Shown: positions 1-64,000 of the stretch, piece after piece
Layout: each line of letters begins with the position of its first letter
Position numbering within the stretch: position 1 is the first letter of the stretch
Assembly (NCBI GenBank): GCA_004144595.1
Contig: SEEM01000007.1
Span: 1-64,000, forward strand
Reading direction: 5' to 3'
DNA: 64,000 bases
Source of the DNA: Hyphomicrobiales bacterium
GTDB taxonomy: Bacteria; Pseudomonadota; Alphaproteobacteria; Rhizobiales; Beijerinckiaceae
Translations under genes and position numbers: made by a program
Notes under the pieces: generated by a model
Databases searched by the model: none
Seen by the model: the letters and a program-made list of their open reading frames with translations, nothing else
Told to the model about the DNA's origin: nothing

Positions 1-1
1 T

Positions 2-115
2 TGGCTCGATGATAAGAGCTATGGCCGCTACATGCAGTTTCGATCGACTGGCAGCCCATCCTATGCCGCTGAGCTGTGGTTCGACAAGTATTTCAAACAG
101 ACCTGGCGTCGCTAG
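2..115 (+). CDS. 3' end of an unidentified protein gene (partial)
   Basis: An open frame enters from the left edge and ends at TAG (113-115), giving 37 codons. The product ends YAAELWFDKYFKQTWRR. The aromatic and charged composition and the lack of stops look like a real C-terminus, not chance, but no start is in the window and I do not recognise the family. It is convergent with the HNH gene, whose stop lies 15 bases away. It probably belongs to the same accessory segment. Confidence 0.5.
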   Translation, partial: WLDDKSYGRYMQFRSTGSPSYAAELWFDKYFKQTWRR

Positions 116-129
116 CAAGGCTACCGCCG

Positions 130-450
130 TCAAGGCGCCGGAACATTCGGTTCAGCGGACGATGTTGCGCTTTGCGCCAGATTCGCGATCGCCGATCGAC
201 GCGACAGGTTCATCTGCCGGCCCCGGTGCCGATTGCAGTGCTCACATGCCGCCGAGAGATTAGCGAGATCGTCAGTACCGCCGTCCATCTTCGCGCGCTT
301 GTGCTCGATCGTCGCGCGCGTGGGGCCACGTTTCGTGAAGGGGCGCTTGCAATAGCAACAGCGTCCGCCCTGCAGCTTGACGAGATGGCGGCGCACCCAC
401 GCGCGATAGGGGCCGTAATAGAGATGCTTCATCCGTGATACCGGCGGCAA
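130..450 (-). CDS. HNH endonuclease family protein
   Basis: A small nuclease-fold protein of up to 106 residues. Seen directly: a zinc-binding CYC pair (C32, C34 area), the ATIEH segment with the HNH histidine at residue 50, GGTDDLANL around 57-65, and the second knuckle CEHC (69-72) followed by NRHRG. This Cys-His-Cys arrangement is the classical HNH layout found in McrA-like and phage-linked nucleases, which cut DNA in a metal-dependent way. Methionine 7 is an equally good start (432). It stands alone, with no methyltransferase or toxin partner visible, so it could be a phage or island HNH, or a free-standing nuclease. The substrate is unknown. Confidence 0.75.
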   Translation of the reverse strand: MPPVSRMKHLYYGPYRAWVRRHLVKLQGGRCCYCKRPFTKRGPTRATIEHKRAKMDGGTDDLANLSAACEHCNRHRGRQMNLSRRSAIANLAQSATSSAEPNVPAP

Positions 451-734
451 CGGCGCCAGCAGATCATGCGATATCCAAGATCAGGTGAACGCTGCGTTTA
501 AAATGCCGTCGATGTGCTGCACCCTCCGCCCGTCGTCAGCATGACCTCCTCGGCCATGATTTCGGCTGCCCGTCCCAGAACAATTAGCATTTCTCAGCGG
601 AGGATGCTGCGCCTTGGGTCCGTCAGCTATGGGTCGTGAGCGGACCGCCCCGCAGGGTCCGCTCCCTCAAACGAAGGACGCGTTCGAAACCTATTTGGGT
701 TACGGACCCTGAATCTGAGCGAAAGGGCGCGACC

Positions 735-1313
735 GTGGCGACACAGAAAGAAAAGCTGAGGCAACAAATCGCCGTAGTTATTCGCTCAAAGGGGATAAAT
801 AGAATAAATTTTACACTTGATGGAATTACTATCGATTCTTCGAACTATTTTCGACTAGCAAGAGCCGTGCTTCGAGACAATGTTCACGTTGAAATCAAAC
901 CGCTTCCGGACGGAATTGGAGCTAAATATAATCGCGTAGAAAATATGCTAACAGTTCCAAAATTTCCTTACGGGTTTGATCCGAAGGAGCAGTCAACTAT
1001 AACGCACGAAATAACGCATGCGATCGTCGATATGTTCAAAATTCGGACGAATACAGTCACTAACGAGTGCATCGCTCACACCGCATCTGCGATGTTTCAT
1101 ATCGCTAGCAAATTTGCTTTCACTACAAAATCGAAACCTCATATCGCGGCCATTGTCGCCGAATCAATTTTAGAAGGCGGCCGAAGCATACTGAGGTCGA
1201 CCGACGCCGATGTTGATAAGTTGAGGAAGGAAATTTTGAATTCTCCAACCTACATCGAGCACGGAGGTGATCTGATTACAGTCTTCACGCTGGATGGCAT
1301 CCCTGGCGCTTAA
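735..1313 (+). CDS. putative HExxH zinc metallopeptidase-like protein
   Basis: The gene is much richer in A and T and in codons such as ATA, AAT and TTA than anything to its right, which indicates foreign origin. The frame is open from a GTG at 636, but I prefer the GTG at 735, which has GAAAGGG seven bases upstream; this gives 192 residues. The product has THEITHAIVDM, a gluzincin-type HExxH motif (H91, E92, H95 from this start), followed by TNECIAHTASAMF, which could provide a third ligand (E111 or H115). No signal peptide or membrane span is seen. It could be an intracellular small peptidase, perhaps of a defence or phage module. The family name is not recognised. Confidence 0.65.
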   Translation: MATQKEKLRQQIAVVIRSKGINRINFTLDGITIDSSNYFRLARAVLRDNVHVEIKPLPDGIGAKYNRVENMLTVPKFPYGFDPKEQSTITHEITHAIVDMFKIRTNTVTNECIAHTASAMFHIASKFAFTTKSKPHIAAIVAESILEGGRSILRSTDADVDKLRKEILNSPTYIEHGGDLITVFTLDGIPGA

Positions 1314-1375
1314 TGCCGCAGCAGGGGCGACGGCCGCGGTAGGTCATGTCGGCTATGGGTCGAAAGCAGACGCGG

Positions 1376-1765
1376 CTACGGAGAAGGGGGCAGCACCTTC
1401 ACTGGGTCTGCTTTGAACCATTCGCGGGCGTATTTCGGGCAGCCAGAAATTTGCAACTTCGCTCCGTCGCCCGAGCGCCTTAGCGAACAGATCTTGCCGC
1501 CAACCATGACACGTGTCCGGTCTAAGCGCCGCCACCGATCTTCAATGCTGCTGCCCGAAACACCATGGAGTTCACCTCCGGCGATGAGTCCGCCCTTGAG
1601 GAAGCAATATCCGGCATAGAAGCTCCCTTGGCGCGGTACCGTTCGCATCTCGGTTTGCCAGCAGCCGAGAGCATCAACTTCTTGAGGCTTCTGAGCCACT
1701 GCTCCTGCTGCCGAAAGGGCGACAATCAGGACGGTCGCAAGCACACGAGATTTGCTGATTGGCAT
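1376..1765 (-). CDS. small secreted protein of unknown function
   Basis: The start at 1765 gives 129 residues beginning MPISKSRVLATVLIVALSAA, a basic N-region, a hydrophobic core and an AVAQ cleavage site, which is a clear Sec signal peptide. The frame stays open further upstream (to 2005), but the extension has no such logic. The mature part has four cysteines (in GCW, GYCF, KICS and SGCP contexts), enough for two disulfides in the periplasm. No known domain is recognised. It is convergent with the HExxH gene and lies within the accessory segment next to tRNA-Val. Confidence 0.6.
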   Translation of the reverse strand: MPISKSRVLATVLIVALSAAGAVAQKPQEVDALGCWQTEMRTVPRQGSFYAGYCFLKGGLIAGGELHGVSGSSIEDRWRRLDRTRVMVGGKICSLRRSGDGAKLQISGCPKYAREWFKADPVKVLPPSP

Positions 1766-2285
1766 TTTCCGCAACCAAGGTTGATGGCGCAATCTGACTC
1801 CGTGCGACCAACTTCTGCACGGGTCGAAAGCGGAACTCCCATGCCAGAGAACATACCCCGGTGACGCTTCGGTCACGACTGTACAAGGCGCGGTCAACGA
1901 GTTGAACTTCGGCGTCGCTGCAGTTGCCATAGCGCGATCGCAAGAGTCGAAAGGAGCCAGGATCTCTGCTGAGCTAAAGCGATGATCGTTCGCGAGATCT
2001 CGCACTAGTAAGATAATATTCCTAATATTAGGCGCGCCACTTGCAGCTAGTTTTTTAGCTCACGAACACATTTTTTCTGTGCATCGGCTTACGAGCGGCG
2101 CACGCAGTGGGGACGAAGCTGAAACGCATCGAGAACAGCTTCCCCCAAACTACCCCCACTTCTCACCGGCGCGCCGACAATCCGTGCCGACTGTTCGCGC
2201 ATTGTCCTGCACAAACGTGCACAAACAAGAACAAGCCCCCGAAGGGGAACAAGTTGGAAATTCTCAATGATTTCAGGGGGTTGGA
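1766..2285. other. gene-free stretch between accessory genes and tRNA-Val
   Basis: No credible gene. Frames here are short, and the one that runs toward the tRNA only translates the antisense of the tRNA. The stretch holds an AT-rich palindrome (2014-2030) and direct TGCACAAAC-type words near 2211-2227. It lies just beyond the 3' end of tRNA-Val, where a phage or island attachment site would be, but no integrase is present within the window. Confidence 0.5.
2014..2030. repeat. AT-rich perfect palindrome
   Basis: TAATATT-CCT-AATATTA is a perfect 7-base inverted repeat with a 3-base centre. It is unusual against the GC-rich background. It could be an operator or a feature of the mobile segment's end. 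Confidence 0.5.
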
Positions 2286-2360
2286 TGGTGGGCGATACAG
2301 GGATCGAACCTGTGACCCCTCCCGTGTGAAGGGAGTGCTCTACCGCTGAGCTAATCGCCC
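2286..2360 (-). tRNA. tRNA-Val (CAC)
   Basis: Read on the minus strand it starts GGGCGATTAGCTCAG and folds as a normal cloverleaf: acceptor GGGCGAT/ATCGCCC, anticodon stem CTCCC/GGGAG with loop TTCACAC (anticodon CAC, codon GTG), and a T-arm with GGTTCGATCC. The 3' CCA is encoded (2286-2288). Its 3' end faces the accessory segment at 1-2285. Confidence 0.97.
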
Positions 2361-2388
2361 GGACCCGGCCTCTCCTAGTCGGCGCGCC

Positions 2389-3087
2389 TCATGCCGTCAA
2401 GGATGTCCGCGGAGGAGATTTGAGCACGCGATCGACCGCGCCATGCAGCTCGTCGAAATGCTGGATCACGAGATCAGGCTCCAACGTCTCGATCGGCACG
2501 TCGGTATAGCCGAAGGGCACGCAGATCGTCGGGATGCCGGCCGCGCGCGCGGTCGCGATGTCCGTGCGCGAGTCGCCGATCATCACGGCGCGCGCCGGAT
2601 CGGCCTTCGCCGCGGCGATCGTCAGGGTGAGATGGCGCGGGTCCGGCTTGAAATACGGGAAGCTGTCGCGCCCGGAGACCGCCGCGAAGCGTTCGGCGAT
2701 GCCGAAATGAGCGAGTATCAGGTTGGTGTGCAGGATCGGCTTGTTGGTGCAGACGGCGAGCGCATAGCCTTCGCCGGCCAGCGCGTCGAGCGCGCCCAGC
2801 ACGCCGTCGAAGAGATGGCTGCTACCGGCCGTATCCTGCGCGTAGATGTCCATGAACTCCAGGAAGAGTCGCTCCAGCGTCTCCGGGTCGAGCGGCCGGC
2901 CCGAGACCTTGAAGCCGCGCTCGATCAGGACGCGCACGCCCGCGCCGACGAGTTCGCGCGCCCTCTCGAGCGGCAGGGCGGCCAGTCCCTCGCGCACCAG
3001 GATCAGGTTGAGGACCCGCATGATGTCCGGCGCGGTCTCCGCAAGCGTTCCGTCGAGATCGAAGACGACGATCGGGGGCAGACTCAT
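2389..3087 (-). CDS. gph: phosphoglycolate phosphatase (HAD superfamily)
   Basis: Removes phosphate from 2-phosphoglycolate, a toxic by-product of DNA repair and of RuBisCO oxygenation. The 232 residues contain all HAD motifs: DLDGT (nucleophile D10, acid D12), CTNK with T114, the lysine of FKPDP (K147), and GDSRTD (171-176) for magnesium. The region between motifs I and II forms the helical cap typical of Gph. It is convergent with nothing nearby and divergent from a small secreted-protein gene. In related genomes gph often precedes rpiA, as it does here. Other HAD phosphatases (pyrophosphatase PpaX-like) cannot be fully excluded. Confidence 0.92.
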   Translation of the reverse strand: MSLPPIVVFDLDGTLAETAPDIMRVLNLILVREGLAALPLERARELVGAGVRVLIERGFKVSGRPLDPETLERLFLEFMDIYAQDTAGSSHLFDGVLGALDALAGEGYALAVCTNKPILHTNLILAHFGIAERFAAVSGRDSFPYFKPDPRHLTLTIAAAKADPARAVMIGDSRTDIATARAAGIPTICVPFGYTDVPIETLEPDLVIQHFDELHGAVDRVLKSPPRTSLTA

Positions 3088-3260
3088 GGTCGGAACCTTC
3101 GGAGTGATTCGGGCGCGCAGGATTCGGTTAAAGGTCGTTGCGGCCGGGCTGGCAAGCCCTGCGCTATCGCCTTCCCAAAATTGCCTTGCGATCCGAATTG
3201 CCTCGCAAGGTGGTATCGTGCGCGCGATTCGTCGCGCGGCCGGCGGCAGGGAAGATCATC

Positions 3261-3647
3261 ATGTTGAATTTCACGGGAAGACGGGCTGGAATCGCAGGGC
3301 TGGTGCTCGGGGCGGGTCTTGCGATGGTGGGTGCGGCGCCGGCCTGGGCTGGCCCTTTCGAGTTCGCGCCCGCGCCGCAGAACGATCTCAACCGCGTCTA
3401 CCGGATCGACAAGGCGACGGGCGAGGTCGGCGCCTGCCAGTTCCAGCTCAAGGAAGGCGGCGTCGGCCTGACGGTCTGCTTCCCGTCGGGAGAGGGCGCG
3501 GGACCCCAGGCACCCAGCGATTACGGCCTGATGCCGTCCCGGCACGAGAAGGAAGGCGGGATCTTCCGCGTCAACATCCGTACCGGCGAGATGAGCATCT
3601 GCTACGTCTTCGACGACAAGACGGTGTGCACGCCCCAGACGAAATGA
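3261..3647 (+). CDS. secreted protein of unknown function
   Basis: Start chosen at ATG 3261, which follows a GCAGGGAAG ribosome site; the upstream open frame lacks one. The 128 residues begin with a signal peptide (basic RR, then GIAGLVLGAGLAMVG, cleavage after AWA). The mature part has the repeated idea of a residue pattern 'Y/FRV/I-(D/N)xxTGE(V/M)xxC' twice (around 46 and 106), suggesting an internal duplication resembling a short beta-propeller-like or sensor strand motif. Function unknown; periplasmic. It sits between gph and rpiA. Confidence 0.7.
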   Translation: MLNFTGRRAGIAGLVLGAGLAMVGAAPAWAGPFEFAPAPQNDLNRVYRIDKATGEVGACQFQLKEGGVGLTVCFPSGEGAGPQAPSDYGLMPSRHEKEGGIFRVNIRTGEMSICYVFDDKTVCTPQTK

Positions 3648-3758
3648 CGTCTTGACGCGCCCACGTGCTGGACTCGTCTGCTCCGCCGGGGCAGGAGAGC
3701 GCCGTCGTCGTCCGGCATGGGCGGCGGGCGTTTTCAAAACCCGAGCCGGACGGACCCG

Positions 3759-4460
3759 ATGAATGCCGACGACCTGAAGAGGCAGGCTGCCGCTCGTGCG
3801 CTCGAACTCGTGCGGCCGGGGATGCGGCTCGGCCTCGGCACCGGCTCCACCGCGAAGCATTTCGTCGATCTGCTCGGCGCGAAGGTCGCCGCCGGTTTCG
3901 AGGTGGTCTGCGTCTCGACCTCAGAGGTGACGCAGGCCCAGGCGGTTTCGCTGGGCATTCCGATGTCGACGCTCGACGAGTCGCCGGAGCTCGATCTCAC
4001 GGTCGATGGCGCCGACGAGGTCGATCCGCAGCTGCGCCTGATCAAGGGCGGCGGCGCGGCGCTGCTGCGCGAGAAGATCGTCGCGGCGGCCTCCGCCCGG
4101 ATGATCGTGATCGCCGATGACGGCAAGCTGGTGCAGACGCTCGGCCGTTTCCCGCTGCCGATCGAGGTCGTGCCGTTCGGGCTGGAGGCGACGCGCAGGG
4201 CCGTGGCCGCGGCTATCGCCGCCTCGGGTGCCGCTGGCAAGCTCGTGCTGCGCCAGCGGGCGGACGGCACGACGCTCGTCACCGATGGCGGTCACTATAT
4301 CCTCGACGCGCATCTCGGCGTGATCGAGCGTCCCGAATTGCTGGCGCAGGCGCTGAACGTCGTCCCCGGTGTCGTAGAGCACGGTCTGTTCATCGGGCTC
4401 GCGACCGGAGCCGTGCTGGCCGGGGCCGATGGCCTCAAGCTCCTCGGCCGGATCGAATAA
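3759..4460 (+). CDS. rpiA: ribose-5-phosphate isomerase A
   Basis: Interconverts ribose 5-phosphate and ribulose 5-phosphate in the pentose phosphate pathway. The protein from ATG 3759 is 233 residues, the normal RpiA length. The frame is open from 3717 but the family aligns from MNADDLK. Family signatures are all visible: LGTGSTA (26-32) for the phosphate, DGADEVD (83-89) with the catalytic aspartate, KGGGAAL (96-102) and the catalytic glutamate in REKI (E105). It lies upstream of the DUF2059 gene in the same direction. Confidence 0.96.
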
Positions 4461-4573
4461 TTCCATTCCGGCGCGATCCACGCTAAGGAACGCGCCACAA
4501 TGACCGGTCCATCGGTGTCGGTGGCGCAATCGCGCGCTCTGGCGATGGTTCGCTGATGAAGGGGTTTCAACGC

Positions 4574-5071
4574 ATGATCCGTCGTTCTCTCGTCCGTGCT
4601 GCTATGGGTCTGGCGCTTGTCTGCGCAGTTCCCGCCATCGCTCAGGCACCGGCGCTGACGCCGAGCCATCTCCAGGTGGCGCGCGAGGTCGCGGACCTGA
4701 CCGGTATCACGCAGACCATCACGAGTATCTTCACCGAGTTCGAGACGAGCGTGCAGCAGCTGACCGCGACCCGCCCGGAGATGAAGAAGGACGCCGATGC
4801 CGTCATCACGGCGCTCAAGCCGGAGGCTGACAAGCGCATCGACGAGATGGCCAAGACGACGGCCGAGGTCTTCGCCCGCAGAATGAACGAGGCGGATCTC
4901 AAGGAGGTCGCCGGCTTCTTCAAGTCCCCGGTCGGCCAGCGCTACAATGCGCTGCGGCGCGACGCGATGGATGACATCTTCACCGTGCTGAAGCCCTGGA
5001 CCGAGCAGACCAGCCAGTATCTGTTCGACCGCTTCTCGCAGGAGATGCGCAAGCGCGGCCATACGCTGTGA
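4574..5071 (+). CDS. DUF2059 domain-containing periplasmic protein
   Basis: The start at ATG 4574 is preceded at 9 bases by GAAGGGG. An ATG at 4556 in the same frame lacks a ribosome site. The 165-residue product has a signal peptide (MIRRSLVRAAMGLALVCA, cleaved near AIAQA) and then an all-helical domain with the DUF2059 hallmark ELKEVAGFF-like segment (DLKEVAGFFKSPVGQRY). Members are exported helical proteins of unknown role and in this group typically follow rpiA. It is followed by a strong terminator. Confidence 0.88.
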   Translation: MIRRSLVRAAMGLALVCAVPAIAQAPALTPSHLQVAREVADLTGITQTITSIFTEFETSVQQLTATRPEMKKDADAVITALKPEADKRIDEMAKTTAEVFARRMNEADLKEVAGFFKSPVGQRYNALRRDAMDDIFTVLKPWTEQTSQYLFDRFSQEMRKRGHTL

Positions 5072-5103
5072 GGCTCTGCGCATAGCAGCGCTCAGGGATA
5101 TCG

Positions 5104-5132
5104 AAGGCCGGCGAGCGATCGCCGGCCTTTTT
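5104..5132 (+). terminator. rho-independent terminator after the DUF2059 gene
   Basis: An 11-bp perfect stem (AAGGCCGGCGA and its complement), a 4-base GCGA loop and a run of five T (5128-5132). It ends the rpiA/DUF2059 transcript. Confidence 0.9.
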
Positions 5133-5148
5133 CATGAGGCCCGGGTGA

Positions 5149-6579
5149 TCAGTTCACCGGGCCGCGACCGCCGATATCCTCCATCAGCGGATCGCTACGC
5201 GCCGTGCCGGTCTTGCGGTTGACGATGACCGTGACGAACCAGAGCAGAACGCCGACGCCGATCAGCACGCCCGCGATCGTGTACTGGACCGAGGCGCGGC
5301 CGGTCCATGGCCCGGCAAGGAAGGCGCATGAGATGGCGCCGACGATCGGCAGGAGGGTCGGGGTCCGGAAATGCTGGTGGTCCACGGCGTCCTTGCGCAG
5401 CACAAGCACCGCGATATTGACGACGGTGAAGACGCAGAGCAGCAGCAATGCGGTGGTGCCGCCGAGTGCCGGCACCTCGCCGACGAAGGTGATCAGCGCG
5501 AAGGCGAGCAGGCTGGTGAAGCCGATCGCGATATAGGGCGTACGCCGCGTCGCATGGACCTTGCCGAGGATTGGCGGCAGCACATGCTCGCGGCTCATGC
5601 CGTAAACCAGCCGGCTGGCCATCAGCATGTTGATCAGGGCGCTGTTGGCGACCGCGAACATCGTGATGAAGCCGAAGATCCAGATCGGGAAGTTCGGCGC
5701 GCCGGCCTGCACCACCTTCAGCAGGGGTGTCTCGCCTTCGCCGAGCTGCTCGGGCGGCACGAGCGTGATCGCCGAGATCGAGACCAGCACATAGATCACG
5801 CCGGTGATGAAGAGGCCTGCCAGCAGGATCTTCGGGAAGATGCGGCTGGGGTCCTTGGTCTCCTCGGCCATGTTGACCGAGTCCTCGAAGCCGACCATCG
5901 CGAAGAAGGCCAGCGTCGTCGCCGCGATGACCGGCCAAAACACGCCGCCATCGGCCGTGGCCTTGAACTGCATCACCCGCGAGACATCGCCCTGTCCGGC
6001 GGCGATCGCCATCATGCCGATGGTGATGATGATCAGCAGGCCGGTGAGTTCGACGCAGGTCAGCACGACATTGGCCTTCACGCTCTCGCCGACGCCGCGC
6101 AGGTTCACGACCGCCACCAGCGCCATGAAGCCGAGACCGATCAGGGTAATGCCCCAGCCGCCGGAAAGGCCGAGCCCGAAGGCGCTGGACATGTTGGCGG
6201 CGAACGCGCGCGAGGCTGTCGAGGCCGAGGTGATCCCCGAGCACATCACCGCGAAGGCGACGATGAAGGTTATGAAATGGACGCCGAAGGCCTTGTGGGT
6301 ATAGAGCGCGGCGCCGGCGGCCTGCGGGTATTTCGTGACGAGTTCGAGATAGCTGAAGGCCGTCACCATCGCGACGGCGAAGGCGACGAGGAAGGGCAGC
6401 CAGACCACGCCGCCGACCTGGTTCGCCACCTGCCCGGTGAGCGCGTAGATGCCCGTTCCCAGGATGTCGCCGACGATGAAGAGCAGCAGCAGCCATGGAC
6501 CCATCACGCGGTTCAGGCTGGGCTGGGTGGCGGCTGGCTGACCGGTGCCGGCCTGCGCGCCGAGCGCGGTGTCGCTCAT
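5149..6579 (-). CDS. APC superfamily amino acid permease
   Basis: An inner-membrane amino acid/polyamine transporter of 476 residues with about 12 hydrophobic spans. The first span holds the APC unwound-helix signature GDILGTGIYALTG (residues 37-49), and the sixth holds the FFAMVGFEDSVNMAEETKDPSR segment (in part), where APC members carry the GFE substrate-binding turn. The C-terminal tail is short and charged. Substrate cannot be told from sequence; cationic or small neutral amino acids are typical of this branch. It is transcribed alone, back to back with the reductase gene. Confidence 0.88.
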   Translation of the reverse strand: MSDTALGAQAGTGQPAATQPSLNRVMGPWLLLLFIVGDILGTGIYALTGQVANQVGGVVWLPFLVAFAVAMVTAFSYLELVTKYPQAAGAALYTHKAFGVHFITFIVAFAVMCSGITSASTASRAFAANMSSAFGLGLSGGWGITLIGLGFMALVAVVNLRGVGESVKANVVLTCVELTGLLIIITIGMMAIAAGQGDVSRVMQFKATADGGVFWPVIAATTLAFFAMVGFEDSVNMAEETKDPSRIFPKILLAGLFITGVIYVLVSISAITLVPPEQLGEGETPLLKVVQAGAPNFPIWIFGFITMFAVANSALINMLMASRLVYGMSREHVLPPILGKVHATRRTPYIAIGFTSLLAFALITFVGEVPALGGTTALLLLCVFTVVNIAVLVLRKDAVDHQHFRTPTLLPIVGAISCAFLAGPWTGRASVQYTIAGVLIGVGVLLWFVTVIVNRKTGTARSDPLMEDIGGRGPVN

Positions 6580-6734
6580 CGATAGTCTCCCTCTGCCGCG
6601 GCATCGGCGCCGATGCCGGCTCCTTGGACAACACAGTTCCGCCGCAATGGTTCACTGGCCGCGCGCCATGCTCTGGCGTCATCACGAAACGGACGTTATG
6701 GCCGGCGGTCGAAACAGATGCTGGAGCCTGCGAC

Positions 6735-7778
6735 ATGACGCGTGATCTCGTCCTCGTGACCGGAGGCTCCGGTTTCCTTGCGGGGCACTGCATCCTGTCG
6801 CTGCTCGCCGCGGGGTACGATGTCCGCGCAACGCTGCGTGATCCGGCGCGCGAGGGACCGTTGAGGGAAACCCTGCGCGCTGCGGGCCTGGATGCCGGAA
6901 ATCGTTTGCAGGTCGCCATCGTAGACCTGATGAGCGATGAGGGCTGGGGAGAGGCGGCCGCCGGCTGCACCTACGCCCTGCACGTCGCCTCGCCCGTCGC
7001 CGCAGCCGAGCCGAAGGATGAGGACGAGCTGATCCGGCCGGCGCGGGAGGGGACGCTGCGCGTCCTGCGCGCCGCGCATCACGCCGGCGTCAAGCGCGTC
7101 GTCCTGACCTCCTCCTTCGCCGCGATCGGCTATGGCCGGACGGTGAAGCGTCCCTATGACGAGCGAGACTGGACGAAGGTCGACGCGCCCGGTCTTGCCG
7201 CCTATCCGAAGTCCAAGACGCTGGCCGAGCGGGCCGCCTGGGATTTCGTCGATGGCGAAGGGCAGGGGCTGGAGCTTGCGGTAGTCAACCCCGTCGGCAT
7301 CTTCGGTCCGCTGCTCGGGCCGGACCTCTCGCCCTCGATCCTGCTGGTCAAGACCATGCTGGATGGCCGGCTCTGGGCGGTGCCGCGTCTGATGTTCGGC
7401 GTCGTCGACGTGCGCGACGTCGCCGACCTGCATCTGCGCGCCATGACCGATGCAGCCGCCGCCGGCGAGCGCTTCCTGGCCACGGCCGGTGATTTCATGA
7501 CGATGCAGGCGATCGCCCAGGTCTTGAAGGACGGCCTCGGCGAGAATGCCGCGCGTGTGTCGACGCGCGTGCTGCCGGATTGGCTGGTGCGCTTCGCCGC
7601 GCGCTTCAGCGCCACCGCCCGGCAGGCCGCGACGGCCGAACTCGGCCGCAGCAAGAACGCGACGAGCGCCAAGGCGCGGGCCATGCTCGGCTGGCAGCCG
7701 CGCCCGGCGGCGGAGGCTCTCGTCGCGACGGGCGAGAGCCTCATTCGGTTCGGCCTGGTCAGTCCTCGGCAGCCTTGA
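6735..7778 (+). CDS. NAD(P)-dependent epimerase/reductase (dihydroflavonol-4-reductase-like SDR)
   Basis: An extended short-chain dehydrogenase of 347 residues from ATG 6735. It begins with the Rossmann motif [11 protein letters not shown] (residues 8-18), has the [12 protein letters not shown] strand with the catalytic serine, and the YPKSKTLAE segment supplying the YxxxK pair. This arrangement is that of the dihydroflavonol reductase / aldehyde reductase subgroup, which reduces small aldehydes or ketones with NADPH. The natural substrate is unknown. Its 3' end overlaps the end of tctA by 20 bases on the opposite strand. Confidence 0.85.
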
Positions 7779-9258
7779 AGCGGTTGAGACCCTTCATCGC
7801 AAAGGGGGCGACCAGCGCGACGAAGGCGATGCCGAGCAGCGTCGCCGAGATCGGGTTCTCCAGCAGGATCATCGGGTCGCCGAGGCTGATCTGCAGCGCG
7901 CGTCGCAACTGCGCCTCCGCCATCGGGCCGAGGATGAGCCCGACGACCATCGGTGCCACCGGATAGTCGTAGCGGCGCATCAGGTAGCCCATGAAGCCGA
8001 ACGCGAAGAGCATGCCGAGTTCGACGGCCGAGCTGTTGACCGCGAGCGTTCCCATCGTCGCGAAGACGAGGATGCCGGCATAGAGCCAGGGCTGCGGGAT
8101 GGCGAGCAGCCGGACCCAGATCCCGATCAGCGGCAGGTTGATGATCACCAGCATGACGTTGGCGATGAAGAGCGAGGCGATCAGGCCCCAGACCAGGTCC
8201 GGCTTCTCGGCGAAGAGCAGCGGGCCGGGGTTGAGCCCGTATTGCTGGAAGCCGGCGAGCATGATCGCAGCGGTCGCCGAGGTCGGCAGGCCGAGCGTCA
8301 GAAGCGGCACCAGCGTGCCGGCGGCCGAGGCGTTGTTGGCGGCCTCCGGCCCGGCGACGCCCTCGATCGCGCCCTTGCCGAACTCGCCCGGATATTTGCA
8401 GAGCCGCTTCTCGGTCGAATAGCTCAGGAAGGTCGGGACCTCGGCGCCACCGGCCGGCAGGGCGCCGATCGGGAAGCCGAAGGCGGTGCCGCGCAGCCAG
8501 GGCGCCCAGGAGCGCTTCCAGTCTTCCTTGGTCATCCAAAGCGAGCCCTTGATCGGGATGATCTCCTCGGGGTCGCGGAAGCGCTTTGAGGCGACGTAGA
8601 AGGCCTCGCCCACCGCAAACAGGCCCACCGCGAGCGTCGTGACCTCGACGCCGTTGAGCAGCTCCGGCACGCCGAAGGTCAGCCGCGCCTGGCCGGTCAG
8701 CTTGTCGATGCCGATCAGGCCGAGCGTGATGCCGAGGAACAGGCTGGTGAGGCCGCGCAGGGGTGAGTCGCCGAAGGTCGCGGAGACCGTGACGAAGGCG
8801 ACGATCATCAGCGCGAAATAGTCCCAGGGGCCGAACTTCACCGCGATCTCGACGAGCCAGGGCGCCAGGAAGGCGAGGCCGATCGTCGCGATCAGGCCGG
8901 CGACGAAGGAGCCGATCGCCGAGGTCGCGAGCGCCGGTCCGCCGCGGCCGGCCTTGGCCATCTTGGAGCCTTCGAGTGCGGTCGCGAGCGAAGCGCTTTC
9001 GCCCGGCGCGTTGAGCAGGATCGCGGTGGTCGAGCCGCCATACATGCCGCCATAGTAGATGCCGGCGAACATGATCAGCGACCCTCCCGGGTCGAGCTTG
9101 AACGTGATCGGCAGCAACAGGGCGACCGTCAGCGCCGGTCCGATGCCCGGCAGCACGCCAACGGCGGTGCCGAGGAACACGCCGATCAGGCAGAAGACCA
9201 TCTTGGAGGGCTCGAGCGCGACGCTGAAGCCGTGCATCAGGGAGAGCAGGGTATCCAT
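7759..9258 (-). CDS. tctA: tripartite tricarboxylate transporter, large permease subunit TctA
   Basis: The 499-residue protein has about 12 membrane spans and the two TctA repeats with [16 protein letters not shown] (39-54) and the [17 protein letters not shown] segment (about 323-339); [20 protein letters not shown]-type residues near 68-87 line the substrate path. It forms the channel of a secondary TTT transporter with TctB and is fed by the periplasmic receptor TctC. Order on the transcript is tctC, tctB, tctA, with tctA starting 13 bases after tctB ends. The actual substrate (citrate, other carboxylates, or aromatic acids) cannot be read from the sequence. Confidence 0.95.
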
Positions 9259-9271
9259 GGTCGGGCTCTCC

Positions 9272-9751
9272 TCAGAGGAACAGACGCTCGAGCGGGCCCG
9301 ACGGCAGGATCAACGTCAGGAGCTTGGCGAAGACGAGAAAGATGATGAGGCCCAGCACGAAACCGATGGCGGCATCGACAAGCAGGGCCTGCCGGCCCAT
9401 GCCGCGGGCGGTGCAGGCGAAGACCACCGTGATGGCGATGATGAAGCCGCCGCCGAGCGCGATGCAGGCGATCAGGAAGATCAGGCCGCCGGCGATCCAG
9501 AGCAGGGCGCCATTGTCGGCATTCTCGGGCTGCGGCAGGCCCTCGCGGAAGGCGACCACGAAATGCGCCAGGCCGAGGATGACGAGGCCCGACGCCACGA
9601 CATAGGGCATCGCTGTCGGGCCGACGCCGTAGGTGGAGGTAATGGTCTGCTGGGAGGCGTCGTAGCCGACGAGGGCGGCGGCGATCAGCAGCAGGACGCC
9701 TACCACCAGGGCCGGCTTGTTAGCGCCTTGGGTGCGCGTGTCGTTGGTCAT
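9272..9751 (-). CDS. tctB: tripartite tricarboxylate transporter, small permease subunit TctB
   Basis: A 159-residue protein with four hydrophobic spans (about 15-35, 48-65, 82-115 as a pair and 130-150), the size and shape of the TctB small membrane subunit. TctB is poorly conserved, and the assignment rests on its place between tctC and tctA and on topology. It lies downstream of a transcription terminator that separates it from tctC. Confidence 0.9.
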
Positions 9752-9803
9752 GGCGTTCCCGCAGTGGTGGCTGGCGTCGTTCTTGACGCTTCTGGTGGTT
9801 GGA

Positions 9804-9829
9804 AAAGGGGCCGGTTGCCCGGCCCCTTC
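9804..9829 (-). terminator. intra-operon terminator between tctC and tctB
   Basis: On the minus strand a perfect 10-bp stem AAGGGGCCGG / CCGGCCCCTT with a GCAA tetraloop is followed by further T residues (9804-9807 give TTTT with the stem end) and then CC. It should attenuate transcription, so that more receptor than permease is made. Confidence 0.8.
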
Positions 9830-9851
9830 TGATTCTGTCGTCGCTGTCGGC

Positions 9852-10817
9852 TTACTTCACCAGGCCGACTTCAGTCATCACCTTGGAGACGCGCTCGATC
9901 TCGGCCTTCAGGAAGGTGTCGAACGCGGCGCCGGCCAGGAAGGAATCATCCCAGCCGCGGGACTTGAGGATTTCCTGCCATTCCTTCGACTTGGCCATCT
10001 TCTCGAGGCTGTCGGTCAGGGCCTTGGTCTGCTCGGCGGAGAGGCCGGGAGGCGCCACGACAGAGCGCCAGTTCAGGAGCTCGAGATCGATGCCCTGCTC
10101 CTTCAGCGTCGGTGCATCCGGGGCGTTCTCCAGGCGCTTCGGCGAGGAGACGGCGAGCACGCGCAGCTTGCCGGCCTTGATCTGTCCTTCGAACTCGCCG
10201 TAGCCGGAAACGCCGGCCGTGACGCGCCCGCCGAGCATGGCCGCCAGGGCCTCGCCGCCGCCCGAGAACGGGATGTAGTTGATCTTCTTGGCGTCGGCGC
10301 CGACCGCCTTGGCGAACAGCGCGGCGAGGATGTGGTCCGTGCCGCCGGCCGATCCGCCGGCCCAGGTCACCTTGGCCGGGTCGGCCTTCAGGCGCTCGGC
10401 CAGGTCCTTGGCGGTCTTGAGCGGCGATTCCGTCGGCACGACGATGACCTCGGCCTCGGCGGTGAGGCGCGCGATCGGCGTCACCTGGGTCAGGTTCACC
10501 GGCGACTTGTTGAGCAGGATCGCACCGACCATGACGAAGCCGTTGACCATCAGCTGGTCGCCGGCGCCCTTGGCGCCGATCAACTGGGCGAGGCCGATGG
10601 TGCCGCCCGCGCCGGTCACGTTGTTGACCTGCACGCTCTTGACGATGCCGGCCGCAGTCAGCGCCTGCTGCATCGAGCGGGCCGTGCCATCCCAGCCGCC
10701 GCCGGGCGCGGCGGGAGCCATGATCTTCAGTTCGTTGAGCTGGGCGAAGGCTGCGGTGGAAAGGGCAGCCAGCGCCACTGCCGTCAAGGCCGTGCGCTTC
10801 AGGATGGATGTGAGCAT
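9852..10817 (-). CDS. tctC: TTT transporter periplasmic substrate-binding protein (Bug/TctC family)
   Basis: A 321-residue exported receptor with a signal peptide ([20 protein letters not shown], cleavage after AFA). Typical TctC/Bug residues follow: [15 protein letters not shown] (34-48) in the ligand loop, then [10 protein letters not shown] and GSAGGTDH segments that line the carboxylate pocket. It binds the substrate and presents it to TctAB. The gene is first in the operon and divergent from the O-antigen-ligase-like gene; the 226-base space between should hold both promoters. Confidence 0.93.
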
Positions 10818-11043
10818 GAATTCCTCCGCTTGCGGGCTTTGCCCGCGGGTTTCTTGAGGCGCTCCGCCTGTGGCACCTCGCCGCGCCGGTCGTCAATTGC
10901 GCCAGATTGCATAATCGGAAGTCAAGAATTTTCCGCCGAGATCCGCATTAACCGCAGAATCTACACCTTTCTTCCTACGACTGCGGGGCCACTGCACGAT
11001 AACGCGCTGGCGACATTTCCTGCGATCGCGTAAGCGCAAGGCC

Positions 11044-12294
11044 ATGAGCGAGACGCGTATCTCAGATCGCCAGCCGTTGCCGCCACGTCTGATTGGGATC
11101 GGCGTGGCGTTGATGGTGCTGATGCCCGTGGCGATGTGGCTGGCCAACCGCTCGTCGACGCTCCTGCTCGGCTTGGCGGTCATCCCCTTCGCCGCGGCGG
11201 TCATCGTTTCGGGCCGGACAGGCGATCTCATCGGGCGCATGGGGCGCCTTTTCGGGACGCCGCTCGGGCTGGCCCTGGCCGCCTTCCTCGCCTGGGCGCT
11301 GATCTCGATCCTATGGAGTCACGCACCGCTCGCCTCGTTGCAGGTCTGGGGCGAACTCGTGCTGCCGATCGTCTTCGCCCTCGCAATCGCCGCTTCCGGC
11401 CGTTTCAGGCCACAGCCTGCCTGGCTGAGGGCGCTCGCGCTCGCGATCATCCTCGCCTGCCTTCTGGCGATCGTCGAGCTTGCGTCCGGGCTGTCGCAGC
11501 GCGCCGCGCTCGGCATCGGCAAGCTGGCGAGCTTTGTCTTCAACCGCCCGGCGATCACGGCGCTCGTCCTGGCGGTCCCGACGATCCATGGCCTGTGGAC
11601 CCTGCCCGGCACGCGCCGGTCGGATCGTATACTGGCGATTGTGCTCGCCCTGGCCGTGGCCGCACTGGCGCTGCGTTCGGAAAGCTCGTCGGCGCGGCTC
11701 GGCGTCGCCATCTGCGCCCTCTGCTGGGGGCTGTCGGCGCTGTGGCCGCGCCTGACGTTGACGGCCGCAGGCTGCGCCTTCCTCCTCGCCATGGCGGTGG
11801 CGCCCGTCCTTGGCGTCGCCGCGCAGAACTGGCTGCCGTCGCTGATCCTGAACCGGTTCGCGGTGATGACCGGCCAGGCCCGCATCGATATCTGGCACAG
11901 CTTCGGCGAGGTCGCGCGGGCACGGCCGATCGTCGGCGCCGGCTTCGGGACCTCCGCCACCATGCATGAGCATCCGGTCGCGGCGGAGGTCTCGCCCGCG
12001 CATCGCCCGCTCCTGGCTGCGGGCCATCCGCACGACATGCCGTTGCAGGCCTGGGCCGAAACCGGGGCTGTCGGAGCTGGCATCCTAGCCCTGGCCGGTC
12101 TTCTCCTGCTGGCGCGGCTGCGCCGCCTGCCGGCGCGGGAGATGGCGCCGCGCTTGGCGCTGTTCGCCGGCGCCTTCGCGATTTCCGTCGTCGGGCATGG
12201 CGCCTGGCAGGGCTGGTGGATTGCCGTGCTGGGGGCTGCGATCCTCTGGTTCGGTCCGGGCGCGGCTGCGTCCCAGGGAGAAGACCATGGCTGA
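11044..12294 (+). CDS. O-antigen ligase/polymerase-like membrane protein (Wzy/WaaL family)
   Basis: The 416 residues contain about 11 hydrophobic spans and a larger loop near residues 285-340 with GFGTSATMHEH and AAGHPHDMPLQAWAETG, the histidine-containing periplasmic loop pattern (H-x-H/N-x2-L-x3-E-G) of the O-antigen ligase family. The family attaches or polymerises surface glycans at the periplasmic face. No glycan gene lies nearby. Its end overlaps the start of gor by 8 bases, an unexpected pairing. Exact role unknown. Confidence 0.8.
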   Translation: MSETRISDRQPLPPRLIGIGVALMVLMPVAMWLANRSSTLLLGLAVIPFAAAVIVSGRTGDLIGRMGRLFGTPLGLALAAFLAWALISILWSHAPLASLQVWGELVLPIVFALAIAASGRFRPQPAWLRALALAIILACLLAIVELASGLSQRAALGIGKLASFVFNRPAITALVLAVPTIHGLWTLPGTRRSDRILAIVLALAVAALALRSESSSARLGVAICALCWGLSALWPRLTLTAAGCAFLLAMAVAPVLGVAAQNWLPSLILNRFAVMTGQARIDIWHSFGEVARARPIVGAGFGTSATMHEHPVAAEVSPAHRPLLAAGHPHDMPLQAWAETGAVGAGILALAGLLLLARLRRLPAREMAPRLALFAGAFAISVVGHGAWQGWWIAVLGAAILWFGPGAAASQGEDHG

Positions 12295-13657
12295 GTTCGA
12301 CGTCGATCTGTTCGTCATCGGCGCCGGTTCGGGCGGCACGCGCGCGGCGCGCATCGCCGCCGGCCACGGCGCCCGCGTGATGATAGCCGAGGAGGACCGG
12401 ATCGGCGGCACCTGCGTGATCCGTGGTTGCGTGCCCAAGAAGCTCTTCGTCTATGCCAGCCGCTTCGCGGAGGATTTCGAGGACGCCGCCGGCTTCGGCT
12501 GGACCTTGCCCCAGGCGCCCGTCTTCGACTGGCCGACGCTGCGCGATGCCGTGGCGAACGAGGTCACCCGCCTGTCCGGCCTTTACCGCAAGGGGCTGGA
12601 GGGGGCGAAGGTCCAGATCCGCGAGGAGCGCGCCGTCGTCGAGGGCCCGCATCAGGTCCGGCTGGCGAAGAGCGGCGAGGTGATCCGCGCCCGCCATATC
12701 CTGGTCGCGACCGGCGGTTGGCCGTCCTTCGATCCGCCGATTCCCGGCGGCGAGCTCGGCATCTCCTCGAACGAGATCTTCCACCTGCCGGCGCTGCCGA
12801 AGCGCCTGCTGGTCGTCGGCGGCGGCTATATCGCGCTGGAATTCGCCAGCCTCTTCGCGCGGCTGGGCGTCGCGGTGACGGTGCTGCACCGGGGCGACAA
12901 CATCCTGCGCGGCTTCGACGAGGATCTGCGGGTCCGGCTGCGGGACGCCTTGAAGGATGCCGGCATCACGCTGCGGCTCGGTTGTACCATCGACCGCATC
13001 GAAGAGCTGGCTGACGGCACGCGCCGCGCCCACTGCGCCCATGGCGATCCGATCGAAGCGGAAGTGATCCTCGTCGCGACTGGCCGCCGACCGAATACGA
13101 GAGGGCTGGGGCTGGAGGCGGCGGGCGTGAAGCTCGGCCCTGTCGGCGAGGTGATGGTCGATCAGAATTCGGCCAGCTCCGTGCCCTCGATCCATGCTGT
13201 GGGCGACGTCACCAACCGCGTGAACCTGACGCCGGTCGCAATCCGCGAGGGGCATGCCTTCGCCGACGGCGTTTTCGGCGGCAAGCCCTGGACCGTCGAC
13301 CATCTGACTGTGGCTTCCGCCGTCTTCACCACGCCCGAGCTCGGCTCGGTCGGACTGACGGAGCAGCAGGCTTTTGCAGCCGGCTACGAGCTGCGTGTCT
13401 TCGAATCCGCCTTCCGCCCGATGAAGGCGACGATCTCCGGCCGGCAGGAGCGCATCTACATGAAGCTCATCGTGGACAGGAAGACCGACCGCGTGCTCGG
13501 CGTCCATGTCCTCGGCCACGACGCCGGCGAGATCATCCAGGCCGTCGGGATCGCCGTGACGATGGGCGCGACCAAGGCCGATTTCGACCGCACGGTCGCC
13601 CTGCACCCGAGCGCGGCCGAGGAACTGGTGACGATGCGGACGCCACGCGCGAGCTAG
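12287..13657 (+). CDS. gor: glutathione-disulfide reductase
   Basis: Reduces oxidised glutathione with NADPH in the cytoplasm. From ATG 12287 the protein has 456 residues. Seen: FAD motif GAGSGGTRA (12-20), redox pair in GGTCVIRGC (C43, C48), NAD(P) motif VVGGGYIALEF, the second FAD segment HAVGDVTN, and the C-terminal HPSAAEE with the catalytic His-Glu. The redox box GGTCxIRGCVPKK matches glutathione reductase better than lipoamide or mercuric reductase. The frame is open further upstream, but the family aligns from MAEFDV. ATG overlaps the end of the preceding gene, so translation is probably coupled. Confidence 0.94.
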   Translation: MAEFDVDLFVIGAGSGGTRAARIAAGHGARVMIAEEDRIGGTCVIRGCVPKKLFVYASRFAEDFEDAAGFGWTLPQAPVFDWPTLRDAVANEVTRLSGLYRKGLEGAKVQIREERAVVEGPHQVRLAKSGEVIRARHILVATGGWPSFDPPIPGGELGISSNEIFHLPALPKRLLVVGGGYIALEFASLFARLGVAVTVLHRGDNILRGFDEDLRVRLRDALKDAGITLRLGCTIDRIEELADGTRRAHCAHGDPIEAEVILVATGRRPNTRGLGLEAAGVKLGPVGEVMVDQNSASSVPSIHAVGDVTNRVNLTPVAIREGHAFADGVFGGKPWTVDHLTVASAVFTTPELGSVGLTEQQAFAAGYELRVFESAFRPMKATISGRQERIYMKLIVDRKTDRVLGVHVLGHDAGEIIQAVGIAVTMGATKADFDRTVALHPSAAEELVTMRTPRAS

Positions 13658-13910
13658 CGCCTGCCGCGTTGAATCGCCTTGTGAAGCGCTTGAATCGGGA
13701 TGGCAGGCGGTTGCTGCGACATGGCAACGGCGGTTGCTATCCCGTTGCCTGGGATCGCTTTTTCCGGCGCATGCGCTGAGCGGCCTGGCGGTCCGCCGCG
13801 AGGGCTTCCGCCAGACGGTGGCCATTCCCACATCATCGGTGTATAGCCGCCCCTTCGCGCTACCAAGAGGTTAACGATGCGCGACCTCACAATCAGGAGC
13901 ACGTAGTCTA

Positions 13911-15296
13911 ATGTCCGAGCGGTGGACGCCAGAGAGCTGGAGGGCCAAGCCCGTCCAGCAGATTCCGGAATATCCGGACCAGGCAGCCTTGAAGGCGGTT
14001 GAGCAGCAGCTCGCCGGCTTTCCGCCGCTCGTTTTTGCGGGCGAGGCGCGCAAGCTCAAACGGGCGTTGAGCAAGGTCGCCGCCGGTGAAGCCTTCCTGC
14101 TCCAGGGGGGCGACTGCGCCGAGAGCTTCGCCGAGCATTCGGCGGATAATATCCGCGACTTCTTCCGCCTGTTCCTGCAGATGGCGGTGGTGCTGACCTT
14201 CGCCGGCGGCTCGCCGGTGGTGAAGGTCGGCCGCATCGCCGGCCAGTTCGCCAAGCCGCGCTCGACTCCGACCGAGACGATCGGCGGTGTCGAGCTGCCG
14301 AGCTACAAGGGCGACATCGTCAACGACAACGAGTTCACGGCCGAGGCGCGCATTCCCGATCCGCGCCGCCAGCTCGAGGGCTATCGCCAGTCGGCGGCGA
14401 CGCTGAACCTGATCCGCGCCTTCGCGACCGGCGGTTACGCCAATCTCGACAACGCGCATCGCTGGATGCTCGGCTTCGTCAAGGACTCGCCGCAGTCTCA
14501 TCGCTACCAGGAAGTGGCGGAGCGCATCACCGAGGCGCTGGAATTCATGCGCGCCATCGGCATCGATCCGGAGACCCATCCGGAGATGCGCACGACCGAC
14601 TTCTACACCAGCCACGAGGCGCTGCTGCTCGGCTACGAGCAGGCGATGACGCGGACGGATTCGACGACGGGCGAATGGTACGCCACCTCCGGCCACATGG
14701 TCTGGATCGGCGACCGCACGCGCCAGATCGACCACGCCCATGTCGAGTTCTTCCGCGGCATCAAGAACCCGATCGGCCTGAAATGCGGCCCCTCGACCAC
14801 GGTCGACGGCCTGCTGAAGCTGATCGACGTGCTCGATCCGCAGAACCAGGCCGGGCGGCTCACGCTGATCGCGCGCTTCGGTGCCGACAAGGTCTTCGAT
14901 CATCTGCCGGCGCTGGTGCGGGCGACGAAGCGAGAAGGCCGCAACGTCGTCTGGTCCTGCGACCCGATGCACGGCAACACGGTCAAGGCCGCGAGCGGCT
15001 ACAAGACGCGGCCCTTCGACCTGATCCTGGGCGAGGTGAAGAACTTCTTCGCGGTCCATGAGGCCGAGGGCACCCATGCCGGCGGTCTGCATCTGGAGAT
15101 GACCGGCAAGAACGTCACCGAATGCACCGGCGGCGCCCGCGGCATGACCGATGCGGATCTCAACGACCGCTATCACACGTTCTGCGATCCGCGCCTCAAC
15201 GCGGAGCAGGCGCTGGAGCTTGCCTTCATCGTCGCCGAGCTGGTCAAGCGCCAGCGCGCCGGCCGCGCGCGGCCCGAGGTTGAAGCGGCCGAATAA
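13911..15296 (+). CDS. aroG: class II 3-deoxy-7-phosphoheptulonate synthase (DAHP synthase)
   Basis: Condenses phosphoenolpyruvate with erythrose 4-phosphate, the first step of the shikimate pathway. The 461-residue protein is of the plant/mycobacterial class II type: WTPESWR at the N-terminus, [11 protein letters not shown] (around 63-73, with the metal-binding cysteine), [22 protein letters not shown] (metal His) and TECTGG near the C-terminus. Class II enzymes lack the E. coli-type regulatory features and use surface sites for feedback. A strong terminator follows. Confidence 0.96.
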
Positions 15297-15323
15297 GCTG
15301 CTGGTGGACCAGCCTAACAGCAG

Positions 15324-15353
15324 AAAAGGCCGGGGCTGTCGCCCCGGCCTTTT
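15324..15353. terminator. bidirectional terminator between aroG and the outer-membrane protein gene
   Basis: A 13-bp perfect stem AAAAGGCCGGGGC / GCCCCGGCCTTTT with a TGTC loop. T-runs exist on both strands, so it can end both convergent transcripts. Confidence 0.92.
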
Positions 15354-15377
15354 CGTTTCGAGCCATTGCTGCCTAAG

Positions 15378-16247
15378 TCAGAACTTGACGGCGAGCGCGG
15401 CGCGCGCGGTGTTGACCGTCGTCGTCGTGCCCTCGACATCTGCGAAGCGGATGAGCTGGTATTCGCCGCGCAGGAACATGTTCTCTGTCAGAGCCCAGTC
15501 GATGCCGCCGCCGACCGTCAGGCCAAAGCCGTAGACGTTCTTCTTGGTCGCGCCGACGATCAAGGGGTAGCCGGCCGCCTGACCCTGTTCGAGCACGCCC
15601 GTGACCGGGTTCAACTGGGTGATATAGTTCGTCGCGGTGATCGTCGAGGTGGTGTTGAAGCGCCCGACCGCGCCGCCGACCGTTGCGAACGGCATGAAGC
15701 TGCCGACGGCCCAGCCCATGCGCAGGCGCGCCGTGGCGTAGTCGTCAAGCTTGGCGCCCTGGTTCGTCGTCAGCGAGAAATCGTTGACGGTGCCGTTGGA
15801 GGTGACGGCACGCCGGGCGATATAGTCGCCGAGGCGGTATTCATGCCCCGAGCGGGTGTAATCGGCCTCGAAGCCGAGCATTGCGTCGCCGAACATGACA
15901 TTGTAGCCGGCAAAGCCGAAATAGGTTGCGCCGCTGTCTCGCTTATCGGGCAGGTTATTGAGGAGGGCGCCCATATCGTACTCGGCGCCGAGCAGCGTAT
16001 TGCGATAAGCGAAACGGGCGAGGTCCTGTAGGCCGTTGCCCGGCGTGAACTTGGTCTCGGACACGCCCGCGCCGCCGCCGAAATAGAAGCCTGACCAGTT
16101 GATGCCACGGTCGAACGTCACCGCGCCCTGAGGAGCCTCGAAGGTTTGCGTGCCGCGCAGGTAGTCCGCCGCAAGCGTCGGTGCGGCAAGAAGGCTGTTC
16201 GCGAGGGCTGTATGCCCAAGCATGAGCGCGATGGAACGGATGCGCAT
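15378..16247 (-). CDS. outer-membrane beta-barrel protein (Omp25/Omp31-like)
   Basis: The 289 residues start with a signal peptide (MRIRSIALMLGHTALANSLL, cleavage near TLAA), then alternate hydrophobic strands: NWSGFYFGGGAG (51-62), TYFGFAGYNVMFG, ARLRMGWAVG, VYGFGLTVGGGIDWAL, and ends ARAALAVKF with the terminal phenylalanine recognised by the BAM machine. This is the 8-stranded small porin-like family common in Hyphomicrobiales (Brucella Omp25/31). Surface loops are unusually long near residues 80-140. It is probably structural or a receptor; no channel function can be inferred. Confidence 0.88.
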   Translation of the reverse strand: MRIRSIALMLGHTALANSLLAAPTLAADYLRGTQTFEAPQGAVTFDRGINWSGFYFGGGAGVSETKFTPGNGLQDLARFAYRNTLLGAEYDMGALLNNLPDKRDSGATYFGFAGYNVMFGDAMLGFEADYTRSGHEYRLGDYIARRAVTSNGTVNDFSLTTNQGAKLDDYATARLRMGWAVGSFMPFATVGGAVGRFNTTSTITATNYITQLNPVTGVLEQGQAAGYPLIVGATKKNVYGFGLTVGGGIDWALTENMFLRGEYQLIRFADVEGTTTTVNTARAALAVKF

Positions 16248-16400
16248 CCTGATCTCCCCGAGCAGCGGTTCGGATCAACCCGTTTCACCCTGCTCTGGAG
16301 ACGATTCATGCCTTGGTAACCCTAATGCGGGGTTAACGATGCGGAATTCCGTGGAAACACCGGATTGTCGCCTGTCCGCAAACGCGCCATAAGCCGGGCC

Positions 16401-17741
16401 ATGACCTCTCCTCTGGTTCGCTTCGCGCCGTCGCCCACGGGCTACCTCCATATCGGCAACGCCCGGCCGGCGCTGTTCAACTGGCTCTTCGCCCGTCGCC
16501 ATGGCGGTCGCTTCCTGCTGCGCTACGACGACACCGACATTGCTCGCTCGAAGGCGGAATACGCCGATGCCATCGCCGAAGACCTGGGCTGGCTCGGCAT
16601 CGTGCCCGATCAGGTGATCCGCCAATCGGAGCGGTTGGCGATCTATGACGCCGCGGCCGATCGCCTGCGTGGGGCAGGGCGGCTCTATCCCTGCTACGAG
16701 ACGGCCGACGAGCTCGAGCGCCGCCGCAAGCGCCAGCTCGCCCGCGGCCTGCCGCCGATCTACGATCGCGCCGCGCTGAAGCTCGCCGACGAGCAGAAGG
16801 CCGCCTTTGCGGCTGAGGGGCGTAAGCCCCATTGGCGCTTCCTGCTCGAGGCGCGCGAGGTCGCCTGGGACGATCTGGTGCGCGGCGCCTCGCATGTCGA
16901 TTGCGCCTCGCTGTCGGACCCGGTTCTGGTGCGCGAGGACGGCAGCTATCTCTACACGCTGCCCTCCGTCGTCGACGATATCGAGACTGGCGTGACCCAT
17001 GTCATCCGCGGCGAGGACCACGTCACCAACACCGCCGTCCAGGGGCAGATCTTCGAGGCGCTCGGCGCGAGCTTGCCGGCTTTCGGCCACCACAACCTGC
17101 TGACCACGGCGAGCGGCGAGGGGCTCTCCAAGCGCCTCGGACACCTCTCGTTGCGAGGCTTGCGCGAAACCGGTGTCGAGGCGCTCGCCGTGGCGGCGCT
17201 GGCGACGCTGGTCGGCACCTCCGATGCGGTCCGTCCGGTCGCGAGCCTCGACGAGCTCGCCGGACTGGTCGAGCTCGCCCATGTCTCGCGCGCCCCGGCC
17301 AAATTCGACGAGAGCGAGCTGGAAGCGCTGAGCGCCCGCACGCTGCATCAGTTGCCGCTTGCTGCCGTTGCCGACCGGTTGGTGGCGCTGGGCGTCGCGG
17401 CCGACGAGCCGTTCTGGCAGGCCGTGCGCGGCAATCTCGCGAAGCTGGACGAGGCGGTTCAGTGGTGGCGCGTCGTGCAGGGGCCGATCGAGCCTGTGAT
17501 CGCGGATACCGGTTTTGCCGCGACCGCGGCCGGGCTGCTGCCGGCCGGACCCTTCGACGCGACGACCTGGAAGAGCTGGACGCAGGCCGTTTCGGCCGCG
17601 ACGGGGGCGAAGGGCAAGGCGCTGTTCATGCCGCTGCGCCAGGCCCTGACGGGCCGCGACCATGGACCGGAACTCGCCGCCCTGCTGCCGCTGATCGGCC
17701 GGGAGAAGGCGCTGCAGCGGCTGGGCGGCGAGAACGCCTGA
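16401..17741 (+). CDS. gltX: glutamate--tRNA ligase with a divergent KMSKS loop
   Basis: Charges tRNA with glutamate. From ATG 16401 it is 446 residues. Class I signatures: [13 protein letters not shown] (8-20, HIGN variant of HIGH), [10 protein letters not shown] (41-50), and a KMSKS-type loop reading GLSKR (241-245) where KLSKR is usual. Many alphaproteobacteria carry two GltX copies, one of which also makes Glu-tRNA(Gln) for GatCAB; this sequence looks like the shorter second type. Its anticodon-binding domain occupies the C-terminal 130 residues. Repeat family A follows the stop. Confidence 0.93.
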
Positions 17742-17752
17742 AGGCTTTCACC

Positions 17753-17846
17753 CCGTCATGCTCGCCCTTGTGGCGAGCATCTACGTCTTGAGGGCCGCTC
17801 TCGTCAGGGGAGGACGTGGATGGTCGGGACAAGCCCGACCAGGACG
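17753..17846 (+). repeat. dispersed palindromic repeat, family A copy 1
   Basis: Begins CCGTCATGCTCGCCCTTGTG and has internal inverted arms (TGCTCGCC..GGCGAGCA; GGTCGGGAC..CCCGACC). Closely similar copies lie at 32438-32532 and 58583-58674. All are intergenic. This copy's 3' end is the most degraded. Confidence 0.85.
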
Positions 17847-17865
17847 TTTGAAGCAGCCGAGCCCC

Positions 17866-19188
17866 TCACGCGTGCCGCTCCATCGCCGAGGCATGCTTGG
17901 TGTCGCGCATGGTCGAATAGACCAGGAACGACAGGAATATGATGCCGGCGAGATAGTAGTAGAACCACTGCTCGTGGCCCTGCTGCTTGAAGAACAGCGC
18001 GATGGCCGGCGCGGTGCCGCCGAAGATCGAGACCGTGACCGCATAGGGCACGGCGACGCCGGTGGCGCGGATCGCGGTCGGGAACAGCTCCGCCTTCACC
18101 ACGGCGTTGATCGAGGTGTAGCCGGCCGTGAAGATCCAGGCGCCGCAAAGCAGCAGGAAGGCGATGAAGGGCGATTTGGTGCCAGCCAGCGTCATCAGGA
18201 TCGGCACCGTCAGCAGCGAGCCGGCCAGTCCGAAGAAGATCAGCAGCGGCTTGCGGCCGATCCGGTCCGAGATCATGCCGTAGATCGGCTGAAGGATCGC
18301 AGCGAAGATCAGCGAGCCCGCGATGACATAGGTCGTGGTGATGTCGGAGAGGCCGACCGTCTGCTTGACGAAGGTCTGCATATAGGTGGTGAAGGTGTAG
18401 AAGGCGGCGGTGCCGCCCGCCGTGAGGCCGACCACGATCGCGACCTCGCGCGGGTACTTCAGCAGGCCCCTGAGCGAGCTTTCCTTCTTCATCGTGGCCC
18501 TGGCCGCCTCGAAGGATTCGGTCTCGTGCATGTGCCGGCGCATCAGCATGGCGGTGACGGCGAGCATCGCGCCGATGACGAAGGGGATGCGCCAGCCCCA
18601 GGCGACCAACTGCTCATGCGTCAGGAAGACGTTCTGGAGCAGGAGCAGCACCAGGATGGCCGTGAGCTGCCCACCGATCAGCGTCACGTACTGGAAGCTC
18701 GAGTAGAAGCCGCGATGCTCGGGATCGGCGATCTCCGAGAGATAGGTCGCGCTCGCCCCGTATTCGCCGCCGAGGCTCAGGCCCTCGATGATGCGCGCCA
18801 GCGCCAGCAGGGCAGGCGCCGCGAAGCCGATGGTCGCATAGGTCGGTGTCACCGCGATGATCAGCGAGCCGAAGCACATCATCACTACCGAGACGGTCAG
18901 CGACAGCCGCCGCCCGTAGCGGTCTGCGAGATGGCCGAACAGCCAGCCGCCGATCGGCCGCACGATGAAGCCCGCCGCAAACAGCGTCGCGGCATTGAGC
19001 TGCTGCACCACCGGGTCATGCGACGGGAAGAAGGCCGGCGCGAAATAGAGCGCGAAGGCCGTGTAGGCGTAGAAGTCGTACCATTCGACGAGATTGCCGA
19101 CCGAGCCGATGAAGATCGCCTTCAGGCGGCGCTTGGCATCGTCGAACTGGATAGGGTGGATGGGGGGTGTCGCGGTCGTTTCGGACAT
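17866..19188 (-). CDS. MFS transporter, metabolite:H+ symporter (KgtP/ProP-like)
   Basis: A 440-residue 12-span permease. Features of the MHS branch are plain: GNLVEWYDFYAY (31-42) in span 1, the loop GHLADRYGRR (about 86-95), RIIEGLSLGGEYG (about 133-145) in span 4, and a second DRIGRKP loop (about 287) between spans 8 and 9. Members import 2-oxoglutarate, citrate, shikimate, proline or betaine with protons. The substrate here is not determinable. Transcribed alone. Confidence 0.93.
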   Translation of the reverse strand: MSETTATPPIHPIQFDDAKRRLKAIFIGSVGNLVEWYDFYAYTAFALYFAPAFFPSHDPVVQQLNAATLFAAGFIVRPIGGWLFGHLADRYGRRLSLTVSVVMMCFGSLIIAVTPTYATIGFAAPALLALARIIEGLSLGGEYGASATYLSEIADPEHRGFYSSFQYVTLIGGQLTAILVLLLLQNVFLTHEQLVAWGWRIPFVIGAMLAVTAMLMRRHMHETESFEAARATMKKESSLRGLLKYPREVAIVVGLTAGGTAAFYTFTTYMQTFVKQTVGLSDITTTYVIAGSLIFAAILQPIYGMISDRIGRKPLLIFFGLAGSLLTVPILMTLAGTKSPFIAFLLLCGAWIFTAGYTSINAVVKAELFPTAIRATGVAVPYAVTVSIFGGTAPAIALFFKQQGHEQWFYYYLAGIIFLSFLVYSTMRDTKHASAMERHA

Positions 19189-19378
19189 GGCGACCTTCTG
19201 AGCTGGGGAGCGTCAGAAGCGGGCGCGCGGCACGATCAAGCCGTGGGACGGGTCTGGCGGGCCTCCCGGAGGCGGCTTTGGAAGCCCATTTATGCGGCGG
19301 TTCTCAATATGCGTCCAGCGGCGATGTTGTCGTCTCTGGGCGAGCTTCCATGCATCCATCGCATGGAACCTTCTTCGC

Positions 19379-20551
19379 TTAGGGCCGTGCGAGCTGGGGG
19401 CTGAGGTTGGGCGCCAGATTGGGCGCGACGATCCGCACAGTCCGGCGCTCGCCGCTTGCGGTGCTGCGCGACTCGCTCTTCAGCCCGTCCTTCTTGTCGA
19501 GCACCTTCTCGCCGACGATGTCGGGGCCGACGCCGGCTGATTCGGTACCGGCCGTCGGCGAATCCTCCGAGGGCATCGGCTTCTCGTCGGGGACGGCTGG
19601 AACGGGCGCCGGCGCCGGCGTTGCGGGCTGGGCCGCGGCAGTGCCCTTGCGCTTGGGGTCGGCCTTCGGGCGCGACAATTCGGCGGCCCGCTGCTCGGTC
19701 AGGATGACGTCGCCCTTGCGCTTGTCGAGCAGGTATTCGGCGTCCTTGAGGGCAGCCGACCAGCTCTGGCCCTGGCCACGACAGGTGCAGGCGGCATCGA
19801 AGCTGCGGGTGTATTTGCCGGCATTGGCCAGGGAGGAATAGGGTTGCCCGGTCGCGCGCGAGGCGGCGTTCTGGATGTCGCCGCCGGCGCTCATGCCATA
19901 GGCCAGCGTCTCGGTGCCCGGGCAGAGCGCCTGGCACATCTCGTCGCCATTGCCGGTATTGTTCGCGAGCGGGAAGAAGAAGCCGTCGCAGGTTCTGACG
20001 CAGACGGTCTGCGGGCCGCCCAGGCGCGGCTTCGCCGGCTCGGCCGGCTGCTCGGGGTCGAGCTCCGGCAGGGTCGAATCGATCTCGCCGGGGCCCGGGT
20101 CACGTCCGAAGATCGTGTCGAAGAAGCCGCGCGGCTGCGCCCGGCAATTGTTGTTGATGGCCGCCGCGAGCTGAGCGCGGCGCTGCTCGACCCCGCCGCT
20201 CTCCGCCTGGCGCTGCAGCGCGCCGTACTGGTTCTGTAACTGGCCGATCTGCTGGCGGATGAAATTGCATTGTGGCGGTGGCGCATCGAAGAAGCTGAAG
20301 CCGCGGTCGCAACCCATGGAGCGATATTGGTTGCTCAACTGCGCGAGCTGGGCGCCGACGCGCTGCGCGGCCTGCGCCGCGCGCGGATCGCTGCCGCCAC
20401 GGCCTTGCAGGCTCTCCAGCTCGGCGCGCCAGGCGTTGCAGGACGCCGACTGCGCCACGGCGGTGCCACCGAGGGCCGCCAGCATCAGAAGGGCCATGCC
20501 GAAGCGTCTGGAAAGTCGCAGCATCATCGCGGGTCGGGTCACGTCATCCAT
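19379..20551 (-). CDS. DUF2865 domain-containing exported protein
   Basis: 390 residues; an N-terminal signal peptide (best from methionine 9 or 10, 20527/20524: MMLRLSRRFGMALLMLAALG, cleaved after AVAQ), a glutamine-rich helical region (60-130), then the DUF2865 core with VCVRTCDGFFFPL, CQALCPG, and ACTCRGQ, six conserved cysteines likely in disulfides. The last 100 residues are a Pro/Ala/Lys-rich low-complexity tail that should span or attach to the envelope. Family function unknown; it is widespread in Hyphomicrobiales. Confidence 0.88.
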   Translation of the reverse strand: MDDVTRPAMMLRLSRRFGMALLMLAALGGTAVAQSASCNAWRAELESLQGRGGSDPRAAQAAQRVGAQLAQLSNQYRSMGCDRGFSFFDAPPPQCNFIRQQIGQLQNQYGALQRQAESGGVEQRRAQLAAAINNNCRAQPRGFFDTIFGRDPGPGEIDSTLPELDPEQPAEPAKPRLGGPQTVCVRTCDGFFFPLANNTGNGDEMCQALCPGTETLAYGMSAGGDIQNAASRATGQPYSSLANAGKYTRSFDAACTCRGQGQSWSAALKDAEYLLDKRKGDVILTEQRAAELSRPKADPKRKGTAAAQPATPAPAPVPAVPDEKPMPSEDSPTAGTESAGVGPDIVGEKVLDKKDGLKSESRSTASGERRTVRIVAPNLAPNLSPQLARP

Positions 20552-20760
20552 GGTCGAGCCGGCGGGCCGGCTCTGGTCGGGAGCTTTAGACTAGAACACC
20601 CGCCAAACACGACGGAACTATGGAGCGGAGCCTCGCCTGATAGGCCGCGGGGACGCTCCATCGCGAGGGCCTCGCATGCCACATTCGAGAGGGCGCAGCA
20701 ATCCGGGGACGCATGGGCGGCGGAGGCGGTGGAAAACTCCCGCATTCGCTGGAGCTTGAT

Positions 20761-20787
20761 CCGATCCGGTTGATTCAACCCGATCGG
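20761..20787. repeat. imperfect palindrome 1 upstream of purC
   Basis: Arms CCGATCCGGTTG and CAACCCGATCGG around ATT, 11 of 12 positions complementary. Confidence 0.6.
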
Positions 20788-20825
20788 CAAATCCGCCTCG
20801 AAACTTGAGTGAGAGAACGCATTAT

Positions 20826-20854
20826 CCGATCCGACTGCGTTGCAGTCCGATCGG
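20826..20854. repeat. imperfect palindrome 2 upstream of purC
   Basis: Arms CCGATCCGACTGC and GCAGTCCGATCGG around GTT, 12 of 13 positions complementary. Same outer arms as palindrome 1, different inner part. Confidence 0.6.
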
Positions 20855-20930
20855 CGCGTGCTCTAGAAGACCTGTGGCAGCGGCCCGGTCGCGCCGGCCT
20901 TCCGTGCAGCGCCAATGAGGCAATCCGCCC

Positions 20931-21881
20931 ATGTCTGACTACCTGCCTCTTCACGAAGCCGTCATTCCGGAGCTGCCGAACTATTATCGCGGCAAGGTCC
21001 GCGAGAATTACGACCTTCCCGACAATCGCCGCATCCTGATCTCGACCGACCGGCTCTCCGCCTTCGACCGCGCGATCGCCTCGATCCCGCTGAAGGGGCA
21101 GGTGCTGACTCAAGCCGCGCGCTACTGGTTCGAGCAGACTGCGGATATCTGCCCCAACCATGTCCTCGAGTATCCCGATCCGAACGTGGTCGTCGGCAGG
21201 CGCCTGGACATCCTGCCCGTCGAGATGGTGGTGCGCGGCTATCTCGCCGGCACGACCGGCACCTCGATCCTGACAATGTACAAGCAGGGCCGGCGCGAGA
21301 TGTACGGCTTGACCTTGCCGGACGGCCTGCGCGACAACGAGGCGCTGCCGCAGGCGATCATCACCCCGACGAGCAAGGCCTTCGACGGCGGCCATGACGA
21401 GCCGCTCTCGGCCCGGCAGATCGTCGCGGAAGGGCTGCTGACGCAGGCGCAATGGGACGAAATTTCTTCCTATGCGCTGGCGCTCTTCGCTCGCGGCCAG
21501 AAGCTCGCCCGCGAGCGCGGCCTGATCCTCGCCGACACCAAATACGAGTTCGGCACCGATGCCGAGGGCAACATCGTGCTGGCCGACGAGATCCATACGC
21601 CGGATTCGAGCCGCTACTGGTTCGCCGAAAGCTATCCCGAGCGTTTCGCGGCCGGCGGCAAGCCCGAATCCTTCGACAAGGATTTCGTGCGCAACTGGGT
21701 CGTGGCGCGCTGCGACCCCTATACGCAGGACCTGCCGCCGATTCCGCATGAGCTGATCGACGAGACCTCTGCGGTCTATGTCCGGGCCTATGAGGCGATC
21801 ACGGGCATGGCTTTCGCCTACCCGCCGAAGGGCGAGGATCCGGCTGAGCGCATCCGGCGCAATCTGGCGAAGTATTTCTGA
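20931..21881 (+). CDS. purC: phosphoribosylaminoimidazolesuccinocarboxamide synthase
   Basis: Joins CAIR and aspartate with ATP to give SAICAR in purine synthesis. 316 residues, the longer alphaproteobacterial/yeast-like form. Seen: [11 protein letters not shown] (19-29) and [10 protein letters not shown] (37-46) for [12 protein letters not shown] (about 99-107), and LADTKYEFG (about 199-207), [12 protein letters not shown] (about 218-229) with the metal-binding acidic residues. Transcribed alone; repeat family B follows immediately after the stop. Confidence 0.96.
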
Positions 21882-21887
21882 GGCGCG

Positions 21888-21993
21888 CCGTCATTCTCGG
21901 GCGGAGCGCAGCGCAGACCCGAGAATCTCTTGCAGAATGAGGCACTGGAGCCTCCGCGTCATGAGATTCTCGGGTCAATCCCGAGCATGACGG
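21888..21993 (-). repeat. dispersed palindromic repeat, family B copy 1
   Basis: About 106 bases ending GAGCATGACGG. Its reverse complement matches 29877-29983 almost throughout (CCGTCATGCTCGGG at one end, CCCGAGAATGACGG at the other, GGAGGCTCCAG in the middle). Intergenic, right after purC. Confidence 0.88.
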
Positions 21994-22003
21994 CCGCTAT
22001 TCG

Positions 22004-22501
22004 CTACGCCCCGTCTTCCTCACGGTAATTCCCGGCGAGATGCCGCCCACGCTCGGTCAACGTCGAAAGCACGCGTTCGAACACTTTCAGCTCGTCGGGC
22101 GCGATTCCGTCGATCCAGCGCGCCTCGAAGCCGAGCGCCAGCGGCACGATCTGGTCGTAGATGCGCTTGCCCGCCGGCGTCAGCGCGACGAAGGATTCGC
22201 GCCGGTCCTGCCGGTTCTCGGCCCGCGAGACGAGGCCGCGCTTCTCGAGTTCGCCGACGGCGCGCGAGACCTTGGTCTTGTGCATCTGAGCGAGCTCGCC
22301 GATGTCGCGCGAGGTCAGCTTGCCGAACTCGCCGAGCTGCGCCACCACCCGCCATTCCGGGATGCCGATGCCGAAGCGCTCGCCGTAGATGCGCCCCAGC
22401 GCCCGGCCGCCGAGCGTGCCGACGACATTCAGGCGATAGGGCAGGAAGCGCTCCAGATGGAGCGCCTGGTCTTGCGCGTCGGCGGCTGGCTTCTTCGTCA
22501 T
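22004..22501 (-). CDS. MarR family transcriptional regulator
   Basis: 165 residues with a winged helix: GKLTSRDIGELAQMHKTKVS (60-79) is the helix-turn-helix, KRGLVSR..DRRE (about 88-103) the wing with the family's DxRxxx turn. MarR proteins bind as dimers and respond to small, often aromatic, ligands. It lies 19 bases after the TRAP receptor gene on the same strand and near an FAH hydrolase, so it may control a catabolic set. HpcR/HpaR-type regulators have similar company, but I cannot assign that. Confidence 0.9.
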   Translation of the reverse strand: MTKKPAADAQDQALHLERFLPYRLNVVGTLGGRALGRIYGERFGIGIPEWRVVAQLGEFGKLTSRDIGELAQMHKTKVSRAVGELEKRGLVSRAENRQDRRESFVALTPAGKRIYDQIVPLALGFEARWIDGIAPDELKVFERVLSTLTERGRHLAGNYREEDGA

Positions 22502-22520
22502 GATAATGACCGCTCGCGCC

Positions 22521-23606
22521 TTAGCGCGCCTTCAGCCGGTTCATGAACGAGTCGTAGGACAGTTCGGCGATCTGCCACCAGAGCAGGTTCTCGCCGCGGA
22601 ACGCTACCATCGAATCATAGCCCTTCTTGAAGTCCGGGCTCTTGGCGCTGGTCTCGGCGTAGTATTCCTCGGCCGCCTTCAGCGCCGCTTCCATCACCGG
22701 CAGCGGGAACGCCTTGAGTTGCGCGCCTTGCGCCACCAGGCGGCGCAGGCCGCCGGGGTTCACGAAATCGTACTTGGCCAGCATCCAGTTATTGGCCGCC
22801 TCGCAGGCGTTCTGGACGATCGCCTGATAGTGCTTCGGCAGCTTGGCCCAGGCCTCCTTGCCGATGATCAGGTGCAGCATGGCGCCGCCTTCCCACCAGC
22901 CGGGATAGTAGTAGTACTTGGCGACGCGGATGAAGCCGAGCTTCTCGTCGTCATAGGGGCCGACGAACTCGGCCGCATCGATCGCGCCGCGCTCCAGCGC
23001 CGGATAGACGTCGCCGGGTGCGATCTGTGTCGGCACGACGCCGAGCTTGGCCAGCACCGCCCCGCCCATGCCGCCGATCCGGAACTTCAGGCCCTTGAGG
23101 TCGTCGATGCTTTTCAACTCGTTGCGGAAGAAGCCGCCCATCTGGCAGCCGGAATTGCCGCAAGGGATCGAATAGGCGTTGAAGCGGTCGAGCACGCCGT
23201 TCACGATCTGCTCGCCGCCGCCGAAATACCACCAGCTATGCTGCTGGCGGGCGTTGAGGCCGAAGGGGACGCCGGTGCCGAGACCCAGCGTCGGGTCCTT
23301 GCCGATGTAGAAGTAGGTCGGCGAATGCGCGCATTCGACCGTGCCGGAGGAGACGGCGTCGAGCGCCTGCAGGCCGGGCACGATCTCGCCGGGCGCGAAG
23401 ACCTGGATCTCGAACTTGCCGTCCGTCGCCTCGGAGACGAGCTTCGCGAACTGCTGGGCCGTGCCGAAGATGGTGTCGAGCGACTTCGGGAAGCTCGATG
23501 TCAGCCGCCATTTCACCTCGGGCTGCGACTGCGCGATCGCCGGCATCGCGACGGTCGTCGCGGCGGCGGCCAGTGCACCCGATTTCAAAAAGCTGCGACG
23601 TTCCAT
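22521..23606 (-). CDS. TRAP transporter solute-binding protein (TakP/DctP family)
   Basis: 361 residues with a twin-arginine-like leader (ERRSFLKSGALAAAATTVAM, cleavage after AIA), so it may be exported folded. The mature part has the DctP-family patterns: SSFPKSLDTIFGTA, ECAHSPTYFYIGKDP, LKGLKFRIGGMGG with the arginine (about 178) that binds substrate carboxylate, and GAIDAAEFVGPYDD. It resembles the alpha-keto-acid receptor TakP. Preceded by GGGAGGAAACC. No DctQM genes are adjacent; an orphan receptor or one served by distant permeases. Confidence 0.92.
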   Translation of the reverse strand: MERRSFLKSGALAAAATTVAMPAIAQSQPEVKWRLTSSFPKSLDTIFGTAQQFAKLVSEATDGKFEIQVFAPGEIVPGLQALDAVSSGTVECAHSPTYFYIGKDPTLGLGTGVPFGLNARQQHSWWYFGGGEQIVNGVLDRFNAYSIPCGNSGCQMGGFFRNELKSIDDLKGLKFRIGGMGGAVLAKLGVVPTQIAPGDVYPALERGAIDAAEFVGPYDDEKLGFIRVAKYYYYPGWWEGGAMLHLIIGKEAWAKLPKHYQAIVQNACEAANNWMLAKYDFVNPGGLRRLVAQGAQLKAFPLPVMEAALKAAEEYYAETSAKSPDFKKGYDSMVAFRGENLLWWQIAELSYDSFMNRLKAR

Positions 23607-23668
23607 ATGGTTTCCTCCCGAAGGCTTGTTATGCCTTTATTGGCGCGTCCGGGAAGGAATGAAAAGAC

Positions 23669-24679
23669 ATGAAACTTGCCTCGCTCGCGCATGGCCGTGA
23701 TGGCCGTCTCGTCGTCGTCTCGCGGGACCTGACCCGCGCCACCGATGCCTTTCCGGTCGTGCCGACCCTGCAGGCGGCGCTCGACGACTGGGATCGCCAC
23801 GCCCCGCGCCTCGCCGATCTCGCCGAAGGGCTGGAGCACGGCTCGGTCCCGTCCTTCCGCTTTCACGAGCATGATTGCGCCGCGCCGCTGCCGCGTGCCT
23901 ATCAGTGGCTCGACGCCTCGGCCTACGTGAACCATGTCGACCTCGTCCGGAAGGCGAGGGGGGTGACCATGCCCGAGAGCTTCTGGACCGATCCGCTGAT
24001 GTACCAGGGCGGCAGCGACGCCTCGCTCGGCCCGCGCCAGGCGGTGCAGTGCCGCAGCGAGGAGGACGGCATCGATTTCGAGGCGGAGATCGCGGTCGTC
24101 ACCGGCGACGTGCCGATGGGCGCGACCCGCGAGGAAGCGCTCGGGGCTATCCGCCTCATCATGCTCGTCAACGACGTGAGCTTGCGGAATCGGATTCCCG
24201 GCGAATTGGCGAAAGGCTTTGGGTTCGTTCAGTCGAAGCCGTCCTCGGCTTATTCGCCGGTCGCGGTGACCCCGGACGAATTGGGCGGCGCGTGGCGTGA
24301 CGGCCGCTTGCATCTGCCGCTGCTGGCCCAGGTCAACGGCACGCTCTTCGGCAAGCCCGATGCGGGCACCGACATGACCTTCGATTTCGGCACGCTGATC
24401 GCGCATGCCGCCGCGACCCGCCGCCTCTCGGCGGGCACCATCGTCGGCGCGGGCACGGTCTCGAATCGCGATGCCGATGGCGGCCCAGGACGGCCGGTTG
24501 CGGAAGGCGGGCAGGGCTACGCCTGCATAGCCGAGCAGCGCATGGTCGAGACGATCCGGGGCGGCGCGCCGAAGACGCCCTTCCTGCGCTTCGGCGACAT
24601 CGTCCGGATCGAGATGAAGGATTCGGCCGGCCACTCGATCTTCGGCGCCATCGAACAGGACATCCTGCCCCACGGCTGA
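23669..24679 (+). CDS. fumarylacetoacetate hydrolase family protein
   Basis: 336 residues. The FAH fold signatures DGIDFEAEIAVVTGDVP (with the metal-binding E/E), VNDVSLRN, and QSKPSSAYSPVAVTPDELG (about 188-206) are clear, and GAGTVSNRD near 272 completes the site. Members split carbon-carbon bonds in acyl-pyruvates or decarboxylate oxaloacetate. This longer form resembles the 2-keto-4-pentenoate hydratase/fumarylacetoacetase-like group of aromatic breakdown. Divergent from the TRAP receptor, 62 bases away; a shared regulator (the MarR gene) is plausible. Confidence 0.9.
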   Translation: MKLASLAHGRDGRLVVVSRDLTRATDAFPVVPTLQAALDDWDRHAPRLADLAEGLEHGSVPSFRFHEHDCAAPLPRAYQWLDASAYVNHVDLVRKARGVTMPESFWTDPLMYQGGSDASLGPRQAVQCRSEEDGIDFEAEIAVVTGDVPMGATREEALGAIRLIMLVNDVSLRNRIPGELAKGFGFVQSKPSSAYSPVAVTPDELGGAWRDGRLHLPLLAQVNGTLFGKPDAGTDMTFDFGTLIAHAAATRRLSAGTIVGAGTVSNRDADGGPGRPVAEGGQGYACIAEQRMVETIRGGAPKTPFLRFGDIVRIEMKDSAGHSIFGAIEQDILPHG

Positions 24680-24772
24680 TCGTTCTCCGGCCATCCCGGC
24701 TTGGCGGCAGCCGGGCGGCCGGATAACCTTACTTCCCACAGCGCCGATGCCAGACGCGAGAACCGAGACGCC

Positions 24773-25306
24773 ATGACCGAGACCGTGCCGTTCTATTCGA
24801 CAGCCATCCCGCTGGCCTTCTTCATCTGGGGGCCGGTCCTGGTGGTGGTGCTGTTCTGGGCAGTAGGCGTCTGGTCGAACCGGCAGGGCGTCCCGCGCAT
24901 GCTGGAGAGCGACTGGGACGGCTACAGCGTCGCCGATGTCGAGAAGCTGTTTGCGATCTACGGCGAGGACAAGCGCGCGCGCTATCGCAACCGCGTGCTG
25001 CCGGCCGATGTCGCCTGCGCCTTCACCTATGCGATGATTGGTGCCCTGATCGTCGTCGGCCTCAGCCAGCGTGGCCAGCCCTGGTGGGTGGCTGCGCTCT
25101 GCGGTGGCGGCTGGCTCATCGGCGGGCTCTGCGACGTCGCAGAGAACTTCGCCGTGGCGCGCTTGCTCGATCGCTACCCGCAGGTGAATGGCGGCAATGT
25201 CGCCTTCGCCAGCACCATGACGCGGCTGAAGCTCGTGCTGTTTGCCATCGGTGTCGTCGGCGCGCTCGCAGCCGCCTATCTCGTCTTCAAGCCGCTGGCG
25301 GGCTGA
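24773..25306 (+). CDS. integral membrane protein of unknown function
   Basis: 177 residues from ATG 24773. Four hydrophobic spans: about 9-32 (FFIWGPVLVVVLFWAVGVW), 80-98, 103-121 and 152-172. The loop between spans 1 and 2 has MLESDWDGYSVADVEKLF. No family recognised. It is followed by creA in the same direction. Confidence 0.65.
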   Translation: MTETVPFYSTAIPLAFFIWGPVLVVVLFWAVGVWSNRQGVPRMLESDWDGYSVADVEKLFAIYGEDKRARYRNRVLPADVACAFTYAMIGALIVVGLSQRGQPWWVAALCGGGWLIGGLCDVAENFAVARLLDRYPQVNGGNVAFASTMTRLKLVLFAIGVVGALAAAYLVFKPLAG

Positions 25307-25453
25307 GCCCGGGCCGGTCGCCGATCAGGATCGTCGGGCCGTTTGTCTTCGCGTCCGCAGATCGAGATCGTCAGGCGCAAAGCTCTGGTGCGGCGCCGTC
25401 CGGCTTCCCATATCCTGCCGGGCGCCATGCTGGAACGCGCCGGGAGAATGAGA

Positions 25454-25969
25454 ATGCTGCTTCGTCGTTGGGTCCTGGCCGCTTTGGCCCTCACCCTGTC
25501 GGGAATGATGTTGTCGCCGGCCTCTGCGCAGGAAGACCTGATCTTCCGGAAATCGACCGTCTGGAAGATGTTGACGCCGAACGACAAGCTCGCGGTCTAC
25601 GGCGTCGACGATCCCGCCGTCGAAGGTGTCGCGTGCCACTACACCGTGCCCGAGAAGGGCGGCGTGTCCGGCATGTTCGGGGTGGCCGAGGAGGTCTCGG
25701 AGGTCTCGCTGGCCTGCCGCCAGGTCGGCCCGATCAAGTTCAAGGAAAAGGCGGAGCAGGGCGATGTCGTCTTCCGCGAGCGCCGTTCGCTGATCTGGAA
25801 GAAGATGCAGATCGTGCGCGGCTGCGACGCCAAGCGCAACGTGCTGGTCTATCTCGTCTATACCGACAAGCTGATCGACGGCTCGCCGCAGAACTCGACC
25901 TCGACCGTGCCGATCATGCCCTGGGGCACGTCGGGCGAGCCGCCGAAATGTTCGGAATGGATTCGGTGA
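25454..25969 (+). CDS. creA: CreA family periplasmic protein
   Basis: Start at ATG 25454, seven bases after GGGAG; in-frame ATGs at 25427 and 25448 lack spacing. 171 residues: signal peptide (RRWVLAALALTLSGMM, cleavage after ASAQ), then VYGVDDPAVEGVACHYTVPE and SLACRQVGP, both diagnostic of CreA, with the paired cysteines. The protein is periplasmic; its biochemical role is unknown in spite of the name, which comes from its place next to creBCD in E. coli. No creBCD here. Confidence 0.9.
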   Translation: MLLRRWVLAALALTLSGMMLSPASAQEDLIFRKSTVWKMLTPNDKLAVYGVDDPAVEGVACHYTVPEKGGVSGMFGVAEEVSEVSLACRQVGPIKFKEKAEQGDVVFRERRSLIWKKMQIVRGCDAKRNVLVYLVYTDKLIDGSPQNSTSTVPIMPWGTSGEPPKCSEWIR

Positions 25970-25978
25970 GGCCGAAGG

Positions 25979-26308
25979 TTATTCGCCGCAGGTGATGCTG
26001 AGCGGCTGCTCGGCCGTCTGGGCCAGGCTCTGCTTGGTGACGGAGCCGGTGAAGTCCTCGCGGGAAGCGACGCCGAAGGCGACCGCCTTGCCGAAACCCT
26101 GCGACTCGCACCAGGCATTCGCGACGATCTTGCCGCATTCGGCCTTGGACGAGATGCAGTCGGCGACGCCGTAGCCGTCGCTCGCCGGGATCAGGAAGGT
26201 GCGCGGCTCGTTCGCGGCGGCAGCGGTATGGCTGGTCGGCATGACCGACAGCGAGATGCCGCCGAAAACGATCCCCAGCAGTCCGACGAAGGCCACGGCG
26301 CGGCGCAT
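25979..26308 (-). CDS. small exported conserved protein
   Basis: 109 residues from 26308: signal-anchor RRAVAFVGLLGIVFGGISL, then SDGYGVADCISSKAECGKIV, NAWCESQGFGKA, FGVASREDFTGS, with four cysteines including the last CGE. This pattern is a familiar unnamed family of Hyphomicrobiales. Convergent with creA, 9 bases apart. Function unknown; probably periplasmic with two disulfides. Confidence 0.75.
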   Translation of the reverse strand: MRRAVAFVGLLGIVFGGISLSVMPTSHTAAAANEPRTFLIPASDGYGVADCISSKAECGKIVANAWCESQGFGKAVAFGVASREDFTGSVTKQSLAQTAEQPLSITCGE

Positions 26309-26635
26309 GAATTTGGGTTCCTGATGGGTTGCGGGCGCAGAACCCGCGAATCGGGAGGATGGTTCCGGCCGGTTAAATTTGAATGAACCGTGGCAACCTT
26401 CCGGCGATGCTGCATTGCAGCAATCGGGCGCCCTCTTGACGGAAAGCTCGCGGAAAGGCAATCAGGTTCGATCATGACGCGAGCCGCCATCAACAGCCCC
26501 CGCATTATTTGCCGCTAGCTTTCGCTGGCCGGCTGCTCACGTCCTCGTCCTGAAAACGAACCGACAAAAGCGCCCCGGCCAGCGGCCAGGCTCTTTCTCG
26601 TATTTCGTCGTTCGTTTCGTTCAGGATTTCTCCCG
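26309..26635. other. 327-base intergenic region upstream of cysS
   Basis: No gene seen. It must carry the divergent promoters of the small exported protein and of cysS. A TTGACG word lies at 26436-26441, without a convincing -10. Immediately before cysS the sequence is pyrimidine-rich and lacks a strong ribosome site. Confidence 0.4.
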
Positions 26636-28161
<1,526 letters not shown>

Positions 28162-28165
<4 letters not shown>

Positions 28166-28272
28166 GCCCCAATATCCGCCCGGCCGGCTCGCTCTCCTTC
28201 GCCATCAAGTTGGTCATGCTGGCCATGGTCGTGCCGCGCGTCGTCCGCTTCAAGCTGCGGCGCGAGCGATGA
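28162..28272 (+). CDS. 36-residue putative small membrane protein between cysS and cimA
   Basis: ATG at 28162 overlaps the cysS stop (ATGA) and its own stop overlaps the cimA start (GATGAG, 28269-28272). The predicted peptide begins [10 protein letters not shown], has one hydrophobic stretch ([14 protein letters not shown], 12-25) and a basic end [11 protein letters not shown]. That layout suits a single-span membrane micropeptide. The double four-base overlap argues it is translated, at least as a coupling ORF. No homologue is known to me. Confidence 0.55.
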
Positions 28273-29867
28273 GCGCGGCACGCGTCCATCTCTTCGATAC
28301 GACCCTGCGCGACGGCGCCCAGACCACCGGCGTCGACTTCTCGCTTGACGACAAGCGCGCCGTCGCTGCCCTGCTAGACCGTCTCGGTGTCGACTATGTC
28401 GAAGGCGGCTATCCCGGCGCCAATCCGCTCGATACCGCCTTCTTCGAGCAGAAGCCGACGAAACGGGCCAAATTCGCCGCCTTCGGCATGACCAAGCGGG
28501 CAGGGCGCTCGGCCGCCAACGATCCTGGCATCGCGGCGCTGCTGGAAGCGAAGGCGGATGCCATCGTCTTCGTTGCCAAGGCCTGGGACTACCATGTCCA
28601 TGTCGCGCTCGAAATTTCGCTGGAGGACAATCTCGCCGGCATCCGAGAGAGCGTCGAGGCCGCGAAGGCCGCCGGCCGCGAGGTCATGCTCGATTGCGAG
28701 CATTTCTTCGATGGCTACAAGGCCAATCCCGATTACGCCCTTGCCTGCGCCCGCACCGCCTATGAGGCCGGCGCCCGCTGGGTCGTGCTCTGCGACACCA
28801 ATGGCGGCACGATGCCAGACGAGGTCGGTGCGATCGTGCGCGAGGTCATGAAGACCGTGCCCGGCGACAATCTCGGCATCCACGCCCATGACGATTGCGG
28901 CTGTGCCGTCGCCAACTCGCTGGCGGCGGTCGAGGCTGGCGTCCGCCAGATCCAGGGCACGCTCAACGGTCTCGGCGAGCGCTGCGGTAATGCCAATCTG
29001 GTCACGCTGATCGGCGCGATGAAGCTGAAGGAGCGCTATCGCGACCGCTTCGCGCTCGGCGTCAGCGATGCCCAGCTTGGCGAGCTCACCCACGTTTCTC
29101 GCGCGCTCGACGAGATGCTCAACCGCGCGCCGAATCGCCACGCGCCCTTCGTCGGCGCCTCGGCCTTCGCGACCAAGGCCGGCATCCACGCCTCGGCCGT
29201 GCTGAAGGACCCCCGCACCTACGAGCATGTCCCGCCGGAGGCGACCGGCAACACGCGCAAGGTCCTGATCTCCGATCAGGGCGGCAAGTCGAACCTCGTC
29301 GCCGAGCTGGAGCGCATCGGCGTCACGCTCGGCCGCGACGATCCGCGGCTCAACCGCGTGCTGCAGGAGGTCAAGGACAAGGAGGCGCAGGGCTATGCCT
29401 TCGAGGGAGCCGATGCCTCGTTCTTCCTTCTTGTGAAGCGTATTCTCGGCGAAGTCCCGGATTATTTCGCGGTCGAGCGCTTCGCCGTGAATGTCGAGCG
29501 CCGCTACAATGCGCTCGGCGAGCTCGTCACCTTCTCCGAGGCGATCGTGAAGGTGAAGGTCGGCGACGACCTGCTGATCTCCGCGGCGGAGGGCGACGCC
29601 GGCCCGGTCAACGCGCTCGACATCGCCTTGCGCAAGGATCTCGGCCGCTACCAGTCTCTGATCGGCGGCCTCAGGCTCGTCGACTACAAGGTCCGCATCT
29701 TTCAGGGCGGTACGGACGCCGTGACGCGCGTGCTGATCGAGTCCGGCGACGAGACCGGCGAGCGCTGGACAACGGTCGGCGTCAGCGCCAACATCATCGA
29801 CGCCTCGTTCCAGGCGCTGGTCGACTCGATCACCTACAAGCTGGTCAAGGCCGGCGCGACGGCGTGA
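28269..29867 (+). CDS. cimA: (R)-citramalate synthase
   Basis: Condenses pyruvate with acetyl-CoA to citramalate, the entry to the threonine-independent isoleucine route. 532 residues: DTTLRDG (10-16, catalytic R14 and metal D15), HAHDDCGCAVANS (metal histidines, about 204-216), GLGERCGNANL (about 236-246), and a C-terminal LeuA-type regulatory domain (about 405-525). The C-terminal domain and length fit CimA rather than homocitrate or plain 2-isopropylmalate synthase. Translationally coupled to the 36-codon frame and cysS. Repeat B copy 2 follows. Confidence 0.92.
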   Translation: MSAARVHLFDTTLRDGAQTTGVDFSLDDKRAVAALLDRLGVDYVEGGYPGANPLDTAFFEQKPTKRAKFAAFGMTKRAGRSAANDPGIAALLEAKADAIVFVAKAWDYHVHVALEISLEDNLAGIRESVEAAKAAGREVMLDCEHFFDGYKANPDYALACARTAYEAGARWVVLCDTNGGTMPDEVGAIVREVMKTVPGDNLGIHAHDDCGCAVANSLAAVEAGVRQIQGTLNGLGERCGNANLVTLIGAMKLKERYRDRFALGVSDAQLGELTHVSRALDEMLNRAPNRHAPFVGASAFATKAGIHASAVLKDPRTYEHVPPEATGNTRKVLISDQGGKSNLVAELERIGVTLGRDDPRLNRVLQEVKDKEAQGYAFEGADASFFLLVKRILGEVPDYFAVERFAVNVERRYNALGELVTFSEAIVKVKVGDDLLISAAEGDAGPVNALDIALRKDLGRYQSLIGGLRLVDYKVRIFQGGTDAVTRVLIESGDETGERWTTVGVSANIIDASFQALVDSITYKLVKAGATA

Positions 29868-29876
29868 AGCCCTGCG

Positions 29877-29983
29877 CCGTCATGCTCGGGCTTGACCCGA
29901 GCATTTCTGGCAGACGGAGGCTCCAGCGCCTCCATGGTCGGGAGATTCTCGGGTCTGCGCTTCGCTTCGCCCGAGAATGACGG
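29877..29983 (+). repeat. dispersed palindromic repeat, family B copy 2
   Basis: About 107 bases from CCGTCATGCTCGGG to CCCGAGAATGACGG, the inverted counterpart of 21888-21993. Sits just after cimA. Confidence 0.88.
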
Positions 29984-29992
29984 TTCCTGGCC

Positions 29993-30331
29993 TCACTCCG
30001 TCAGGCGGATCACGCGATCCTTGCACAGGTCCATGTCGGCGTCGCTCTCGGCTTCGTCCTCGAACTGAGCCTGCACGGTATAGGCACAACCTTGCGGCTT
30101 GTTGAGCTTGAGCGCGACGCTCTTGCCGGGCGCGAGCGGCTTGGCGAGCTTGGCGACGAGGCGCGGCTGGTCACCTGGCGTCGCGATCGCGAAATTGCTG
30201 AGCGGCACGGCGCGCTGGTTGGTGATCGTGATCTGCGGATGCGGCCGGGAGCCCTGCGCCACGGCAGGCAGGGCGAGGAGGAGCGCGGCGGTAATGCCGA
30301 TCCCGGCGGCTGCAAGCTGCTGAGCCTTCAT
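29993..30331 (-). CDS. small exported protein of unknown function
   Basis: 112 residues from 30331, which has AAGGAAA upstream. Signal peptide MKAQQLAAAGIGITAALLLA, cleavage near AVAQ. The mature part (ITITNQRAVPLSNFAIATPG, then KPLAPGKSVALKL, GCAYTVQAQFEDEAESDADM in part) looks like an immunoglobulin-like beta fold with a C-terminal acidic segment and two cysteines. Family known only as hypothetical in this order. Confidence 0.7.
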   Translation of the reverse strand: MKAQQLAAAGIGITAALLLALPAVAQGSRPHPQITITNQRAVPLSNFAIATPGDQPRLVAKLAKPLAPGKSVALKLNKPQGCAYTVQAQFEDEAESDADMDLCKDRVIRLTE

Positions 30332-30508
30332 GATGTTTCCTTCCCCGATCATGAGCATTACGTGCTCTGAAGGGGATCAGATACCGGCGATAGGGCGTTG
30401 GCAAGGCAGCTTTCGGGCGCCCTCTCGCATGCTCTCCACGCAACGACATTCCCATGCAATGGCGTCCGATTGCGTCTATACGGACGCTCTAACTGGAATC
30501 GTTTGAAA

Positions 30509-32419
30509 ATGTCCGCGCCGTCTGCGCCGCCCCCGGCGTCGAGCTTCCAACGCTCTTCCGTGATCCAGCCCGGGTCCGGGTTCTTCGCCACCTTCCGCGC
30601 ACTCTGGCCGTATCTCTGGCCGGCGGAACGTGGGGATCTGCGCAGCCGCGTCGTCGCTGCCTTTGCGCTGATGTTATGCGGGCGACTCGTATTGATGGGC
30701 GTGCCCTTCACCTTCAAATGGGTGACGGACGCGCTGGCCGGCACCTATTCCAATCTCGAGAAATGGTTGCCCTGGCTGGTTGGCGCGCCGCTGGCGCTGA
30801 CGGTTCTCTATGGGCTGGCCCGCGTCGGCGCGGCCGCTTTCGTCCAGATGCGCGATGCCATCTTCGCGCCGGTCTTCATGCATGCGGTGCGCACGCTGGC
30901 ATTGCAGACCTTCGGTCATCTCCACCATCTCTCGTTGCGCTTCCATCTGGAGCGCAAGACGGGGGGCCTGACCCGCGTCCTGGAGCGCGGCCGCAACGGC
31001 ATCGAGGAGATGGTGCGGCTCGGGCTCAATCAGCTCGTGCCGGTGATCATCGAGGTCACGCTCATCATCACCGTGCTGCTCTACCTGTTCGACTGGCGCT
31101 ATGTCGTGGTGCTGGTCACGATGGTCACCGCCTACATGACCTACACCATCAAGGCGACGGAGTGGCGCATCGCCATCCGCACGGCGATGAACGAGTCGGA
31201 TACCGACGCCAACGCCAAGGCGATCGACTCGCTGCTGAATTACGAGACGGTGAAGTATTTCGGCGCCGAGGCCCGCGAGACCGCACGCTACGATCTGTCG
31301 ATGGCGCGCTACGAGCGCAACTCGATCAAGTCCTACACCTCGCTCGCCTGGCTCAATTTCGGCCAGGCCGCGATCTTCGCGGTTGGACTGACGCTGTCGA
31401 TGGTGATGGCGGTGCGCGGCTTCCAGGCCGGCATCAACACGGTCGGCGACCTCATCCTGATCAACGCGATGCTGATCCAGCTTTATATCCCGCTGAATTT
31501 CATGGGCACCGTCTATCGCGAGATCAAGCAGGCGACGCTCGACATCGCCCAGATGTTCTCGCTGATCGGCCGCGATCCCGAGATCCAGGACAAGCCTGGC
31601 GCCCTGCCGCTCGCGGTTTCGGCCGGGGAGGTCGCGTTCGATGACGTACACTTCGCCTATGTGCCGGAGCGGCCGATCCTGCGCGGCGTTTCGTTCAAGG
31701 TCCTGCCGGGGCAGACGGTCGCCATCGTCGGCCCGTCCGGCGCCGGCAAGTCAACGATCTCGCGGCTGCTCTTCCGCTTCTACGAGCCGCAGAAGGGCCG
31801 CATCCTGATCGACGGCCAGCCGATCGCCGATATCCAGCAGGTCAGCCTGCGGGCCGCGATCGGCATGGTCCCGCAGGACACCGTGCTGTTCAACGACACC
31901 ATTGAATACAACATCCTCTACGGCCGCCCCGAGGCGACGATGGAGGAGGTCGAGGAGGCCGCGCGCCTCGCGCAGATCGATCGCTTCATCAAGACTTTGC
32001 CGGAAGGCTATGCCACCTCGGTCGGCGAGCGCGGCCTGAAGCTCTCCGGCGGCGAGAAGCAGCGCGTCGCCATCGCCCGCACCATCCTCAAAGGCCCGCC
32101 GGTCCTCGTCCTCGACGAGGCGACCTCGGCACTCGATTCCTTCACGGAGAAGGAAATCCAGGATGCTCTCGACCGGGTCAGCGAAGGCCGCACCACGCTG
32201 GTCATTGCCCACCGGCTCTCGACGGTGGTGAACGCCGACGAGATCATCGTGCTCGACAAGGGCGTGATCGTCGAGCGCGGCCATCATCGTGAGCTTCTGG
32301 AGGCCGGCGGCGTCTATGCCGCGATGTGGAACCGCCAGCGCGAGGTCGACGAAGCCAAGGCGACGCTCCAGCGCGCCACCGAGGCCGAGGGCGAGAGCGT
32401 CCGGGTGACGCTGACGTAG
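30509..32419 (+). CDS. ABC transporter, Atm1 family (fused permease-ATPase)
   Basis: A half-transporter of 636 residues from ATG 30509; works as a homodimer in the inner membrane. Six spans (about 40-360) are followed by the nucleotide-binding domain: Walker A GPSGAGKST (about 407-415), Q-loop VPQDT, signature LSGGEKQR (about 512-519), Walker B VLVLDEATSALD and the H-loop IAHRLS. The region YETVKYFGAEARE is diagnostic of the Atm1/HMT1 family, which exports glutathione-linked sulfur compounds or metals. Transcribed alone; repeat A copy 2 follows. Confidence 0.94.
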   Translation: MSAPSAPPPASSFQRSSVIQPGSGFFATFRALWPYLWPAERGDLRSRVVAAFALMLCGRLVLMGVPFTFKWVTDALAGTYSNLEKWLPWLVGAPLALTVLYGLARVGAAAFVQMRDAIFAPVFMHAVRTLALQTFGHLHHLSLRFHLERKTGGLTRVLERGRNGIEEMVRLGLNQLVPVIIEVTLIITVLLYLFDWRYVVVLVTMVTAYMTYTIKATEWRIAIRTAMNESDTDANAKAIDSLLNYETVKYFGAEARETARYDLSMARYERNSIKSYTSLAWLNFGQAAIFAVGLTLSMVMAVRGFQAGINTVGDLILINAMLIQLYIPLNFMGTVYREIKQATLDIAQMFSLIGRDPEIQDKPGALPLAVSAGEVAFDDVHFAYVPERPILRGVSFKVLPGQTVAIVGPSGAGKSTISRLLFRFYEPQKGRILIDGQPIADIQQVSLRAAIGMVPQDTVLFNDTIEYNILYGRPEATMEEVEEAARLAQIDRFIKTLPEGYATSVGERGLKLSGGEKQRVAIARTILKGPPVLVLDEATSALDSFTEKEIQDALDRVSEGRTTLVIAHRLSTVVNADEIIVLDKGVIVERGHHRELLEAGGVYAAMWNRQREVDEAKATLQRATEAEGESVRVTLT

Positions 32420-32437
32420 CAGTTCGATCAGCCGCGC

Positions 32438-32532
32438 CCGTCATGCTCGCCATTTTGGCGAGCATCCACGCCTTGAACACTGCCCTCGACCAGCGAAGAC
32501 GTGGATGGTCGTGACAAGCCCGACCATGACGG
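32438..32532 (+). repeat. dispersed palindromic repeat, family A copy 2
   Basis: Runs from CCGTCATGCTCGCC to GACCATGACGG with nested inverted arms; near-identical in plan to 17753-17846 and 58583-58674. Confidence 0.88.
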
Positions 32533-32633
32533 CAAGTGCGGCCGCTCGATGCCTGCCCGCCAGTTTGAAACCGCTCGCAACTGCGGTCCGTTTCCTGCAT
32601 GCTGCTCCGGTAGGGTGAAGCTGGGGGGCTGCC

Positions 32634-33125
32634 ATGTTCGATCCGACCACATTCGTAGGTTTTCACACCTGGCTGAGCCTGATTGCGATCGTGGCCGGAT
32701 TTCCGGTGACGCTCGGTCTGCTCCACGGGCACACGCGGCCGGGCTGGACCGGCGTGTTCCTGTCCACGGCCTTCGCCACCAGTGCGACGGGCTTCGGCTT
32801 CCCCTTCAACGGTGTTCTGCCCTCGCATGTGGTGGGAGCGATCCACCTCGTATTCGTCGTCATCGCGGGCTTCGCGCTTTACGGGCGCAGGCTGGAGGGC
32901 GGCTGGCGCCGGGCCTATGCGATCACCGCGGTCTTGTCGTTCTACCTGCTGATCTTCGTGCTCGTCGCCCAACTCTTCGGAAAGGTCCCGGCCCTGCATG
33001 CGCTGGCGCCGACCCAGTCCGAGCCACCTTTCGGCATCGCCCAGGGGATCGTCCTCGTCGTCTTCGCCCTGCTGACATGGAAGGCGGCCAGGGGCTTCGT
33101 CGCAACTCCACATCGGGTGGCTTGA
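32634..33125 (+). CDS. four-span membrane protein of unknown function
   Basis: 163 residues with hydrophobic spans at about 10-29, 62-82, 92-115 and 133-152. Loops are short; residues HTRPGWTGVF after span 1 and KVPALHALAPTQSEPPFG before the last span are the main polar parts. A ribosome site GGGGGGCTGCC is weak. No family name recognised. It lies between the Atm1-type transporter and psd. Confidence 0.7.
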   Translation: MFDPTTFVGFHTWLSLIAIVAGFPVTLGLLHGHTRPGWTGVFLSTAFATSATGFGFPFNGVLPSHVVGAIHLVFVVIAGFALYGRRLEGGWRRAYAITAVLSFYLLIFVLVAQLFGKVPALHALAPTQSEPPFGIAQGIVLVVFALLTWKAARGFVATPHRVA

Positions 33126-33284
33126 CCGCAGGGGCCGCGACATCGCGCGCCGTTCATCGGCGCGGGACGGGGCTTTCCCTTCGCGCCGGAACCCCCTAAA
33201 TCAGCGCAACGCTCGCTGCCGGCATTCGGCTGCGACCATGCCATTCCCGCGCGCCCGGCGCCGGCAGCCCAACGGAACCACCTC

Positions 33285-33986
33285 ATGTCCCTCGTCGATT
33301 CCGTCCGCAAGGTGATCGTGCCCATCCACAAGGAGGGCTATGTCTTCATTGCGATCGGCCTGGTGGCGACGATCATCCTCGCCAATTTCTGGTCGCCCTT
33401 CGGCTGGATCGGCGCGATCGTCACGATCTGGATCTGCTATTTCTTCCGCGATCCGATCCGGGTCACCCCGCAACGCGTAGGGCTGGTGATCTCGCCGGCC
33501 GATGGTCGCATCAGCCAGATCGCCCAGGCGCTGCCGCCGCCGGAGCTGGAATTGCCGGCCGAGCCGATGACCCGCATCTCGATCTTCATGAACGTCTTCG
33601 ACTGCCATGTGAACCGCGCGCCGGTCCCCGGCCGCATCGCCAAGATCGCCTATACGCCCGGCCTCTTCCTCAATGCCGAGCTCGACAAGGCGAGCGACGA
33701 CAACGAGCGCAACGCGCTGGCGATCGAGACCACGGCCGGCATCGTCGGTGTCGTTCAGATCGCCGGCCTGATCGCCCGCCGCATCGTCCCCTTCGTCAAG
33801 GAGGGCGATGTTCTGGGCACCGGCGAGCGCTTCGGCCTGATCCGCTTCGGCTCGCGCGTCGACGTCTATCTGCCGACCCATGTCGTGCCGCTGGTCGGAG
33901 AGGGCCAGACCGCCATCGCCGGCGAGACCGTGCTTGCCGACATGGCCGGCAACGAACTGGTGACGCGCAGCTTCCGCGACATCTGA
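33285..33986 (+). CDS. psd: phosphatidylserine decarboxylase proenzyme
   Basis: Makes phosphatidylethanolamine at the inner membrane. 233 residues of the shorter Psd type common in alphaproteobacteria: two hydrophobic spans (20-52), SPADGRI (70-76), [13 protein letters not shown] (102-114), and the self-cleavage site FGSRVD, where G189-S190 is cut to give the pyruvoyl group on the alpha chain. Followed 110 bases later by pssA, the previous step in the pathway. Confidence 0.95.
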
Positions 33987-34096
33987 GCGCGGCGTCTCGT
34001 CAGAGGCGCATGTCACCCCGTGCACGCCGCAACCTGTGCGGAATGACATGCGCCTGCGCCTAGCCTGCGCTCCGAAAACCGCGTATTCCGGCAGAC

Positions 34097-34939
34097 ATGA
34101 GCGACCTGTTTCCCCCCTTCGAGCCCGAGCGCGCCGAATCCAAGCGCGCCCGCTTCAAGCCGATTCCCTTTCGGCTGCTGGCGCCGAACGTCATCACGCT
34201 GCTGGCGCTCTGCCTCGGCCTGACGGCGATGCGCCTCGTCGTCGAGGGCAAGCTGGAAACGGCGACGATCTGCATCCTGATCGCGGCGGCGCTCGATGGC
34301 GTCGACGGGCGCCTGGCGCGGCTGCTCAAGGGCACCTCACGCTTCGGCGCCGAACTCGATTCGCTCTCCGATTTCGTCAATTTCGGCGTCGCCACCGGTT
34401 ATGTCCTGTGGATCTTCGTCCTGCACGACCTGAAATCCTTCGGCTGGATCATCGTGCTGACGCTGGCCTGCGCCATGGCGCTCAGGCTCGCGCGCTTCAA
34501 CGTCATGATCGACGATCCCGATCGCCCGGACTGGCAGAAGGACTTCTTCGTCGGCATGCCGGCACCGGCTGGCGCGATCACCGCCATGCTGCCGGTCTAT
34601 CTGCAGATGATCGGCGTGCCCGTGCAGGAATACGGCGCCGTTTTCGTCGGCATCTACATCCTGTTCATCGCCTTCCTGACGATCTCGCGTATCCCCTGCT
34701 ATGCCGGCAAGACGCTCGGCACGCGCGTCCCGCGCACGCAGGTGCTGCCGATCTTCGTCGCGGTGGTGATCGTCGCGGGCCTGCTCTTCGCCTACACCTT
34801 CGAAGTGCTGGCCGTGGTCGTCGTCGCCTATCTCGCGCTCATACCGGTCAGCGTCGTGCGCTACCGCAAGCTGGAGCGCGCCCATGCGCTTCCGGCTCCG
34901 GCGATCGCTGCGGAATCAGCCTCCGACAATCAGGTCTGA
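34097..34939 (+). CDS. pssA: CDP-diacylglycerol--serine O-phosphatidyltransferase
   Basis: Makes phosphatidylserine from CDP-diacylglycerol and serine. 280 residues with about eight spans. The CDP-alcohol phosphotransferase motif is complete: D67-G-V-D70-G-R, A74-R75, G84, D88 and D92. The N-terminus is a short cytoplasmic tail. Coupled by position with psd. Confidence 0.95.
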   Translation: MSDLFPPFEPERAESKRARFKPIPFRLLAPNVITLLALCLGLTAMRLVVEGKLETATICILIAAALDGVDGRLARLLKGTSRFGAELDSLSDFVNFGVATGYVLWIFVLHDLKSFGWIIVLTLACAMALRLARFNVMIDDPDRPDWQKDFFVGMPAPAGAITAMLPVYLQMIGVPVQEYGAVFVGIYILFIAFLTISRIPCYAGKTLGTRVPRTQVLPIFVAVVIVAGLLFAYTFEVLAVVVVAYLALIPVSVVRYRKLERAHALPAPAIAAESASDNQV

Positions 34940-34953
34940 CTGCTGGCGCCGTC

Positions 34954-35337
34954 CTAGCGGCGATGACCGCTGAGGCGCGCCGCATTGGCGCGGGTACGCC
35001 GTGCGAACGGTTCCAGCGTGCTGTCGGCCATCTTGACTGCCGCCGTCGCGAGATCGAACTGGCCAAACGGATTGAGGGCGAGGCCCCACCAGAAGGCTGT
35101 GGTCGCCTGCGTCGCGGCAAAGCTGCTCTCGAGCACGGCCGAGACCTTTTCCGCCACGGCCTTGGTCGCCTCGCGCTGGCCGCGACTGTCGCCGAAGGCG
35201 CCCTTCATCAGTAGCGGCATCCGCATGGCGATGGTCAGGCCGGCATCCGCCTGCATCGACATCAGGCGCGCCGCAAGATTCTGCGTCTCCGCCCCGGTCG
35301 CAAGGGCGGAGCCCGTCGATTTGCGCGTGCGAGCCAT
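34954..35337 (-). CDS. small helical protein, possibly phasin-like
   Basis: 127 residues from 35337; the frame is open upstream but MARTRKS follows a GGAG ribosome word. Mostly helical, Ala-rich, without a signal peptide: NLAARLMSMQADAGLTIAMR, then EATKAVAEKVSAVLESSFAA, FWWGLALNPFGQFD. The amphipathic pattern and ends (basic RRTRANAARL) recall phasins that coat polyhydroxyalkanoate granules, but no diagnostic motif is present. Convergent with pssA, 14 bases apart. Confidence 0.6.
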   Translation of the reverse strand: MARTRKSTGSALATGAETQNLAARLMSMQADAGLTIAMRMPLLMKGAFGDSRGQREATKAVAEKVSAVLESSFAATQATTAFWWGLALNPFGQFDLATAAVKMADSTLEPFARRTRANAARLSGHRR

Positions 35338-35587
35338 GAGGGGAAACTCCGGTGGTCGACGGCAACAGGGAGCTGAGCGCCGATGGGACGGAACTGTGCG
35401 GCCAACCGCACCGCTTGGCAATGCCTAGTATACCAGGGCCACAGGCCTCGCTTGCATGGAACCGAACTGTGTTCCGTGAACAGAGGCTTCGAAGGATCCC
35501 GATGCGGATGGATTTATCGGGCTGCGGAAATGTTCTAAAGGCTGATCCGACGCCGATCCCGGCCCCGGATTTCTGTCGAGCAGCCCG

Positions 35588-36235
35588 TTGAGCCTTTTCT
35601 CCACGCCCAAACATCCCGGCTGGCGGCCGATGCTGGTCCTCGCATCGGCCTCGCCGCGCCGTCTGGCCCTGCTGGAGCAGGCAGGGCTGAAGCCGGATGC
35701 GCTACTTCCAGCCGATCTCGACGAGACTCCGCTGAAGGGAGAGCGTCCGCGCGATCTCGCCCGTCGGCTGGCGCGCGAGAAGGCGCAGGCCGCGCGCGAG
35801 GGCGCGAAGGCCCGTGCCGATCTCGAGGGCTGCTACATCCTCGCTGCGGATACGGTCGTGGCCGTCGGCCGGCGCATCCTGCCCAAGGCCGAGATCGTCG
35901 ACGAAGCGGCCGCCTGCCTGCGCCTGCTCTCGGGCCGCGCGCATCGCGTCTATACCGGCGTCGCGCTCGTCACGCCGTCCGGCGCGGTCCGCGACCGCAT
36001 CGTGGAGACGCGGCTGCGCTTCAAACGGCTTTCCACCGAAGATCTCGAGAACTATCTCGCCTCCGGCGAATGGCGCGGCAAGGCTGGCGGTTACGCCGTG
36101 CAGGGCATCGCCGGCTCCTTCGTCGTCAAGCTCGTCGGCTCCTATACCGGCGTCGTCGGCCTGCCGCTCTACGAGACGGTCAATCTTCTCGGCGGCGAGG
36201 GCTTCCCGATCCGCTTCGGCTGGATGAACGCCTGA
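35588..36235 (+). CDS. maf: Maf-like nucleoside triphosphate pyrophosphatase
   Basis: Hydrolyses non-canonical or specific NTPs to NMP and pyrophosphate. Starts at TTG 35588 (215 residues) or at ATG 35630 (201 residues, [11 protein letters not shown]). Maf signatures: [12 protein letters not shown] (17-28), [15 protein letters not shown] (about 91-105, catalytic aspartate and lysine), [11 protein letters not shown] (about 168-178) and [10 protein letters not shown]. Which of the two starts is used cannot be settled; both lack a strong ribosome site. Confidence 0.9.
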
Positions 36236-36335
36236 CACGGCATTCATGCGGGTTGCCTGAGCGCGTTTCCCAGCCGATCCTGCCGCCTGGAAACGCAAGG
36301 CGCGGGGACGCGCGCCGATCGGGAGGAACACGAAC

Positions 36336-37157
36336 ATGACGGGACGTCTGAGCGGCAAGGTCGCGATCGTGGCCGGGGCGGGGTCGATCGGGCCGGGCTG
36401 GGGCAACGGCAAGGCGACGGCGACGATCTTCGCCCGCGAAGGCGCGAAGGTGATCTGCGCCGACGTCAATCGCGATGCCGCCGAGGAAACCGCTGCCATC
36501 ATCCAGAATGAAGGCGGGCAGGCCTTTGCCGTCCAGACCGACGTGACCAAGGCCGAACAGGTCGCCGAGCTCGTCGGCCAGACGCTCGGCCGCTACGGCC
36601 GCATCGACATCCTCGACAACAATGTCGGCATCGCCGAGGTCGGCAGCGTGGTCGATCTCTCGGAAGAGGTCTGGGAGCGCGTCTTCAAGGTCAACCTCAC
36701 CGGAGCCTTCCTGGCGATGAAGCACGTCATCCCGGTGATGCAGCGCCAGTTCGAGGAGACGGGCGAGGGCGGGTCGATCATCAACATCTCTTCGATCGCA
36801 TCGATCCGCCACACCGGCGTGCCTTATGCCAGCTATTCCGCGACCAAGGCGGCGCTCAACCAGCTTACCCGCACGACGGCGGTGCAGTTCGCGGCCCAGA
36901 AGGTTCGCGTGAACGCGATCCTGCCCGGCCTGATGAAGACGCCGATGGTCGAGCATTCCGCCGGTCTCGCCGCCGTCTACGGCAAGGGCGATATCGATGC
37001 GATGTGGGCCGCGCGCGCCGCCCAGGTGCCGATGGGGCATATGGGCGAGGCCTGGGACGTGGCCAATGCAGCGCTCTTCCTCGCCAGCGACGAGGCGCGC
37101 TATGTCACCGGCATCGAGCTCGTCGTCGATGGAGGCATCACGCTCAAATATGACTGA
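36336..37157 (+). CDS. SDR family NAD(P)-dependent oxidoreductase
   Basis: 273 residues. Rossmann motif [13 protein letters not shown] (13-25) is wider than the usual TGxxx[13 protein letters not shown] replaces the common NNAG, and the catalytic [18 protein letters not shown] gives Ser, Tyr and Lys. The C-terminal [10 protein letters not shown] is typical. The odd glycine loop and NNVG are found in an SDR subgroup of unknown substrates, often in catabolic loci. Overlaps yacG by 8 bases. Confidence 0.88.
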
Positions 37158-37362
37158 TACAGAAAACACCCCGACTGCCGCAAAGCCCTGTCCGATCTGC
37201 GCGAAGCCGGCAGTCGCACGCTTCAAGCCGTTCTGCTCGCCGCGCTGCGCCGATGTCGATCTCGGCCGCTGGCTGAAGGGCAGCTATGTGATTCCCGGCG
37301 AGGCCGTCGACGAGTCGGAGGAGGGCGCGCCGCCGCAGGGCGAGCGCGAGCGCGAGGACTGA
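37150..37362 (+). CDS. yacG: DNA gyrase inhibitor YacG (zinc-binding)
   Basis: 70 residues. Zinc ribbon with CPIC (14-17) and CSPRC, then the hallmark [14 protein letters not shown]. YacG binds GyrB and blocks its DNA binding. The tail is acidic ([16 protein letters not shown]). Starts within the end of the SDR gene, so the two are probably co-translated; in relatives yacG usually follows maf. Confidence 0.93.
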
Positions 37363-37463
37363 GCATTTTCGAGCGAAGTGGGCACCGGTTCGCGTGACGA
37401 AAATGCGTCTGAACAGAGGCCTATCGCAATGCCGCGATTCAAGGATTGCGGAATTGCGATAGG
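37363..37463. repeat. two adjoining palindromic repeat elements
   Basis: First hairpin 37363-37406: GCATTTTCG .. CGAAAATGC around GTGGGCACCGGTTCGCG. Second hairpin 37420-37463: CCTATCGCAAT .. ATTGCGATAGG with further imperfect pairing inside. Both resemble dispersed palindromic elements of this order and lie between yacG and ndh. Confidence 0.7.
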
Positions 37464-37538
37464 AAACGCGCCGGCGGCAATGCACACTGGAGGGGTCCCG
37501 CCCAGCGGCGATCCCCGCCAGCCCGGAGCGCTCGAAAC

Positions 37539-38819
37539 ATGAGCAACGGCAGCGAACCCCATATCGTCATCGTCGGCGCCGGTTTCGGCGGACTCGAAGC
37601 CGCGCGCAATCTCGCCGGCGCACCGGTCAGGATCACGCTGATCGACCAGCGCAACCACCATCTCTTCCAGCCCTTGCTCTATCAGGTCGCGACCGCCTCG
37701 CTGCCGACCTCCGAGATCGCTTGGCCAATCCGCTTCCTGCTGCGTGGCCACAGGAACGTCACGACGCTGCTCGGCACGGTCACCGGCGTCGACAAGGTCC
37801 ACAAGCAGGTGCTGCTGGAGGGCGAGGCGCCGATCGGCTTCGACACGCTGATCCTCGCGACGGGCGCGCGTCATTCCTATTTCGGCCATGACGAATGGGA
37901 GCCTTACGCGCCAGGCGTGAAGACGCTGGAGGATGCGACGCGCATCCGGCGGCGCATCCTCTCGGCCTTCGAGCAGGCCGAGTGGGAAACCGACGCAGAG
38001 CGACGCGCCCAATGGCTGACCTTCGTCGTCATCGGGGCCGGGCCGACCGGCGTCGAGCTCGCCGGCACCATCGCCGAGCTGGCGCATGACACGCTGCGCG
38101 GCGATTTCCGCAATTTCGATACGCGCAGCGCCCGCGTCGTCCTGGTCGAGGCCGGCCCGCGTATTCTCGCCGGCTTCACGGAGGATCTCTCCGCCTATGC
38201 CGAGCGGGCATTGAACCGTCTCGGCGTCGAGGTCTGGTTGGGCCGGGCGGTCTCGGAATGCCGTGCGGACGGCATCACGCTCGGCGGAGAGACCCTGCCG
38301 GCCCGGACCATCCTCTGGGCGGCTGGCGTCGCGGCCTCGCCTGCGGCGGAATGGCTGGAGGTGCCGGCCGACCGGGCGGGCCGCGTCCGCGTCGAACCCG
38401 ATCTCTCCGCGCCCGGCCAGCCCGATATCTTCGTCATCGGCGATACCGCCTTCGTCGCCGGCGCGGATGGCAAGCCGGTGCCCGGCGTCGCGCCCGCGGC
38501 CAAGCAGCAAGGGCTTTATCTCGCCGGCCTCATCAAGGCGCGGCTGCAAGGCAGAACCGCTCCGCCGCCCTTCGCCTACAAAAACGCCGGTAATCTCGCG
38601 ACGATCGGCAAGCGCGCGGCCATCGTCGATTTCGGCTGGATCAAGCTGCGCGGGCGCCTGGCCTGGTGGATCTGGGGCATCGCCCACATCTTCTTTCTGA
38701 TCGGCCTGCGCAACCGGCTTGCCGTCGCGCTTAACTGGCTGTGGATCTATGTCAGCGGCCACCGCAGCGCGCGGCTCATCACGCAGCGCGATCCGGAAGG
38801 CAGCCGCGAGAGCCGGTGA
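37539..38819 (+). CDS. ndh: type II NADH:quinone oxidoreductase
   Basis: Oxidises NADH without pumping protons. 426 residues from ATG 37539. FAD motif IVGAGFGGLEAARNL (11-25), the quinone-site-like QPLLYQVATASL (about 47-58), NAD motif VVIGAGPTGVELAG (about 166-179), AAGVAASP, IGDTAF and APAAKQQG with the AQxAxQ-type quinone/FAD segment. The C-terminal third has a hydrophobic helix WWIWGIAHIFFLIGLRN that anchors the enzyme to the membrane. Confidence 0.94.
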   Translation: MSNGSEPHIVIVGAGFGGLEAARNLAGAPVRITLIDQRNHHLFQPLLYQVATASLPTSEIAWPIRFLLRGHRNVTTLLGTVTGVDKVHKQVLLEGEAPIGFDTLILATGARHSYFGHDEWEPYAPGVKTLEDATRIRRRILSAFEQAEWETDAERRAQWLTFVVIGAGPTGVELAGTIAELAHDTLRGDFRNFDTRSARVVLVEAGPRILAGFTEDLSAYAERALNRLGVEVWLGRAVSECRADGITLGGETLPARTILWAAGVAASPAAEWLEVPADRAGRVRVEPDLSAPGQPDIFVIGDTAFVAGADGKPVPGVAPAAKQQGLYLAGLIKARLQGRTAPPPFAYKNAGNLATIGKRAAIVDFGWIKLRGRLAWWIWGIAHIFFLIGLRNRLAVALNWLWIYVSGHRSARLITQRDPEGSRESR

Positions 38820-38956
38820 CGTCTCCAGCCGGCTTCCTCTCGCCTTCACCGGGGCGGCAAGAAGCGGCTAACCAAACGGCAGCTTTGGCAATGCCTGCTC
38901 CCCGCTTCGATGATAATCTAAAGCCTGTTTGCGCAATCTCCTTTCATGGAGGAGCG

Positions 38957-39286
38957 ATGGCTGCCTGGATGAAGGACCTGCTGGCGCGCGACATCGAAGC
39001 GCTGCGCGTCGATGTGCTCAAGGCCGGCGTTCTCAATGCCAAGGCCTTGCAGGAAAGCGCGGAATCCCGTGTCGCACATCTCCACGACGTGCTGCGCGAA
39101 TCCCACGAGCTGCAGGATGCCTCGTTCCAGGTGATGAACGACACCATCGGCTTCGCCAGATTGCTTTATGGCCATGCCGCCATCGCCGAATCGGAACAGG
39201 CCAGGCTTGTGGTGCTGGCCGCCATCGATCGCCTCGCCGGGGTGCTTGGTCGTTGCGAATGGCGGGAGGCCGCCCTCCATGAATGA
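38957..39286 (+). CDS. small helical protein of unknown function
   Basis: 109 residues with a very strong ribosome site (GGAGGAGCG directly before ATG). The sequence is soluble and helical: KDLLARDIEALRVDVLKAGV, AESRVAHLHDVLRESHELQ, with heptad-like leucines suggesting a coiled coil. No motif is recognised. Runs toward tRNA-Phe. Confidence 0.65.
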   Translation: MAAWMKDLLARDIEALRVDVLKAGVLNAKALQESAESRVAHLHDVLRESHELQDASFQVMNDTIGFARLLYGHAAIAESEQARLVVLAAIDRLAGVLGRCEWREAALHE

Positions 39287-39450
39287 TGTCGTCTGTGGGC
39301 GTCGAAAGCCGATTTCCACTTGCTTCATCCCCGTGTGCAAAGCAAGGCGGCGCCGGATTGAAGAAAGCCGGCTGAAGTGACTGGACAGGCCGAGCGCCTG
39401 CCTCTATATCGCCCCCACCAACACGGACGGCCTCGCGCCGCTCACGGTTC

Positions 39451-39526
39451 GCCCAGGTAGCTCAGTTGGTAGAGCATGCGACTGAAAATCGCAGTGTCGG
39501 CGGTTCGACTCCGTCCCTGGGCACCA
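39451..39526 (+). tRNA. tRNA-Phe (GAA)
   Basis: Starts GCCCAGGTAGCTCAG, has acceptor GCCCAGG / CCTGGGC, anticodon stem GCGA/TCGC with loop ACTGAAAA giving anticodon GAA, and T-arm GGTTCGACTCC. CCA is encoded at 39524-39526. Confidence 0.97.
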
Positions 39527-39830
39527 CTCTCCCTCCAAGCGATTGCCAAAAAAGCGCCCGGGCAAGATCGGCGGCTTGCGCGCATTTTGCGGCGCGTCGG
39601 GGCGAACCGGTGCGCTCCGTGCTGGCTGCGTTGCTCCTCCAGCGCCCCCGCGTCCGCCAAAGGAAGCGTTGACGCTGCCGGCCGATGCGGAAACGATGGG
39701 GCATGCTTGCTCAAGTGGCTCCCGCGTGCCGGGGCGCTGATCGGCCGGGTCGACGATCGGAACGCGTTTGCGCGAAGGCCCGCGCTTTGCCGCAGAGCTG
39801 CCAAGCCCCGACGTCCCGGAGTTCCCGACG
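39527..39830. other. 304-base intergenic region between tRNA-Phe and selD
   Basis: No gene or clear hairpin. The A-run at 39548-39553 follows the tRNA. The selD frame is open upstream to 39768, but the family starts near 39831. A selD promoter should be here but is not obvious. Confidence 0.4.
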
Positions 39831-40907
39831 ATGAACCACACGAGCCCGCTCGCCCCGGCGACGCCTGAGCAGCCCCTGCGCCTCACCAGCCTGGCCCATG
39901 GCGGCGGCTGCGGTTGCAAGCTGGCGCCGGCCGTGCTCCAGCAATTGCTGGCGGGGCACCCTGCCGCCGGCCCCTACACCCAGCTCCTCGTCGGCACCGA
40001 GACGGGCGACGATGCCGCCGTCTGGCAGGTCGATGACAACACCTGCGTCGTCGCGACCACCGATTTCTTCATGCCGGTTGTCGACGATCCCCACGATTTC
40101 GGCCGCATCGCCGCGACCAACGCCATTTCCGATATCTATGCCATGGGCGGCAAGCCGATCATGGCGCTGGCGATCCTCGGCATGCCGCTCGACAAATTGC
40201 CGATCGAGGTGACCCGCGAGATTCTCAAGGGCGGCGCTTCGATCTGCGCCGAGGCGGGCATCCCGGTCGCCGGCGGCCATTCGATCGATGCGCCCGAGCC
40301 GATCTATGGACTCGCGGTCATCGGCCTGCTCAAGCCGTCGAACTTGCGCCGTAACAGCGGTGCCAAGCCTGGTGATGCGCTGATCCTGACCAAGGCGCTC
40401 GGCGTCGGCATCTATTCGGCCGCCTTCAAGAAGGGCGAGCTTTCGGCTGCGGCCTATGACGAGATGATCGCCTCGACGACGCTGCTCAACCGGATCGGAA
40501 CCGTGCTGGCGGAGGACGCGGCCGTGCATGCCATCACCGACGTCACCGGCTTCGGCATCCTCGGTCATGGGCTCGAGATGGCGCGGGGCTCGGGTGCTAC
40601 GCTGAGGCTGCGGCTTTCCGACCTGCCGTTCCTGTCGCAGGCCGAGCGTCTGGCGCAGGAGGGCAAGGTCACCGGAGCATCGCATCGCAACTGGGCGAGC
40701 TATGGCGAGGGCGCCGTCCTGCCGGCCGGCTTGCCGGATTGGCAGCGTCACCTGCTCACCGATCCGCAGACCTCGGGCGGTCTGCTCGTCTCCTGCGCCG
40801 CCGAGCGGGCCGAGGCGGTACTGGCCCAGATCAACGGGGCCGGCTATGCGGCGGCGCGGATCATCGGCGCGGTCGAGGCCGGGCCTGCGCAGGTCGTCAT
40901 CGACTGA
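39831..40907 (+). CDS. selD: selenide, water dikinase (selenophosphate synthase)
   Basis: Makes selenophosphate from selenide and ATP, the selenium donor for Sec-tRNA. From ATG 39831 it has 358 residues. [10 protein letters not shown] (24-33) holds the active-site cysteine C27 and lysine K30; the cysteine is not replaced by selenocysteine. [29 protein letters not shown] and ILKGG give the metal and ATP residues; [12 protein letters not shown] completes the PurM-like fold. Convergent with the 127-residue gene. Confidence 0.96.
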
Positions 40908-40913
40908 CGGGCT

Positions 40914-41297
40914 TCAGCGCGCTTCCTGAACCTCCAGGTTCCGGCCCCAGACATCGAAGAAGGCGCCCTTGTTGAGGACCAGCCGGTCCTCGCGCAAAGT
41001 AGCCTCGAGTTCGCGCAGGCGATCGCGGGCCATGGCGTCCGGCACCAGCCCGCCATCGCCGTCGCGCGTCGGGAAGAAGGCGGCGCCGTCCCAGTTCACG
41101 CCGGCGCCGCGCAGCATCAGCACGATGTCGCCCCAGTCGATATCGTCGCCGACGACATGGACGAAGGTGGAGCGCAGCGGCTCGACCTTCGGCTCGGCGA
41201 TCTTCACCAGCACGATCAGCGCCGTGAACGGGCCCTTGCGGTAGAGTTTGCCGAGCCAGCCGTCGAAATCGGTTCCGAGCCCTCTAGACGTCGGCAT
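40914..41297 (-). CDS. protein of unknown function beside tRNA-Sec
   Basis: 127 residues, no signal peptide or membrane span. Residues LGTDFDGWLGKLYRKGPF, STFVHVVGDDIDWGDIVLML and VLNKGAFFDVWGRNLEV suggest an alpha/beta fold. It lies between selD (convergent, stops 6 bases apart) and selC, on the same strand as the selA-selB-selC genes, 77 bases beyond the tRNA 3' end. That place suggests a link to selenium use, but nothing in the sequence proves it. Confidence 0.7.
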   Translation of the reverse strand: MPTSRGLGTDFDGWLGKLYRKGPFTALIVLVKIAEPKVEPLRSTFVHVVGDDIDWGDIVLMLRGAGVNWDGAAFFPTRDGDGGLVPDAMARDRLRELEATLREDRLVLNKGAFFDVWGRNLEVQEAR

Positions 41298-41364
41298 GCG
41301 GCGGACCGGGCAGGTGGCGGGCTACGCAGGCGAGGGGAGAGCTATCGGTGTCCGTCATGGCCCC

Positions 41365-43389
41365 TCAGGGAACTGGCGGAAGAGAATGGGAGTCGAACCC
41401 ACCAGAGACCGTCTGACGGCCCCTCCCGGATTTGAAGTCCGGACGCCCCACCGGGGACGTTTCTCCTCCATCGCTCGATCCGGGTAGCGGGCCGAAAAGA
41501 TCGAGCCGCCGCCGGTTGATGCGTCTCAGGTCGCCGCGGCGGATGGTGACGCCGTGACGATCGAAGAACTCTAGAATCTGGATAGCGACCTTTCGGCCGT
41601 TGTCGAGCCTGTCGCGGAACTGGGCCGCATTGAAGCCCGCCGGATGAGCTTCGGCGAGCTCGGCCGCGATGCCGACCATCTCAGCGAGCGTGCCGCGCAG
41701 GAAGAAATGGTCGAGCGCGACCTCATGGACATCGCCGCGCCGGCCGGATAGCCGCAGCAGGCGCCGGATTTCCTCCTCGGGCCGCCCCAGCATCTGGGCG
41801 ATATCGCGCACGCGGGGCGGGCGGAAGCGCTCGTCATCGGCGACGAGCGGCATGATTCGTTCCCAAAGGGCCTCGTCATCCGGCGAAAGCCGCGCTTCGT
41901 AACCCGGCCGCCTGAGCCAGGAGCCCGCCGGCACCAGCACGCCGTCTTGCGTCAGCCGCGCAAGCGCCTGCCGGAACAAGGGCGCCGGCCAGCGCGGCGC
42001 GACGGCGAAACGTAGCCGCTCCAGTCCCATGCCGGGCAGGTCGGGATGCTCGGCGTGGAAGGCGTCGAGCCGCGCCGTTGCGGCCTGCGCCAGCGCCTGC
42101 CAATGCGCGGGCAGCATCGCGAGCGGGCCGATCCTGACGAGGTCGAGCTGGTTCGTCAGGTTGTCGGCCGCCTCGGGAGCGAGCGCGCGGTCGCGGGCGA
42201 AGCCGTTGATATCGGCGTGATGCGGCGGCGCAGACAGCAGCCCATGAAGGGCCTCTGCCGGGTCGGACAGGCGGAGTGCGGCGAGCTGCGCCAGACGCTC
42301 CGGACTGCGACGCCGGCGTTCCGGCGCGCGCAGATCGAGGAAACGTCCACCGCCGATCGTGCGGGAGGCGCCGGTGTCGCGCAGCACGAAACGGTCGAGC
42401 GTCGCGGCCGCGATCGGCTCGTCGAGCACGAGCTGGATCAGGCCGTCGCCGCCCGGGTCGATCCCTTCGTTCAGCAGCACGATGCGGGCGCCGATCTCGG
42501 CGGCGGCGTGATGCAAACGGACGGGCTGCCACATCGTCAGCGCCTTCTCGCCCGGCAGCCGCGAAACCTCCGCATCGATCCGCGGCGTCGGGGCATGAAG
42601 CGCGGGCGCCAGCACCATTTCGCCGTGCCTGATGGCGTCCTTCGTGACACCGGGACCGGCGAGATTGAGCGCACAGCGCTCGCCGGCGACGCCGCGTTCG
42701 GCCGGGCGGTTCTGAGCATGGATCGAGCGCACCCGGGCCGGCAAGCCTCCGGGCGAGACGACGATGCGGTCGCCGACCGTTACGCTGCCGGACAGGACGG
42801 TGCCCGTGACCACCGTCCCGGCGCCCTGCAGGGTGAAGCAGCGATCGACCGCAAGCCGGAAGGCACCGTTGCCCTGTCGCGCCTGGGCTTCGCGAGCCCG
42901 CGCCGCGAGCCGATCGGCGAGCGCCGGCAAGCCCTCTCCGGTCAGGGTCGAGACCGGGAGCATCGGCGCCCTGGCGAAGGGGCCTGACGCCAGCAGCGCG
43001 GCGACCTCGTTCTCGACCGCCTCGATCCGGTCAGCCTCCACCAAATCGGCCTTGGTGATCGCGACGACCGCCTCGTTGATGCCGAGCAGCCGGGCTATGG
43101 CGACATGCTCTCGCGTCTGGGGCATCACGCCGTCATCGGCCGCGACGACCAATAGCAGAAGGTCGATCCCCGCAGCGCCGGCGAGCATCGTGTGCACGAA
43201 TTTCTCATGGCCGGGCACGTCGATGAAGCCGACGACCGAGCCGTCCACTTGCGGCCAATAGGCGAAGCCGAGCGCGATCGAGATGCCGCGCGCCTTCTCC
43301 TCCTTCAATCGGTCGGTCTCGACGCCGGTCAAACGCCTGACCAGCGAGGTCTTGCCGTGGTCGATATGGCCGGCGGTGCCGATGATCAT
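41365..43389 (-). CDS. selB: selenocysteine-specific elongation factor SelB, frame running through selC
   Basis: Delivers Sec-tRNA to the ribosome at UGA codons followed by a SECIS. 674 residues from ATG 43389. GTP-binding domain: [12 protein letters not shown] (4-15), DVPGHEKF (about 57-64), TKAD (about 116). Elongation-factor domains II-III follow, then four winged-helix repeats that bind the SECIS; the recognisable end is [10 protein letters not shown]. The frame does not stop there: it continues through the whole tRNA-Sec gene (giving DFKSG from the anticodon arm) and ends at TGA 41365-41367. The start overlaps the stop of the Sel1-repeat gene (ATGA). Confidence 0.95.
41374..41470 (-). 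tRNA. selC: tRNA-Sec (TCA)
   Basis: Minus strand, starting GGAGGAGAAACGTCCCC. It has the 8-bp acceptor stem (GGAGGAGA / TCTCTTCC with one G-U) characteristic of tRNA-Sec, anticodon loop CTTCAAA (anticodon TCA, reads UGA), a long extra arm (GGGCCGTCAGACGGTCTC region) and T-arm GGTTCGACTCC. CCA is encoded (41374-41376). It lies entirely inside the 3' end of the selB reading frame on the same strand. Confidence 0.96.
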
Positions 43390-44135
43390 GGCGCGGTCTC
43401 TGCGGGAGAGACGGTCGCGCGCGCGGCTTTGATGAAGGGCGCCGCGAGCGGGCTGCCCTTGCTTTCGGCCGCGAGCAACAGGGCGAGCGCCCTCGTCGCA
43501 TCCGCCGGCACGCCCTGGCCGAGCAGGGTCGCGGCGCCGAGCATGGCTTCGGAATCCGGGTCGCCGGCCGCCATGCCGCGCTGCCACCATTGCGCGGCCG
43601 CGTCGGCGTCGCGCTCCACGCCGAGCGCATCGTGATGCATCATGCCGAGCCGGGTCATGCTGGTGGCGATGCCGGCCTCTGCCGCGGCCTGCGCCCAGCG
43701 CAGGGCCTCGGCCCGATCGCCCGCATTGCCGCCTTCAAGCAGCATCCAGGAGAGCATGTCCTGTGCCGGGGCGTCGCCCTGTTCGGCAGCGAGCCGATAG
43801 AGCCGCATCGCCTCGGCATCGCTCTGCGCGACGCCTTCGCCCTTGAAGTGCAGGGCCGCTAGATTGCGCTGCCCGACCGGATCGCCGCCTTCCGCCGACA
43901 GGTTCAGCCAGCGCAGGGCGAGGGCCGGATCGCGCTGGACGCCAAGCCCCTCGGCGAAACAGGCGCCGATATTGTTCTGCGCCCGCCCGATGCCGGCATG
44001 GGCCAGCGGCCCCCAAAGCGCGAGCGCCGCCGGATGATCGCCACGCTCGACCGCTGCCGTGGCCGCGGCCATCTTGGCGGCGACATCACCATCAGGGGTT
44101 TCACCCCGGCCTAAAAGGCGCTCAAGCCAGCGCAT
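43386..44135 (-). CDS. Sel1-like repeat protein within the selA-selB unit
   Basis: 249 residues with at least four Sel1-type (TPR-like) repeats: [20 protein letters not shown] (54-73), [56 protein letters not shown]. No signal peptide, so cytosolic scaffold. It overlaps selA by 14 bases and selB by 4, so it is translated as part of the selenium operon. The name Sel1 repeat is unrelated to selenium. Its function here is unknown; a scaffold for SelA/SelB or FDH assembly is possible. Confidence 0.88.
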
Positions 44136-45528
44136 CGGGCCGTCCGGGTATCAACGCATCGAGCTGCGCCACGAACAGTGCCTCATCCTCCAGGCAGCGC
44201 AGGTCGAAGACGAGCGAGCCTTGCGCGATCCGCCCGATCACCGGCACCGGCACGGCGCGGAAGGCCGCCGCGAGCTTCTCGACCGCGGAGCCCGCAGCCT
44301 TGCCGGCCGGCCGCAGCGCAAGCCCGGCACTCGGCAACGTCTCCAGCGGCAGTGCGCCGGACCCGATCTGGCTGGCGCAGTCGATGGTTTCGACGACCCA
44401 AGCCGGCCCGACCGCTGCCGCGACCTTGGGCTTAAGGCGCTCGGCCAGCGCGCGCAGATCTTCAGCTTTCCGCGTGAACAGCCGGAGCGTCGGCAGCCGC
44501 TGGGCCAGCCGGTCGGGATCGCGATAGAGCCGAAGCGTCGCCTCCAGTGCCGCGAGCCGGAGCTTGTCGAGACGCAATGCCCGCTTCAGCGGGTTCTTGG
44601 CCAGTTTCGCGATCAGGTCCTTCCGGCCGGCGACGATGCCGGCCTGCGGGCCGCCGAGCAATTTGTCGCCGGAGAAGGTGACGAGATCGGCACCGCCCCT
44701 CAGGGCATCCTGAACTGTCTTCTCGCGGCGCAGGCCCCAGCGCGAGAGGTCGATCAGCGTGCCCGAGCCGAGATCGTCGACGAAGGGCAGGTCATGCTGG
44801 CGCGCCAGCTTCGCCAGTTCGGCCGGCTCGACCTCGGCCGTGAAACCCTGCACCACATAGTTCGAGGTGTGGACCTTCATCACGAGCCCGGTCTCGGGCC
44901 CGATCGCCTCGGCATAGTCCTTGAGATGCGTACGGTTGGTGGTGCCGACCTCGCGCAGGGTCGCGCCGGCCCGCGCCATGATGTCGGGCATGCGGAAAGC
45001 GCCGCCGATCTCGATCAACTCGCCGCGCGAGACGATCGCCTCGCGATCCCGGGCGAGGGTGTTGAGCACCAGCAGCACCGCCGAGGCGTTGTTGTTGACC
45101 AGGATCGCGTCCTCGGCGCCGGTGAGTTCCCTTATGAGGTCGCGCACATGCGCGTCGCGCTCGCCGCGCTGACCGGCTTCGATCCCATATTCGAGATTGG
45201 TCGGCGCGCGCATCGCCGCGACCACGGCCTCGATCGCCTCCTCGGCCAGCAGGGCGCGGCCGAGATTGGTGTGCAGCACCGTCCCCGTCAGGTTGATCAC
45301 CGGGCGTTGCGAGGGACGGCTCTGTTCCTCCAGCCGATCCAGCGCCATGCGACCGGCCTGCTCGGCCGATGGCGCTACCGGCCCGCCACCGGCTCGCAGC
45401 CGCTCGATCACATATCGGATCGCATCCGTCGCTGCCGCGCGCCCATGGCCCGCGATGGCGAGTTCGCCATTGGCGCTGCGCAACACCGAATCGACCGAGG
45501 GTGGGTGGAAGCGTTCGGGCTTGTTCAT
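44122..45528 (-). CDS. selA: L-seryl-tRNA(Sec) selenium transferase
   Basis: PLP enzyme that converts Ser-tRNA(Sec) to Sec-tRNA(Sec) with selenophosphate. 468 residues; NLTGTVLHTNLGRA (79-92), NNNASAVLLVLN, DDLGSGTL (251-258), and FSGDKLLGGPQAG with the PLP lysine K289. Full length for SelA, forming decamers in known cases. 25 bases downstream of fdhE; overlaps the Sel1 gene. Confidence 0.96.
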   Translation of the reverse strand: MNKPERFHPPSVDSVLRSANGELAIAGHGRAAATDAIRYVIERLRAGGGPVAPSAEQAGRMALDRLEEQSRPSQRPVINLTGTVLHTNLGRALLAEEAIEAVVAAMRAPTNLEYGIEAGQRGERDAHVRDLIRELTGAEDAILVNNNASAVLLVLNTLARDREAIVSRGELIEIGGAFRMPDIMARAGATLREVGTTNRTHLKDYAEAIGPETGLVMKVHTSNYVVQGFTAEVEPAELAKLARQHDLPFVDDLGSGTLIDLSRWGLRREKTVQDALRGGADLVTFSGDKLLGGPQAGIVAGRKDLIAKLAKNPLKRALRLDKLRLAALEATLRLYRDPDRLAQRLPTLRLFTRKAEDLRALAERLKPKVAAAVGPAWVVETIDCASQIGSGALPLETLPSAGLALRPAGKAAGSAVEKLAAAFRAVPVPVIGRIAQGSLVFDLRCLEDEALFVAQLDALIPGRPDALA

Positions 45529-45553
45529 CAGGCTCCCTCCGGGAGACGCTTGA

Positions 45554-46474
45554 TCAGTATCCGAGCAGGAATGGATTCACTCCCGCGCGCCGCCAGCCGG
45601 CCTCGGTCACCAAGAGGTCGAGCCCGAGGCTCGCGACATCGTCCGCCACCGGCTCGAGCTCCGGCGCCTTGCGACGGTTCAGGATCTTCACATAGGTCCG
45701 GCATTCGTCGCAGGTCTCGGCCTTGATCGTGTCGGCGATGCCCTCGATCTCCTGATAGGCGATGCCCTTGGTCGAGCCGCAGGAGACGCATTTCACCCGG
45801 ACATGGTTCCACTGCGTCGCGCAGAGCGAACACTGGACATAGCGCACGCCCTCGACATTGAGGTCGGCGACGACCGCGCTCGCCACCGGCGGCCCGCCGC
45901 AGCACGGGCAGACGCCGTCTGCGACCGGCTGGGGCAGGGCGGGATCGAGCCGGGCGCTGCGGCTTGCCGCGACGACCTGCAGGGCCGCGGCGGCGAAGAT
46001 GTGCTCGGCGACCGCCTCGACCGGCACCGCATCGGCCAGCACCGCGGCAAACATCGCCTGCCTCGCCTCCGGTTCCGCCGCGACGGCCCGTGCGAGGGCA
46101 GCGCGAGCGAGGTCCGGCATGGCGACGTCGGCCAGTGATTTCGCAAGCTGGTCGAAGGCGGCCGTAACCGCCGGGTCGGCGGCCAGCTCCTCGCGTGGCA
46201 GCACGGGCATGGCGTTGGCCGCGCGCAATCGCAGGTCAGCGGGGGAGGGCATGGCGGGCGGATCGATCGTCGCAGCCAGCGTCGCCTGAGCCTGGCTCAA
46301 TCTACCGAGGAAGGCGAGATAGCCTTCGAGCTGATGCCCCGGCGCCAGTGCCGCGAAACGTTCCGCCCGGATGGCGAACAGCTTCCCTGGTTCCGGCAGG
46401 CGCAGGAACGGCGGTTTGTCGCGTTCCGGCGTGCCGACATCCTCGAAGGTCGCGAGATCCTGGTCGTCACTCAT
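45554..46474 (-). CDS. fdhE: formate dehydrogenase accessory protein FdhE
   Basis: Needed for activity of respiratory formate dehydrogenases; binds the catalytic subunit before export. 306 residues; the C-terminal half has four CxxC pairs in rubredoxin-like knuckles: CPCCGG, CSLC, CVSC and CDEC. N-terminal half is helical. Sits between the FDH structural genes and selA. Confidence 0.93.
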   Translation of the reverse strand: MSDDQDLATFEDVGTPERDKPPFLRLPEPGKLFAIRAERFAALAPGHQLEGYLAFLGRLSQAQATLAATIDPPAMPSPADLRLRAANAMPVLPREELAADPAVTAAFDQLAKSLADVAMPDLARAALARAVAAEPEARQAMFAAVLADAVPVEAVAEHIFAAAALQVVAASRSARLDPALPQPVADGVCPCCGGPPVASAVVADLNVEGVRYVQCSLCATQWNHVRVKCVSCGSTKGIAYQEIEGIADTIKAETCDECRTYVKILNRRKAPELEPVADDVASLGLDLLVTEAGWRRAGVNPFLLGY

Positions 46475-46540
46475 TCAACGTCCTCTCGAACCGCACGGGT
46501 CACGGGAGGCGGAGCGGCGGGTGCCGCGCCGCAGGCGATT

Positions 46541-47236
46541 TCATTCGGCCGGGCCGGCGCTATGGCGGCGCGGCGGCGCCTGCCGTTCGTCGATCACACC
46601 CTCGCGCGCCTCCTGGCGCAGCCAGAGCCGGTGGTGGCGGAAGGCCCAGCCGCCCGTCACCTTTCCCTCGGTCATGGCGTTCATGGTGCCACGTACGTAG
46701 AAGCCGGCATAGACATGGACGATGACGACGAGCAGCATCGCGACCGCCGCCAGCGCATGCACGATATGGCCGAAGCGCTGCTGCTCTATGGTGAAGCTTG
46801 CGCCGAAATACTCGTACCAGATCACGATGCCCGTCCCGAACAGGACGAGGATCAGGAGCGCCATCAGCCAGAAGACGATCTTCTGCGCGCCGTTATACTT
46901 GCCGATTTCCGGCAGGTTTTCCTCGCGGCCCGACATGACCTCGCCGATATGGCCCATCCATTTGGTGTCGGCCTTCGTCCAGAAATTGTAGCGCACCATC
47001 TGGACGAACAGGATCGCGAAGCTCGCCAGCAGCACGACGCCGATCCAGGGATGCAGCGCGCGCGTGTTGGAGCCGCCGCCGAACAGGCTCGACAGGAAGA
47101 ACAATGTCGGGTGGAACAGCGCCGCTCCGCTGAGCGTCAGCAGGATCAGAGCGATCGCGGTGACCCAGTGGTTGACGCGCACGCGGCCGGGGTAGCGGTC
47201 GACGGTCGTGCGTTCCTCTTCACGCCTGACGGCCAC
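46541..47236 (-). CDS. fdoI: formate dehydrogenase gamma subunit (cytochrome b556)
   Basis: Membrane subunit that takes electrons to quinone with two haems b. 231 residues, four spans; histidines in [12 protein letters not shown] (span 1), [12 protein letters not shown] (span 2) and [21 protein letters not shown] (span 4, in part) are the haem ligands. Overlaps the beta subunit by 17 bases. The C-terminus extends into a basic tail (REEERTT is at the N-terminus). Confidence 0.93.
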
Positions 47237-48140
47237 GGGAAGCCTCCTCGTCGATCAGATGCTCGGCCTCGCGGTCTTCTGCGCGGCTGACGTCGTTGCG
47301 TCGGGCGATCGTCGCATGGACGAAGGCGAAGGCGGCGGCGAAACCGACTGCCGCCATGCCCGCATACTTGGACACTCCCTTCCAGAGCTCGACGACCTGG
47401 CTGATCCGCGGGTTGTTCGGCAGGTTGGCGTAGAGCTGCGGCTTGTCGGCATGGTGCAGCACATACATCACATGCGTGCCGCCGACGCCGGGCGGATCGT
47501 AGATGCCGGCATTCTTGAAGCCGCGCGACTTCAGGTCGGTGATCCGGCCATTGGCATGGTCCAGCATCGCCTTCTTCGTACCGAACACGATCGCGCCGGT
47601 CGGGCAGGCCTTGGCACAGGCCGGTGCCTGGCCGACCGAGACCCGGTCCGAGCAGAGCGTGCACTTATAGGCCTTCTGGTCGGCCTGGCTGATGCGCGGG
47701 ATGTTGAAGGGGCAGCCCTTCACGCAATAGCCGCAGCCGATACAGTTTTCCGAGACGAAATCGACGATGCCGTTGTTGTACTGGACGATCGCGCCGGGCG
47801 AGGGGCAGGCCTTGAGGCAGCCCGGGTCGGCGCAATGCATGCAGCCGTCCTTGCGGATCAGCCATTCGAGATCGCCGCTCTCCGGGTTCTCCCATTCGGT
47901 GAACCGCATCAGCGTCCAGGTATTCTCGGTCAGGTCGTGCGGGTTGTCGTAGACGCCCCGGTTGATCCCGACTTCCTCGCGCAGGTTGTTCCACTCCAGG
48001 CAGGCCGCCTGGCAAGCCTTGCAGCCGATGCATTTCGAAACGTCGATGAGCTTGGCCACCTCGAAATCGTGGCGGACATCCGGCGGCTTGAAGGTGGTCG
48101 CCGAGATGCGGGCGAAGTCCTGACTCTGCAATCCAGCCAT
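47220..48140 (-). CDS. fdoH: formate dehydrogenase beta subunit (iron-sulfur)
   Basis: Electron wire with four [4Fe-4S] clusters. 306 residues from ATG 48140, which has GGAGGAA at three bases; the open frame upstream is not used. Cysteine clusters: [11 protein letters not shown] (37-47), [27 protein letters not shown] and CTLCSDR..CAKACP. A C-terminal hydrophobic helix ([18 protein letters not shown]) anchors it in the membrane, as in E. coli FdnH/FdoH. 10 bases after the alpha subunit gene. Confidence 0.95.
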
Positions 48141-48150
48141 TGCTTCCTCC

Positions 48151-51100
48151 CTAGCTCGTCGCCGGTCCGTTGGACGGCTCGACATTCACCAGGAACGCCT
48201 TGAACTCGGGCGTATCGGTGTTGGCATCGCCGACGAACGGGGTGAGGCTGTTGGGGCCGAAGCCCTTCTTGGCCGCACCGGTGAAGCCCCAGTGGAGCGG
48301 GATTCCGACCACGTGGACGGTCTTGCCGTCGCAGATCAGCGGCTTGATGCGTTTGGTCACCACGGCTTTGGCATAGACGGCACCGCGGGCGGATGAGACC
48401 TTCACCCAGCCGCCCTTCTTGATGTTCTTCTCCGCGGCCAGCTGTTCGCTGATCTCGACGAAGAACTCCGGCTGCAGCACCGCATTCACCCAGACGTGCT
48501 TCGTCCAGAAGTGAAAGTGCTCGGTTAGGCGATAGGAGGTCGCCGCGTAGGGGAACTTCTCCGAGGTCCCGAGCGCGGCGAGGTCGTCCTTGAAGATACG
48601 GGCGACCGGGTTGCCGCGGATCTTGGGGGCCGTGACGTTGGTGATCGGGCTTTCGAATGGCTCGTAATGGGCCGGGAAGGGGCCATCCCGCATCAGGCCT
48701 CGGGCGAACAGGCGGGCCGTTCCCTCGGGGTTCATGATAAATGGTCCGACATCGCGCGGCTTGGCGTTCGGCGCGATGTCCGGCACGTCGTAGCCGGTCC
48801 AGGCTGTGCCGTTCCACTCGATCAGCTTGCGCTTGGGATCCCAGGGCTTGCCGTCGATATCGGCCGAGGCGCGATTGTAGAGGATGCGCCGGTTGGCCGG
48901 CCAGGAGAAGGCCCAGTTCGAATAGGCGCCGGTATTGCCGGGGTCGGCCGTATCGCGCCGGGCCATCATGTTGCCCCGCTCGGTCCAGCTGCCCGAATAG
49001 ATCCAGCAGCCGCAGGCGGTCGAGCCGTCGTCGCGCAACTGGCCGAAGGTATCGACCTGCTTGCCCTTCTCAAGCACGACCTTGGTCGGGTCGGCCGGAT
49101 CGGTGACGGTGGAGACGACGTAGCCGTTGAGCTCCCTGGCGACCTCGTCGGGCTGCGGGTCCTGAGGATCGCGATAGGGCCAATGCAGGTTGACGATCGG
49201 ATCGGGGAAGGCGCCGCCTTCCTTCCGATAGAGCTCGCGCAGGCGCATGTGGATCTGCGCCATGATCCAGGCGTCGGTCTTCGCCTCGCCCGGAGGTTCC
49301 TGCCCGGGCCAGTGCCATTGCAGCCAGCGGCCGGAATTGACCAGCGAGCCCTCGTCCTCGGCGAAGCAGGTCGTCGGCAGTTCGAAGACCTCGGTCTGGA
49401 TCGCTTCCGGCTTGACGTCGTTATGGACGCCTTCGTCCTTCCAGAAGCGCGATGTCTCCGTCTGCAACGGGTCCATCACCACCAGGAACTTGAGCTTCGA
49501 CAGAGATGCCGTGATCTTGCCCCGGTTGGGGGCGGAGAGCAGCGGATTGAAGCCCTGGCAGAAATAGCCGTTGACCTTGCCCTGATGCATCAGGTCGAAA
49601 GTCCGCAGCATGTCGTAGCCGGAGACGTCGAGCTTCGGCAGCCACTGGTAGGCGAACTCGTTTTCCGCCGTCGCGGCCGGTCCCCACATCGCCTTCAGGA
49701 AGCTCACCATGAACTTCCGGTAGTTCTGCCAGTAGCTCATCTGGTTGGGGCGCAGCGGCTTGAAGCCGCGCGTCGACATGTAGGTCGAGAAATCGACCTC
49801 CCTGTCCTTCGGGATCGCCAGATAGCCGGGGATCAGATCCGACATCAGGCCGATATCGGTCAATCCCTGGATGTTGGAGTGCCCGCGCAGCGCATTCATG
49901 CCGCCGCCGCGCACACCGATATTGCCGAGCAGGAGTTGCAGCATCGCCATCGAGCGGATGTTCTGCGAGCCCTTGGAATGCTGCGTCCAGCCGAGCGCGT
50001 ACATCGACGTCATCGTCTTGTCGCGCGTCGAGCATTCCGCGATCATCTTGCAGATCGCGAGATACTTGTCCTTCGGCGTGCCGCAGATGCGCTCGACCAT
50101 CTCCGGCGTGTAGACGGAGACGTGCTTCTTCAGGAGCTGGTAGACCGAGCGCGGGTGTTGCAGCGTCTCGTCGATCTGGACGTAGCCGTCCGGCCCGAGC
50201 TCGTATTCCCAGGTCGATCGGTCGTAGTCGCGCTTGGCCTCGTCATAGCCGGTGAAGAGGCCGTCCTCGTAGGAGAATCCCTCCTTCACGATATAGGGCG
50301 CGTTGGTGAAGGCGCGCACGTACTCGTGCTGGATCTTGTCGTTGTCGATGCAGTATTTCATCACCCCGAGCAGGAAGGCGATATCGGTGCCCTGCCGGAT
50401 CGGCGCATAGAAGTCCGCGACCGAAGCCGAGCGCGTGAAGCGCGGGTCGACGACGATCAGCTTGGCGCCACGCTGGGCTTTCGCCTCAGTGACCCATTTG
50501 AAGCCGCAGGGATGCGCTTCGGCGGCGTTGCCGCCCATGATGATGACGAGGTCGGTGTTCTTGATGTCCGTCCAGGAGTTGGTCATCGCACCGCGACCGA
50601 ATGTTGGGGCCAGACTGGCCACCGTCGGTCCGTGTCAAACGCGCGCCTGGTTGTCGAACGCCAGTACTCCGAGGCTTCGCATGACCTTGTAGGTCACGAA
50701 GGCCGTCTCGTTGGTGGTCGCCGATGCCGCCAGGAAACCCGTGGTCAGCCAGCGGTTGACCGTGGTGCCGTCCTGGTTCTTGGCGATGAAGTTCTTGTCG
50801 CGGTCGTCCTTCATCAGGCGCGCGATGCGATCGAGCGCTTCGTTCCAGCCGATTTGCTTGAACGCGCGCTCGCCGGGGCCGCGATATTGCGGGTATTTCG
50901 TGCGCGTCTCGGCATGGACGAAATCGAGCAGGGCCGACCCCTTGGGACAGAGCGTGCCGCGATTGGTCGGATGGTCCGGGTCGCCTTCGATATGGATGAC
51001 CGCCGGGTGGGCGTTCTTGGACTTGTCGCCCAGGCTGTACATGATCACGCCGCAGGCGACGGAACAGTACGGGCAGGTGTTTCGTGTTTCCGTGGTGCGC

Positions 51101-51234
51101 GACAGCTTGAACGGCCGCACGGCTTGGGCAAGTGCCTCTTCGGCACCGCCAAACCCAAGCGCGGCGACGGCAGAGCCGGCGACACCCGCACCCGCGGCCT
51201 TCAGAAACTGGCGGCGCGAGAGCTCATGCAGCAT
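48151..51234 (-). CDS. fdoG: formate dehydrogenase alpha subunit, selenocysteine-containing
   Basis: Oxidises formate to CO2 at a molybdenum/tungsten bis-MGD centre. Read through the in-frame TGA at 50635-50637, it is 1027 residues, the normal length of FdnG/FdoG. Tat leader SRRQFLK (6-12) indicates export to the periplasm; C54, C57, C61 and C96 hold the [4Fe-4S] cluster; Sec is residue 200 in [18 protein letters not shown], the same context as E. coli. [15 protein letters not shown] is the MGD-binding segment. The start ATG 51232-51234 has GGGAGG upstream. Most automated callers would split it into two genes at the UGA. Confidence 0.97.
50606..50637 (-). promoter_or_regulatory. Sec UGA codon with bacterial SECIS hairpin
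   Basis: Counting the U of UGA (50637) as 1, the RNA has G15-G16, bulged U17 (50621), stem GGCC, loop AGUCU with G23 (50615) and U24 (50614), stem GGCC and C31-C32. These are the positions E. coli SelB needs in fdhF SECIS (U17, G23, U24). Confidence 0.93.
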
Positions 51235-51276
51235 CTCAACCTCCCAGGCGAACGACAAGGCGTTGTTCAATTTGGA

Positions 51277-51305
51277 ATAGTGAAACTCTAGGCAGAAGGC
51301 GTCAA
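51277..51305 (-). promoter_or_regulatory. likely sigma-70 promoter of the formate dehydrogenase operon
   Basis: On the minus strand TTGACG (51305-51300), a 17-base spacer and CACTAT (51282-51277). It would start RNA about 35 bases before the fdoG start codon. Prediction from consensus only. Confidence 0.5.
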
Positions 51306-51497
51306 GGCTGCTGCTGGGAGCCCGCATGATCGGCGTCCTAGACTTTCGATGTACGATTGGCGGCAGGCCTGAAGGCGGCACGACGGGAGTGCCCGAGCGC
51401 TCGCCGCCGTCGCCTTGCAAATGAGTTTCGAGAAAGCAGGGGCCGCCGGAGCCGCGAATCCCCCGTTTTTGACGCCCGGTTGCGCTCTGGCGATGCC

Positions 51498-52778
51498 TCA
51501 GCGCGACATCATCTGCAGCGGCCACATCACGATCTGCGGGAAGATCACCAGCAGGGTGAGCACGATGAGCTGGGCGACCATGAAGGGCGTCACGCCCTTG
51601 ATCACGCCCGTCATCGGCACCTTGGCGACGCCGCAGACCACGTTCAGCACGGTGCCGACCGGCGGCGTCACCAGGCCGATCGCGTTGTTCATGATGAACA
51701 GCACGCCGAAATAGACCGGATCGATGCCAGCCTGCTTGACCACCGGCATCAGCACCGGGGTCAGGATCAGCACCGTCGGCGTGAAGTCCAGCGCCGTGCC
51801 GACGATGAAGACCATCACCATCAGGATGGCCATCAGCAGGATCTTGTTCTCCATGAACGGCGCGACCATGTCGGCGACCTGCTGGGGAATATTGGCGGTG
51901 GTGATCAGCCAGGCCGAAACGCCGGCCGCGGCAACCAGGAACATGATGACGGCGGTGGTCTCGGCAGCGCGATACATCAAGCCGAACAGCTGGCTCAGCT
52001 TGATCTCGCGATAGATGAAGACGCCGACGAAGAGCGAGTAGGCGGCAGCGATGACCGCCGCCTCGGTCGGGGTGAACCAGCCGACCTTGAGTCCGCCGAT
52101 GATGACGAGGGGCAGTACGAGGGCCCAGCCGGCATTGCGGGTTTCGATGAGGCGCTCGGACATCGTCCGCTTGGGTTCGACGCGCGGATTGTCGCGCTTG
52201 ATGCTCCAGCGCCAGGCCAGCATGATTGCGATGCCCATCATCACACCGGGCACGATGCCGGCGATGAACAGCTTGGTGATCGAGACGCCGCCTGTGACGC
52301 CGAAGATGATCATGCCGATCGAGGGCGGGATCACCGGCGCGATGATGCCGCCGCAGGCGATCAGGCCGCAGGAGCGGTTGATGTCGTAGCCGGCATTGCG
52401 CATCAGCGGCACGAGCACGGAGGCGAGCGCTGCCGTATCGGCGACGGCCGAGCCAGAGAGCGAGGCCATGATGACGGCGGCGATGACCGCGACATAGCCG
52501 AGGCCGCCGCGGATATGGCCGATCCAGGCCATCGCCATTGTTATGATCCTGCGCGTCATGCCGCCGGCATTCATCAGTTCGCCGGCCAGCATGAAGAAGG
52601 GCACCGCGAGCAGCGGGAAGGAATTGGCGCCGTCCCACATGTTCTGGATGATGATCTGTGGGTCGGAGATGCCCATGTAGAGCATCATGGCGAGGCCGCA
52701 GCCGATCAGCGCGAAGGCCACCGGCATGCCCAGCGCCATCAGGCCGAGCAGCGACGTGATGAAGACGAGGACGATCAC
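51498..52778 (-). CDS. dctM: TRAP transporter large permease DctM
   Basis: 426 residues, about 12 spans, DctM family. Segments such as GSAVADTAALASVLVPLM (about 89-106) and AAAGVSAWLITTANIP carry the substrate-path residues. Imports an organic acid with sodium in concert with DctQ and a receptor. Starts inside the end of dctQ (ATGA). Confidence 0.94.
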   Translation of the reverse strand: MIVLVFITSLLGLMALGMPVAFALIGCGLAMMLYMGISDPQIIIQNMWDGANSFPLLAVPFFMLAGELMNAGGMTRRIITMAMAWIGHIRGGLGYVAVIAAVIMASLSGSAVADTAALASVLVPLMRNAGYDINRSCGLIACGGIIAPVIPPSIGMIIFGVTGGVSITKLFIAGIVPGVMMGIAIMLAWRWSIKRDNPRVEPKRTMSERLIETRNAGWALVLPLVIIGGLKVGWFTPTEAAVIAAAYSLFVGVFIYREIKLSQLFGLMYRAAETTAVIMFLVAAAGVSAWLITTANIPQQVADMVAPFMENKILLMAILMVMVFIVGTALDFTPTVLILTPVLMPVVKQAGIDPVYFGVLFIMNNAIGLVTPPVGTVLNVVCGVAKVPMTGVIKGVTPFMVAQLIVLTLLVIFPQIVMWPLQMMSR

Positions 52779-53344
52779 GGCTTGGCTCCCTGCGCCTTCA
52801 TGTCGCGCTCGGCTTCGAGGCCCTCGGCCATCCCTTCTTCATGCACGTCGATCAACTCGTCGTCGGAGACCTCGCCGCGTGCGAGGCGGATCAGGTTCGA
52901 CAGGCAGATCAAGGCGATCGCGGCGCCGGTGACGTAGCTTACGCCATAGACCCAGATCATGCTGAGCTGTGCGACCGGCGAGGCGTTGCCGGCGATGATG
53001 TCATGCTGGAGCCAGGTGCCGTAGAAGATGAACAGCGCGCAGATCAGCATGATGACCTGGCTGATCGCCCAGCAGACCTTGCGGCCGAGTACGGGCAGGG
53101 CCTGGACCACCATGTCGACGCCGAGATGGCTGCGCCGGTGCAGGCCGATGATGCCGCCGAGGAAGGTCATCCAGACGAAGGCGAAGCGCGGGATTTCCTC
53201 GGACAGGTCGATGCCGGTGTTGAAGAAGATCCGCAGCATCACGTTGCCAAAGACCATGACCAGCATGACGGCCATGCAGATCACGAGGATGACCTCGATC
53301 AAGCGGTAGAAACCGTCCGTCGCGATCTTGAGGACGCTGGTCAT
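52775..53344 (-). CDS. dctQ: TRAP transporter small permease DctQ
   Basis: 189 residues with four spans (about 16-38, 53-70, 91-112 and 134-155); DLSEEIPRFAFVWMTFLGG (39-57) is the DctQ signature. The acidic C-terminal tail (EVSDDELIDVHEEG) is longer than usual. Lies 100 bases after the receptor gene, with a terminator between. Confidence 0.93.
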   Translation of the reverse strand: MTSVLKIATDGFYRLIEVILVICMAVMLVMVFGNVMLRIFFNTGIDLSEEIPRFAFVWMTFLGGIIGLHRRSHLGVDMVVQALPVLGRKVCWAISQVIMLICALFIFYGTWLQHDIIAGNASPVAQLSMIWVYGVSYVTGAAIALICLSNLIRLARGEVSDDELIDVHEEGMAEGLEAERDMKAQGAKP

Positions 53345-53400
53345 CGGTCACCTCGCCGGCAGCATTCGGATGGGATTGCCGGCTCGGCGCCGGTAGTCGG

Positions 53401-53434
53401 AAAAAACGGCAGCCGGCCGCCCAGGTCGGCTGCC
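53401..53434 (-). terminator. intra-operon terminator between dctP and dctQ
   Basis: Minus strand stem GGCAGCCG / CGGCTGCC with an 11-base loop, one G, then six T (53406-53401). Should lower permease expression relative to the receptor, as seen also in the tct operon. Confidence 0.8.
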
Positions 53435-53444
53435 ATCGCGTGCC

Positions 53445-54458
53445 TTACTTGGCGGCGCGGGCCTTTTCGATCTCGGCGACGAAGCCGTTGACGAATTCCT
53501 CGCCGATCTGGCCCTTGAACTTGTCGACCACCGGCTGGACCTTGGCCTGCACCTTGCGCAGGTCATCGGCCGAGACCTGATCCACCGAGACGCCGGCTTC
53601 CTTGAACTTGGTGATCACGTCGCGGTCGCCCTCGTCGAGCAGCTTGCGCTGGAGCAGGCCGGCCTCGGTCGCGGCCTTCTGGACGCCGGCCTTGTCGGCG
53701 GCCGAGAGCGAGTCCCAGAACTTCTTGGAGGCGACGAGCGCGACCGGCGTATAGACGTGGTTGGTGATGGAGATGTGCTTCTGCACCTCCTGCATCTTGT
53801 TCGCCCACATGTGCTGGAGCGGGTTCTCCTGCCCGTCGAGTGCCTTGACCTCGAGCGCGGTGAACACTTCCGAGAAGGCCATCGGCACGGCGTTGGCGCC
53901 GATCGACTTCCAGGTGTCGAGAGCGACCGGGTTGGCCATCACGCGCAGCTTCAGGCCGTTGACGTCCTCGGCCGTCTTCACGGCGCGGCGGCTGTTCGAG
54001 AGGTTGCGGAAGCCCATGCCGGTCCATGTCAGGCCGACGAGGCCGCTCGGCTCGATCTTCTCGAAGATCTTCTTGACCGAGGCGCCGTCGAGGACCGCGT
54101 AGACCTCCTTCTCGTTCTGGAACAGGAAGGGCAGGTCCCAGACCTGGACTTCCTTCACGCGGGTCGAGAGCGGCGCCAGCGTGCCGATATAGAATTCCTG
54201 CGTGCCGGCCTGCGTGGCCTGGAGCTGCTTCTCGTCGCTGCCGAGCATGGCCGAGTGGAACGCTTGGATCTTGACGTTGCCGTTGGTGTAGGTGCCGGCC
54301 AGCTCCGCGAACTTGGCGACGGCGGTCGCCTGCGGATGCGTGTCCGGCATCGCATGGCCGATCTTGGCCTTGACCTCGGCGATGGCCGCCGTCGAGCCCA
54401 GCAGCGCCGCAGCCAGCGCGGCGATGAAAGCGAAGCGTGTCGGATGGGTCTTGGTCAC
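53445..54458 (-). CDS. dctP: TRAP transporter substrate-binding protein DctP, copy 1
   Basis: Start at GTG 54458 preferred: GGAG lies 9 bases upstream and a clean signal peptide follows (TKTHPTRFAFIAALAAALLG, cleavage near AIAE). The in-frame ATG at 54497 adds 13 residues without such logic. 337 residues. MPDTHPQATAV, GMGFRNLSNSRRAV, LKLRVMANPVALDTWKSIGA (with the carboxylate-binding arginine) and KALDGQENPLQ are DctP-family signatures. Serves the adjacent DctQM. Confidence 0.92.
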   Translation of the reverse strand: MTKTHPTRFAFIAALAAALLGSTAAIAEVKAKIGHAMPDTHPQATAVAKFAELAGTYTNGNVKIQAFHSAMLGSDEKQLQATQAGTQEFYIGTLAPLSTRVKEVQVWDLPFLFQNEKEVYAVLDGASVKKIFEKIEPSGLVGLTWTGMGFRNLSNSRRAVKTAEDVNGLKLRVMANPVALDTWKSIGANAVPMAFSEVFTALEVKALDGQENPLQHMWANKMQEVQKHISITNHVYTPVALVASKKFWDSLSAADKAGVQKAATEAGLLQRKLLDEGDRDVITKFKEAGVSVDQVSADDLRKVQAKVQPVVDKFKGQIGEEFVNGFVAEIEKARAAK

Positions 54459-54553
54459 GATACTCGTCTCCGGAACAGTGGCTGCGGGATGTGTCATCGA
54501 ACGAAGGCAGGCTCAAGCGGCCGGCGGCGTTTTCCACCGGTATGCCGGAAAGC

Positions 54554-55564
54554 TTATTTTCGGTGCTTCCTGATCTCGGCGTAGAAGTCGCTGACGAAGG
54601 TGGCGCCGATCACTTCGGTATTCTTCTCGATCACAGGCTGGATAGCCTTGCGGATGGCGTCGAGTTCTGCCGCGGGCATCTCGGTCGCCGCCATGCCCTT
54701 GGCCTTGAGTTCGCCGAGGACTTCGCCTGCCTCGCGCAGTTCCGCCTCGCGCTGGAAGGTGCGGGTCGTCTCGGCCGCCTTCTGCACGGCGGCCTGCTGC
54801 TCCGGCGAGAGCGAGGCCCAGAACTTGCGGGAGGCCATCAGCGCGACCGGCGTGTAGACGTGGTTGGTGACGGTCAGGTACTTCTGCACCTCGAACATCT
54901 TGTTCGCGTACATGTCGACGAAGGGGTGCTCGTAGCCGTCGAGCGCCTTGGTCTCAAGGGCCGTGTAGACCTCCGTGAAGGCCATCGGCACCGCGTTCAT
55001 GCCCATGGCATTGAAGCTCGCCAGCGCCATCGGGCTCTGCATGACGCGGACCTTGAGGCCCTTCATGTCGGCAAGCGAGGCGATCGGCCGCTTGCTGTTC
55101 GAGAGATTGCGGAAGGCACCGCCCGACCAGGTCAGGCCCTGAAGGCTCATGTCGGCGAGCCCGTCCAGCACGCGCTTGCCGGCGGGGCCGTCGAGCACGG
55201 CGGCAGCCTCGGCGTCGGTCGCGAACAGGAACGGGAAATCGAAGATCTGGAGCTCTTTCTTGCGCGCCGCGATCGGCGAGAGCGCCCCCATGTAGAAATC
55301 GATCGTGCCGGCCTGCGTCGCGATCAGCATCTTCTCCTCGGAGCCGAGCGCGGCATTGGCGAAGACGTCGACCTTTACGCTGCCATTCGTCGCCTTGGCG
55401 ACTTCCTCGGCGAAGCGGCGCATGGCGGCGGCGCGCGGATGCGAATCGGCGAAGGAGTGTCCGAGCTTGGCGGTCTTCACGGCCTGCGCGCTTGCGGGCG
55501 CAAGGCCTGTGGCGGCGAGGGCCGCTCCGGCAGCGAGCAGCGTCCGGCGGGTTCCGTTGGTCAT
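54554..55564 (-). CDS. TRAP transporter substrate-binding protein DctP, copy 2
   Basis: 336 residues; leader NGTRRTLLAAGAALAATGLA with a twin arginine, cleavage after ASAQ. Shares the whole plan of copy 1 (HSFADSHPRAAAM, GGAFRNLSNSKRPI, LKVRVMQSPMALASF, TKALDGYEHPF) but differs at many positions, so it is a diverged duplicate. It is first in the TRAP operon. Two receptors for one DctQM pair would widen or shift the substrate range. Confidence 0.92.
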   Translation of the reverse strand: MTNGTRRTLLAAGAALAATGLAPASAQAVKTAKLGHSFADSHPRAAAMRRFAEEVAKATNGSVKVDVFANAALGSEEKMLIATQAGTIDFYMGALSPIAARKKELQIFDFPFLFATDAEAAAVLDGPAGKRVLDGLADMSLQGLTWSGGAFRNLSNSKRPIASLADMKGLKVRVMQSPMALASFNAMGMNAVPMAFTEVYTALETKALDGYEHPFVDMYANKMFEVQKYLTVTNHVYTPVALMASRKFWASLSPEQQAAVQKAAETTRTFQREAELREAGEVLGELKAKGMAATEMPAAELDAIRKAIQPVIEKNTEVIGATFVSDFYAEIRKHRK

Positions 55565-55645
55565 TGGCGGCCTTCCCTATTCTTGGCGCGTTTTTTCGCT
55601 CTGGGGGCGGCGCCGTTGCGGCACCCATAACGCGGTAGAAGTAAG

Positions 55646-55665
55646 GTTGTCAAACAACTGACAAC
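55646..55665. promoter_or_regulatory. operator-like inverted repeat upstream of the FadR-type regulator
   Basis: GTTGTCA-AACAAC-TGACAAC, a perfect 7-base inverted repeat with a 6-base centre, in the space between the divergent TRAP operon and the regulator. Its TTGTc..gACAA core fits the TnGT/ACnA pattern bound by FadR-subfamily GntR proteins. Confidence 0.7.
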
Positions 55666-55695
55666 GTGACAATGAAGGCCCAGCAGGAACCCGCC

Positions 55696-56460
55696 ATGCA
55701 GCTCTCATCCATCGGATCACGGCCCAATCTCGCGAGCGATGCCGCCACGGCTTTGGCGGGCTCGATCCGCTCTGGTGCCTTGCAGCCCGGCGCGCGGCTG
55801 CCCTCCGAGACCGAGCTTGCCCGCCAGCTCGGCGTCAGCCGGCCGGTGGTGCGCGAGGCGATCGCCTATCTGAAGGCCGATGGCATCGTCGAGAGCCGGC
55901 GCGGGCTCGGGCTCTTCGTCAACCAGCAGGATTCATTGCGTTTGCGTCGCGCCGAGATCGCGGCCTCCGAGCAGTCGATCCTGCAGTTCCTGGAGTTCCG
56001 CCTCGGGCTGGAAGTCGAGGCGGCGCAACTGGCTTCGCTGCGCCATACGCCGGAAGACCTCGCCCGCATGGAAGCGGCCGAGGCCGCGCTCAACGCCGCC
56101 GACGATGCGGGTGAGGACAGCTCCGCCCATGATCTCGCGCTCCACCTCGCCATCGCCACGGCAGCGCATAACCCGCTCTTCCTGACCGTGCTCCAGTTCG
56201 TCTCGAGCCCGCTGCTGAACTCGATCCGCAGCATGCGCGACAAGGATCGCGGCGAGAATTCCAACATCGCGATCCGCCGTGCCGACCATGCCGCTATCCT
56301 CGACCGCATCCGCGCCGGGAATCCGGCCGCGGCCGGCGAGGCGATGCGCAAGCATATCGGCGAATCCTACCGCCGCTACGCCGCCAAGCTCGCCGCGAGC
56401 GGCGCGATGCCGGCTCATCCGGCGCTCCAATCCACCCCGAAACAGGACGTCCAAGCTTGA
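55696..56460 (+). CDS. FadR-subfamily GntR transcriptional regulator
   Basis: Start at ATG 55696, preceded at six bases by CAGGAA; earlier GTG 55666 and ATG 55672 lack ribosome sites and lie against the operator. 254 residues. Winged helix: ARLPSETELARQLGVSRPVV (about 34-53) and EAIAYLKADGIVESRRGLGL; the C-terminal FCD domain has D, H and H metal/ligand residues in AHDLALHLAIATAAHN and KHIGESY. It likely represses the divergent TRAP operon and the downstream enzymes and lets go on binding a sugar acid. Confidence 0.9.
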   Translation: MQLSSIGSRPNLASDAATALAGSIRSGALQPGARLPSETELARQLGVSRPVVREAIAYLKADGIVESRRGLGLFVNQQDSLRLRRAEIAASEQSILQFLEFRLGLEVEAAQLASLRHTPEDLARMEAAEAALNAADDAGEDSSAHDLALHLAIATAAHNPLFLTVLQFVSSPLLNSIRSMRDKDRGENSNIAIRRADHAAILDRIRAGNPAAAGEAMRKHIGESYRRYAAKLAASGAMPAHPALQSTPKQDVQA

Positions 56461-57221
56461 CCTCTCCCTTCGATCTCTCGGGGCGCACCGCGCTCGTGAC
56501 CGGCTCCTCGCGCGGACTCGGCCGCGCCATGGCCGAAGGACTCGCGGCTGCGGGCGCCAGCATGATCCTCAACGGTGCCGATGCCGGACGGCTCTCCGAG
56601 GCCGTCGCGGCGATGAATGCGGCCGGGCACACCGCGCGGGGGCTCAGCTTCGACGTGACGGACGAGCAGGCCGTCGTGGCCGCCTTCGCCACCCTTGATG
56701 CCGAAGGCGTCGCGGTCGACATCCTCGTCAACAATGCCGGCATCCAGTTCCGCAAGCCGATGCTGGAGCTCGAGACGGCAGACTGGCGCCGCGTGCTCGA
56801 CACCAACCTGACCAGCGCCTTCGTGGTCGGCCGCGAGGCTGCCCGCCGCATGGCCAGGCGCGGCCATGGCAAGGTCATCAATATCGGCTCGCTGACCAGC
56901 GAGCTCGCCCGCGCCACCGTCGCGCCCTACACGGTGGCGAAAGGCGGCATCAAGATGCTGACCAAGGCGATGGCGGCCGAATGGGGCGAGCTCGGCATCC
57001 AGGCCAATGCGATCGGCCCCGGCTACATGCTCACCGACATGAACCAGGCGCTGATCGAGAACCCGGCCTTCGACGCCTGGGTGAAGGGTCGCACGCCGGC
57101 CCGTCGCTGGGGCCGCCCGGACGAGCTTGCCGGCACCTGCGTCTACCTCGCCTCCTCCGCCTCCGACTACGTCAGCGGCCAGATCATCTATGTCGATGGC
57201 GGCATGATCTCGGTGCTTTGA
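56457..57221 (+). CDS. SDR oxidoreductase, gluconate 5-dehydrogenase-like
   Basis: 254 residues. Starts at TTG 56457, overlapping the regulator's stop (TTGA), with AGGA nine bases upstream. TGSSRGLGRAMAEG (15-28) is the cofactor motif, NNAGIQFRKPM (about 91-101) and NIGSLTSELARATVAPYTVAKGG give Ser, Tyr and Lys. The sequence is close in style to IdnO (5-ketogluconate reductase), and the neighbours support a sugar-acid substrate. Confidence 0.87.
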   Translation: MTSPFDLSGRTALVTGSSRGLGRAMAEGLAAAGASMILNGADAGRLSEAVAAMNAAGHTARGLSFDVTDEQAVVAAFATLDAEGVAVDILVNNAGIQFRKPMLELETADWRRVLDTNLTSAFVVGREAARRMARRGHGKVINIGSLTSELARATVAPYTVAKGGIKMLTKAMAAEWGELGIQANAIGPGYMLTDMNQALIENPAFDAWVKGRTPARRWGRPDELAGTCVYLASSASDYVSGQIIYVDGGMISVL

Positions 57222-57292
57222 ACCCGCAAGAGCAACAAGCGGCGAGGGGCCTTTGGCGCCCGCTCCCGACAGACTGAACAGGACGAAACGCC

Positions 57293-58492
57293 ATGAAGAT
57301 CACCGCCATCGAAACCCTGCACGCCGAGGAATTCGGTAATGTGCTCTGGGTCCGCGTCCACACCGATTCCGGCCATATCGGCCTGGGAGAGACCTTCTAT
57401 GGCGCCCGCTCGGTCGAGGCCCACATCCACGATACGCTGGCCGGCCGCCTGCTCGGCAAGAACCCGCTGCATATCGAGGCGCTGCATCGTGAGATGACCA
57501 ACCTGCCGATGGCGCAGTCCTCGACAGGGGCTGAATCGCGCGCGACCTCGGCGATCGACATCGCTCTTTGGGACCATTTCGGTAAGGTCTGCGGCCAGCC
57601 CGTGCACCAGATGCTGGGTGGCCTCTGCCGCGACAAGCAGCGCATCTACAACACCTGCGCCGGCACCCGCTATGTTCGGTCCAGCAACATCAAGCCCGTC
57701 TCGAACTGGAGCCTCGGTGACGAGGGCAGCCCCTACGAGGACCTCGACGGCTTCATGAACCGCGCCGACGCGCTGGCCGAGAACCTGCTCGAGCAGGGCA
57801 TCACCGCCATGAAGATCTGGCCCTTCGACCCTGCCGCGATCGAGAACCAGGGCCTCTACATCACGGCCGAGCAGATGAAGAAGGCGGTCGAGCCCTTCGA
57901 GAAGATCCGCAAGGCCGTCGGCGACAAGATGGAAATCATGGTCGAGTTCCACTCGCTCTGGAACCTGCCGACGGCCAAGCAGATCGCCCGTGTGCTCGAG
58001 CCTTACAAGCCGACCTGGTACGAAGACCCGATCAAGATGAACTCGCCGCAGGCGCTGGCCGAATACGCCCGCTCGACCGATGTCTGGGTCTGCGCCAGCG
58101 AGACGCTGGGCTCGCGCTGGCCTTACAAGGACATGCTGGAGCGCGACGCAGCCCATGTCGTGATGGTCGACCTGTGCTGGACCGGTGGCCTGACCGAAGG
58201 CCGCAAGATCGCGGCGCTCGCCGAGACCTACCACCGCCCCTTCGCGCCGCATGACTGCATCGGCCCGGTCGGCTTCGTCGCGGCGGTCCACACCTCCTTC
58301 AGCCAGCCGAACACGCTGATCCAGGAATCGGTGCGCGCTTTCTACCGTGGCTGGTATCTGGAACTGGTCACCGAAATGCCGCGGATCGAGAACGGCTATG
58401 TTTATCCGATGGAAGCGCCGGGCCTCGGCGTCGACCTGCTGCCGGCCGTTTACGAGCGCTCCGACCTGACCGTGCGTCGCTCGACGCTCTGA
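57293..58492 (+). CDS. mandelate racemase/enolase-family sugar-acid dehydratase
   Basis: 399 residues. N-terminal capping domain, then a barrel with K174 (MKIW), metal ligands E218 (VEFHS), E244 (YEDP) and E270 (ASE), H220, and H320 (APHD). The EFH arrangement and length fit the mannonate/galactonate/related aldonate dehydratase groups, which turn aldonic acids into 2-keto-3-deoxy acids. It follows the regulator and SDR and would process the acid brought in by the TRAP system. Exact substrate unknown. Confidence 0.88.
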   Translation: MKITAIETLHAEEFGNVLWVRVHTDSGHIGLGETFYGARSVEAHIHDTLAGRLLGKNPLHIEALHREMTNLPMAQSSTGAESRATSAIDIALWDHFGKVCGQPVHQMLGGLCRDKQRIYNTCAGTRYVRSSNIKPVSNWSLGDEGSPYEDLDGFMNRADALAENLLEQGITAMKIWPFDPAAIENQGLYITAEQMKKAVEPFEKIRKAVGDKMEIMVEFHSLWNLPTAKQIARVLEPYKPTWYEDPIKMNSPQALAEYARSTDVWVCASETLGSRWPYKDMLERDAAHVVMVDLCWTGGLTEGRKIAALAETYHRPFAPHDCIGPVGFVAAVHTSFSQPNTLIQESVRAFYRGWYLELVTEMPRIENGYVYPMEAPGLGVDLLPAVYERSDLTVRRSTL

Positions 58493-58524
58493 GAGCTATT
58501 GCGGCTTGGCGGCTGCGCTTGTCT

Positions 58525-58556
58525 TTCCGGGGCGCGCCAAAGGCGCGAACCCGGAA
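58525..58556. repeat. short palindromic element after the dehydratase gene
   Basis: TTCCGGGGCGCGCC / GGCGCGAACCCGGAA form a hairpin. It resembles part of a wider dispersed element of this order, truncated here. Confidence 0.5.
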
Positions 58557-58582
58557 TACTTGAACACGCAGTTGCTCCAGTT

Positions 58583-58674
58583 CGTCATGCTCGCCCTTGT
58601 GGCGAGCATCCACGTCTTGAACACCGCACTCGATCGGCCAGGACGTGGATGGCCGGGACGTGCCCGACCATGAC
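58583..58674 (+). repeat. dispersed palindromic repeat, family A copy 3
   Basis: Runs from CGTCATGCTCGCCCTTGTGG to GACCATGACG; same plan and orientation as the copies at 17753 and 32438. Confidence 0.88.
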
Positions 58675-58727
58675 GAAGACGTCGTGCTAAGGGACTCCGG
58701 GCGCCCTACTCAGATATGCAAAAACAA

Positions 58728-58763
58728 AAAAAGCCGCCGTCGGGATGCCGGCGGCGGCTTTTT
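58728..58763. terminator. bidirectional terminator between the dehydratase gene and dctA
   Basis: 16-bp stem AAAAAGCCGCCGTCGG / CCGGCGGCGGCTTTTT with one G-U pair and a GATG loop; T-runs on both strands. Confidence 0.92.
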
Positions 58764-58780
58764 CTTGTCGCAGGTAGGGC

Positions 58781-60112
58781 TTATTCCGCCGGGGCCATCA
58801 GCGGCTCGTCGAGGAAGTCCGGCAGCTGGCCGGCAAGCGCGGCCTTGAGACGGTTCTCGTCGAGTTCGCCTTCCCAACGCGCCACCACGATCGTGGCCAC
58901 CGCATTGCCGATGAAGTTGGTCACCGCGCGGCATTCCGACATGAAGCGGTCGATGCCAAGGATCAGCGCCATGCCCGCCACCGGCACGGCCGGGACGACG
59001 GAGAGCGTGGCGGCGAGCGTTATGAAGCCCGCGCCGGTGATTCCGGCCGCGCCCTTCGAAGAGAGCATTGCGACGAGCAGCAGGAGGATCTGGTCGCCGA
59101 GCGGCAGGTGGATGTCCATCGCCTGGGCGATGAACAGAGCCGCCAGCGTCATGTAGATATTGGTGCCGTCGAGATTGAAGGAATAGCCGGTCGGGATGAC
59201 CAGACCGACGACCGAGCGCTTGCAGCCGGCGGCCTCCATCTTTTCCATCAGGCTCGGCAGCGCCGCTTCCGAGGAGGAGGTGCCGATGACGAGGAGAATC
59301 TCCTCCTTGATGTAGCGGATCAGCGCCAGCACCGAGAAGCCGTTATAGCGCGCGACGAGGCCGAGCACACCGAGCACGAAGACGGCGGCGGTGATGTAGA
59401 AGGTCAGGATCAGGAAAGCGAGGTTGGCGACCGAGCCGATGCCATAGCGCCCGATGGTGAAGGCCATCGCGCCGAAGGCGCCGATCGGGGCGGCCTTCAT
59501 CAGGATCGCCACCAGCTTGAAGATCGGAGTCGAGAGCGCCTGCAGGAAATCGAGCACCGGCTTGCCGCGCTCGCCGACCATCGCCAGCGACAGGCCGAAC
59601 AGCACGGAGAAGAACAGCACCTGCAGGATGTCGCCGGACGAAAAGGCGCCGACGATCGTGTCCGGGATGATGTTCTGCAGGAAGCCCACGACGCTCGCGT
59701 CATGAGCTTTCGCGGCGTAGCCTTGGACCGCCTTGGCGTCGAGGCTGGCGGGGCTGATGTGCAGGCCGGCGCCGGGCTGGATCACGTTGCCGATGATGAG
59801 GCCGACGATCAGCGCCAGCGTCGAGAAACAGAGGAAGTAGATCATCGCCTTGCCGGCGACGCGCCCGACCTTCTTCATGTCGGTCATGCCCGCGATCCCG
59901 GTCGAGACCGTCAGGAAGATCACCGGGGCGATGATCATCTTCACCAGCTTGATGAAGGAATCGCCGAGCGGCTTCATTGCCGTGCCTTCGTCAGGCCAGA
60001 AATGGCCGAGCAGGATGCCCGCCGCGATGGCGAACAACACCTGCACGTAGAGGTGCTGGTAAAACTTCTTCGGGCGCGCCGGCTGAGCGGGCGCGATGAT
60101 CGGGGTCGCCAT
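58781..60112 (-). CDS. dctA: C4-dicarboxylate:cation symporter DctA
   Basis: Imports succinate, fumarate and malate. 443 residues of the glutamate/dicarboxylate symporter family: [13 protein letters not shown] (about 276-288) in hairpin HP1, [13 protein letters not shown] (about 308-320) in span 7, and [13 protein letters not shown] in HP2. GGAG stands six bases before the ATG. Divergent from dctB-dctD, with a sigma-54 promoter and DctD-type sites between, as in rhizobia. Confidence 0.96.
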
Positions 60113-60172
60113 GGTCTGCTCCTTGGGTCGGCGGTCATTTTAGTTTTGCTTGAAACCGCTGCCTCTCCTTTC

Positions 60173-60187
60173 GCAACCAGCGTGCCA
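60173..60187 (-). promoter_or_regulatory. sigma-54 promoter of dctA
   Basis: Minus strand TGGCACG-CTGG-TTGC, a full match to the -24 (GG) / -12 (GC) consensus. It would start RNA around 60161, about 50 bases before dctA. Confidence 0.93.
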
Positions 60188-60259
60188 AGCGGCCCGAACA
60201 AGAATTGCTCAGCAAAAACAGCAGATTGCGATTCCGTTGGGGATCGATGGGCGACCGTT

Positions 60260-60279
60260 CCGAGCGGGATTCCGCACGC
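60260..60279. promoter_or_regulatory. DctD-binding-like site, weaker copy
   Basis: CCGAGCGGGATTCCGCACGC matches the strong site in its central 14 bases (GCGGGATTCCGCAC) but loses the outer TTGT/ACAA. Centre lies 31 bases from the strong site. Confidence 0.75.
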
Positions 60280-60290
60280 CGCCTCTTGAT

Positions 60291-60310
60291 TTGTGCGGGA
60301 TTCCGCACAA
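60291..60310. promoter_or_regulatory. DctD-binding-like site, strong copy
   Basis: TTGTGCGGGATTCCGCACAA, a perfect 8-base inverted repeat with a 4-base centre, of the type bound by DctD upstream of rhizobial dctA. It ends 9 bases before the dctB start. Confidence 0.85.
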
Positions 60311-60319
60311 GGACAGGGG

Positions 60320-62140
60320 ATGAGCCGCTCCAGGCGTGGTCCGTGGAAAAATGCCCAGACGCTGCGCTGGCTGGTCTTCGGACTGGTCGTCGCGGCGCTG
60401 GCCATCGTCTCGCTGTTCGCGGCCGGCGAGATCGGCCGCAGCCGTGCCATCGCTGCGACGCAGAGCCGGGCCTCCGATGGCGGCACACTGGCGCTCGCGA
60501 TCCTGCGCGGCGAGCTGGAGAAGCAGCGTGCTCTCCCGGCCATCCTCGCCCGCGACCCCGATGTGCGGCAGGCCTTGACCGGCGGCAGCCGCCACGGGCT
60601 CGACCTCAAGCTGGAGGCGATCGCGCGCGAAGCCCGGACGGCGGTGATCTATCTGCTCGGTCCGGACGGTGTCGCGATCGCGGCCAGCAACTGGAACGAG
60701 CCGACGAGCTTCGTCGGCAACGATTACAGCTTCCGCGACTACTTCCGGGGCGCGGTCGCGAACGGCACGGCCGAGCAGTTCGCACTCGGCACGGTCAGCC
60801 AGCGCCCCGGCCTCTACATCACCCGGCGGATCGAGGAGGGCGGCCGAAGCGTCGGCGTGATCGTCGTCAAGGCCGAGTTCGACCGGGTCGAGGCAGATTG
60901 GCGCGCGCTCGGCGGCCAGACCTATGTCGTCGACCGGCGCGGCGTCGTGCTGCTCTCGACGGTCGAGGATTGGCGCTTCCGCGTCGAGGCACCGCTCGAC
61001 GCGGCAACGACGACCGCGATCCGGGATTCGCTCCAGTTCGGCACCGCGCCGCTGACCTTGCTGCCGCTACAGGAGCGCGGTGATCTGGTTCAGGGCATCG
61101 GCCCTTTTGCCGGCCGCTATGTCCGCATCCGCCAGCCTGTGGCAACGACGGATTGGCTGCTGGAAGTGCTCCAGCCCGTCGATGCCGCGATCACGGGCGG
61201 GCGTTCGCAATCGCAGGCGCTGGTCGCGCTGCTGCTGATGCCGGGGGCGGCGCTCGCCGGGTTCGCGCTGTATCGCCGCCAGCGCAATCTCGCCCGGCAA
61301 GAGGCCGACGCCCGCTCCAAGGCCGAGCTGGAGGACCGGGTCGCCGGGCGGACCGCCGAACTTGCCGGCGCCAATGAACGCCTCGTCGCGGAGATGGCCA
61401 AGCGCACACGGGCGCAGGAGCGCCTCTCCAACCTCCGCGAGGAGCTGGCCAAGGCGAACCGCCTCGCGACGCTCGGCCAGATCACTGCCGGCGTCGCCCA
61501 TGAGGTCAACCAGCCGCTTGCGGCCTTGCGCACCTATGCCGAGAACGCCCGCACCTTCCTGAAGCGCTCCGAGCCGGCGGATGCCGACGGCGCGCTGGTC
61601 CGGATCGTCTCGTTGACCGACCGGATCGGTGCGATCACCGAGGCTTTGCGCGGCTTCGCCCGACGCGGCAAGGAGCCGCTCGCCCCCGTTCCGGTCAGCA
61701 CCGTCATCGAGGGCGCCTTGACACTGCTCGAAGGCCCCTTGCGCCAGGCGGGTGTGACCCCGCTCGTGACGACCCCTCCGGAGCCGGTCCATGTCATCGC
61801 CCGCCCGATCGAACTGGAGCAGGTCTTCGTCAACCTGCTGCGCAACGCGATCGAGGCGCTGATGGAAGGCGGGCAGGGCGGCGAACCGGCCCTGGCGATC
61901 ACGGTCACGCCCAGCGAAGAGCGAGTCGAGATCGCGATCACCGACAGGGGCCCCGGCCTGTCGGAACAGGCGCTGGCCCAGCTCTTCGTCCCGTTCAGCA
62001 CGTCGAAGCCCAAGGGGCTCGGCCTCGGGCTGGTGATCTCGCAGGACATGATCGTCTCATTCGGCGGCACATTGACCGCGACGAGCGTTTCCGGCGCCGG
62101 TGCGAGCTTCGTCATCAATCTGGAAAGGGCGGCGGCATGA
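60320..62140 (+). CDS. dctB: C4-dicarboxylate sensor histidine kinase DctB
   Basis: 606 residues from ATG 60320, with AGGACAGGGG directly upstream; a GTG at 60293 lies inside the DctD-like site and is unlikely. Two spans (about 16-36 and 302-322) enclose a periplasmic double-PAS sensor with the RDYFR and TRR ligand-type residues. Then a coiled coil, HisKA with [13 protein letters not shown] (phospho-histidine H394), and the ATPase domain (N-box [10 protein letters not shown], then DRGPGL and GLGLGLVIS). Overlaps dctD (ATGA). Confidence 0.94.
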
Positions 62141-63495
62141 GCGAATCAGAAGCGTCAGCCGCGATCGAGGTCTCCTTCGTCGACGATGATCCTGATCTGC
62201 GCGATGCCAATGTTCAGGCCCTGCGCCTCGCCGGCTTCCAGGCTGTGGCGCTGGCCTCCGGCGAAGCGGCTCTGGCGCGGATCGGTCCCGATTATGCAGG
62301 CATCGTCGTCACCGACATCCGCATGCCCGGCATGGACGGGACCGAGCTGTTCCGGCGCCTGCGGGCGCTCGATCCGGATATTCCGGTCATCATGATCTCC
62401 GGCCATGCCGATATCGCGACCGCGGTGGGCGCGATGAGCGAGGGCGCCTACGACTTCATCGCCAAGCCCTATGCCGGCGAGCGTCTCGTCGAGACGCTTC
62501 GGCGCGCGGCCGAGAAGCGCGCGCTCGTCCTGGAGAATAGGCGCCTGCGGGCGCTGGCCGAGCGGGGCGAGGAGGAGACGGCGCTGATCGGCGAGACCCC
62601 CGCGATCATCCGCCTGCGCCAGACCATCCGCGAACTCGCCGATGTCGATGTCGACGTGCTCGTGCTCGGCGAGACCGGGACGGGCAAGGAGGTCGTCGCC
62701 AGCCTGCTGCATCGGCTCGGCCGCCGTCGCGATAAGCCCTTCGTCGCGCTGAATTGCGGCGCTCTGCCCGACAGCGTCATCGAGAGCGAACTCTTCGGCT
62801 ACGAACCCGGTGCCTTCACCGGCGCACAGAAAAAGCGCATCGGGCGCATCGAGCATTCCAGCGGCGGCACGCTCTTTCTCGACGAACTGGAGAGCATGCC
62901 GCCCTCGGCCCAGGTCAAGCTCTTGCGCGTGCTGGAGATGCGCGAGATCGCGCCGCTCGGCTCGAACGACCTGCGACGGGTCGATTTGCGGGTTGTCGCC
63001 GCGACCAAGGCCGATCTCGGCGACCCCGCCCAGCGCCGCGATTTTCGCGAAGACCTCTTCTATCGGCTGAACGTCGTGACGCTGCGCATTCCGCCACTGC
63101 GCGAGCGCAGGCGCGACATTCCGCTGCTCTTCACGCGGTTTCTGGCGCGCGCGGCGGAGAAGTACCGCCGGCCGGTGCCGGTGCTGGATCGCGCCGTCGA
63201 GCGCCATCTCGTCGAGAACGACTGGCCGGGCAATGTCCGCGAACTCGTGCATTTCGCCGAGCGTGTCGTACTCGGCCTTTCCGGCGACCTGCCGGCGCAG
63301 TCGATGCGTCCGGATGCTGTGGTCGCGAGCCTGCCGGATCGCCTCAATACAATCGAAGCCAACCTGATCCGCGAGGCGCTCGAGGCCAATCGCGGCGATG
63401 TCCGCGCGACGCTGGAGACGCTCGGCATCCCCCGCAAGACCTTCTACGACAAGCTCGCTCGCCACGGCATCGACCGCGCGGCATACGCGATCTAG
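62137..63495 (+). CDS. dctD: sigma-54-dependent response regulator DctD
   Basis: 452 residues. Receiver domain with acidic pocket DDDPD and phospho-acceptor D60 ([11 protein letters not shown]), K110; AAA+ domain with Walker A GETGTGKE (178-185), sigma-54 contact loop GAFTGA (225-230), Walker B GTLFLDE, and a Fis-type helix-turn-helix at the end ([20 protein letters not shown]). Activates the dctA sigma-54 promoter on phosphorylation by DctB. Confidence 0.95.
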
Positions 63496-63510
63496 GAGTA
63501 GGCGAAGCCG

Positions 63511-64000
63511 TCAGCCGAACAGCGCCTGTGGGTCCGGCGTATACCGCCCGAGCTTGTCGCGATCGATGGTGACGCCGAGCCCCGGCAGGTCCGGGATCGT
63601 CAGCCAGCCCTCGGCATCGAGATCGAAAGGCTTGGCGAGGATTCCGTCGACATAGGGGCTTCCGCCGATGAATTCGACAAGGTCGGCATCGGGGAAGGCT
63701 GAGGCCATTTGCAGGTCGGCGGCGAGGCCGAGCGCCGTGTTCCAGCCATGGCCGACATATTTGATGCCCAGATCATAGGCCATCCAGGCGATGCGACGCT
63801 GCTCGGAGATGCCGCCGACCTTGGTGACGTCGGGCTGGACGATGTCCACCGCGCCGGTCGTCAGCCAGGGAATGAAGTTCTGGCGCCGGGTCAGCACCTC
63901 GCAGCCGGCGATCGGTACCGGCGAGGAGCGGCGCAGTTCGCGGTAATCGTCGATGGCATCGGGCCTGACCGGCTCCTCGAACCAGCCGACCTCGTAATCC
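63511..64000 (-). CDS. mandelate racemase/enolase-family protein, C-terminal part (partial)
   Basis: The frame is open to the right edge; 163 codons are in the window. Reads DYEVGWFEEPVRPDAID at the edge, then GCEVLTRRQNF, DIVQPDVTKVGGIS and YVGHGWNT, the barrel metal-ligand strands (WFEEP, GCE) and the catalytic His of the family. A different branch from the gene at 57293 (HGWN in place of APHD). The neighbouring enzyme is probably also for an acid sugar. Its start lies outside. Confidence 0.88.
   Translation of the reverse strand, partial: DYEVGWFEEPVRPDAIDDYRELRRSSPVPIAGCEVLTRRQNFIPWLTTGAVDIVQPDVTKVGGISEQRRIAWMAYDLGIKYVGHGWNTALGLAADLQMASAFPDADLVEFIGGSPYVDGILAKPFDLDAEGWLTIPDLPGLGVTIDRDKLGRYTPDPQALFG

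Follow-up and report, generated by a model that had tools for sequence, protein, structure and literature searches.

The nesting of selC, the gene for tRNA-Sec, within selB, the gene for the selenocysteine-specific elongation factor, has been reported across diverse Alphaproteobacteria by Mukai, who called it a first report (Mukai, 2021, IJMS 22:4605; PMC8124441). The placing of a tRNA gene inside a protein-coding frame is rare in bacteria. It was hypothesized in that paper that processing of the tRNA leaves a non-stop selB mRNA, so that SelB and tRNA-Sec are alternatives. The same paper describes selB stop codons that overlap the next ORF ("many cases"), partial and reversed overlaps, and remnants, in which a SelB tail persists after selC has moved away, and it names an ORF1 and an ORF2 (PMC8124441). 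Two reviews repeat Mukai's proposal (PMC9312934; PMC13188914), and work on Aeromonas cites the paper in passing (PMC12685816). A literature search, with most subscription papers and all bioRxiv preprints lying outside its range, found no experimental test of nested selB-selC regulation.

Both the nested arrangement and the either-or hypothesis have been in print since 2021. What is new in relation to that paper is a comparative frame test, quantitative frame and codon tests being absent from the text of PMC8124441. The frame test points to coupling between selB and the ORF that follows, also mentioned in the 2021 paper, as an effect to be told apart from a switch between SelB and the tRNA. The locus described here lies in the window, a stretch of 64,000 nucleotides from an assembly of a Hyphomicrobiales bacterium (GCA_004144595.1, contig SEEM01000007.1). 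The reading that we consider rather probable is that nested selBC is real and widespread, that its frame is kept, most likely for the sake of coupling to the next ORF, and that the tRNA would be cut from a transcript shared with selB.

Organization of the Locus

In the window, selB occupies 41365..43389 on the minus strand (674 codons, from the sequence and the ORF table), the start being taken as the ATG at 43389; the mechanical ORF list begins the same frame upstream, at 43590. Its identity is evidenced by NCBIfam TIGR00475 over residues 1-624 (429.9 bits vs. a curated cut-off of 242.25) and by the presence of the Pfam winged-helix domains SelB-wing_2 and SelB-wing_3, the latter at residues 581-623. 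After the LDLF end, the frame continues through a stop-free spacer of 24 nt, or 8 codons (GPLPGSSD; 41470..41493, minus strand), and then through a 34-codon tail beginning at the start of selC, 32 codons of which are selC itself. selC encodes tRNA-Sec(UCA) at 41374..41469 on the minus strand, in frame 0 of selB, with G1 at 41469 and the encoded CCA ending at 41374; its 96 nt make up 32 codons, which selB reads with GGA as the first and CCA as the last. ARAGORN placed the tRNA at 41374-41470 with the anticodon UCA (tca), and Rfam RF01852 placed it at 41378-41469 (80 bits vs. a gathering score of 47).

The original prediction for this locus, made from the letters of the sequence, held that selB is free of stops before selC and reads through the whole of tRNA-Sec, and this was borne out by the sequence, the ORF table, ARAGORN and Rfam. 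The 34-residue tail from tRNA G1, containing GRPDFKSG, is likewise as predicted. The TGA had been placed 9 bases past the CCA; it does lie just beyond the tRNA, at 41365..41367 on the minus strand, but the gap is 6 nt (GTTCCC), and the figure of 9 is reached only with the TGA included. The geometry of an RNase P cut that removes the selB stop is also right, the cut falling at 41469/41470.

Ten matches to RF01852 were found in the assembly. Eight were identified by ARAGORN, with selC at 41374-41469 as the sole tRNA-Sec among them, and the remaining two scored 31.6 and 30.6 bits, under the gathering score of 47. This is the only recognized selC of the genome. Among seven sampled genomes of the same genus, a tRNA-Sec match above 52 bits was found only in that of the window, the others being judged by score alone, and from these sequence matches the Sec trait looks patchy in the genus.

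The genes around selB form a compact row of fdhE, selA (44122..45528, minus strand; TIGR00474, 577.5 bits), a Sel1-repeat protein gene (43386..44135, minus strand; Pfam PF08238) whose stop overlaps the selB start (ATGA), selB with selC inside, and ORF1, with selD on the other strand. The label ORF1 is used here for the next ORF after selB, at 40914..41297 on the minus strand (127 aa, from the ORF table), and this may be either ORF1 or ORF2 of PMC8124441. Its 127-aa product had no match in Pfam or NCBIfam profile searches. The ORF1 start is 70 nt away from the selB stop, and the two do not overlap. Further along the window, a SECIS element lies at 50582..50640 on the minus strand (Rfam RF01989, 84.5 bits), and a UGA codon was read from the sequence within it, at 50637-50635 (minus strand). 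The protein context of this UGA is one that we take to be typical of Sec formate dehydrogenases. A tmRNA is present in the genome.

Loci Sampled and Distribution of the Nested State

Loci for comparison were anchored on selC, taking tRNA-Sec matches with E ≤ 1e-11 in samples of the order, the class, the phylum and four further families, together with the best matches, 28 loci in all, from sampled genomes of the family to which the window belongs (the match checked after these being a tRNA-Ser), which gave a total of 249 loci with that of the window included. Of these, 80 are nested, 78 have a selB that stops before selC, five have one that stops inside it, one has a far selB, and 85 are without a recognizable selB directly upstream, a class that may include divergent selB genes missed with the query used. 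Within the own family, 15 of the 28 loci are nested, five stop before selC and eight have no recognizable selB directly upstream.

The main count was made on the 107 loci of the window's SelB type that were kept, for which SelB identity ≥ 48% and an aligned LDLF end were required; selB has selC nested in it in 79 of them, stops short of selC in 25 and stops inside it in three. The loci dropped despite having selB upstream were one nested locus (L262, in frame 1), two stop-inside loci (L071 and L287), 53 stop-before loci (50 for identity and three for the alignment end) and the far one. The tRNA measures 96 nt in all 79 kept nested loci. The best named matches to the SelB of the window, from Bosea thiooxidans (79% identity) and Bosea sp. 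UNC402CLCol (80%), are both nested, and they suggest that the window most likely derives from a Bosea.

A secondary set consisted of named loci, the best 80 of 555, ranked by a match that included the SelB tail. tRNA-Sec was found in 77 of the 80, comprising 55 nested, 15 stop-before, five stop-inside and two far loci, and one of the nested loci (L146) has a 95-nt tRNA. A first set mixed these loci with selC-anchored ones. Since ranking with the tail favors nested loci, the frame test was made on the selC-anchored loci only, and the mixed set is treated as secondary.

Stops before selC in most relatives had been named beforehand as the outcome that would speak against the original prediction, and this is not what was found, with 79 of the 107 loci nested and 25 stopping before selC. 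The 25 loci that stop before selC and the three that stop inside it imply that the nested trait is dispensable. At least 16 changes of state occurred on the tree of the 107 loci.

The Reading Frame Through the Spacer and selC

In the nested loci, the spacer between the LDLF of the last SelB domain and selC takes 23 different lengths, ranging from 18 to 111 nt, and in each of the 79 its length is divisible by three, even though it changed at least 49 times on a FastTree tree of SelB. Spacer remainders of 0, 1 and 2 are distributed 5/10/10 among the 25 stop-before loci and 1/1/1 among the three stop-inside loci. Pairs of loci with unequal spacers were counted as independent when their paths on the tree did not overlap, and such pairs differed by a multiple of three in 31 of 31 nested cases (p = 1.6e-15 against 1/3) and in 4 of 11 stop-before cases; with the biased secondary set added, the corresponding figures are 41 of 41 and 7 of 17. 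Over the whole tree there are 17 remainder changes among 74 spacer changes, and the loci concerned stop before or inside selC. Frame 0 is used in 79 of the 80 selC-anchored nested loci and in all 55 nested loci of the secondary set.

The one locus that reads frame 1 (L262) has its shift inside the last SelB winged-helix domain, the stretch from LDLF to selC being in frame 0. In L264 and L265, which belong to the same genus, nesting is in frame 0. The frameshift may be either a recent mutation or an assembly error.

Openness of the tRNA is cheap, as the other frames usually clear selC too. Among 65 distinct nested tRNAs, frame 1 is also open in 60 and frame 2 in 62, and reading from G1, these two frames clear the tRNA in 70 and 74, respectively, of the 77 nested loci of the first, mixed set. 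When nested tRNAs were subjected to mononucleotide shuffling, 44% of the shuffles were open, and when frameshifting deletions were simulated in the spacer, 81% of them would leave a frame that clears selC. Among distinct tRNA-Sec, frame 0 is open in 48 of 65 from stop-before loci and in 39 of 55 from loci without selB upstream. Chance openness was rejected as a sign of function, tRNA-Sec being usually open in several frames. The spacer is kept in threes although openness is cheap, which argues that the register, and not just the overlap, is selected. At the level of sequence comparison, these results show that the register through the spacer and selC is kept by selection in the relatives. With the frame test, what had been a plausible account becomes a claim that can be measured, namely that it is the register, and not overlap alone, that is under selection.

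It might be held that the selB stop was lost neutrally, tRNA-Sec being naturally stop-poor and the run-through harmless and meaningless. The frequent openness of frame 0 in non-nested tRNA-Sec, in the counts just given for stop-before loci and loci without selB upstream, would agree with this, as would a tail with very low predicted confidence and without codon-level selection. Neutrality predicts, however, that around two thirds of spacer indels shift the frame, and none do so in the 79 nested loci or the 31 independent pairs, whilst the stop-before controls do behave neutrally and frameshifted loci stop before or inside selC. Such a reading appears highly unlikely, and is already contradicted by the frame test, unless indels in threes only were to arise by mutation in nested loci alone.

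The Tail Peptide

The SelB tail could also be thought to be a functional C-terminal peptide. The residues of the tail are conserved across 24 aligned SelB proteins, and remnant tails outlast the departure of selC (PMC8124441), although the conservation is accounted for by the tRNA. For the codon test, single-base codon changes were followed along minimum spanning trees of the tRNA sequences from both locus sets, with 89 distinct nested tRNAs. Of 83 distinct non-nested tRNAs, the 53 with 96 nt, CCA and no more than 20 differences from a nested tRNA served as controls. The synonymous share inside the tRNA was 56/208 in the nested tRNAs vs. 53/147 in the controls (Fisher p 0.08), a trend that runs counter to protein selection. 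As the synonymous share is not raised in comparison with non-nested tRNA-Sec, there is no sign of protein-level selection on the tail.

AlphaFold2, run on the 24 aligned SelB proteins, gave a pLDDT < 50 for residues 637-674, a very low predicted order, and the tail is absent in 25 of the 107 loci. A folded or selected tail peptide was rejected on the codon test and the very low AlphaFold2 confidence, and a functional tail is hardly credible. The SelB tail is probably disordered, an untailored by-product of the tRNA sequence.

Probable Coupling to the Next ORF

Translational coupling to the next ORF appears to be the likeliest cause of the frame constraint, given that in 48 of the 79 nested loci SelB terminates on the start of the ORF that follows. 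Across 134 nested loci from both sets, the median frame-0 stop lies 20 nt beyond selC (IQR 18-30), and in eight loci the distance exceeds 60 nt. In frame 1 the median stop lies 101.5 nt past selC, and in frame 2 it lies 297.5 nt past it; distances above 60 nt were found for these frames in 87 and 99 of the 134 loci, respectively, and stops inside the tRNA in eight loci each. The overlap is an NTGA in which the SelB stop and the first codon of an ORF at least 60 aa long coincide, and it is present in 48 of 79 selC-anchored nested loci vs. 3 of 25 stop-before loci, and a homolog of ORF1 follows selBC in 51 of 79 vs. 6 of 25.

Ribosomes finishing SelB would be expected to read through the tRNA sequence and to stop just past selC. 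Under coupling, frame 0 would bring the ribosome to a stop near the start of the next ORF, often in an overlapping NTGA, and the other frames would usually run well past that start. Co-transcription of selB and selC is assumed, with tRNA-Sec probably being cut from the same transcript. With every cut, the selB message concerned would be lost and ORF1 parted from it, and non-stop ribosomes would be left for tmRNA to clear. The destruction of the selB message by tRNA release follows from the geometry; a regulatory role for it is hypothetical.

There are, nevertheless, 29 nested loci of the 79 without a coupled start, and the eight of 134 whose frame-0 stop lies far past selC also speak against this reading. 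Clades made up solely of such uncoupled nested loci show six spacer changes, all in threes, which coupling as the sole cause would not explain. Direct coupling is also absent in the window, where ORF1 starts at a distance from the selB stop. A mini-ORF of 24 codons, read from the sequence at 41284..41358 on the minus strand, begins 6 nt beyond the selB stop and reaches 14 nt into ORF1, across its start; that it bridges the gap and relays translational coupling from selB to ORF1 is speculation. In Bosea thiooxidans (L089), selBC is followed by a different ORF than in the window, one of 155 codons that begins 9 nt past the first base of the selB stop codon, and the ORF1 homolog is found ∼460 nt downstream.

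The Proposed Either-Or Switch and the Presumed Release of tRNA-Sec

In the selected switch put forward by Mukai (2021) and again in the original prediction, each transcript would yield SelB or tRNA-Sec, with the cut setting the ratio. The position of the stop beyond the tRNA is suited to this, and the cloverleaf of tRNA-Sec is present in the fold predicted for the co-transcript, which means that RNase P could cut tRNA-Sec out of it. A tmRNA is available in the genome, and the frame is also retained in the clades without a coupled next start. However, a switch needs only a stop after the cut site, for which other frames suffice in the 81% of simulated deletions, yet frame 0 is kept; in addition, the nested state changed repeatedly on the tree, and SelB can be made before the cut. 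For this last reason, the statement in the original prediction that the tRNA and full SelB from one transcript "exclude each other" was too strong. None of the results obtained from these sequences speaks for feedback regulation itself. The frame constraint is explained at least equally well by coupling between selB and the next ORF, and a selected switch seems rather unlikely. Unusual folding stability of the selB-selC region was considered separately and rejected (z 0.15).

A tentative alternative is competing ribosome traffic, in which the translation of selC in order to reach the next ORF blocks folding or cutting of the tRNA, so that the output of SelB and ORF1 and that of tRNA-Sec would compete on every transcript. 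If this were true, the conserved register would be the trace of a tRNA gene selected as a translated sequence, with its amino acids unselected.

It may also be that selC has a promoter of its own within selB, the overlap being compatible with independent expression; this is not exclusive with the other readings. Support for it is indirect, in that selB is not recognizable directly upstream in 85 of the 249 selC-anchored loci (where divergent selB may be missed), so that other lineages presumably transcribe selC separately from selB. A sigma-70 consensus scan of 41200-43500 found no sites, with 0.1 expected, and synonymous-site conservation over the last 160 selB codons, examined in 118 nested and 38 stop-before rows, formed no conserved block and did not peak towards the end, both being weak tests in a GC-rich alphaproteobacterium. 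A conserved internal promoter or RNA element detectable as synonymous constraint was rejected, there being no such peak near the selB end. Expression from an internal promoter is viewed as rather doubtful. Coupling to the next ORF is retained as the preferred reading of the frame constraint.

Comparison With Known Systems

As in the nested loci described by Mukai (2021), the window has a whole tRNA-Sec within the selB ORF on the same strand. Its tRNA is 96 nt (96 or 93 nt there), its tail starts with Gly (GGA) and ends with Pro (CCA), and its selBC is near selA and a Sel1-like gene. Unlike "many cases" in that paper, the selB stop of the window does not overlap the next ORF, an overlap that is common there but not obligatory. 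Bosea is not mentioned in the text of PMC8124441.

In the partial overlap of Dyella and Luteibacter (PMC8124441), selB enters selC in the same frame as in the window, but stops at tRNA nt 46-48. Entry into selC in frame 0 with a stop at the TGA of tRNA nt 46-48 was seen among the sampled loci in L041, L119 and L151, and also in L140 and L149. Besides Dyella and Luteibacter, this stop is found in loci labeled Mesorhizobium atlanticum (L151) and Candidatus Eremiobacteraeota (L119) and in a genome of the window's order (L041). Of 120 distinct tRNA-Sec from stop-before loci and loci without selB upstream, 21 have this same TGA as their earliest stop in frame 0.

Autoregulation of SelB in E. coli presumably acts through a leader element. 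It also limits the level of SelB, there without a tRNA gene in the ORF (reference 26 of PMC8124441). The mitochondrial tRNA-Lys inside cox1 of Armadillidium vulgare, as told in PMC8124441, is likewise a tRNA that lies wholly in a coding region in direct orientation, and differs from the locus of the window in being mitochondrial and in belonging to a compact genome.
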